Virus record (IMG/VR): IMGVR_UViG_3300027719_000039
Coordinates: 1-32,398 of that record
DNA length: 32,398 nucleotides
Direction: 5' to 3' (one strand)
DNA from: a virus
Notes under the pieces: model-generated
What the model saw: the letters and a program-made list of their open reading frames with translations, nothing else
Told to the model about the DNA's origin: nothing
The model's database searches: none
Shown here: positions 1-32,398 of the stretch, piece by piece
Position numbering within the stretch: position 1 is the first letter of the stretch
How the letters are laid out: each line of letters begins with the position of its first letter
Made by a program: the position numbers and the translations under genes

Positions 1-156
1 TGATCCGGTCAACCTGGAGACCAGGTCAGGATCCGCGAGCTGAGGATCTGAGGCCTCAGATATCATAACCCTGATAATCTGTTATTTGCTAACTAATCAT
101 TTTTCAGGTTTTTTATGATACTTTTTTGACCGCTTTAATGACTCCCGGACTCGATC
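1..156. repeat. Terminal direct repeat, left copy (matches 32243-32398)
   Basis: The first 156 bases are repeated at the right end of the window. The only difference I find is base 30 (G) against 32272 (A). This is what a circular or terminally redundant genome gives when the contig is opened arbitrarily. The repeat covers the convergent intergenic stretch and the 3' part of the gene at 97-318, whose other copy is truncated at the right edge. It may be an assembly overlap rather than a biological terminal repeat. Confidence 0.9.
12..61. other. Palindrome-rich convergent intergenic segment
   Basis: Two perfect inverted repeats lie close together between the ends of the leftward and rightward operons. 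One is ACCTGG-AGA-CCAGGT at 12-26; the other is a 16-bp uninterrupted palindrome, ATCTGAGG/CCTCAGAT, at 46-61. Neither has a T-run, so they are not ordinary intrinsic terminators. Possible roles are protein binding, packaging or replication; the sequence alone does not decide. Confidence 0.6.
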
Positions 157-318
157 AGAGAATTTATCCCCCTTAACTCTGCGCCTGTAACCCCGCCTCT
201 CCCTCCTGGATCCTCTGGGATAACTCGGAGATCCCGTTCCCAGGTCATGCGTCGGAGGATCTGTTATTTGATAACGGCCTGAGACAGATCCGTCGCTGAG
301 TGAATATCGATCCTCCAT
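97..318 (-). CDS. Small basic protein, 73 aa, unknown
   Basis: This is the last gene of the leftward left-arm operon. Its ATG overlaps the stop of the upstream 163-aa gene as TAATG, so translation is probably coupled. The product is strongly basic: residues about 34-73 are dense in Arg and Lys (RRERRGYRRR, then KRSKKYHKK), and a Pro/Gly/Ser-rich stretch precedes them. I recognise no domain. Such a charged short protein could bind nucleic acid, which is inference only. A truncated second copy lies at 32339-32398 because of the end repeat. Confidence 0.6.
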   Translation of the reverse strand: MEDRYSLSDGSVSGRYQITDPPTHDLGTGSPSYPRGSRRERRGYRRRVKGDKFSDRVRESLKRSKKYHKKPEK

Positions 319-809
319 TATCTCCCGATTTTCTTTATGAATTTCCTGTATTTCTTAATCCTGGACTCCAGGATCTTTATAACAGTCGGACGCCTCCGGT
401 CTGACTGTTCATCCAGGAGGGAGGTTTCGAGGGTCTCGAGATCCAGGTTCAGATCTGAGGATTTTTCGGGGTTATAACTGCACCCCAGGGACGAACGGAG
501 ATCGTCCGCGCTTGTGTTATTAATTAACTCTTTCATTTCTGCACATCTTTTATTTTTAACAATCATACGGACTAAACGCCTGGTTTCTAATGCGACCGAG
601 AAAACCCCGTAAAAAGCCTCCGGAACAGACTCCAGTCTCCTAACGATATCCTCGACGATTATTTCGTTCGATATCTCGGGAGTTTTTCCGCTTGAAATAA
701 ACTCGAGACTGACGGACAAACTCTCGTATTTTAACCCACTATGGAGATCCTTCATCTGATCCCGGCGGAGGATTGAACATTTTGTTAAAAGAAACGATCG
801 TTTGTTCAT
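318..809 (-). CDS. Hypothetical protein, 163 aa
   Basis: I do not recognise this protein. The start codon overlaps the stop of the upstream exported-protein gene as ATGA (806-809), and its own stop overlaps the next gene as TAATG. It is therefore embedded in a tightly coupled operon. The sequence is charged and apparently helical, with a basic tail (ESRIKKYRKFIKKIGR) and a Leu/Asp/Glu-rich segment at about residues 118-138. There is no signal peptide or membrane segment, so it is probably cytoplasmic. Confidence 0.7.
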   Translation of the reverse strand: MNKRSFLLTKCSILRRDQMKDLHSGLKYESLSVSLEFISSGKTPEISNEIIVEDIVRRLESVPEAFYGVFSVALETRRLVRMIVKNKRCAEMKELINNTSADDLRSSLGCSYNPEKSSDLNLDLETLETSLLDEQSDRRRPTVIKILESRIKKYRKFIKKIGR

Positions 810-1336
810 TTTACTGTCCTCCTGGTCGTAAATGTATATTTGACCGAGACGCGATCATAACCCTCCTGATATCCCTCCCGATCGATTGCATGACTGCAAA
901 AATGAGAGGCGTTAAACTCCAGGGATCCCAGGGAATAACGAACCCCGATTTTATATCCGACCTGGACGGGGTTATAACTGAATACGGACTCGGGATCGAT
1001 CCAGGTTTTAACATCTGAATAAACAGAGAGTCCTCTCCAGGAGGCGGAGAGATCCATTCGGGTAAACATCCGATAACGCATCTCCTCAGATTTTACTCTC
1101 TCGGGATCCCTGGGAGAGACGATCCAGGTCTGAGGGATCTTAACCTGGTAATCCAGGGGAGCGGGGATCCCCTGGACGCCAGGCGTCATAAATGAGACGA
1201 TCCTGTCCTCGTAACCCGCCTCCAGGGAGGAGGAGAGTTTAATCTGTTGTCCCGACGCCAGGATCGGGATTATCCCCAGGATCATTATTAAGAGGATCCG
1301 GGAAACCTTTGGGTTAATTGCTTTCGTTGGTTTCAT
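806..1336 (-). CDS. Exported protein, probable outer-membrane beta-strand protein
   Basis: The 176-aa product begins with a basic N-terminus and a hydrophobic core (about residues 13-27), followed by ASGQQ, a good signal-peptidase I site. The mature part is rich in alternating polar/aromatic strands (SLEAGYEDRI, YKIGVRYSLG, YDRVSVKYTF), as in small outer-membrane barrels of Bacteroidota. It lies outside the lysis block, in the left-arm operon directly after a ribbon-helix-helix gene. Phage-made envelope proteins in such a position can block superinfection; here that is inference. The gene stops in an ATGA overlap with the next gene. An alternative is a periplasmic beta-sandwich. Confidence 0.7.
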   Translation of the reverse strand: MKPTKAINPKVSRILLIMILGIIPILASGQQIKLSSSLEAGYEDRIVSFMTPGVQGIPAPLDYQVKIPQTWIVSPRDPERVKSEEMRYRMFTRMDLSASWRGLSVYSDVKTWIDPESVFSYNPVQVGYKIGVRYSLGSLEFNASHFCSHAIDREGYQEGYDRVSVKYTFTTRRTVK

Positions 1337-1338
1337 AA

Positions 1339-1662
1339 TTACATCAAATGAACTGATAAAATATCCTTTAACTTAAACTGATCCTTTCCGGTTACCGGAT
1401 CTTTCTCCGCCAGGATCATAACGTCATTATCCGGATCGATTGACTTAATCCTGGCGGTAAACTTACCGAACGGGGAGTTTTTCGGGAGAGTCGCCTCCGT
1501 TGTCTTAACGGTAACCCGCGCTCCGATAGGTTCGGGATTAAGATAAAACCGGATCGCAGTCTCGACCAGGTTCCCGAGTGACCTGTTCTCTTTAGTTGCT
1601 TTCTCCTGTGCGGCGTTCTTTAACGCGTCGTCCAGGTGAAACGAAAATAAGGTTTTTCCCAT
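1339..1662 (-). CDS. Ribbon-helix-helix-like DNA-binding protein, 107 aa
   Basis: The first 45 residues fit an Arc/CopG-type ribbon-helix-helix: a short strand (TLFSFHLDD), then helix A (ALKNAAQEKATKEN), a turn (RSLGN) and helix B (LVETAIRFYL). The remaining 60 residues contain strand-like segments and many charged residues, possibly an oligomerisation or ligand domain. Members of this fold usually act as dimeric repressors. It is therefore the best candidate for a regulator of the left-arm operon, perhaps of itself. It ends two bases before the exported-protein gene begins. The functional call is from pattern only. Confidence 0.65.
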   Translation of the reverse strand: MGKTLFSFHLDDALKNAAQEKATKENRSLGNLVETAIRFYLNPEPIGARVTVKTTEATLPKNSPFGKFTARIKSIDPDNDVMILAEKDPVTGKDQFKLKDILSVHLM

Positions 1663-1677
1663 GACTTGAATTTTTAG

Positions 1678-2025
1678 TTAAACGTTCTGTTCTGAAATCC
1701 TGGAGGTTTTCCAGGTCTTAATTAAATTCATTTGCTCCTCCGGGGTTTTCGCCCCTTTAAGGTTGAATATCATATCCCGGAGGACTCCCTCCTCTCTCTG
1801 TAAATCATATAACCGTCCCCTGGTCACAAACTCCCCCAGGTAATAACGCTCCCGGAGGGGTTTTTTAATAGTCTCCCGGAGGATCTCGAGTTCCTCTTTT
1901 ATGAGTTTAATCTGTTTGACGAGAAACCGAACCTTTGAAAGATCGGTTTTCTTTTCCTCCAGGATCTCGTTATATAACCTCGTTATTGACTCCCTGGTCG
2001 TCGGATATCCGTTAACTGAGTTCAT
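1678..2025 (-). CDS. Hypothetical helical protein, 115 aa
   Basis: The start overlaps the stop of the upstream gene as TAATG at 2023-2027, indicating coupled translation. The product is highly charged and predicted mostly helical, with a Leu/Glu/Lys-rich middle (about residues 28-60) that could form a coiled coil. There is no signal peptide, cysteine cluster or recognisable catalytic motif. Its place among small operon genes suggests an accessory host-takeover or regulatory role, but no function can be assigned. Confidence 0.7.
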   Translation of the reverse strand: MNSVNGYPTTRESITRLYNEILEEKKTDLSKVRFLVKQIKLIKEELEILRETIKKPLRERYYLGEFVTRGRLYDLQREEGVLRDMIFNLKGAKTPEEQMNLIKTWKTSRISEQNV

Positions 2026-2384
2026 TACTTTGCCTCCTCCATTTTGTTAAATAACTGACTCCTATAAAAATCATCCTCGTTAAATGACTCCAGGGACGCC
2101 TCGATCCTCTTTTGTTCTGCCTGGAGACGAATAACCAGGAGGGAGAGATATCTCTCCGTTACCTCCTGGATAACTTCCTCCGCCTCTTTTGGAATACTAA
2201 AATAGTAAAATTGCGGAGGTTCGTTTACTCCGTTCTCGACGTTAACGTTAACATGACCAAAAGATCGGTTTCCCTTATCTCTGAGACCGATCTCGCGAGT
2301 AAATTTAATCGCGGAGATTACATTCCCGATTGTGTCGATCTTGTTTAACAATTCGACCGCCTTTAAAACTACTTCTTTTTTCAT
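2025..2384 (-). CDS. Hypothetical protein, 119 aa
   Basis: The start at 2384 is supported by the leader TAAATTTATCAAT directly before ATG and by the stem-loop further upstream (2399-2418). The same arrangement precedes the 177-aa gene. The protein has helical ends and a central stretch with VNVNVENG and PPQFYYFSIP. I do not recognise a domain. It is the first of two TAATG-coupled unknowns and sits downstream of the DUF2786-like gene in the same operon. Confidence 0.7.
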   Translation of the reverse strand: MKKEVVLKAVELLNKIDTIGNVISAIKFTREIGLRDKGNRSFGHVNVNVENGVNEPPQFYYFSIPKEAEEVIQEVTERYLSLLVIRLQAEQKRIEASLESFNEDDFYRSQLFNKMEEAK

Positions 2385-2398
2385 ATTGATAAATTTAT

Positions 2399-2418
2399 GG
2401 AGAGGAACGATCCCCTCC
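2399..2418 (-). promoter_or_regulatory. 5' leader stem-loop before the 119-aa gene
   Basis: On the transcribed (minus) strand the sequence is GGAGGGGA-TCGT-TCCTCTCC. It forms an 8-bp stem with one G-U wobble and a four-base loop, followed by ATAAATTTATCAATATG. It begins just after the stop codon of the upstream gene. The equivalent element at 2970-2989 has the same stem with a G-C pair in place of the wobble. No U-tract follows, so this is not a standard terminator. Confidence 0.6.
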
Positions 2419-2421
2419 TGG

Positions 2422-2955
2422 TTAATTTTGCTCTTTAAGTGACTTCCGAAATTTAGCCTCCGGATTTAAACCGTTCCGGAGGTTATTTATAAGTAAAAGT
2501 TCGTCAAAATCGATCTTTCCCTGGTTTTCGTGATCCTCCGGGAATAGGTCGTGATCGGTTGCGTATGCGGATAAAAACCTGTTCCTCATTTTTTCAAACT
2601 CGATTTTAACATTCTTTTTATGAAATTCGAATAACTCGGAAACCTCGACATATTGACGTTTTGTTAACGAGATCCATTTTATGTGTTTCAGTCCCTTATA
2701 ATAACCCTGGCGCGGTTTGTTCTTACCGAAAATCTGATAAATAATCTGACTGAAAATCCTCGTTTCCAGGTTTCCGACGACCTGGAAATCATAATCCTGG
2801 ACGCGCTCATTTGAGAGATCCTCCCAGGAGAGACCGTATTTCTTAATATACTCCTCGAGTTTACGTTTTGCCGTTTCTGCCTCTCCGAGATACCCGCCCT
2901 CTGCGAGAGCCTGGATTTTTTTTGCCTTTTCGAGTATTGTCTCAAAATCTGCCAT
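2422..2955 (-). CDS. DUF2786-like N-terminal domain protein, 177 aa
   Basis: I chose ATG 2955 over the longer frame opening at 3027. At 2955 the TAAATTTATC box lies three bases upstream, and overlap with the preceding gene (stop at 2993) is avoided. Residues about 6-48 (ILEKAKKIQALAEGG, EAETAKRKLEEYIKKYGLSWEDL) resemble the DUF2786 helical motif found in phage and plasmid proteins. The C-terminal part is lysine-rich and helical with no known motif. DUF2786 proteins are of uncertain function; some carry metalloprotease-like C-termini, but no HExxH is present here. Confidence 0.65.
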   Translation of the reverse strand: MADFETILEKAKKIQALAEGGYLGEAETAKRKLEEYIKKYGLSWEDLSNERVQDYDFQVVGNLETRIFSQIIYQIFGKNKPRQGYYKGLKHIKWISLTKRQYVEVSELFEFHKKNVKIEFEKMRNRFLSAYATDHDLFPEDHENQGKIDFDELLLINNLRNGLNPEAKFRKSLKEQN

Positions 2956-2969
2956 TTCGATAAATTTAT

Positions 2970-2989
2970 GGAGGGGAGAGATCCCCTCC
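2970..2989 (-). promoter_or_regulatory. 5' leader stem-loop before the DUF2786-like gene
   Basis: The transcribed strand reads GGAGGGGA-TCTC-TCCCCTCC, a perfect 8-bp stem with a four-base loop. It is followed by ATAAATTTATCGAAATG. The stop codon TAA of the previous gene is three bases upstream. The element is homologous over about 45 bp to that at 2399-2418, so the whole junction (stop codon, hairpin, box, start) appears duplicated. Confidence 0.65.
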
Positions 2990-2992
2990 TGG

Positions 2993-3289
2993 TTATGAGT
3001 TAAATTTAAAGTTCTTATCCTTAACATCCCCGACGTTTATTTTTACCGGGTGAAACCTCAGATCAATATATCCCCGATCGTCGATCGTTGCCGCTTGCAT
3101 CATAAAAGAGTCCTCCATTTCGCACCGAAAACCATAAACCCAATAAACCGAACGTTCGAGTCCAGGGATATTATATTCCTTTCTTTCGATGAATTTAATC
3201 TCGAGGATCTTTTTAAACATGGTCTCGAGGGTCGTTTTAACGAGATCGATTCTTTGATCGTCTGAAATTGTTTCGATAAAATTTTTCAT
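2993..3289 (-). CDS. Hypothetical protein, 98 aa, first gene of left-arm operon
   Basis: This is the first gene after the promoter at 3350-3380; the leader is A/T-rich (TAAATCAAAACGTTATG) with no Shine-Dalgarno. The N-terminal 40 residues look helical. The rest alternates as a small beta-rich domain (RSVYWVYGFRCEMEDSF, YIDLRFHPVKINV). There is no export signal. I do not recognise the family. Being promoter-proximal, it is probably among the earliest and most abundant products of this operon. Confidence 0.7.
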   Translation of the reverse strand: MKNFIETISDDQRIDLVKTTLETMFKKILEIKFIERKEYNIPGLERSVYWVYGFRCEMEDSFMMQAATIDDRGYIDLRFHPVKINVGDVKDKNFKFNS

Positions 3290-3349
3290 AACGTTTTGAT
3301 TTAGTTTAACTTACTGTTTTTTGTCTCTGTTTACCGTCGTTTGACAGAT

Positions 3350-3380
3350 CAAATATATACCTTATATATATAATATGCAA
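3350..3380 (-). promoter_or_regulatory. Bacteroidota-type promoter for the left-arm operon
   Basis: On the minus strand TTG (3380-3378) is followed by 20 bases and then TATATTTG (3357-3350), a full match to TAnnTTTG at -7. It lies just downstream of a terminator and about 60 bp before the 98-aa gene. Confidence 0.75.
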
Positions 3381-3390
3381 TAGGAGGGAT

Positions 3391-3413
3391 AAAAAAAAGA
3401 GGGTCTCCCCTCT
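3391..3413 (-). terminator. Intrinsic terminator of the polymerase operon
   Basis: The minus-strand transcript forms AGAGGG-GAGA-CCCTCT (3413-3398), followed by a run of seven U before 3390. It lies 12 bp past the stop of the 58-aa zinc-ribbon gene and just upstream of the next promoter. It therefore separates two leftward operons. Confidence 0.85.
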
Positions 3414-3424
3414 CTTTCTTTTCT

Positions 3425-3601
3425 TTAACTCTCTCCTGGAGTCTTTATCTCGATCTCCGATCCGTCATAAAACCCGACCGAATTTTTACAAATGACGCAC
3501 TCCCATATTATCAGACCCTCGGGATCGTCCGGGTCATAACTGACCGTTTTCTGAGGAGTTATCTTTTGACAGTCAGGACAAAATCGTTTCATCATTGCCA
3601 T
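3425..3601 (-). CDS. Small zinc-ribbon protein, 58 aa
   Basis: This short gene reads MAMMKRFCPDCQK at the start and ends in KTPGES. It has two CxxC pairs (C8/C11 and C35/C38) separated by about 24 residues, a classic zinc ribbon. Its ATG at 3601 lies just 4 bases from the stop of the upstream 141-aa gene. It is the last gene before the terminator at 3391-3413. An alternative start is M3 or M4. Such ribbons bind nucleic acid or protein partners; given the operon, a role with the polymerase-like protein is plausible but unproven. Confidence 0.8.
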   Translation of the reverse strand: MAMMKRFCPDCQKITPQKTVSYDPDDPEGLIIWECVICKNSVGFYDGSEIEIKTPGES

Positions 3602-3605
3602 AACT

Positions 3606-4031
3606 TCATTTTATTAGTTTCCAATAGTGTAACCACTCTGTAAAATTCATTCCCTCCGGATCCTGGAGATATCCGTCCCTGATCCATTTATCCCGGAGGA
3701 GAAACTCCAGGGATTTCTCGGGATCCAGGGAGAGATCCCCGTTCATCCTGGAGGGAATTATACATCCTCCGACCGTTCCTCCTGGATCCGGATCCGGATC
3801 TCCCTGGTCTCCGCTTAAAAGTAACTGATATTTCCCGATCGACTCGGAAATAACCTCTCTTAACGCCTGGCGGATCCGTTCCCTTACTTCTGACTGATCG
3901 ATCGGGAGTTTATCGAGTTTTATCCCGTTAACTATATAACCCCGATCGTCTGCCGTAAAACTGAACGCCTGGAGAAACGCCTGTAATTCGCGGATCTGTT
4001 TACTTATCCTGGTTATCTCCTCGGGTTTCAT
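3606..4031 (-). CDS. Hypothetical protein, 141 aa, with Asp-Pro linker
   Basis: The start at 4031 lies inside the end of the upstream gene (32-bp overlap) and is preceded by the A-rich AAAGAAA. The N-terminal half is helical (ISKQIRELQAFLQAF). A flexible acidic GDQGDPDPDPGG linker at about residues 75-86 follows, encoded by tandem GGATCC/GATCCG triplets. A C-terminal part rich in Trp and Asp follows. I recognise no family. It lies in the polymerase operon between the 251-aa protein and the zinc ribbon. Confidence 0.7.
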   Translation of the reverse strand: MKPEEITRISKQIRELQAFLQAFSFTADDRGYIVNGIKLDKLPIDQSEVRERIRQALREVISESIGKYQLLLSGDQGDPDPDPGGTVGGCIIPSRMNGDLSLDPEKSLEFLLRDKWIRDGYLQDPEGMNFTEWLHYWKLIK

Positions 4032-4755
4032 TTTCTTTTAGTATTTCTTTAACCGCTTTATCCAAAACAGAAAACCGGAAAACCTCAATCCGATATCCCT
4101 CCCGATGTCCCGTCCCGTTCTTAATTCTTTCCGCGAGTCCATTCATTTTATTAATCTCCCGCGCCGCGACTTTAATCCTTTGAACGTCCTCAAACGGAAC
4201 GGTTAATCCTCTCTTATGTGCCGCGAGAAATTCCCCGACGGAGTAATAACTCTCTCCCTGGGTTTTAACCCTGTCTTTTTTACCCATTCGCATATCAATA
4301 GATTTATTATTTGTAATTGACGTTTTCTCCTCCCTGGTTGCTTTATGCAATATCTCGAGAGCGCGATCCCCTTCGATATGATCTTTGATAACCTGGAGAT
4401 CCGGATCCGATAAGGATCCTCCAGGAGGGAGGCCGGAAAATCCTCTTTTCTCATATCCCTGGATATATGCTTTCCATATTTTCGCCCTGTCAAATCTTTT
4501 ACCGACGGTCGTTCCCCGGAGTTCGGGATCCTGGTTCTGACATAACGCCCGGAACCTGGTTATCGAGGCCGGGAGGCCAAAGTAACCGGAGAGGAACAGG
4601 GTTTTAAACTCTCTCATTGTCAGATCGTCGATCCCTGGATCGATGCTCCTCCAAAACTTCCAGGTCAGAAACAGATCGTCGTCCCTGGAAAATGGCTCCT
4701 TTCTCAGGATCTCCCGGATCCTCTCAAATGGTTTTGTAAAATCCTCTTTTTTCAT
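4000..4755 (-). CDS. Hypothetical protein, 251 aa, possible DNA-binding
   Basis: I place the start at 4755: the leader AACTTAAATTTATCGTT ends at this ATG, whereas the open frame back to 4824 overlaps the polymerase gene. Residues about 50-95 (GLPASITRFRALCQNQDPELRG...RFDRAKIWKAYI) resemble a segment common in phage helix-turn-helix proteins of the SxTRxRRKxQ...PELRG kind. The C-terminal half is charged and helical (VGEFLAAHKRGLTVPFEDVQRIKVAAREI). It follows the polymerase-like gene and is probably co-expressed with it. A replication accessory role is an inference. Confidence 0.6.
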   Translation of the reverse strand: MKKEDFTKPFERIREILRKEPFSRDDDLFLTWKFWRSIDPGIDDLTMREFKTLFLSGYFGLPASITRFRALCQNQDPELRGTTVGKRFDRAKIWKAYIQGYEKRGFSGLPPGGSLSDPDLQVIKDHIEGDRALEILHKATREEKTSITNNKSIDMRMGKKDRVKTQGESYYSVGEFLAAHKRGLTVPFEDVQRIKVAAREINKMNGLAERIKNGTGHREGYRIEVFRFSVLDKAVKEILKENETRGDNQDK

Positions 4756-4783
4756 AACGATAAATTTAAGTTTATAACTCGGT

Positions 4784-6046
4784 TTAATAATAGATCGTTT
4801 TTGTCTCGATAATCGGGATCTCATGTCGGAGGATCTCCGTCATTAAGGCGCGCGCCCTGGTAACCTTTGAGGCCGGAACCAGGATCCCGTCATGGATCGA
4901 GAGGAACGGGATCTCCTCCAGGGAGAACGCCTCCCATACCTTTTTAAATAACCTGACCTCCATATTAAGCAATTTAAACGCGAGGTTTGTATGAGTCCCC
5001 TTTCCGTTACTCGGGTTCCTGGGATTGTCTGTTCTCTTAATCTCATCCAGGATCCCCCCGGCCTCCGGAAATAATCGACTGAACTCCTGGGAGAACTTCG
5101 AGTTTGTCCTGGAGTATAAAGATCTCAGAAACCGGAACTTAACCTCCCGACGGTCATTTATTCCCAGGAGATCCCCGTAACCCTGATAAATATCGTAATC
5201 TCGCGAGGTTAACTCATAAAGAAACCGAACCCAATCCGTCCGGGGGACAATATTCCACAATAAAACGGCATGGGACGATTTCATATCGATTTCGACAACG
5301 GGTTCGTTATCCAGAAAAATATAACTCCTTACCCACCTGGGGACGCCCGTCGCGATATTGTAAATCCGCCCGGAGAACTTGTCCTCCCGGACATAACTCG
5401 AACGCCTGTATTTATCAAACTGTTGATATTGTTTGATCGAATAAAATGTTAGGTTAAGATCCTTCCGGTAATTTTCCAGGGAACGAAATCTCTCCCCCTT
5501 ATAAGTTTTCGAGAGACGATATCTCTCATATTTCTCCTCGATCCCGGAGTAAAAATCCGCCTCCGAGATCCGGATCTCCGTTTTGATAAGACTCGGACGG
5601 ATCCATTTAAAAACCTCCGGAGAGATCTTTTCGTTATGGATCCCGAGATATCTCCGGACTCCGTTCCGAACCTTCAAATTTCGAACCTGGACGCCCCTCG
5701 ATATCGGAGTGTAAAATATGGGTTCAAAACTATAAACCGAGTCCCCGAAATGGTTAACCCGGTCATGCCAGGAGAGGATCCCCTCCCGGATCAGGTAATC
5801 GATCTCGATTTTATACCTGGTATGTCCGAGGATTGCTTTTAACTTATCAGATCCGAAATAAATATAACTCTCGTCGTCCTCAAACGAGACAGTCAGTTTT
5901 AAAACGTTCGAGATCCTGGAGATCTCCGTTAATAAGATATTGAGTCTTTCTCCCCGGTCTGAGGATCGCGGAACCCGGATCTCGTTAAAGACGTCATAAC
6001 GATAATTTAAATCTCCGCGCCGGGTGTTACCTTTTACGTTTCCCAT
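4784..6046 (-). CDS. Minimal family-A polymerase-like protein
   Basis: The three hallmark motifs of family-A (Pol I/T7-type) polymerases are present in order; residue numbers count from the upstream ATG at 6124. Motif A is VEIDMKSSH (D280). Motif B is RREVK-x7-YS (R325, K329, Y337), which aligns with RRSAK-x7-YG of E. coli Pol I. Motif C is SIHDGILV (H411, D412). The A-B spacing (49) is close to Pol I (53); B-C (83) is much shorter, so the fingers are reduced. I prefer ATG 6046 (420 aa), which follows TAAATTTATCAAT. No exonuclease, primase or helicase domain is visible. It is likely a nucleotide polymerase used in phage replication or transcription; template and substrate are unknown. Confidence 0.7.
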   Translation of the reverse strand: MGNVKGNTRRGDLNYRYDVFNEIRVPRSSDRGERLNILLTEISRISNVLKLTVSFEDDESYIYFGSDKLKAILGHTRYKIEIDYLIREGILSWHDRVNHFGDSVYSFEPIFYTPISRGVQVRNLKVRNGVRRYLGIHNEKISPEVFKWIRPSLIKTEIRISEADFYSGIEEKYERYRLSKTYKGERFRSLENYRKDLNLTFYSIKQYQQFDKYRRSSYVREDKFSGRIYNIATGVPRWVRSYIFLDNEPVVEIDMKSSHAVLLWNIVPRTDWVRFLYELTSRDYDIYQGYGDLLGINDRREVKFRFLRSLYSRTNSKFSQEFSRLFPEAGGILDEIKRTDNPRNPSNGKGTHTNLAFKLLNMEVRLFKKVWEAFSLEEIPFLSIHDGILVPASKVTRARALMTEILRHEIPIIETKTIYY

Positions 6047-6068
6047 ATTGATAAATTTAAAGATACGG

Positions 6069-6093
6069 GAGGGGGATTTATCGATCCCCCCTC
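6069..6093 (-). promoter_or_regulatory. 5' leader stem-loop before the polymerase-like gene
   Basis: On the transcribed strand a G-rich arm pairs with ATCCCCCTC to give a stem of about nine pairs (6069-6077 with 6084-6093, one bulged base). It lies about 22 bp upstream of ATG 6046 and is followed by TTAAATTTATCAAT. It is analogous to the hairpin-plus-box elements at 2399 and 2970. It lies within the longer open frame from 6124, which is another reason to favour the downstream start. Confidence 0.55.
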
Positions 6094-6147
6094 GCGACCC
6101 TGGGGTTCCCGTATTGAGGATCATTTTTCGGGGATCCTTGCCCGCCT

Positions 6148-6177
6148 CAAATATACATTATTTTCAATAAATGCAAA
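6148..6177 (-). promoter_or_regulatory. Bacteroidota-type promoter for the polymerase operon
   Basis: The minus strand shows TTTG (6177-6174), 18 bases, then TATATTTG (6155-6148). It lies between the late-operon terminator at 6185-6212 and the polymerase-like gene, with a leader of about 95 bases to ATG 6046. Confidence 0.8.
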
Positions 6178-6184
6178 ATATATG

Positions 6185-6212
6185 AAAAAAGAGAGGATCT
6201 CTCCTCTCTTTT
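6185..6212 (-). terminator. Intrinsic terminator ending the late operon
   Basis: A perfect hairpin GAGAGGA-TCTC-TCCTCTC (6191-6208) is flanked by six A on the left, giving a U-run in the leftward transcript, and by four T on the right. It follows the last late gene (stop at 6269) by about 60 bp and precedes the next promoter. Confidence 0.85.
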
Positions 6213-6268
6213 AGCAATCGACGCCCCAACTATCGGGCGTCAGGAACCACCCTAAAACCAAAACAAAA

Positions 6269-7102
6269 CTATATGGTACGCGTGATCGAGAATACAACAA
6301 TCCCGGAATTTATATTCGGATTTCCATTCAATCCGATGCCATGCATCCATCCATAACCGACGTGAAACCAGTCCAGGATCCCCAGGGAGGGAATAACCCT
6401 TATTTTAAAATATCTCGAGTCCGCCTCGTTATCGAGTGCGGCCTGGAGAAATAGATCTAAACTCATAAACGACTCGGTTTTAAATGGGTTCCAGGCGGGC
6501 GCGTATTTAATACCATAACCAACGCCAGGGATAACCCCGATCGCATAATCCCCGGTCTTAATCTCTTTCATAAATACATCAAAAGAGACAGACGCCCCGA
6601 AAAACAGACTCGAGTCGATATTAATCCCAGGAGCGGAGACGAGATCTCCCGGAGCGGAGATATTATCCGATTTAAACGGATAGATCCGGAACGGGTGATT
6701 TTGCCCCTGGAGAGATAGTCCGACCCCGGAGAGGATAATCGCGATTAAGATAATTTTTCCGCTCAAAAACCGTCGTTTCGCTTTCGCCTCCGGAGTGTAT
6801 TTCGGAATAAATTTCGCTCTCTGAGACTTGCTTAACCTGTTTGATTTTTCATTTATCCAGTCCAGGGCGGTTACAATGACCTGGAGGACTTTTTGAACGA
6901 TTGCCAGTATTGACGTCCATTTCTCCGGTATCGCAAAATGACCGAGGACAAATCCGACGACGCCCAGGATCGCCCAGGCGAGAACCTTGTTAACCCCGAG
7001 ATCTCCCAGGACGTTAACGAGTGTTGAGTCCTGTTCCTGGCAAAATACAGGAACCGCCAGGAACATAAAAAACAGGATCGATAAAAAAACGCTTTTTTTC
7101 AT
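6269..7102 (-). CDS. Membrane protein: holin-like part fused to an outer-membrane-like domain
   Basis: The 277-aa product starts with a signal peptide (residues 1-21, PVFC-QEQ). Two adjacent hydrophobic helices (about 38-56 and 62-80) and a basic linker follow (about 88-112). Next is a further hydrophobic segment ending in SLQGQ (about 114-134), which itself resembles a signal peptide. The remaining 140 residues alternate in beta-strand fashion with Tyr, Trp and Gly (VIPGVGYGIKYAPAW, FHVGYGWMHGIGL), like a small outer-membrane barrel. The last gene of the late operon, it follows the amidase and papain-like genes by 17 bp. I infer a lysis role that bridges both membranes. Alternatively, two formerly separate genes have fused by loss of a stop. 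Confidence 0.6.
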   Translation of the reverse strand: MKKSVFLSILFFMFLAVPVFCQEQDSTLVNVLGDLGVNKVLAWAILGVVGFVLGHFAIPEKWTSILAIVQKVLQVIVTALDWINEKSNRLSKSQRAKFIPKYTPEAKAKRRFLSGKIILIAIILSGVGLSLQGQNHPFRIYPFKSDNISAPGDLVSAPGINIDSSLFFGASVSFDVFMKEIKTGDYAIGVIPGVGYGIKYAPAWNPFKTESFMSLDLFLQAALDNEADSRYFKIRVIPSLGILDWFHVGYGWMHGIGLNGNPNINSGIVVFSITRTI

Positions 7103-7119
7103 AACTTAAATTTTGATTA

Positions 7120-7953
7120 TTACTCTGTTAAATAGATAACCCAAAAATCGCGGGAGATCTCCGGATCGATAATCATACTCCAGGGGATTTTACATAACCC
7201 ATTTAATCCCCATTTTTTCCCCCAGGAGTTTAACTCGATAACATAATCTCTCTCGTAATCAAATATAACTTTACAATGCCACCCGTATAACGTCTCTTTC
7301 GCCTCGTTCGGGTGCGGGACGACTCCAGTCCTGGCGACCTCGTCGGAGAGGAAACTCTCAAATATTTTCTGACCATAAACGACCGGGAAACCCCGATAAA
7401 TTGCATCCATTATGCCCTCCTTTGACGCCGGGAATATCCTCTCGTAATGGATCGTTTGATGATCCTCCGCCTCCTTAAACGCCTCGTCCGGGGGAGTGAC
7501 ATTAAATTTCCGCTCGACATAAGGCCAGGTTTTTTCACTACATAAACCCTCCCGATTTATTGCCTTAAACGCGTCGCGGATCGATGCTCCGGTATCCTCG
7601 TTTTTCTCTCTCCTGGCGACATAATAAGCAAACAGGCGGGACGGTTCAAAATCCTCCATTTTATTAACCTGTAAAACCCGGCGGAACGCCCCGGAAACTC
7701 CATGTCCGACGCATGACCCGATTTGTCCCTGGTCATATCGGAACGGGAACCGGGAGATATTAAACATATTCGTCGACTCCGGGAGATCCTTTCGAAACCT
7801 CCGGAGACGGTTATAAACGATATCGCGGTCGTCGACGCGATCCGGGAGGAACCCGAGGCCGTAAATAAGACGCTTTTTTCTCCATTTAAGAAACTTTTTA
7901 ACGAACCTTATTAAGGAGATCAGGTTAACGCGAAACAGTCTCTCCGGTCTCAT
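7120..7953 (-). CDS. Papain-like cysteine protease (C1 fold)
   Basis: Catalytic residues are in place for a papain-type enzyme. Q75 and C81 lie in YDQGQIGSCVGHG (the oxyanion Gln is six residues before Cys, as in papain), H226 in GWHCKVI and N242 in ELNSWGKKWG. The N-terminal 30 residues are basic and amphipathic. The sequence YGLGFLPDRVDDRD that follows resembles the lead-in of phage and bacterial papain-like proteins. No clear signal peptide is seen. The ATG overlaps the amidase stop as ATGA, so it is co-translated with the endolysin. It may degrade envelope or host proteins during lysis, or act in the virion; the substrate is unknown. Confidence 0.8.
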   Translation of the reverse strand: MRPERLFRVNLISLIRFVKKFLKWRKKRLIYGLGFLPDRVDDRDIVYNRLRRFRKDLPESTNMFNISRFPFRYDQGQIGSCVGHGVSGAFRRVLQVNKMEDFEPSRLFAYYVARREKNEDTGASIRDAFKAINREGLCSEKTWPYVERKFNVTPPDEAFKEAEDHQTIHYERIFPASKEGIMDAIYRGFPVVYGQKIFESFLSDEVARTGVVPHPNEAKETLYGWHCKVIFDYERDYVIELNSWGKKWGLNGLCKIPWSMIIDPEISRDFWVIYLTE

Positions 7954-8573
7954 TCGGGCAGTTTTTCGGGGAAATTATCGGTTACCCATTCCCTCCAGTC
8001 AAAATTCGGGCATGACTTTTTATCCGTAAAAAAGTTGTGACCCGCGATTTTGAACTCGATCCCTTTCTCCTCCAGGGTCTCGACCAGGCGGGAGAGGGTC
8101 TTAAACTGAGCGGGAGTAAAATCGTTCGAGTCAATCCCGGAAAGACAGACTCCGATCGAGGATTTGTTTATCCCGAGGGTGTGCGCTCCGATCTCCTCTC
8201 TTTCGAGGATCGGATCGTCATCCAGGGGACGACCTGTTTCCAGGGTTCCGTCATGCCTGATAAAGAAATGATATCCTATCCCCTTAAATCCGCGTTCCTT
8301 ATGCCAGGCGTCGATCGTCGCGGCGTTATCATGTTTCGGGAGGTTCGAGGCTGAACAATGAATTACGAGAAACTCGATCTTTCTCCCCTCCTGGGGTTTG
8401 CCTGGGTCATGCTCCGGGAGATTGATATCCCCCTCCTGGTCGGTTGCTCCTGGATCCGGTGCGGATCCCTGGTCGGTTGCTCCTGGATCCGGTGCGGATC
8501 CCTGGTCGGTTGCTCCTGGATCCGGTGCGGATCCCTGGATAACCTCGTTCGCTTTGTCTTTCTTTTTTGTCAT
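7950..8573 (-). CDS. Endolysin: T7-lysozyme-like N-acetylmuramoyl-L-alanine amidase
   Basis: It cleaves the bond between MurNAc and L-Ala in peptidoglycan. The catalytic domain (about residues 65-200) matches the Amidase_2/T7 lysozyme pattern. Zinc ligands are H72 (VIHCSAS), H179 (IAGHNFF) and C188 (KKSCPNF). Catalytic Y101 (GYHFFIRHDG) and K186 are present, as is the GAHTLGINKSSIGVCLSG core. There is no signal peptide, so a membrane-permeabilising partner is needed. The N-terminus carries three identical 11-residue repeats (GSAPDPGATDQ, residues 14-46), an acidic flexible linker unusual for this family. The gene sits 8 bp after the coiled-coil/TM gene and overlaps the papain-like gene. Confidence 0.92.
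   Translation of the reverse strand: MTKKKDKANEVIQGSAPDPGATDQGSAPDPGATDQGSAPDPGATDQEGDINLPEHDPGKPQEGRKIEFLVIHCSASNLPKHDNAATIDAWHKERGFKGIGYHFFIRHDGTLETGRPLDDDPILEREEIGAHTLGINKSSIGVCLSGIDSNDFTPAQFKTLSRLVETLEEKGIEFKIAGHNFFTDKKSCPNFDWREWVTDNFPEKLPE
8436..8534. repeat. Three identical 33-bp tandem repeats in the endolysin gene
   Basis: Copies lie at 8436-8468, 8469-8501 and 8502-8534 and are identical base for base. Each encodes GSAPDPGATDQ in the amidase linker. Each unit carries two GGATCC sites and two CCTGG sites. Perfect identity implies recent expansion or slippage. Confidence 0.95.
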
Positions 8574-8581
8574 TGTAAACT

Positions 8582-8968
8582 TTATTTATAGATCCTTTCC
8601 AGGATATTCGCTAATTCGATATTTTGAAATACCAGGTAAACAAGAGACTGAACGACGAACAGGGTCAGAACCATAATTGAAACCGAGAGAAATTTATGCT
8701 CCCCGATAAAATTTAGCAGTTTAATCGCTTTCTCATGTGCGGTTAATCTCTGTATTGCCGGGTAACAGGTTAACGCCCGCGCTTTTAAAATATCGTCATG
8801 CTCCGCGACCTTTGCCTCGACGTCCGAGACCGTTTGCGCCTGGGAGTCGATCTTTAACTCGATCTGCGACTGGTGAAATGCCAGGGCGTCGGTTTTGGCG
8901 TTAATGACTGTTATAATGTTTTTTTGAGTTGTTTGTAATAAACTCGCGAACGCGTCGATTTCGGACAT
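8582..8968 (-). CDS. Coiled-coil protein with C-terminal membrane segment (candidate holin or spanin-like)
   Basis: The 128-aa product has a long heptad-like polar region (about residues 10-85). One strong hydrophobic segment follows (about 93-115, LSVSIMVLTLFVVQSLVYLVF) and then a short charged tail. It lies 8 bp upstream of the endolysin start, the usual position for a holin or membrane-anchored lysis partner. One TM with a large soluble N-terminal coiled coil is not a classical holin, so a tail-anchored regulator or spanin-like factor is equally possible. The start follows an A/T-rich leader (AAATATTAAACTGTATATG). Confidence 0.6.
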   Translation of the reverse strand: MSEIDAFASLLQTTQKNIITVINAKTDALAFHQSQIELKIDSQAQTVSDVEAKVAEHDDILKARALTCYPAIQRLTAHEKAIKLLNFIGEHKFLSVSIMVLTLFVVQSLVYLVFQNIELANILERIYK

Positions 8969-8975
8969 ATACAGT

Positions 8976-9290
8976 TTAATATTTAACTGATTGAATTATT
9001 CGATAAACTCCCTGGTTCGGGGAGTAAACATCTGAACCGTTTGTCAGGACGACCTCGAAAAAATAATCGTTTGCGGGTTTATTGTTCTGAACGGACGAAA
9101 TAACAAAATACGCGCTCATGTCGATTATCTGTCCGGAGACTTCAAAGGCCTTTAAACTATCGGAGTCGGTCTTATTCTTTTTAACAATAAGAGAGGCCGT
9201 AAACCCGCTCAAACTTTCGAGACCCGAGATAACGCATACGATCGTTTTCGAGTTGCCCTTAACTACTTCGATGAGATTATTCATAATCAT
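8976..9290 (-). CDS. Small beta-sandwich (Ig-like) virion or tail accessory protein, 104 aa
   Basis: The sequence alternates short strands (SKTIVCVISGL, FTASLIVKK, DYFFEVVLTNGS, QGVYRIIQSVKY). This resembles small Ig-like modules found near phage tail fibres, such as the N-terminal domains of baseplate upper proteins. It lies between the spike gene and the lysis block. The start could be M1 or M3 (ATGATTATG); both share the leader AATATATATG. No export signal is present. A role in fibre attachment is inferred from position and fold only. Confidence 0.6.
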   Translation of the reverse strand: MIMNNLIEVVKGNSKTIVCVISGLESLSGFTASLIVKKNKTDSDSLKAFEVSGQIIDMSAYFVISSVQNNKPANDYFFEVVLTNGSDVYSPNQGVYRIIQSVKY

Positions 9291-9316
9291 ATATATTAAG
9301 ACGATTTCAAAATGAA

Positions 9317-10561
9317 TTAATAACTTTTAATGCTCGCGTTCCAATTACAAACGAGATCTCCCGAGGTTCCGGATCTGTTAATTCTAAAGGTTGACGATCC
9401 GATGTTTGAAATCCAAATCATTTCGTTACCCTGGGGAGTTGCGATAACATTATCCGGGATTGCGATTATCGAATGAGTAATATCAATATATGAACCCCCG
9501 TTCGGGATCGTTCCGTTCCCGTTATTCTCCTGGAACAACCCGTTAAAATGATTATTATTAAATCGAACCTGTTGTTTATTATATAATGAAAACGGAGAGA
9601 CTGAGCCGCCTCCGAACTGGTTATCGTAAACGCTCACATTTGAAACGTTCCCGGTTCTCAAATTATAATTATGACCCGTTGCGGGGAATATGTTTCCCCC
9701 GATATTCATATTATTTACTGATCCGAGATAAAGATTATACGATCCGGTTTGTCCTCCGCTTGTTGCGCTAAACTTGTTATTTACAATATGACCGCTTATC
9801 GCTCCCGAGATAAACATATCTCCCGCCCGACTATCCTGTAAAAACCAGGAATTCGCCAGGATAAAACGATCCGCCGTTTGCTGAACGTGTAATCCGTGAG
9901 AGTCCTGATCGGGGAGGCCAAATCCAAAATAACAGGAGTTAATGTTCAGATTATAGTCGTGAACTATTCTTAACGCTGCGGTTTTCCCATATTCAAACGC
10001 ACATCCATAAAAATAACTATTCCTCGCGGGAGTTCCTCCCTCCTCGACCCTCATGTCAAAATTTGGCGCGGTCGCGTGAACGACAAATAAATCGATAAAA
10101 TGAGAGTGCCGTAAATAGTTATAACAGACTATATTCGAAAATCCCTCCGCCTGGGGAAAGGCCATTTGTATCCGAATTCCTGACATCGTAACACTAATCG
10201 GATCCGACGAAAACCTCCGTCCAATTTCGAACATATTACAATCTGATCCCGCCGCTAATGTTATTGAGGTTCCTGAGTCTGACCCCGCCCCGTACATTGC
10301 AAATGAGGTCTGTATAATTATCGTCCCGGAGATTACATACTCCCTCCCCGCCAGGATAATAATCCCTCCTCCATGACTAAACGAGACCGTCTCCGATAAA
10401 TCATTAACGCATCTCTGAAATGCCAGGGTGTCGTCAGGATCTCCGGTTTGCTTATAATGGTCAACCGAAAAAATAAATTGACTTCCAATCGCCGCGATTA
10501 AACTGGTCATTTTGGAGATCATAATCTCCCCGGTGTCCCCGATATTAAAGTTTTGTATCAT
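9317..10561 (-). CDS. Tail spike with parallel beta-helix (pectate-lyase-like) fold
   Basis: Residues about 35-120 (DDTLAFQRCVND...GGGIIILAGREYVISGTIII) match the start of a right-handed beta-helix of the pectate-lyase superfamily. A long run of Asn/Gly/Phe-rich coils follows to about residue 350 (HIVNNKFSATSG, NMNIGGNIFPA, VSVYDNQFGGG). A small C-terminal beta domain ends the protein. Such spikes bind, and often cleave, surface polysaccharide. Its ATG overlaps the stop of the preceding lectin-like protein as TAATG, so the two are probably made in fixed proportion. Catalytic residues cannot be assigned by eye. Confidence 0.75.
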   Translation of the reverse strand: MIQNFNIGDTGEIMISKMTSLIAAIGSQFIFSVDHYKQTGDPDDTLAFQRCVNDLSETVSFSHGGGIIILAGREYVISGTIIIQTSFAMYGAGSDSGTSITLAAGSDCNMFEIGRRFSSDPISVTMSGIRIQMAFPQAEGFSNIVCYNYLRHSHFIDLFVVHATAPNFDMRVEEGGTPARNSYFYGCAFEYGKTAALRIVHDYNLNINSCYFGFGLPDQDSHGLHVQQTADRFILANSWFLQDSRAGDMFISGAISGHIVNNKFSATSGGQTGSYNLYLGSVNNMNIGGNIFPATGHNYNLRTGNVSNVSVYDNQFGGGSVSPFSLYNKQQVRFNNNHFNGLFQENNGNGTIPNGGSYIDITHSIIAIPDNVIATPQGNEMIWISNIGSSTFRINRSGTSGDLVCNWNASIKSY

Positions 10562-11329
10562 TATTGAATTCCTTTACTGTTTGCGTCCATATATGCCTCG
10601 ATCGCGTTATTTATTACAATACTCTCCGCATCCGAGGGAGCCTTCGAAAATAGATAACAGGAGATTTGATTATCTGTTCCATACCTAAAGACGTCCGCGT
10701 TATTATCCCCGAGTATGTAATAATTATATCCCGTCAGAGCCGCCGCGTTATTTGCTAATGACGAGAACGCCGCGCCATTTTTCGAGATACCTATAACGTT
10801 CGCGATACGTCTTACCAGGTAAAAACCCCTCGTCGCCGAATTCGCCGACAGGAGGTTCCCGACCGCAAATCCATTATTTGAACCCCGAACGACATCCCCG
10901 GTATATCTTACCATGATCCGACTGTAATCTCCATTCCCCGCGATCGTTTTCGTCGATCCGATCGCGACGTCGTCCCGAACATAAAACCCGACCGCGTTGT
11001 TTTGCTCGGTAAACCTGACTCCCTGGGTTAAGGGGTTAAAAGAGGAGTTAATGTATCCCAGGGACGTCGCGGCCTTAAACCCCTCCAGGGCGACAAATGA
11101 CGGAACCGTCCCTCCCAGGACTCCATGATGCGAGTTTTTAACCAGGTTCTTTAATGAACTCTCCGAGGTTTCTCCGGCGGACAATGCGAAAACGTCGAAA
11201 TAATCGGAGAGGTTTGTAATACTTAACCCGCTCTTTAGATCCAAAACGAGAGTATTGATCCGGGTTAATTGCGCCTCCGATAACGGCGTCGCCAGGCCGC
11301 TAATATATGTTAAAACTTCGGGTTCGTAA
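10561..11329. repeat. 769-bp direct repeat, copy A (with 19801-20569)
   Basis: The repeat starts exactly at the stop codon and extends 769 bases into the gene. Both copies are the same length with no indel; I count 29 mismatches (about 96% identity). Fifteen of these fall between 10911 and 10979. Identity ends abruptly at both borders. Confidence 0.95.
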
Positions 11330-12117
11330 ACGGCCTCCGGAGTCCATAAATTTTGTCCGGTTCTGTTTGATTTAAGACGACCATATTCGTTATAATCATT
11401 ATCCCAAAGAAACGGGAGTAATAAATCCGTAAATAATCGATCTCTCTCCAGGGGATCGACCGATATATCCCGGATCATTATTGCGCGGATCGAGTTCGGA
11501 GAGTCATCATCATATCGGACGGGGGTTCTCTGTAAATCATATCCGATTAATTCCGCCGTTGTTACAACCCTTCGAGTCTGATCCGTTTTAAACCAAATAA
11601 AATCAGTATCCGCCGCGATATATTGCGGAGTGTTCGGACATTGAAACGTCTCCTCCCCGGATAATCCGGAAACGGTTAAATAATCCGAGGATCCGAGAAC
11701 CCTGTTCGGGATCTGACCGCCGGACAAATCAGACATTAATCCTAAAAATAAAACCCCTGGCTGATTACTCCAGTATTCGAGCCATCCCCCGACCTGGTTA
11801 TCAATATTTACCGTATCTCCAGTCCTGAGAAAGGTTAAAACTAACTCGTCGCCCCATACGATAGTCCTCGAGGACGTTAAGGTTAAAACTGATCCCGTCC
11901 AGGAGGCGGACTCAATCGGATAACCAGTTATTGAAAAATCCGCCGCGATTAAAGACGCCGGATTTGGGAACGTCAATATTATATGAGTCGGATTATCGTC
12001 CGGAACGACTGCCGAAATAAGAGTCATCCAATATAATTCCATTATTTCGGTCGAACTGTTAATCTCCGAGATCTGTCCCGTTATATTAATCGGTTGAATT
12101 GTTCCTGTTACGCTCAT
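10561..12117 (-). CDS. Tail-tip protein with Ig-like N-terminus and duplicated C-terminal jelly-roll-like domain
   Basis: The 518-aa product has an N-terminal segment (about residues 36-105, VVPDDNPTHIILTFPNPASL...WGDELVLTF) resembling SwmB/Ig-like modules. A middle part to residue 263 follows, then a 255-residue C-terminal domain (264-518). That last domain has the features of a concanavalin/LamG-type jelly roll common in Bacteroidota phage tails (SRIMVRYTG, NYYILGDNNADVFRYG, a closing helix with AIEAYMDA). It is 96% identical at both DNA and protein level to residues 238-492 of the chimeric tail protein at 19801-21279. The gene lies between the S74 fibre and the beta-helix spike, suggesting receptor or glycan binding. 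Confidence 0.75.
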   Translation of the reverse strand: MSVTGTIQPINITGQISEINSSTEIMELYWMTLISAVVPDDNPTHIILTFPNPASLIAADFSITGYPIESASWTGSVLTLTSSRTIVWGDELVLTFLRTGDTVNIDNQVGGWLEYWSNQPGVLFLGLMSDLSGGQIPNRVLGSSDYLTVSGLSGEETFQCPNTPQYIAADTDFIWFKTDQTRRVVTTAELIGYDLQRTPVRYDDDSPNSIRAIMIRDISVDPLERDRLFTDLLLPFLWDNDYNEYGRLKSNRTGQNLWTPEAVYEPEVLTYISGLATPLSEAQLTRINTLVLDLKSGLSITNLSDYFDVFALSAGETSESSLKNLVKNSHHGVLGGTVPSFVALEGFKAATSLGYINSSFNPLTQGVRFTEQNNAVGFYVRDDVAIGSTKTIAGNGDYSRIMVRYTGDVVRGSNNGFAVGNLLSANSATRGFYLVRRIANVIGISKNGAAFSSLANNAAALTGYNYYILGDNNADVFRYGTDNQISCYLFSKAPSDAESIVINNAIEAYMDANSKGIQ

Positions 12118-12121
12118 TTTC

Positions 12122-14761
12122 TTAATTTATTAACGTTCTTAATTCTTTGATTTCGTCCCGGAGTTGTAAAATTGCCCGGTGTAATATCGGGATCATTCCC
12201 TGGGGTGCGGTAAATTTATAACCTGTTTCGTCATCCGTTACAACGAGATCCGGGAGATATGCCTCCATTTCCTGAGCGACATATCCGAGATTTATTACTG
12301 GCTCCGCCCCTGGATCCTTCCGGGATCTCTCCGGGATCTCGTCCAGGATCCGGGTTTTTCTCTTTCCCTGGGAGCCGTCCGGATTTGAGACGTCGACCTC
12401 TGTTTTCTCCCTCCATTGATATAAACGAGGTTTGAAACCGGAGAGGATCCCCAGGGCGTCCTCCTGGTAATCCTTAATATTTACTTTCATCCTCTCGTCC
12501 GAGGCGTTATATAACGCGACCTGGCCGGAGTCAAAAAATAAACCTCCCTTATATGTTCCGTCCCCGTCATATAATCGGACTGCAAAATTATCCGCAGTCG
12601 TCGGGGTGTCGACGCCGCACTGGATCCCGATCCCATAACGGTTAACATCGTTCCCGTCGTTCTGAAAAAACGCGGCATGACTGGAGGAATGGTTTGAAAC
12701 GATGACCAGGGCGTCATAATAATAACTCGCCGGGAGTGTTACGGATCCATTCCTGGCGTTATATGCCTCCAGGCGTCCAGTTAACCCGGACGTCATATTC
12801 CAGGATCCAACCGCGATAACTCCGTCTGTCTGTCTAAAATTCCCGTAATAATGATAAAAATCTCCCGCCGCCTGGATATATGCAGTATCGGAGGCGTTTA
12901 CAATAAAATATTTTTGGTCTGTTTTCCAATGCAAAAACCCATCCTTTCCTATATGAACCCGATCATATGCCTCTTTAATCGTTAAAGAGTATTGATTTGT
13001 TATAAAATTTACCGATAACGCGACCTGAGTATCTCCATCATAGTCATAAACCCATTCCGTCCCGTCCCATGTGTAATATGTATAATGATCGTTAGTTTGT
13101 AAGTTATTAGATATTTGAATTCGGAGCCGAATATAAATCGTTGTCGTTGTCGGTATAAATGAAAGGTTCCCCGATCCAACTTGAAACGCGGAAAGATAAT
13201 CAGTCTGAGAACTCGTCGAATTAGAGGCGGAAACCAGGAGATTGTCGTTCGCATCATAAACAAAAACGGTATATGTCGCTCCCCAGGTTCCGTATAACGT
13301 ATAAACATGAGTTTCTCCGTCCGTCGGATCTGTATCATTTGCCGGGAGTGTATATGTAGGGAGACAGTTAACGAAAAAATCCACAAGATACGCGAGACCA
13401 GGAGTAACCGTAAACGAATAGGTCGACGACTGTTTTGAGGTGTACCAGTCGAGATATGTCGTCGTCGTATATTTTTGACAATAATAATAATCGTCTGAGG
13501 TTCCAACGCCTCCAAAAGACTCGGTAACTGTTGTATACGTTGACGCATATGCACCCGAATAACTGGTCGCCCCTAAAGTTAAAAGAGTCGCGCGCGTCTC
13601 GACTGTCTGAGGATCACAAACATAACGAACAATCCCGACGTTATCCTTTAAAATGATCGAAGGATCCGCCGCGTCGAAATACATCCCTCCGGAGGCGGTC
13701 TCCGCCTGGAGGAGATCTCCGGAGATATCCCACCCCCCGACCGATCCCGCCGTCGCGACGACTGATCCCGTCAGGTACGCAACCCCGGCATATAACCCGT
13801 ATCCCGAAATCGGGGATCCATTAAACGAGAGACCGTCGAGTTTTCCGAGTCTTACTTTCCGATCCGCGAGATCGATCGTCCCGGAGGTCACTCCGTCCAG
13901 GACTTCAATATAAGGCGCGTTCGTATCCGAGGCAGTTAAATAAACCGCTCCCTGGCGCGCGGTATTCGACGAATTTCCAATCCTGACAAACGTCCGACCT
14001 TTACAAGTTCTCTCCCCGACAGGAACCGCGCCCCCGGCGACCGTCGAGACTCCGATCGTCGTCGCGGTTACCGCCTGGACTTTATAATCATACGCGAAAA
14101 CAGATCCTCCATTATACTGCTGAACCCGGACGATATCATTAACCGCGAACGTATTAAACCCGTTTTCGACTGTGAAGGTGTACCAGGATCCGACCAGGGT
14201 CATATCGGAGACGGCCTCGACTGCGTCCGAAACCCATAACGACCCATTCGTCGCCCTGATTTTATTAATCTCCAGGGAATAAACTCGCATATTACCGCGA
14301 ACCAGTAACTCATCGACCTCGAGAGAATATTTCGAGGACGCATAATTCAGTTTATATCCTGATCCTGTATAACCCGAGGCGAACGTAACAGATCTCGATT
14401 GAATATAATCTCCCGCGATCGTCCCCGAAAACGTTTTGACTCCTGACGCGGTTTGATCCCCGGTTAACTTAAAAGTAAAAGAGTCGATTTCCGTCTCGGT
14501 GTAATACCTGGAGTCCAGTTGTCCCGCGTTTAACTCTGTCTCGGTGTAATACCTGGAGTCCAGGACTCCCCCGGTCGTTAACTCCGTTTCGGTGTAATAC
14601 CTGGAGTCCAGGACTCCATCGGTTATTAACTCGGTTTTGGTGTAGTAATTCGAGAGATCCGGAGAGGGAGTAATCCCGGCGGTCTGATAAACATAAACCG
14701 GAGAGTTCTTTCCCTGGAAATAATCGGGGTTTCGATATCGAGAGGTTAATGTAACGTCCAT
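12122..14761 (-). CDS. Tail fibre with C-terminal S74 intramolecular chaperone
   Basis: The 879-aa fibre begins with four YYT(K/E)TEL-type repeats (residues about 39-97, each with LDSRYYTE), typical of trimeric fibre shafts. Beta-rich domains follow. The last 126 residues form a Peptidase_S74 chaperone: NASDERMKVNI with the likely cleavage Ser at 754, then NLGYVAQEMEAYLPDLV and a closing helix (ILQLRDEIKELRTL). S74 domains drive trimerisation and then release themselves by autoproteolysis. The gene abuts the tail-tip gene at 14762. It probably forms the main side or central fibre. Confidence 0.88.
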   Translation of the reverse strand: MDVTLTSRYRNPDYFQGKNSPVYVYQTAGITPSPDLSNYYTKTELITDGVLDSRYYTETELTTGGVLDSRYYTETELNAGQLDSRYYTETEIDSFTFKLTGDQTASGVKTFSGTIAGDYIQSRSVTFASGYTGSGYKLNYASSKYSLEVDELLVRGNMRVYSLEINKIRATNGSLWVSDAVEAVSDMTLVGSWYTFTVENGFNTFAVNDIVRVQQYNGGSVFAYDYKVQAVTATTIGVSTVAGGAVPVGERTCKGRTFVRIGNSSNTARQGAVYLTASDTNAPYIEVLDGVTSGTIDLADRKVRLGKLDGLSFNGSPISGYGLYAGVAYLTGSVVATAGSVGGWDISGDLLQAETASGGMYFDAADPSIILKDNVGIVRYVCDPQTVETRATLLTLGATSYSGAYASTYTTVTESFGGVGTSDDYYYCQKYTTTTYLDWYTSKQSSTYSFTVTPGLAYLVDFFVNCLPTYTLPANDTDPTDGETHVYTLYGTWGATYTVFVYDANDNLLVSASNSTSSQTDYLSAFQVGSGNLSFIPTTTTIYIRLRIQISNNLQTNDHYTYYTWDGTEWVYDYDGDTQVALSVNFITNQYSLTIKEAYDRVHIGKDGFLHWKTDQKYFIVNASDTAYIQAAGDFYHYYGNFRQTDGVIAVGSWNMTSGLTGRLEAYNARNGSVTLPASYYYDALVIVSNHSSSHAAFFQNDGNDVNRYGIGIQCGVDTPTTADNFAVRLYDGDGTYKGGLFFDSGQVALYNASDERMKVNIKDYQEDALGILSGFKPRLYQWREKTEVDVSNPDGSQGKRKTRILDEIPERSRKDPGAEPVINLGYVAQEMEAYLPDLVVTDDETGYKFTAPQGMIPILHRAILQLRDEIKELRTLIN

Positions 14762-16690
14762 TTAAACAAAGGTTATCGTTTCCGTATTGTCATATTCTGA
14801 TAAGGTCATCTCGTACTCGTCTTTATCCGGAGTGTATCCGTATGAGGTTAAAACAAACTTTTTCCCCGCCTGGAACGAGTCCGTAAACATAAACAGGGGT
14901 TTGAATTTACTCGAGGATTTTATGGTCGACGAGAGTTGAACCCTCGTCCGATTGTATAACTGAAACTTATTCCGGATAATTCTTTTCGCGAGACTCTCGG
15001 ATAAAATTCCGTTTGACGTCCAGGTCGACGTCCTGGTCGTAAGATCTGACCCGGTCAGGATCCCGTTTTTGATATTAACATTCCCGGCGTCATACATTTT
15101 TAATGTAATCTCTTTTTTATCCAGGAACCCGGTATTTATGACTCCTGAGATATTATTATTTTCCAGGGGAGCGGAGGCGGTTATAAAGACGTCTCCATAA
15201 AAACAGGTAAACGCCGGGGTTAACGCTCCCCCTGATTTCGAGATTAACTCAGTCCCGAGACATAAAACGAAATCATTATCTCCGTCCGAGATCCCGGAGA
15301 CCTCTCCGATCGGGATCGATAACGTGACCTCCATTGAGTCATTAACCGGATCCATGTCTGAACCCTGGATCTCGAGGGTCTGAATTTTCGACTGCTCCGT
15401 CCCTGATTGTCTCTCCCAGGTTCCCGCGTTGTCGACGATAAAATAATTCCCTGGAGTGTGCCGGAGATACCATTTAAAGTTAAACACATAATCCGACCAG
15501 GATCCCGACCAGGATCCGAGGACTACTTTAAGAGTTGCAAACTTAAATCTAACTGTTAACGACGTCGAGGAGTCTTTCGTTATTTTAAACCTGGTATATA
15601 ACCCCCTCCAGGTTTCATAACCCCCGTCATATATCCATCCTTGCCGTAATATTGCGTTCGAGATATTTTTCCAGGGAAGGCCGGGATTAACCCAGGTGAT
15701 CCCGGATCCCTCGTTCCATTTCTGCCAGGAACGATAACTCGGATAAGGGACGCCGCCGTTAAAGTCTGAGGCGTTGGTCATATCATTGACCGTTATATTA
15801 AATAACGTCTGTTGTTCCAGGCGAACCTCGATCTCGCGGAGTCCTGTTATCGAACCGAACGTCTGACTTTGATCCTTTAGAACCAGGGAGGAGAAATCCA
15901 GGGACGCGTCGGTCGTCTGAGCGGTTGTCCCGGAGGCCGTATATCCATAACTGGATCCGGAGGCATAAACGACGTAATTCTGAGGGTTATTCCAAATATC
16001 CTCGTATCTCTCGATATACCAGGATCCGTTAAACCAGTACAAATAACAGTCGAACGCGGAGAGGATCTTTTCAATTATCTCCAGGGCGTTGTCGCGATCG
16101 ATGTTATCTTTCCAAAAGATCTCGTTAAATATACCGCTCCGGTTAAACAGGGTTTGACCTGTCCCCAGGGAGGAGCCAGTCGGATATAATTTCGAGTTGA
16201 CCCTGATCGGATCCGGAGATCCCGTTAACGCTAAACAGGCGTTTATTATATCGATAAACGTCCTATTCTCCAGGGTCTCGATTAACGAGGGTTTGACATA
16301 TTGTAATTTTGAGAGATAACTCGAGGCGTTTAATCTGAACGGCCTGTTTTTAAGATATGTTATCTCGTTCGTTTCACTATTTAAAAAACCTGAGAACATC
16401 GTAAACGCGGACGGAGAGGTCTGAACGATCCGGACGCGATATTCTCTCTCCTCCGCCGTTATCAATGGAATGAGAGTAAAGAAATCCGCCTGGTTATTAA
16501 GGATCTCAAACGAGGCCGCTAACCCGATAACCGGGACGTTCCACCCTCCGAACGAATAACGGATCCTGGTCGTTCCTGGAGTTATTATAACGTCGGTCAC
16601 CGCTCCCGAGTAATCCTCCTGGTCGATATAAATATATCCCTGGATATTTTTTGAGGAGAAACCGCCGCGATATTTATTTCCGTATGCCAT
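14762..16690 (-). CDS. Tail tip or hub protein, 642 aa
   Basis: It is the next gene after the tape measure, the usual position of the distal tail/hub protein of siphophages, and starts two bases from the tape-measure stop. The N-terminal 100 residues (YRGGFSSKNIQGYIYIDQEDYSG...VIGLAASFEILNN) look like a beta domain that binds the tail tube. Residues 120-260 include helical DNALEIIEKILSAFDCYLYW, found in the hub proteins of Bacteroidota phages. The remainder is beta-rich with many Trp and Ser. No enzymatic motif is seen. The identification rests mainly on gene order. Confidence 0.7.
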   Translation of the reverse strand: MAYGNKYRGGFSSKNIQGYIYIDQEDYSGAVTDVIITPGTTRIRYSFGGWNVPVIGLAASFEILNNQADFFTLIPLITAEEREYRVRIVQTSPSAFTMFSGFLNSETNEITYLKNRPFRLNASSYLSKLQYVKPSLIETLENRTFIDIINACLALTGSPDPIRVNSKLYPTGSSLGTGQTLFNRSGIFNEIFWKDNIDRDNALEIIEKILSAFDCYLYWFNGSWYIERYEDIWNNPQNYVVYASGSSYGYTASGTTAQTTDASLDFSSLVLKDQSQTFGSITGLREIEVRLEQQTLFNITVNDMTNASDFNGGVPYPSYRSWQKWNEGSGITWVNPGLPWKNISNAILRQGWIYDGGYETWRGLYTRFKITKDSSTSLTVRFKFATLKVVLGSWSGSWSDYVFNFKWYLRHTPGNYFIVDNAGTWERQSGTEQSKIQTLEIQGSDMDPVNDSMEVTLSIPIGEVSGISDGDNDFVLCLGTELISKSGGALTPAFTCFYGDVFITASAPLENNNISGVINTGFLDKKEITLKMYDAGNVNIKNGILTGSDLTTRTSTWTSNGILSESLAKRIIRNKFQLYNRTRVQLSSTIKSSSKFKPLFMFTDSFQAGKKFVLTSYGYTPDKDEYEMTLSEYDNTETITFV

Positions 16691-16691
16691 A

Positions 16692-18671
16692 TCAGAACGC
16701 CGCGTTTAACTTTAACTGTTTATCAATAAATGCGACGAGTTTATAACCGTCGATCTCAAACCTAACCGTCTCGTTCCGCCTGGATCCTCCCTCCGGGTTT
16801 ATTAGACTCTTTAATTTACTCAGGGGAGAGATAACCTCCGGATCCCTGGAGGCGGACGGATATTCTCCGACCAGGGCGTTAACTGGCGAATATGCGATCC
16901 CTCCTTTTGCCAGGGGAGTCGCGGATATCGTCGCGATTTGTGCCGCTCCCGCCGCCGCGACTAATGCTCCCGTTATGAACCCGAGGACTCCGCCCTGTCC
17001 GAACGCTTTAGTAACCCCCAGGGCGGTATTTATGAGAGCCTGCATAATCGCGACTCCCTTCTGTTTTTTTGCGTATTTCTTTTCGATAGCCGCTTTTTTC
17101 TCCTCGTTATCTCCCGCCGCCGCGAGTTCTTTCTGTTTTGCCGCTTCGAACATCTGAGAAACGACCTCCGTCGCTTGCAGAGCCGCGTCCATATAACCCA
17201 TCGCGCCCTCGATTTTCTTCTGTTTGAGTTCATCCGCGCGCGCGATCTCCTCCTCGAACATCTTTTTATTTCGTTCGTCGATCTCTCCCTGGATCCTGGC
17301 GACCTCTCCCCGATATTCCTCCTCGAAAATAATTCCTTTCTGATACCTCTCTGCCAGGAGCATGAGTTCCCCCTCCAGGGTTGCGGAGAGTTTTTTCTCC
17401 CTGTATGCCGCGATCGCGTCCGCGACTCTTTTCTCCTCCTCGATCTTTGCTTTTGCGACCTCTGCCTCCGCTTTTGCCTGTTCGCTGAGTCTCTTTTTCT
17501 CCTCCGCCGCGACTTCCCGGACTGCCCGTTCAATATCGTTTTTAATTTTCTTTGAGGTCATCGCGCGCTCCGCCTCGAGTTTTAAAACATCCGCCTCGAG
17601 ACGACGCTGTTCCCTAAGATCTTCGACAGACATTTCGGAGATCTGATTTTCCCGCGTCTTAATTGCGAGTAATTCCCTGGCGTCCGCGATCTCCCCGGTA
17701 TAATATTTCTCGTTTTCCTCGAGTGCTTTCGTCGCCGCTGCCATTCTTGTCGCGATATCCTGTTCCTGGTCTCCCGCGATCTCCCGTAATATTGCAATAT
17801 TCCGGAGGAGTTTTTCCTCGTTAACCAGGTCATCGATCTCCGCCATTTCGAAACGGTGTCTCCGTTCGCTTAACTTTTGGATCTCGGATATTTCCTTTTT
17901 TATCCCCGCGAATTTCTCCTTTGCTTTTGCCGCCGTCTCGTCGAAATCCATTCCCGTCGTCATTGCAAACGCCGCCTTACCCATATCGACGAGATTGTTT
18001 TTCATCTCCTCGAAATACTTTCGCGACTCCTCCCGCTTCTCCTCGTTAAAGATCCCCGCAACCGCCAGGGCGACCCCTTTCGCCCCGTTCGCGATTGCGC
18101 CCCATCCATTTTTAAAGTAATCGACCAGTCCCTCGAACCTGTTAACGAGGTTTTCTTTTATTGCCGCCCAAAGATCCGCGACGGCCTGTTTGGGATCCTC
18201 AAACGCTTTAACCAGGAACCGACCGACCCCGATTAAAACATCTTTGAACGACTCAAAAATTCCCTTTAAAAATCCCGTCACCGATGCGAGTTTATTTGCT
18301 CCATCGACTGACCCCTTCAGATATGCCGTAACCGCCGCGATCGCCGTTCCTATCCCGACGAATATCGCACCGATCCCCGTCGATATCAGGGCGGTTTTTA
18401 ACGCTCCCATTCCGGCGGTCATCCCTTTCAATGATTTTAACGCCCCGGTTATCGCTCCTCCCATCGCCCCGAACCCTCCGGTCATTCTCGATATTCCGTC
18501 CGCCGCCTCACCTCCCAAACTTTTGAACGCGGAGGAAACTTTCCCGGTCGCGTCCTTTGCATCCTTCTTAAAATTTTTAAGGGAAGATTTCGCCCTCTCG
18601 AGACCTTGCTGGAGTTCTGCCGTTGACGCTCTTAATCGGAGGGAAAGATCTGTTAAAATTGCGGTCGACAT
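16692..18671 (-). CDS. Tape measure protein
   Basis: The 659-aa protein is largely helical. The N-terminal region has many Gly/Ala (FGAMGGAITGALKSLKG), then a hydrophobic segment (about residues 88-115). A long charged coiled coil spans about 240-470. A second hydrophobic Gly/Ala segment near residues 570-610 (FITGALVAAAGAAQIA) ends in AKGGIAYSP. These features, together with the chaperone genes upstream, identify a tape measure. At about 0.15 nm per residue it predicts a tail of roughly 100 nm. The leader CGTCTTTATAATTAAACTG resembles that of the portal gene. Confidence 0.9.
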   Translation of the reverse strand: MSTAILTDLSLRLRASTAELQQGLERAKSSLKNFKKDAKDATGKVSSAFKSLGGEAADGISRMTGGFGAMGGAITGALKSLKGMTAGMGALKTALISTGIGAIFVGIGTAIAAVTAYLKGSVDGANKLASVTGFLKGIFESFKDVLIGVGRFLVKAFEDPKQAVADLWAAIKENLVNRFEGLVDYFKNGWGAIANGAKGVALAVAGIFNEEKREESRKYFEEMKNNLVDMGKAAFAMTTGMDFDETAAKAKEKFAGIKKEISEIQKLSERRHRFEMAEIDDLVNEEKLLRNIAILREIAGDQEQDIATRMAAATKALEENEKYYTGEIADARELLAIKTRENQISEMSVEDLREQRRLEADVLKLEAERAMTSKKIKNDIERAVREVAAEEKKRLSEQAKAEAEVAKAKIEEEKRVADAIAAYREKKLSATLEGELMLLAERYQKGIIFEEEYRGEVARIQGEIDERNKKMFEEEIARADELKQKKIEGAMGYMDAALQATEVVSQMFEAAKQKELAAAGDNEEKKAAIEKKYAKKQKGVAIMQALINTALGVTKAFGQGGVLGFITGALVAAAGAAQIATISATPLAKGGIAYSPVNALVGEYPSASRDPEVISPLSKLKSLINPEGGSRRNETVRFEIDGYKLVAFIDKQLKLNAAF

Positions 18672-18715
18672 AAATTCAGTTTAATTATAAAGACGTTTAA
18701 AATATTCATTTTTTC

Positions 18716-18869
18716 AGATCTCAAAATTTTTCGTTTTTTTCCTGGACTCGGATTTTTTTCGTTTTTTTTTTAGATCTCAAAATTTTTCGTTTTTTTCCTG
18801 GACTCGGATTTTTTTCGTTTTTTTTTCAGATCTCAAAATTTTTCGTTTTTTTCCTGGACTCGGATTTTT
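18716..18869. repeat. 56-bp tandem repeat, 2.75 copies, A/T-tract rich
   Basis: Copies begin at 18716, 18772 and 18828 (exact 56-bp period), the last lacking about 14 bases. Each has AGATCTCAAAATTTTTCG, T-runs of 7 to 10 and CCTGGACTCGGA. The T-tracts recur at steps of about 10 and 17-19 bp, so the DNA may be intrinsically curved. It lies 45 bp upstream of the tape-measure start, inside the transcribed late region. Confidence 0.9.
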
Positions 18870-18893
18870 AGTTTTAATTATCCTAAATTTATA

Positions 18894-18924
18894 TACATAT
18901 AACGTATATACATAAAATATGCAA
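18894..18924 (-). promoter_or_regulatory. Weak candidate promoter upstream of the tape measure
   Basis: On the minus strand TTGCATATT begins at 18924 and TATATGTA lies 20 bases further. The -33-like TTG and its flank match the promoter at 3350-3380, but the -7 element keeps only the leading TA of TAnnTTTG. Confidence 0.3.
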
Positions 18925-19039
18925 TATCGCAAATTTGCCCCTTTTTATTCGATTTAAGCCACTCTCCCCCCTGAGAGGTATGTTTGTATTACCGAGGGGG
19001 CGATCGTTCTTTTCGCTGATACTCAACTCGTTACAAGGG

Positions 19040-19791
19040 TCATTTTTCATTATCCGAAATCTCCTCAATTTTAGGATTTTCATTAAAAACCGGGATTAAT
19101 TCGACTGTTTTTTCGTGCATCTCTGCCAGGCGTTTATCGAGTTCGTCCCATTCCTCCGGCGTTGGTATATACACATCCTCCTCCGGAACATACTCCTCGT
19201 CATGTTTGAATTTCATTAATTGACGGGGGTCTCTGATACGACGCGACTCGGGAATGACCAGGTTATATATATACATTGTTTGCAGTCTCATATTATCGAG
19301 ATCGAACTCCCGTCCCCGGTTTCGTTCGTCCGCGTATGATCTGAGCGCAAAATGTATTTCTCGCGGAGTGCAAAACTCGAACTCCCGAGGAGTCATCCCC
19401 AGGAGTGCGAGCGAGTAACCCTGGATCTCGTCCAGGGTCGAACTGATTATTTTCTTTTTTGCTTCGGAGGTTGCGCGTTCGTCCCGCGAGTCTGACCTCT
19501 CTCCTGACTTGCACTCGGGGACGTCGGGAAAAAATCCGGGATCCTTTCGATAAACTGCATCATTACGGAGTCCAGGATCATCTCCGCGTCCTCTCTCTTG
19601 AAAGGATTTGTTTGCTCCTCCTGCTTATACCCGGCCTCGATCGAGTGCCAGAATAGTATCTCGAGGTCGGTTATATCCTCTCCCTCGATAGTTGTAAACT
19701 CTTTACCCGTCTCCTGTTTGTAACGTTTGAGGGCATAATACCCGACTGAAACGGGGATCTCCTGATCTTTGTAAATTAATTTAATTGTCAT
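19040..19791 (-). CDS. Tail assembly chaperone fusion GT (-1 frameshift product)
   Basis: Downstream of the G frame the -1 frame is open from the A-rich slippage site to 19040. It reads KKKIISSTLDEIQGYSLALLGMTPREFEFCTPREI. The sequence LGMTPREFEFCTPREI is typical of the T domain of lambda-like tail chaperones. Six consecutive A followed by GAAAATAA (19460-19447) at the end of G allow a -1 slip of an AAA-decoding tRNA, either in the A6 run or at the AAAA just before the stop. The fusion would be about 250 aa. G and GT proteins bind the tape measure and recruit tail tube subunits. An isolated start at 19396 is possible but unlikely. Exact slip position is unproven. Confidence 0.8.
19447..19791 (-). 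CDS. Tail assembly chaperone G
   Basis: The 114-aa product (MTIKLIYKDQEIPVSVGYYALKRYKQETGKEF) lies between the tail tube genes and the tape measure, the position of lambda gpG. A disordered basic tail (SASQERGQTRGTNAQPPKQKRK) precedes the stop, and the frameshift site lies within it. The start follows the chimeric tail-protein stop by about 9 bp. Its ratio to the GT fusion normally controls tail assembly. Confidence 0.8.
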   Translation of the reverse strand: MTIKLIYKDQEIPVSVGYYALKRYKQETGKEFTTIEGEDITDLEILFWHSIEAGYKQEEQTNPFKREDAEMILDSVMMQFIERIPDFFPTSPSASQERGQTRGTNAQPPKQKRK

Positions 19792-19800
19792 GTTTTGGTT

Positions 19801-20569
19801 TTATTGAATTCCTTTACTGTTTGCGTCCATATATGCCTCGATCGCGTTATTTATTACAATACTCTCCGCATCCGAGGGAGCCTTCGAAAATAGATAACAG
19901 GAGACCTGATTATCCGTCCCATACCTAAAGACGTCCGCGTTATTATCCCCGAGTATGTAATAATTATATCCCGTCAGAGCCGCCGCGTTATTTGCTAATG
20001 ACGAGAACGCCGCGCCATTTTTCGAGATACCCATAACGTTCGCGATACGTCTTACCAGGTAAAAACCCCTCGTCGCCGAATTCGCCGACAGGAGGTTCCC
20101 GACCGAAAATCCATTATTTGAACCCCGAACGACATCCCCGGTATATCTTAACATGACGCGACTATTTGTTCCATTCCCCGCGATCGTCTTTGTCGATCCG
20201 ACGACAACGTCGTCCCGGACATAAAACCCGACCGCGTTATTTTGCTCCGTAAACCTGACTCCCTGGGTTAAGGGATTAAAAGAGGAGTTAATATATCCCA
20301 GGGACGTCGCGGCCTTAAACCCCTCCAGGGCGACAAATGACGGAGCCGTCCCCCCCAGGACTCCATGATGCGAGTTTTTAACCAGGTTCTTTAATGAACT
20401 CTCCGAGGTTTCTCCGGCGGACAATGCGAAAACGTCGAAATAATCGGAGAGGTTTGTAATACTTAACCCGCTCTTTAGATCCAAAACGAGAGTATTAATC
20501 CGGGTTAATTGCGCCTCCGATAACGGCGTCGCCAGGCCGCTAATATATGTTAAAACTTCAGGTTCGTAA
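19801..20569. repeat. 769-bp direct repeat, copy B (with 10561-11329)
   Basis: This is the second copy of the C-terminal-domain repeat. It starts at the stop codon and ends at the codon for the shared YEPEVL motif, same orientation, no indels, 29 mismatches to copy A. At protein level I count 10 differences in 255 residues, including AI to VV, DY to TN and IMV to VML in one neighbourhood. Confidence 0.95.
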
Positions 20570-21279
20570 TTTGTTCCCTCACTCGGAGTTATTCCCCTCC
20601 CAAAAAGAGAGGACGCATCGAACGCCCCGGAGAACCTGGAGACGTTTCCGACCTGGAACGCGGCGGAGAGTGCGGTTATAAATCCCTCTCCGAAAAAATA
20701 TGTCGTCGACCCGGCGGACGACTTTAATGTCGCCTTAACCGGGAGGTCGTTTTCTTTGATCTCGGTAATAAGATGAGCGAACCCGCCCTCGATCCTTTCC
20801 CACCAGGTCGGGGACGTGAGGGGTTCGTGGTTAAGGTTCCCCGCCTGGAGTGACTTGTAAACTCGTTTTTCGTTTGAGACGGTTGTCCGATATAACAATT
20901 CCCCGGCGGGATATGTAGCCGCCGCGCTCCATTCTGAGACCTGGATCCAATGGACGCCCCCGTCGGTTGTCGGGTTATGTCCCAGGGTCGTCGATTGTGC
21001 CTCATAACAGGAACCCGCAATTATTACAAAACTCCCCGCGCTATAACTCGTCTCGGGATCCCATATATACGGGATCGAGTTATCTCCCCTGGTTATCATT
21101 CCGTTAAACGCGACCTTCCACTCCTTAACGTCGACGAGTTTGTTTTTCCATTCATCTCCGAGTTTTGTAACGTCGACGATCTGTTTGTTTATTTCCAGGG
21201 TGAAATCCGTACAATATGCGATAACCATTCCGCCGTAAATGAGAGCGAACTCCTTAGATAAAATCGGATCGATTGCCAT
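19801..21279 (-). CDS. Chimeric second major tail protein with CBM-like insert and jelly-roll-like C-terminus
   Basis: Residues 1-66 align with the plain major tail protein (MAI-PILSK, IGG/YGG, CTDF-LEINK, KLVD-KEWKV-FN). Residues about 165-230 resume that fold (GFITALSAAFQVG). Between them an insert of about 95 residues (70-165) carries two modules with the WsxxxxYpaGxxVxyxgxxYxAxxxxxxxxPxxxxxxW pattern of small carbohydrate-binding modules (CBM5/12-like). Residues 238-492 are the same domain as the C-terminus of the protein at 10561-12117. Thus tail-tube subunits could display two adhesin-like modules. A terminator-like hairpin (21300-21335) lies upstream and may limit its amount. Confidence 0.8.
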   Translation of the reverse strand: MAIDPILSKEFALIYGGMVIAYCTDFTLEINKQIVDVTKLGDEWKNKLVDVKEWKVAFNGMITRGDNSIPYIWDPETSYSAGSFVIIAGSCYEAQSTTLGHNPTTDGGVHWIQVSEWSAAATYPAGELLYRTTVSNEKRVYKSLQAGNLNHEPLTSPTWWERIEGGFAHLITEIKENDLPVKATLKSSAGSTTYFFGEGFITALSAAFQVGNVSRFSGAFDASSLFGRGITPSEGTNYEPEVLTYISGLATPLSEAQLTRINTLVLDLKSGLSITNLSDYFDVFALSAGETSESSLKNLVKNSHHGVLGGTAPSFVALEGFKAATSLGYINSSFNPLTQGVRFTEQNNAVGFYVRDDVVVGSTKTIAGNGTNSRVMLRYTGDVVRGSNNGFSVGNLLSANSATRGFYLVRRIANVMGISKNGAAFSSLANNAAALTGYNYYILGDNNADVFRYGTDNQVSCYLFSKAPSDAESIVINNAIEAYMDANSKGIQ

Positions 21280-21299
21280 CTGTTTATTATTAAGGTTTT

Positions 21300-21335
21300 A
21301 AAAAGAGATCCGGGGGAGGGTTACTCCCCCTGGAT
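21300..21335 (-). terminator. Terminator-like hairpin between the two major tail genes
   Basis: In the leftward transcript GATCC and a five-C/AG stem form a 12-bp hairpin (21335-21323 with 21318-21307, one bulged base, loop TAACC). It is followed by TCTTTTTAAAA. It lies after the plain major tail gene and 20 bp before the chimeric one. The downstream genes must still be expressed and no new promoter is obvious, so partial termination (attenuation) is likely. Confidence 0.75.
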
Positions 21336-21348
21336 CCTGACGAATATA

Positions 21349-21759
21349 TTAAATTGACAACGCTCCGGTTCCCTCGAGACTTCCGTTATACGTCATTTTG
21401 TCCCCGACCTGGACTCCCGTCGAGAGAGCCGTCAGGAACGCGGATCCGGAGAGTCCGATCGTTCCTCCGACGCCTGTATCTGCCATTGCAACGGTTAGGG
21501 CGTCGTCTGAACTGACGATGCTCGATAACATCTCGTCATATACGGAGTATGTCGCATCCGCGCCGCGAGTGACCAGGGCGTTAAACGAGACTTTCCATTC
21601 TTTCAGATCGACGAGTTTTTCTTTCCATCCCTGGGACGAGAGAGAGGTTATTTCGATTACCTCTTTATTTATTTCCAGGTTGAAATCCGTACATCTCGCG
21701 ATAACTTTCCCCCCGATTGAGAGGGTCATCGCTTTTGATAAAATCGGTGTGATTGCCAT
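21349..21759 (-). CDS. Major tail protein
   Basis: The 136-aa protein has the TP901-1/HK97-type tube pattern: N-terminal strand MAITPILSKAMTLSIGGKVIARCTDF, then LEINKEVIEITSLSSQGWKEKLVDLKEW, SFNALVTRG, and a C-terminal GSAFLTALSTGVQVGDKMTYNGSLEG. Gene order (after neck genes, before the tail chaperones) supports it. It is probably the main tube subunit. A strong hairpin follows immediately, which would raise its yield relative to the paralogue downstream. Confidence 0.85.
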   Translation of the reverse strand: MAITPILSKAMTLSIGGKVIARCTDFNLEINKEVIEITSLSSQGWKEKLVDLKEWKVSFNALVTRGADATYSVYDEMLSSIVSSDDALTVAMADTGVGGTIGLSGSAFLTALSTGVQVGDKMTYNGSLEGTGALSI

Positions 21760-21780
21760 TGTAAACGAGTTTTTAAATTG

Positions 21781-22179
21781 TTATTTATCAAATATTACCT
21801 TATACTCCAAAACTTTAAAATATCTCCCTTTCTCCTGATCCTCCCCGTTGTTGTCATTCTCGAACGTAACGTCCAGGATATTCGCGTCCTGGTATTCATC
21901 GAGGAAACTGTGGACTAAATCCGCGATCGTCTCATTTTCCCCAGGATCCGGGGAGAGAATTACAATATAAAGACTGTAATCCTCGAGGACGTTTTTCGAT
22001 CCGAGAGTATGAGTCCCGGTTTCCTTCTTATATGTAAAGACGATCGCGGATAAACTAACGTCCAAATTATCCGGATAATTATACGCATAAATCCGAGTCG
22101 ACCCGTCCTCGTTCCATAACTGAGAATTAAGGGAGGCGTTCGAGTTTAATACTGTATTTATTGAACTGGCGAAACTCAT
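21781..22179 (-). CDS. Tail completion/terminator protein, 132 aa
   Basis: It lies between the gp10-like gene (ATGA-type overlap at 22176-22179) and the major tail protein, the normal place for a tail terminator. The sequence has a helical N-terminus (SSINTVLNSNASLNSQLW) and a beta-rich core (DVSLSAIVFTYKKETG, YSLYIVILSPD, YFKVLEYKVIFDK) with a helix ETIADLVHSFLDEY. This agrees with the alpha/beta fold of such proteins (gpU/DUF3168-like). The assignment is mainly from position. Confidence 0.65.
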   Translation of the reverse strand: MSFASSINTVLNSNASLNSQLWNEDGSTRIYAYNYPDNLDVSLSAIVFTYKKETGTHTLGSKNVLEDYSLYIVILSPDPGENETIADLVHSFLDEYQDANILDVTFENDNNGEDQEKGRYFKVLEYKVIFDK

Positions 22180-22694
22180 TTTATTGAATATTTCTTTAAC
22201 TGCCTGGTTATTGCCCTGGCGATATATTGCCCGTATTCCTGGGTTACCGCCCTGACAACCTCTCCCGTTTTTGCCTCGATTGTCGAAACGACTCCCGTCT
22301 CCCTGGGATTAATCCGTCCCCTGTTCACTCCTCCCCCCGACCTGGATTTCGTTTTAACCTTAACGCCTCCGACCCAGGCGGAGGATCTGTTTAACTTTCC
22401 TTTGGTCACTCGATCGGTTGTCCCGAACTGGAGGAACCGGAGATAAAACGCATCGGTCGAAACCCCGACATACATTCCATTTTCTGTTCCCCTGGCTTTG
22501 GTGACCTTAATCCCCCGTTTCGTCCGGCTCGAATAAGGGAGGGCGGACTGGATCGCGGGTTTAAGGATCCTCGTTAAAACGTCCCTGTTTGCATCCGCGA
22601 GGATCTTATTTGTTATCTTCATCGGTAACGTCTCCAGGGATTTGAGAACCTCGTCGATCCCTTCGATTTCGAATTTATCGACCTGGTTATTCAT
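22176..22694 (-). CDS. HK97 gp10-like neck protein
   Basis: The 172-aa product starts FEIEGIDEVLKSLETLPMKITNKILADANRDVLTRILKPAIQSALPYSSR. This helical stretch is characteristic of the HK97 gp10-like (PF04883) family: G-x-x-E-x-L-x-x-L near the N-terminus and a long helix, then P-x-(D/S)-T/R-G. A basic beta segment (TKSRSGGGVNRGRI) and a C-terminal helix (AVTQEYGQYIARAITRQLKK) follow. It overlaps the upstream closure protein by 8 bp and the next gene by 4 bp. It bridges connector and tail during assembly. Confidence 0.8.
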   Translation of the reverse strand: MNNQVDKFEIEGIDEVLKSLETLPMKITNKILADANRDVLTRILKPAIQSALPYSSRTKRGIKVTKARGTENGMYVGVSTDAFYLRFLQFGTTDRVTKGKLNRSSAWVGGVKVKTKSRSGGGVNRGRINPRETGVVSTIEAKTGEVVRAVTQEYGQYIARAITRQLKKYSIK

Positions 22695-23010
22695 CCGCCC
22701 ACATTATAGTTTTAAGATTGAACCCCTCGGATCTCCCGATCGGTTCGATATGGGTTATCCTGTAATATTGTCCCAGGTATTTAACCCGACATTTATAATT
22801 AATCCTCTCGTCATAACGGACGGTAAACGTCGCATCCGTCGCGACGTTCTGACCCTCGGATCCGTTAACCATGCGTCCCCCGGTAAACAATACTCCGCCC
22901 CTGGTCTCTTTCAAAAGAGTAAACGTCTCTTTCGGTTGTCCGACGGTTGTCCCTTTCGCGACGGTTGCGATCTCGATCTCGAGCCATTTATTTAAGAGGT
23001 GACCGATCAT
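22687..23010 (-). CDS. Head closure / head-tail joining protein, 107 aa
   Basis: The sequence fits the phage_H_T_join family (PF05521): a beta-barrel-like protein with paired strands (ATFTVRYDERINYKCRVKYLGQYYRITHIEPIGRSEGFNLKTIM). The R-YD..I....R....G..Y.I..I.......(R/K)...L signature is visible. It follows the connector gene by 5 bp. It would form the ring that closes the head and joins it to the tail. Confidence 0.85.
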   Translation of the reverse strand: MIGHLLNKWLEIEIATVAKGTTVGQPKETFTLLKETRGGVLFTGGRMVNGSEGQNVATDATFTVRYDERINYKCRVKYLGQYYRITHIEPIGRSEGFNLKTIMWADE

Positions 23011-23015
23011 TCTAT

Positions 23016-23561
23016 TTAATTTTCCCGCTCATAATCGACATGAGCGCAAACATAAGGTTCCGTTAATCTTTCAAATAAACCCGTTTCCCGGACGGAGGCC
23101 AGGACGGAGGGCGCGCGGTCGTAATCATACAGACCCGCGATCCTGATTAAAATAGCCTGTTTCAGATCCTCGGGGATCTTTCCGGTATCGTATCCGGTCT
23201 CAAAGGTGACCGTTAATTCTGCCGTATCGATATCCGAGTCGAGTTCGACGCGGAAACGATCGCGGTATATGTAAGTATTAAAATTCGAGAGAGGAGTCTC
23301 GGTCTCGTCGATCTCGATCGTCGTTATTGAAATCAGGTTCCCCTCGTTAACCCGGATCGTCCCCCCGGCAAAATCGTAACGGGTCAGGACGTTAGTCGTT
23401 TTCGCGATATCTTTCTGAATACGGCTCTCCGCGATCGAGTGCGCGGCCTTAATCAGGGAGTTAATATACGCGTCATCTTTGACAAAATCCTGATCGAGAC
23501 CGATCTGTCTTTTTGCCTCCTCGAGTGTGACGTGGTAAACCGTTTTTACTTTGTTAATCAT
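23016..23561 (-). CDS. Head-tail connector (HK97 gp6-like), 181 aa
   Basis: The N-terminus (VTLEEAKRQIGLDQDFVKDDAYINSLIKAAHSIAESRIQKDI) matches the Phage_connect_1/gp6 helical adaptor family: VTLEEAK-hL--D, D-YI--LI-AA-----. A beta segment and the C-terminal helix (DLKQAILIRIAGLYDYDRAP) complete the fold. It lies after the capsid gene with a 100-bp gap that contains a GC-rich hairpin. The 12-mer ring of this protein sits on the portal. Confidence 0.88.
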   Translation of the reverse strand: MINKVKTVYHVTLEEAKRQIGLDQDFVKDDAYINSLIKAAHSIAESRIQKDIAKTTNVLTRYDFAGGTIRVNEGNLISITTIEIDETETPLSNFNTYIYRDRFRVELDSDIDTAELTVTFETGYDTGKIPEDLKQAILIRIAGLYDYDRAPSVLASVRETGLFERLTEPYVCAHVDYEREN

Positions 23562-23571
23562 AACGACCGTT

Positions 23572-23646
23572 TTAACTTGAAAGGAGGGCGGGGAGGTTTG
23601 GATCCGTCAGGAACCAGGAACCCGGCTCCCGCCACTCCTTAATCAT
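23572..23646 (-). other. 100-bp gap after the capsid gene: GC-rich stem and a possible 24-codon ORF
   Basis: On the transcribed strand GGAG-T-GGCGGG pairs with CCCGCC-C-TCC across a loop of about 30 bases. The stem has no clear U-run. In the same stretch an ATG at 23646 opens a 24-codon frame (MIKEWREPGSWF...ALLSS) ending at 23572. The frame is too short to support as a gene. The hairpin might protect the capsid mRNA end or attenuate transcription. Confidence 0.3.
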
Positions 23647-23661
23647 TGTAACCCGCTAAAA

Positions 23662-24927
23662 CTATGCGAGTGAAATGTTACGTTTCGCGGCGAACGCGTA
23701 AGGATTTGAGTCGACCGCTCCCATCCTGGCAAAGGTTATTTTAACATAACCTGAGTCAGATCCCGTATACGGGTCGATCAATAACTGAACGCCACCCCAG
23801 AAACCGACGTATGCCTGTTTCCAGTCCCCGTAAATTGCGTCGTACTTGTTAGTATCGTGCAAGGGGAGGAAACTTGTTCCGAGTGCCTGGATCCCTCCGA
23901 TCCTCCCCAGGTTGTTCCCCGAGAGAAAATCGACGATGAAATTCGCGGTATTGCTTGCTTTCTCTTTCGAGGCCAGGAAATAGAACAGGGCTTTTGAAAG
24001 GAGGAATTTCTCATTGACGAACATATCCGACGTCAGGGCGGAGATCTGAGCCAGGAGTCCGGCGTAAGTAATCGCGGCGGCGGTGTCTGAGGTTGCAAAC
24101 CCTGACATCACATTAACCGCGACGGCGTCCAGGGCGACCATCGATCCGACCTTTCTGTCGATCGATGCGATCATATCCGCGAGGATTGACGGGAGAACAG
24201 ACGTCTCCGAGAGTGACTCCATTGTAAAATTTTGCCATCCCTGGATCCTTCCGGCGGTCAAACTTCCCTTTGTTTTCGTCGGGGTGCTCTGAGTTGCGGC
24301 GGACTGTTCGCTCGGACTTGACGCGCTGTTTCCCTGGCTGAACGGGATCTCCAGTTTACCGGACATGAGGTTCTCATATACGGTAACCCCGAGATCTCTG
24401 TAAAGAGGAGAGGCGACGACCAGTCCCATATCCGCATCCTCGACGAACGTCGGGATCCATCCGGACGACGCTCCTGTCGTTTTGGTCTCCTCGTTTGCGC
24501 GTTTGAGTCTTTCGTCCCTGGACATATAACTCCGGTTGACAAACATCTGAGGGAGGAACAGGTTTCCGATCGCGCCGGATACTCCCCTGAGTTCCTTCGC
24601 GGCCTCGTCATGCATCTCTTTCTCCAGGCCGGTCAGGATCCCGCCCCTGGCCTCGGAAACGGCCTTAACGAAATCATACCTTTTGACGGCCTTTTTTTCC
24701 TCCTTATCGAGGGGAGCCTGACCCGCAATCGTGCGGTTTAACTCTGCCTGGCGTTCCAGGACTTCGATCTCCGCGTTCAACTCGTTAACCCTCTCGCTCG
24801 CGGCCTTCCACTCGTTCGACTCCTGTTCCGTCCTCTTGCGGTTTTCGCCTGACGCCTTATTGAGGATTGCATCCATTTGGCGGATCTTCTCTGTTCTTTC
24901 GACCAGTAAATCATTTAATTTTTTCAT
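23662..24927 (-). CDS. HK97-fold major capsid protein
   Basis: The 421-aa protein has an N-terminal coiled coil (about residues 1-75, KKLNDLLVERTEKIRQMDAI...ELNAEIEVLERQAEL), the scaffolding delta domain of HK97-type capsids. The shell domain follows with ASSGWIPTFVEDADM, YENLMSGKLEIPFSQG and FATSDTAAAITYAGLLAQISAL. It ends in KITFARMGAVDSNPYAFAAKRN. The gene follows the prohead protease, which normally removes the delta domain. The C-terminus and gene order make the call firm. The start is preceded by AAAAAAAACAGACA. Confidence 0.93.
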   Translation of the reverse strand: MKKLNDLLVERTEKIRQMDAILNKASGENRKRTEQESNEWKAASERVNELNAEIEVLERQAELNRTIAGQAPLDKEEKKAVKRYDFVKAVSEARGGILTGLEKEMHDEAAKELRGVSGAIGNLFLPQMFVNRSYMSRDERLKRANEETKTTGASSGWIPTFVEDADMGLVVASPLYRDLGVTVYENLMSGKLEIPFSQGNSASSPSEQSAATQSTPTKTKGSLTAGRIQGWQNFTMESLSETSVLPSILADMIASIDRKVGSMVALDAVAVNVMSGFATSDTAAAITYAGLLAQISALTSDMFVNEKFLLSKALFYFLASKEKASNTANFIVDFLSGNNLGRIGGIQALGTSFLPLHDTNKYDAIYGDWKQAYVGFWGGVQLLIDPYTGSDSGYVKITFARMGAVDSNPYAFAAKRNISLA

Positions 24928-24957
24928 TGTCTGTTTTTTTTGTTAATGAATATTTGA

Positions 24958-25707
24958 TTATAAAGACGTCCCCGATTTTGCTTTATGGAGATCGAGGATC
25001 ATTTTATCGAGGTCGTTTTCGGCCTCGACGCCCTCCCTCTCCTGGTCGTCATCTCCCGGATTGTCGTTCGAACTTCCGTCGGATCCTGATCCGCCCTCGG
25101 AGTTATCTCCTCCCTGGTCATCAGATCCGGCGGTTCCTTCCCTCTCCTGGATATTGAGTTCCTTATACATTCGGGACGCTCTTTCCACATCGATAACGGT
25201 CTGTTCGTATGCTCCCCGGAGGGTGCAAATCGTAACATCGAACAGGCCGGAAACCTCGTTAACATAATGGACGAGACTCCCGTCTCCGTCTCTCTGCCAG
25301 GTCTCTCCGGCGTCGTTAACGGTAAACATAAATGAACAGTCTGTGTAATCCCCCCGCGCGATCATCTCCCTGGTATCCCTCCCGGCCTGGGTGTTCGGAA
25401 CCGGAGCGCGGAAACTGAGTCCGATCTGATCCTCCTGGAGAACCAGGTTCCCGGAGACTGTTCTCCCCAGGTTATAAAAATGGTCGTGATCCAGGGTTAA
25501 AACGACGTCCAGGCGCGGATCCTGGAGGATCCTCGAGAACGCTCCGGGTTTTATGATTTCATAAAACATTTTTCCGCGCTCAAATATCAGGCGGGAGCGG
25601 GCGTTAAAGATCGCTCCGTAACCGACAAAGTATTCGACATCGTCGACCGTTTCGACCCTGATCGAGGGTTTATTCTCTGTTAAAATTGTGAACCTCGTTT
25701 GTTTCAT
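24958..25707 (-). CDS. Prohead protease (HK97 S78 family) with acidic C-terminal tail
   Basis: Residues 20-175 match the HK97 prohead protease: YFVGYGAIFNARS, then the catalytic His in LDHDHFYNLGRT (H74 most likely), and the catalytic Ser in YTDCSFMFTV (S125). The C-terminal 55 residues are acidic and low-complexity (SDDQGGDNSEGGSGSDGSSNDNPGDDDQEREG) before a short helix; such tails may help scaffold assembly. The gene lies just after the portal (4 bp) and before the capsid gene. It cuts capsid delta domains during maturation. Confidence 0.9.
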   Translation of the reverse strand: MKQTRFTILTENKPSIRVETVDDVEYFVGYGAIFNARSRLIFERGKMFYEIIKPGAFSRILQDPRLDVVLTLDHDHFYNLGRTVSGNLVLQEDQIGLSFRAPVPNTQAGRDTREMIARGDYTDCSFMFTVNDAGETWQRDGDGSLVHYVNEVSGLFDVTICTLRGAYEQTVIDVERASRMYKELNIQEREGTAGSDDQGGDNSEGGSGSDGSSNDNPGDDDQEREGVEAENDLDKMILDLHKAKSGTSL

Positions 25708-25711
25708 TGTC

Positions 25712-26950
25712 TTACTGATTTGGGGGTTTCGTGGTTTGTTTCGTCGTGTATTTTTCGACCGACATCATATTCGACTGAATATAATGGTCGTCGCCTCCCT
25801 GGTATGTATCGAGACCCTCCAGGCGCGCGATCTTGTTCGGGGTTATGGCTCCGATATTCGCGAGGATCCTGTAACCCTCCAGGCGGTTCCGGTGATCTGT
25901 TTCGATCAATGCCATGAGATTAAACTCGATTGATTTCCCCGCTTTTCTTTCGGCAGTTGTCAGGAGTTTATATTCCATTTCCTGACGGTACATTCTCGAG
26001 ATTGCTGAAACGGTGTTCGACTTAAATCCGAGTTGTGTCTGTTCGATATCGTTATATTTGCTCGCGGTCTGATTTCCGACCATGTGCGAGGGGATCCCGT
26101 ATAACGCCGCGATTTTATTGTCGTTAAACTGGATCATATTAAGAAACGCCGCGTCGATCGCGTTCATCTGTAACTCCTGGATCTCTGTATTCGGAGGTAA
26201 CGGGAACAGATCTCCGGCTCCTTTGGATCCGCCGTATTTCTCTTTTAAAACGTCGAGAGCCTCGAGCATCTGTTTCTGATTTGCTCCCGCGACGGTCGAT
26301 TTGATAACCTTCGGGTTAACGCCGGACGCCTTATAAAACTCGTCGATCGTCGACATTCCCTCCCAGGTTGTCGAAAGGTTTAACCGGAGAGCCTCGATCG
26401 GGTTCATTCCCATAATCCCGTCCTTTGTTATCATTCGGAAATGGAGCATATCCGACGCGGGGACGGTGTCATACTCCTCGGGTTTGTCGACCTTTGAGAC
26501 CCGATAAAATAATTCATTGTTAACGAGTTTATATCCCAGGACTCGCGAGGGAGAATTTATCTCCAGGTAATCGACGAGTCCCTGGTTTGCCTTTCGGTAT
26601 ATCCGCGCGAACGAGTTTCCTTTCAGATTTCGGATAACCTCCAGGGCGTTAAAAAATGAATATGACGTCGTGTATGTATTCGGGTTATAATGGATAATGT
26701 CATACAGATAATGATCTTTATCTTTCTGTTTTCCCAGGGCGGGATCATCCGAGTAAACGCCGACTCCCATACGACCGATCGTTTCCCCGAGGATCTTTAC
26801 ACAAGTGAAAACAGTCGAGATAATTTCCGCGTATTCGTCGCTATATTTATTATGATTTCCCCCGATATTATTAACGAGAGCGGTTACAAACTCTTTCTCC
26901 CTCCCGATTATAATCTTTTGAAACGGGTTAAGTTTTGAGATAAAACTCAT
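25712..26950 (-). CDS. Portal protein (HK97 family)
   Basis: The 412-aa protein shows the Phage_portal (PF04860) pattern: TVFTCVKILGETIGRMGVGVY, HYNPNTYTTSYSFFNALEVIRNLKGNSFARI, DMLHFRMITKDGIMGMNPIEALR and NKIAALYGIPSHMVG. It forms the dodecameric ring at one capsid vertex through which DNA passes. It starts 33 bp after the large terminase stop. Its leader (CGTCTTTAATTGAAAACTGAATT) is similar to that of the tape measure gene. Confidence 0.93.
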   Translation of the reverse strand: MSFISKLNPFQKIIIGREKEFVTALVNNIGGNHNKYSDEYAEIISTVFTCVKILGETIGRMGVGVYSDDPALGKQKDKDHYLYDIIHYNPNTYTTSYSFFNALEVIRNLKGNSFARIYRKANQGLVDYLEINSPSRVLGYKLVNNELFYRVSKVDKPEEYDTVPASDMLHFRMITKDGIMGMNPIEALRLNLSTTWEGMSTIDEFYKASGVNPKVIKSTVAGANQKQMLEALDVLKEKYGGSKGAGDLFPLPPNTEIQELQMNAIDAAFLNMIQFNDNKIAALYGIPSHMVGNQTASKYNDIEQTQLGFKSNTVSAISRMYRQEMEYKLLTTAERKAGKSIEFNLMALIETDHRNRLEGYRILANIGAITPNKIARLEGLDTYQGGDDHYIQSNMMSVEKYTTKQTTKPPNQ

Positions 26951-26982
26951 AATTCAGTTTTCAATTAAAGACGTTCGACAAA

Positions 26983-28686
26983 TTAATTATCTTTTTTTTC
27001 GACGATATAATTCAGATATGACTCGAGACCCGCTTTCCCTGGATCCAGGTTAACCGATAACCATAACGCGACGGACATCCCGACGGAGACCGCGCCGTCG
27101 ACCGCGTCCCTGGACTTGTTTTTCATAATCTTAATGTTCCCGTTTCCGTCCTGGTATAATACGACGTTCCGGAAATTCCATAACAGAACGGGGTTATTTC
27201 CGAACGAGATCCTCCCGTCGTAAATAAGTTTTTCCAAAAATTTGAGAGGAAAATTAAACGCTCTCGCGGTTTGTGCAAACGGGACGCAATTTATTCCGAG
27301 ACCCTCCAGGCGAGGGATAATCAAATCCGAATTAAATGGATCATACGCGACCGCGACGATTTCATAATCCTGGTTAATCTTTACGAGAGTATCATAAATC
27401 AGGTCGTAATCGATCGTTTCGGTCTGACATTCTTTAATCAGTCCGGAGCGGATCCAGGGACGGAGATCGACCCCTCCCTGGCGGAGTCGACGGTTCGGGT
27501 TTTTCGCAAATAGAAACAGGGGATAATCTTTAAACTCTCCGGTCTCCTCGTCATAAAAGAGGCAGTTTATACAAGTTAAATCCCTCGTCGACGAAAGATC
27601 CATTCCGATATAAACCTGTTTCCCTTTGAATTTTTCCAGGTCGAACGGCGTGTTAACTCTCTGCAAAACCTCCTCCGGGATCCAGGCCTCGGTTCCCAGG
27701 ACGAATATATTAAGGTTTTTCGTCAGGAAATTAGGTAACTGAGAGGCGACGTTTTTCCCCTGGTTATATTCGATCGACATATCCTCCTCCGACATAATAA
27801 CTCCGAGGGCGGGGTTTGCTTTTATCCAGGTCGACGGATCGTTATAATCGTCTCCCTCGTCCAGGGTGTATAACATAACCAGGAACGAGTCATCCTCGAC
27901 GACCCCGTTAAGTATGTTTTTCCCGTTCTCAAACATTGTATAACAGAACGAGGGGATCTTCGTTCCGGCGGTCGATATTAAAATTACGATCGGGTTTTCC
28001 CTGGCGAGGATCCCGGATTTTACAACATTGAACAGGGCGTCGTCCGGGTGCGCGTGGATCTCGTCCAGGATACAACTCGAGGGGTTATAACCGTCGAGCC
28101 TGGTCGCCTCCGACGCGACGGTTTTCATAAACCCGCGAGAGTTGCCAAAACTAAACCGGATCATATACTGCATCGGTTTAACCCGTTTACGGAGCGCGGG
28201 AGAGTTCCGGACGATTGCTTTCGCGTAATCCAGGGAGATCGTCGCCTGTTCCCTGGTCGACGCGATCAGGAGGGATTGAGGATCCGCGACGCCGTCCATA
28301 ACGAGAAAGTAAAGGTTAAGAGCGACCGCGAAAACCGTTTTACTGTTTTTCCTGGCGACGAACAGGAACATATAACGGAACCGCCTCCTCCCGGTCGACC
28401 GATAATAAAAGAGAAACAGGTTCAGAATTATAAACGCCTGATATGGTATAATTTCATATTGACGATATGAGTTTCGGATATTGATATTTAACAGAGAGAA
28501 AAACATAAAAACGCGACGGACGGCGACGGGATCCTGGAGGAGATCCTCCCGTTTCTCGTCTCTCCGGAACCGTTCGACCGCGAGTTTAATCCATCGGTTT
28601 GCAATGATCCGACCGGACTCGATATCCTCCGCGTATCGGTACGCCTCCCGGAGATGACTCTCCGCGTATTCATCCGGGGATCTCAT
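26983..28686 (-). CDS. terL: Terminase large subunit
   Basis: The 567-aa packaging motor has an N-terminal ATPase. It has a Walker A-like ARKNSKT (about residues 111-117), Walker B CILDEIH (about 205-211, catalytic E209) and the coupling ISTAGT. The C-terminal nuclease shows acidic residues in IGMDLSSTRDL (D363), VAYDPFNSD and KSRDAVDGAVS. It belongs to the Terminase_1 (HK97-type) group usual in cos-packaging phages. It overlaps the small subunit by 4 bp (ATGA), so translation is coupled. Confidence 0.95.
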   Translation of the reverse strand: MRSPDEYAESHLREAYRYAEDIESGRIIANRWIKLAVERFRRDEKREDLLQDPVAVRRVFMFFSLLNINIRNSYRQYEIIPYQAFIILNLFLFYYRSTGRRRFRYMFLFVARKNSKTVFAVALNLYFLVMDGVADPQSLLIASTREQATISLDYAKAIVRNSPALRKRVKPMQYMIRFSFGNSRGFMKTVASEATRLDGYNPSSCILDEIHAHPDDALFNVVKSGILARENPIVILISTAGTKIPSFCYTMFENGKNILNGVVEDDSFLVMLYTLDEGDDYNDPSTWIKANPALGVIMSEEDMSIEYNQGKNVASQLPNFLTKNLNIFVLGTEAWIPEEVLQRVNTPFDLEKFKGKQVYIGMDLSSTRDLTCINCLFYDEETGEFKDYPLFLFAKNPNRRLRQGGVDLRPWIRSGLIKECQTETIDYDLIYDTLVKINQDYEIVAVAYDPFNSDLIIPRLEGLGINCVPFAQTARAFNFPLKFLEKLIYDGRISFGNNPVLLWNFRNVVLYQDGNGNIKIMKNKSRDAVDGAVSVGMSVALWLSVNLDPGKAGLESYLNYIVEKKDN

Positions 28687-29069
28687 ACCTGGACGGCCTT
28701 CGATTTTTGGTTAAAGAGATCTCCCAGGGGATCCTCCTCCTCGGGGTTAAGTTTGAGTTTTGTCCTCTCCTGGACTGTGATCCCGAGTTTCGTTAGTATG
28801 TTCCCGATCGATTTCGAGGCGGAAAGATAAACTCCGATATTCGGGTTCTGCTGATAATAAGGGGTTTTTGTCGGATCCTTAACGACGTTAATCTGTAACC
28901 CTCGTTTTTTGATATCAGATTTCGCATCGTCCGCGATCTTAATCGAGAACAGGAGTTCGTCGATCAGGATATCGTCGGAGGGAACATAACTCTCGCGACC
29001 CTTTAACTCCTGGATAACTATCGATTTGAGCCTGGAATACCTTGTCCCGAGTGTTGGTTTTCGCGCCAT
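28683..29069 (-). CDS. terS: Terminase small subunit (P27 family)
   Basis: The 128-aa protein ends with the family signature PYYQQNPNIGVYLSASKSIGNILTKLGITVQER. This corresponds to NP-----h----h--h---L--lGLTP--R of P27-type small terminases (Terminase_4). A helical N-terminus precedes (ILIDELLFSIKIADDAKSDIKKRG). It recognises phage DNA and recruits the large subunit, whose gene overlaps its stop by 4 bp. It lies 5 bp after the 138-aa HTH protein gene. Confidence 0.88.
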   Translation of the reverse strand: MARKPTLGTRYSRLKSIVIQELKGRESYVPSDDILIDELLFSIKIADDAKSDIKKRGLQINVVKDPTKTPYYQQNPNIGVYLSASKSIGNILTKLGITVQERTKLKLNPEEEDPLGDLFNQKSKAVQV

Positions 29070-29074
29070 AACTT

Positions 29075-29491
29075 TTATTTTGATGACGCTCTAAAGGTAA
29101 CCATTATCTCAGTATCAGGAGGGAGTTTACGGAATAGTTCCTCGAGGATCTCCTGGATCGTCCGTTCCGGCTTGTCTGATATGAGTCCCTCCGGATCCGC
29201 GCCTGGCGTCCTGGACGGGATCTCTTTCCTGGATCCCCTGGAGGGAGACTCCGACCTGGTTTCCGGATTGATTTCGATCCTCTCATAATCGCAAAACTTT
29301 TTATTAAGATCCTGGACGGCTCCCAGGATCGACGCGCGGATCCGGAATTCGTCGTCCAGGGGAGCGGTCATCAGTCGTTTAAATGTCGGTTCGGAGATAT
29401 TCATTATCCCCTGGATCTGTTTCGCGGTTTTGGTTTTTCCGGCAATCAGATTTGAACAGATTTTCCGGAACCGAATTACATCGTCTTTCAT
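29075..29491 (-). CDS. HTH DNA-binding-like protein, first gene of the late operon
   Basis: Residues about 18-45 (KTAKQIQGIMNISEPTFKRLMTAP) fit a helix-turn-helix. A helical region (IRASILGAVQDLNKKFCDYERI) follows. A disordered Ser/Arg/Pro-rich linker (about 70-110) and a short C-terminal segment (IQEILEELFRKLPPDTEIMVTFRAS) complete the protein. It is transcribed just ahead of the terminase pair, so it could help recognise the packaging site or regulate the late operon. The start follows TTTAAATAAAACAAA. I do not recognise the exact family. Confidence 0.65.
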   Translation of the reverse strand: MKDDVIRFRKICSNLIAGKTKTAKQIQGIMNISEPTFKRLMTAPLDDEFRIRASILGAVQDLNKKFCDYERIEINPETRSESPSRGSRKEIPSRTPGADPEGLISDKPERTIQEILEELFRKLPPDTEIMVTFRASSK

Positions 29492-29837
29492 TTTGTTTTA
29501 TTTAAACTGTCACATTGTCAGTTGATAGTTAATAATTTAAACCTCTCCTCTCTCCTGTCTTAACCCCACCCCTCAAAGGTTGTCCTCGGTATGAAACGAT
29601 CTGATCGCGTGGTTAGTGTGGGGGGTGTTATTTCAAAATGACCCCCCCCCTGGCAAATAATAACAAAGTTGATACAAACTCGATCTCTCATAACCATTAA
29701 AGACGTTTATCAATCATATATCAAAACAAACCGCGCGCCTCTCAGGGGGGAGGCCTCGTCTCGAACATTCGTCTCCGCACATTAAGAGTAAAACATCGTA
29801 AACAAAAGAGTAAAGGTTAAATAAATACATCATCATT

Positions 29838-29864
29838 CATTGTATATATAACATATACACAATG
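29838..29864. promoter_or_regulatory. A/T-rich hyphenated palindrome, operator-like
   Basis: CATTGTATATATA faces ACATATACACAATG around a centre near 29851, with perfect outer hexamers (CATTGT/ACAATG). It lies in the divergent control region. Such a site suits a dimeric repressor, for example the ribbon-helix-helix protein at 1339-1662; that link is conjecture. Confidence 0.45.
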
Positions 29865-30104
29865 AAAAAAAAAGAAAAAAAAAGAGTCTTTATAAATAAC
29901 AGACCAGGAGAGGGTTACCCCACTCCCCACCCCCCTCCATTGTTGCGACTTTTTTCGAAAGAAAAACCCCCGGACAGCCTCATTTAATGGACGTTTGAGG
30001 CGGGTTAAAACGTTGTATTAAGGGGTTCCGCCTGTTAATAACGCTCTCTCTTATTGTTAATAAAACGAGGCCGGAACCCTGCCCTCTCTCCTGATATATA
30101 CCTT

Positions 30105-30112
30105 TACATTTG
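30105..30112 (+). promoter_or_regulatory. -7 promoter element for the rightward operon
   Basis: TACATTTG is a full match to the Bacteroidota -7 consensus TAnnTTTG and lies 22 bp upstream of ATG 30135. No TTTG is visible 18-21 bases upstream, so it may need an activator. The same stretch on the other strand (TTGCGTATA at 30124 leftward, TATATATC at 30100-30093) could form a leftward promoter for the late operon. Confidence 0.5.
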
Positions 30113-30134
30113 CCATATACGCAATCATTACCCA

Positions 30135-30329
30135 ATGACCCAAGACCACACTAACCAGGCCGAACGCCGGGATCCCCGGAGTAATCGGTTCGAGCATCGG
30201 ATCCCCTATCGGATCGTTCCCCCTTACAACCCCCGGAGATATCGGATCGGTTGTCGTCTCGTTACGATATATGTTATCGCGTTAATCATTCTTATTGTAT
30301 GTCTAATCCTTAAACTTATTTCATTATGA
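30135..30329 (+). CDS. Small membrane protein, 64 aa
   Basis: I start at ATG 30135, since the frame further upstream (to a TTG at 30054) would cover the promoter element. The N-terminal 40 residues are polar and Arg-rich (RRDPRSNRFEHRIPYR). The C-terminal 23 form one strong membrane helix (LVTIYVIALIILIVCLILKL). With a cytoplasmic basic N-terminus it would be tail-anchored in the inner membrane. It overlaps the next gene as ATGA. It is first in the rightward operon, where early genes that alter the host envelope would be expected; the function is unknown. Confidence 0.7.
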   Translation: MTQDHTNQAERRDPRSNRFEHRIPYRIVPPYNPRRYRIGCRLVTIYVIALIILIVCLILKLISL

Positions 30330-30619
30330 CAAAACAGAAACCACCTATCGGAGGCCAGGCGGGAGCCGCGAACGCCGCCAGGCCGAACCCCAACCCGACC
30401 CCCCAATCTACGGCGGCGGGAGCCAAACAACCCCCCGCGAAACCCCTGTTTATACGTCTCCTCCCCGGAGAGGTTGACCAGGTGATGAACGAGATTATCC
30501 GGGTTAATGCCGGAGTCCAGGTCTTTCTCCTCCTGGACGAGAGGATCCAGGAGGCAAAGAAACGAGATCTTAACCCGGAAACTGACCTCTCAGATAAACC
30601 GAATGAGACAGAGAAATGA
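30326..30619 (+). CDS. Hypothetical protein, 97 aa, Pro/Ala-rich N-terminus
   Basis: The start overlaps the upstream stop (ATGA, 30326-30329). Residues 1-40 are low complexity (Gly, Ala, Asn, Pro, Gln), followed by a compact alpha/beta part (FIRLLPGEVDQVMNEIIRVNAGVQVFLLLDERIQEAKKR) and an acidic tail. I recognise no domain. The end overlaps the sigma-like gene by 17 bp. The product is likely soluble. Confidence 0.65.
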   Translation: MTKQKPPIGGQAGAANAARPNPNPTPQSTAAGAKQPPAKPLFIRLLPGEVDQVMNEIIRVNAGVQVFLLLDERIQEAKKRDLNPETDLSDKPNETEK

Positions 30620-31010
30620 GATCGAGATCTCGAGTCGTCTGTTCCTGGAGTCATCCGGAACGGAACGCGAGAGGATATTCCAGGAGGATATTTATCCGTT
30701 CCTGGAGGAAATGATCTCCGGGGTCTTTCTCTCTCTCCGGTTGTATGATATTTCCCAGGAGGATATCCAGGACATAAAACAGGAGATATATTTAAAGATC
30801 GTCGCCAGGATCCAGGGATCGGGAGGAAAGGGGATCCGTTCAATGAAAAATTATTATTTCATCTCGATTAAAAACATTACGATCGATTACCTGAGATCCT
30901 ATAACCGAGATCGTAAATTTTCCGAACATCTTAAAGAGTTAATATTAACGTCGCGTTATGTCAAAAGAAAAGTTAACAGAACAGGGGAAACAGACCCGGA
31001 TAATATGTAA
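30603..31010 (+). CDS. Sigma factor region 2-like protein lacking region 4, 135 aa
   Basis: I choose ATG 30603, which overlaps the previous gene only slightly; the open frame starts at 30507. The helices FQEDIYPFLEEMISGVFLSL, DISQEDIQDIKQEIYLKIVARI and YYFISIKNITIDYLRSYNRDRKF follow the pattern of ECF sigma region 2 (DAEDLVQEVFLRLW...WLYRIARNLALDYLRRRRR). A normal ECF factor would add a region 4 helix-turn-helix of about 60 residues. Here only about 35 basic residues follow. It may bind host RNA polymerase and redirect or inhibit it. It overlaps the zinc-ribbon gene at its 3' end. Confidence 0.65.
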   Translation: MRQRNEIEISSRLFLESSGTERERIFQEDIYPFLEEMISGVFLSLRLYDISQEDIQDIKQEIYLKIVARIQGSGGKGIRSMKNYYFISIKNITIDYLRSYNRDRKFSEHLKELILTSRYVKRKVNRTGETDPDNM

Positions 31011-31152
31011 TAATCCGGAATGTCGACTTTATAACCAGGTTATAAATCCCCGAGTCGATTACTTCTTTAATGCCGAAACGGGGAGGACGGTTCCATTTGG
31101 GGATCATTGTCCTGTTTGTAATAATCCGTTCCATGCCAGGGAAACAGAATAA
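30958..31152 (+). CDS. Small zinc-ribbon protein, 64 aa
   Basis: Four cysteines form a probable zinc site: C17 and C22 (CNNPEC) and C51 and C54 (CPVC), separated by an extended segment. The start overlaps the sigma-like gene by 53 bp in another frame and the end overlaps the HNH gene by 20 bp. Such compact overlap is usual in this operon. It may bind nucleic acid or RNA polymerase. It resembles, but is not obviously related to, the ribbon protein at 3425-3601. Confidence 0.7.
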   Translation: MSKEKLTEQGKQTRIICNNPECRLYNQVINPRVDYFFNAETGRTVPFGDHCPVCNNPFHARETE

Positions 31153-31504
31153 GATCTCGTTTTTTTGGATTGAACAGAGCAGACCCGCCGCGCCGTTCCA
31201 TTATAAAACGACGGCGTCGTTCTATGCGTCCCCCGCCTGGTTACGGTTAAGGGATTATAAACTCTCCCTTAACCCATTTTGTGAACGTTGTTCCAGGCCG
31301 GAGAAAATAGTCCAGGCGGAGGAGGTTCATCATAAAGAGGAGATCTCGATCCGTCCCGATCTTTCCCTGGAGATAACGAACCTGGAGTCGCTTTGTAAGA
31401 AATGCCACTCCCAGGAGAGCGCGAAATATCTCCAGGGATCCCAGGTCAAAAAAGGTACAATTATTAACTTTAAACATAAACACATCGACAAAAATGGAAA
31501 ATGA
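31133..31504 (+). CDS. HNH endonuclease
   Basis: The start at ATG 31133 limits overlap with the zinc-ribbon gene. The 123-aa product has the HNH pattern with structural zinc: CERC (C50, C53), EVHHKEE (H66, H67), N83 in ITNLESLCKKCHSQ, and C88/C91 with H92. HNH proteins of HK97-type phages help terminase cleave cos sites. Here the gene is in the rightward operon, about 2 kb from terS and across the divergent region. A role in packaging, replication or host DNA degradation is possible. A free homing endonuclease is an alternative. Confidence 0.88.
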   Translation: MPGKQNKISFFWIEQSRPAAPFHYKTTASFYASPAWLRLRDYKLSLNPFCERCSRPEKIVQAEEVHHKEEISIRPDLSLEITNLESLCKKCHSQESAKYLQGSQVKKGTIINFKHKHIDKNGK

Positions 31505-31892
31505 ACAAAAATCCGCAATTTTAACAGGTGACGCGGATCGGAGGATCTCCGATTATAGTTATCTCAAAACATTAACCCAGGAGGAGATCCGGAAAGAGGA
31601 GGACGTTCTGATCGATCTCGCGGTTAAGATCTCAGACCTGGAGACCGATTTTAAATCGGTTAAGATTGAGCATAAAGCAAAAATCGATCCGGTTAAAAAA
31701 GACTATGCGACGACCCTGGATAACATCCGGAGCGTAAAAAAACTCGTTTCTGAGGAGGTATTTATATTCTTTGACCGAGTTAAAAAGATCGCGGATTATT
31801 ATAACTCGGAGGGGATCCTGGTTTATTCCCGTCCCCTGGAACCCGAGGAGCATCAAATGACAATTTATAACGATGCAAACTTTAAGGGATAA
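31494..31892 (+). CDS. Hypothetical coiled-coil protein, 132 aa
   Basis: The gene begins 11 bp before the HNH stop. The product is Glu/Lys-rich, with helical stretches (LTQEEIRKEEDVLIDLAVKISDLETDFKSVKIEHKAKI, then TTLDNIRSVKKLVSEEVFIFFDRVKKIADYY) that suggest a coiled coil. It ends in a short strand-like tail (QMTIYNDANFKG). I recognise no family. It has no export signal. Confidence 0.7.
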   Translation: MENEQKSAILTGDADRRISDYSYLKTLTQEEIRKEEDVLIDLAVKISDLETDFKSVKIEHKAKIDPVKKDYATTLDNIRSVKKLVSEEVFIFFDRVKKIADYYNSEGILVYSRPLEPEEHQMTIYNDANFKG

Positions 31893-32217
31893 AATCGTTA
31901 TCGCGACCGACTGCATCCTGGAGGATCTGATAATGGTCGAAAATGGCGACCAATGGGTCAGAATTAAGCCAGGAGAGGAGATCCCGTCCTCCGGCGGGGT
32001 AACATATCGTCGGGAGGAGATAATCGCGGAAATGGCCTCTCTTTTGTTCGGAGAGGTTAAATCCTCCAGGACAATATCTCCCAGGATCTATAAAACCGCC
32101 CTCAGACTCTTTAAATCCATTCACATTAATACGGATCCCGTTTACCGGATCCGACCTCTCCGGGACGAGAGAGCATCGATCCGGTTCATTAAGGGGAAAA
32201 CAAAAAAGAGGGAATAA
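31873..32217 (+). CDS. Hypothetical protein, 114 aa, last gene of rightward operon
   Basis: It overlaps the previous gene by 20 bp. The N-terminal half looks like a small beta domain (DKIVIATDCILEDLIMVENGDQWVRIKPGEEIP). The C-terminal half is basic and helical (RTISPRIYKTALRLFKSIHI, RFIKGKTKKRE). The stop codon lies within the loop of the terminator at 32202-32230. I do not recognise a family. Confidence 0.7.
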   Translation: MQTLRDKIVIATDCILEDLIMVENGDQWVRIKPGEEIPSSGGVTYRREEIIAEMASLLFGEVKSSRTISPRIYKTALRLFKSIHINTDPVYRIRPLRDERASIRFIKGKTKKRE

Positions 32218-32230
32218 CCCCTCTTTTTTT
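32202..32230 (+). terminator. Bidirectional terminator between converging operons
   Basis: AAAAAAGAGGG pairs with CCCTCTTTTTT (32202-32212 with 32219-32229), with a six-base loop. The T-run serves the rightward operon and the A-run gives a U-run for leftward transcripts arriving from position 1. It contains the stop codon of the last rightward gene. The stem core matches the hairpin at 3398-3413. Confidence 0.9.
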
Positions 32231-32242
32231 ATGATACTATTT

Positions 32243-32398
32243 TGATCCGGTCAACCTGGAGACCAGGTCAGAATCCGCGAGCTGAGGATCTGAGGCCTCA
32301 GATATCATAACCCTGATAATCTGTTATTTGCTAACTAATCATTTTTCAGGTTTTTTATGATACTTTTTTGACCGCTTTAATGACTCCCGGACTCGATC
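32243..32398. repeat. Terminal direct repeat, right copy (matches 1-156)
   Basis: This is identical to bases 1-156 except at 32272. The part from 32339 repeats the 3' end of the small basic gene at 97-318, cut off by the window edge; it is not a second gene. Confidence 0.9.

Follow-up and report, generated by a model that had tools for sequence, protein, structure and literature searches.

The minus strand of the window, by which we mean the whole 32,398-base stretch of DNA analysed here, carries a gene for a compact protein whose core is almost certainly that of a family-A polymerase and which can be assigned with good confidence to the TV-Pol type. While the preliminary description of this DNA had raised the possibility of an undescribed replicase, the protein is not of an undescribed kind and belongs to the minimal PolA group reported as TV-Pol in 2008 and as divPolA2 in 2024 (PMC2579912, PMC11348598), in which a short interval between motifs B and C is general. 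As to its function, we lean slightly towards a divergent TV-Pol-type member that would act as an origin- or template-binding primase-polymerase in phage replication; for priming taken by itself, the chances appear about even.

The gene and its surroundings

The polymerase ORF spans positions 4784-6124 of the minus strand (446 codons), and the plus strand of 4784-6046 contains many stop codons. The ATG at 6046 is a probable start, better than that of the full ORF at 6124, because TTTAAATTTATCAAT-ATG is read there and a promoter and a terminator lie farther upstream (Table 1). The interval first proposed for the gene therefore stands, running as it does to this ATG, but it is read from the minus strand and the residue numbers given with it follow the 446-aa ORF. 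We keep those numbers here, while the coordinates to the ATG describe 420 aa; in the numbering of the latter, the key residues D280, R325, K329, H411 and D412 are D254, R299, K303, H385 and D386.

Bacteroidota promoters have the form TTG-N18-TATATTTG, a pattern expected 0.48 times per strand and seen four times on the minus strand of the window. A Shine-Dalgarno-like word was found at only 2 of 33 gene starts, and the leaders are A-rich. Taken together with the promoter and the terminator, these features suggest that the host is Bacteroidota-like and that the polymerase gene opens its own operon, and the inverted repeat in its leader could possibly regulate translation.

Table 1. Coordinates of the features in and around the polymerase gene (residues numbered as in the 446-aa ORF)
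Feature	Position	Strand	Remarks
CDS, probable TV-Pol-type family-A polymerase	4784..6046	-	420 aa from probable start; ORF open to 6124, 446 aa
Motif C hairpin, SIHDGI, H411-D412	4874..4903	-	D412 89/89, H411 85/89; strands 408-410 and 413-417 in model
Long helix 379-402, invariant E389, family LQxxES, at Pol I Q-helix position	4919..4990	-	Conservation and model
Motif B / O helix, R325-x3-K329-x7-Y337	5114..5152	-	K329 89/89; helix 325-337 in model
Motif A, VVEIDMKSSHA, catalytic D280, H285 at Pol I E710 position	5267..5305	-	Sequence and model
Hairpin region, GRxxxxxT...R, invariant R253 and conserved R266	5327..5389	-	R253 89/89, R266 80/89
Predicted two-helix thumb, helices 188-204 and 216-235	5420..5563	-	AF2 model, moderate confidence
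Predicted N-terminal winged-helix domain, residues 56-133	5726..5959	-	AF2 order H-E-H-H-E-E
Inverted repeat GAGGGGG...CCCCCTC, 5' leader just upstream of start codon	6066..6094	-	z -1.4, weak
Bacteroidota-type promoter match, TTG-N18-TATATTTG	6148..6176	-	About 100 nt before start codon
Intrinsic terminator, closes upstream late operon	6185..6209	-	-17.5 kcal/mol with flank, z -3.5
Downstream gene, about 251 aa from MKKEDF, probable operon partner	4000..4755	-	No family match

The window was earlier said to have no visible helicase, primase or SSB, with which the family searches agree: neither these nor an integrase or a replicative polymerase were seen, and no ORF carried a credible Walker A motif, in an IMG/VR record that is labelled linear, has no end repeats, is possibly a fragment and may lack genes. 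Some other features of the window deserve mention. A second Bacteroidota-type promoter match, resembling TTG-N20-TATATTTG, lies at 3350-3380 (minus strand) just before ORF 3289-2993. The tail-region proteins encoded at 10561-12117 and 19801-21279 (minus strand) end in near-identical C-terminal stretches (EPEVLTYISGLATPLSEAQLTRINTLVLDLKSGLS...) that look like copies of one module, and the amidase-like protein of 7950-8573 (minus strand) has three copies of the short repeat GSAPDPGATDQ in its N-terminal part.

Catalytic motifs and predicted fold

The three motifs that had drawn attention to this gene, A (D280), B (R325-x3-K329-x7-Y337-S) and C (H411-D412), are all present in the minus-strand ORF and in that order. 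Their spacing was also described correctly: the interval between D280 of motif A and K329 of motif B is 49 residues, similar to the 53 of Pol I, and that from K329 to D412 of motif C is 83 residues as compared with 124 in E. coli Pol I, a difference of about 40. In the minimal PolA group (TV-Pol / divPolA2), the B-C interval has a median of 79-100 residues. Conservation was counted in 89 non-redundant proteins, among which R253, Y313, K329, E389 and D412 are invariant and H411 occurs in 85, so that the homologues, which had been proposed as a check on D280, K329 and H411-D412, retain these residues. The model puts D280 at a strand end and D412 in a hairpin, and both are found throughout the 89 relatives as well as in the PHROG_4756 and divPolA2 groups. 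For D280 and the adjacent NSQP motif, which belonged to the search pattern, invariance is not independent evidence. Residue 325 is Arg in 63 relatives and Lys in 26. R253, K329 and D412 are common to the window family, the alphaproteobacterial/PHROG_4756 group and divPolA2, and both R253 and R266 are present in every divPolA2 and PHROG_4756-group row. At S283, H285, A286, Y310, L386 and G413, the window protein has residues other than those of its sister clade.

An AF2 model built with 84 sequences reached a pLDDT of 76 and a pTM of 0.76, and the catalytic core for the most part scored close to 90 or higher. The fold search that had been suggested as a check returned a right-hand DNA polymerase core: the best PDB matches to the predicted model were Klentaq, apPOL, Pol theta and T7 DNA polymerase (prob 1.0, E 6e-5 to 1e-3), with TM-scores of 0.3-0.44 over the whole chain. 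In BFVD, the best matches were two 400-aa proteins, one of them named putative DNA polymerase I, followed by an Aeromonas phage protein, a Rheinheimera phage "DNA polymerase" and a Zamilon virophage "DNA replication protein".

These searches bear on the earlier suggestion of a relative of the single-subunit RNA polymerases, which would transcribe phage genes or make RNA primers. The palm and the RxxxK and HD motifs are common to T7-like RNA polymerases, the winged helix could recognise promoters, BFVD gave weak matches to phage RNA polymerases (E about 0.02), and the authors of divPolA2 left this option open for their own family (PMC11348598). However, the 50 best PDB fold matches included DNA polymerases and neither T7 RNA polymerase nor any other RNA polymerase, and the promoters observed in the window are of the host type. 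Moreover, T7 RNA polymerase has Gly (G542) at the ribose-gate position equivalent to Pol I E710. This position, where Pol I excludes ribose, is bulky throughout the group, being His in the window, Gln in the sister clade and Glu, His or Trp in divPolA2. We therefore regard an RNA polymerase as very unlikely; on account of the residue at the E710 position, H285 probably selects dNTPs.

The preliminary description had recognised neither an exonuclease nor a thumb in the roughly 250 residues before motif A. The first half of this holds, and with it the view of a compact, stand-alone enzyme, since family search and models disclosed no fused nuclease in the polymerase. The second half is answered in part, as the model predicts a winged helix and, after it and with moderate confidence, two long helices that precede the R253 hairpin, an arrangement like that of the TV-Pol thumb. 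When the N-terminal 137 residues were folded alone with AF2, the winged-helix order appeared again, and the best fold matches of this domain were 5kbj, 4pql and 4pt7 (listed as a Rep-DNA complex, the N-terminal domain of a DNA binding protein and an initiator). These RepA-type matches are weak (prob 0.93 to 0.77, E about 0.04 to 0.09) and intermixed with MarR/PadR-like winged helices and, because none reaches an E of 0.001, we claim the fold class and treat the likeness to initiators as a lead only.

Relatives and their neighbourhoods

The polymerase ORF had no match in Pfam, NCBIfam or the PDB sequences, PF00476 included, and a weak one (2e-5) to PHROG_4756, a family of unknown function. Single-sequence searches with the window protein found no relative in viral contigs, genome contigs or plasmids, and tblastn against phages gave a single weak match (E 5e-3) in a 642-kb phage. 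Searching onward from the protein of this phage gave four further distinct homologues, all from huge phages, one of these phages being of 735 kb (two accessions), and one huge-phage homologue led to a relative on a 35-kb Hymenobacter plasmid. Profile-guided scans yielded 49 genome loci (Bacteroidota, Ignavibacteria, Planctomycetota, Opitutae and others) and, in IMG/VR, 136 stretches of which 80 were kept; an additional profile scan returned large-phage relatives or ones already known and nothing else, and the exact pattern of the window's own motif A had no match in IMG/VR. A leave-one-out profile of 88 relatives, from which the window was excluded, recovered the polymerase ORF as its sole match among the window ORFs (E 1.7e-27), so the motif pattern is more than chance. 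Two variants were noted among the relatives: one (L190, 460-2517) has a C-terminal extension that by eye resembles a GIY-YIG homing nuclease with repeats, and a 555-aa Bacteroidota protein (L189, 1135-2799, minus strand) has YDA and not HDS as motif C.

Profile-profile comparison linked the family to the PHROG_4756/alphaproteobacterial group (prob 98.3, E 2e-14) and to divPolA2 (prob 97.6, E 4e-12), and these two groups to each other (prob 100), the reversed decoys giving no more than 0.5. Profile similarity to Pol I was not significant (prob 6), and the link to that enzyme consists of the motifs and the predicted fold. In the core tree, the window protein branches deeply and on its own, next to the NSQP clade (support 0.946) and away from divPolA2; this sister clade is large and blank in Pfam and NCBIfam. 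The window protein has the H-A and HDG letters in common with MAP_030 of Ma-LMM01, which from its motifs and neighbouring transposase we take to be the TV-Pol named in 2008. Since the family profile gives no match to MAP_030, formal TV-Pol membership is probable and not proven.

The neighbourhoods of the relatives are, by gene content, those of mobile elements: tyrosine integrases lie nearby in 26 of the 49 genome loci, Sak4-like ATPases and DUF3871 genes in 12 each and HTH_17 genes in eight. The terminase-related phages (G001-G020), several of whose records are fragments, have almost only the structural module in common with the window. As they carry no match to the polymerase, it is not part of the core of this phage group, and its gene looks like an exchangeable module. 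In the large phages, the relatives have two conserved flanking genes (noted at L100, 8998-9534, and L113, 6025-7353), an upstream one of about 443 aa and a downstream one of about 179 aa, with no Pfam or PHROG match.

The Sak4-like annealing ATPase adjoining some genome relatives represents a recombination context, which would suit a primer-dependent DNA polymerase of the same fold engaged in gap filling or repair with no role in the start of replication. Such a role has also been suggested for divPolA2 (PMC11348598), and CcPol alone only extends primers (PMC7581432). We nevertheless consider it unlikely, if deserving of some weight, because the gene heads its own operon and is not placed among repair genes, the predicted winged helix is initiator-like, and no replicative polymerase was seen in the window, possibly incomplete as this is.

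Less probable still is a primase of the PolA-SSB type that would depend, like CcPol on MP, on a small partner protein, encoded here by 4000-4755 or 3606-4031. Both genes are close to and co-directional with that of the polymerase, but their products have no family or homology match. Near some Bacteroidota relatives (5 loci, among them L081, 9146-9484, and L071, 9739-10086) there is a small protein of about 115 aa (MVTVTNFVKR...), without family match, which is a possible candidate for an OB-fold SSB partner and would fit such an arrangement.

Proposed role and known systems

According to the scheme that we favour, that of a primase-polymerase, the N-terminal winged helix would bind phage DNA, the thumb helices together with R253 and R266 would hold the template and the growing strand, R325 and K329 of the O helix would bind the incoming nucleotide triphosphate, and D280 and D412 would hold the two metal ions for nucleotidyl transfer. 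The product would be a short DNA stretch or primer, to be extended by the host replicase. Our analysis covers the sequence, its conservation, the predicted fold, the relatives and the operon signals, and from these we infer every biochemical step of this scheme, priming in particular, and likewise origin binding and the partner proteins. A primer-independent enzyme, as had been envisaged at the outset, is plausible because CcPol-MP, filed as a TV-Pol and of the class of the PolA-SSB primases, makes DNA primers de novo with a preference for dNTPs, both Asp being essential (PMC7581432, PMC10061031). A more tentative and less likely reading is a one-piece initiator-primase, whose RepA-like winged helix and TV-Pol core, joined in a single protein, would combine origin recognition and the start of DNA synthesis without a separate primase. 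Against a primase-polymerase counts that neither an SSB partner nor a D5 helicase, both usual with known TV-Pols, was found in the window. Relatives need not be initiators, because the Hymenobacter plasmid that bears one has its own Rep gene; this annotated replication initiation gene also weakens the idea that the relative is the Rep of that plasmid.

If it existed, such a one-piece initiator-primase would serve small phages of Bacteroidota, mobile elements and also the largest phages known. The clade has no Pfam or NCBIfam family despite its presence in several phyla and in phages of up to 735 kb. By 2020, CcPol was the sole TV-Pol with a biochemical characterisation (PMC7581432). A protein this compact, whose N-terminal head is predicted to bind DNA, offers a tractable case for whether, and how, family-A polymerases self-prime, and would also suggest a function for many genes now labelled hypothetical.

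The defining features of TV-Pols are a thumb of two helices, an arginine in a hairpin, two aspartates in the palm and RxxxK in the fingers, and the mobile elements that carry them also encode D5 helicases, resolvases or integrases (Iyer, Abhiman, Aravind 2008, PMC2579912). The window protein resembles them in the hairpin Arg, the two catalytic Asp, the RxxxK fingers, the probable two-helix thumb and the lack of a nuclease, and its relatives lie on integrase-bearing mobile elements in Bacteroidota and Planctomycetota, phyla covered in that work. In contrast, the window has no visible D5 helicase or recombinase, the lineage carries SSHA and HDG motifs, and the N-terminus is predicted as a winged helix whereas some members have an all-helical N-domain (PMC2579912). 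The divPolA2 proteins consist of a palm plus an unknown N-terminal domain, and the barbaviruses that have them encode another DNA polymerase too (PMC11348598). With them and PHROG_4756, the window protein has in common the order of the core, most invariant residues, a length of about 430 aa, an N-terminal globular domain and tailed phages as carriers, but it falls in a separate tree clade from divPolA2 and ends motif B with Tyr, where divPolA2 has mostly Asn. It is like CcPol-MP in its family-A core, its mobile element and the lack of an exonuclease, and differs in that no SSB partner or helicase was identified in the window and in that CcPol is near enough to Pol I for a PolA annotation. With Pol I and T7 DNA polymerase (PF00476) it has the predicted palm, fingers and motif order in common, whereas exonuclease domains, about 40 B-C residues and a PF00476 match are lacking. 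Finally, the predicted N-terminal winged helix finds its best, albeit weak, fold match in RepA-type initiators (5kbj, 4pql, 4pt7), plasmid proteins that to our knowledge have no polymerase core.
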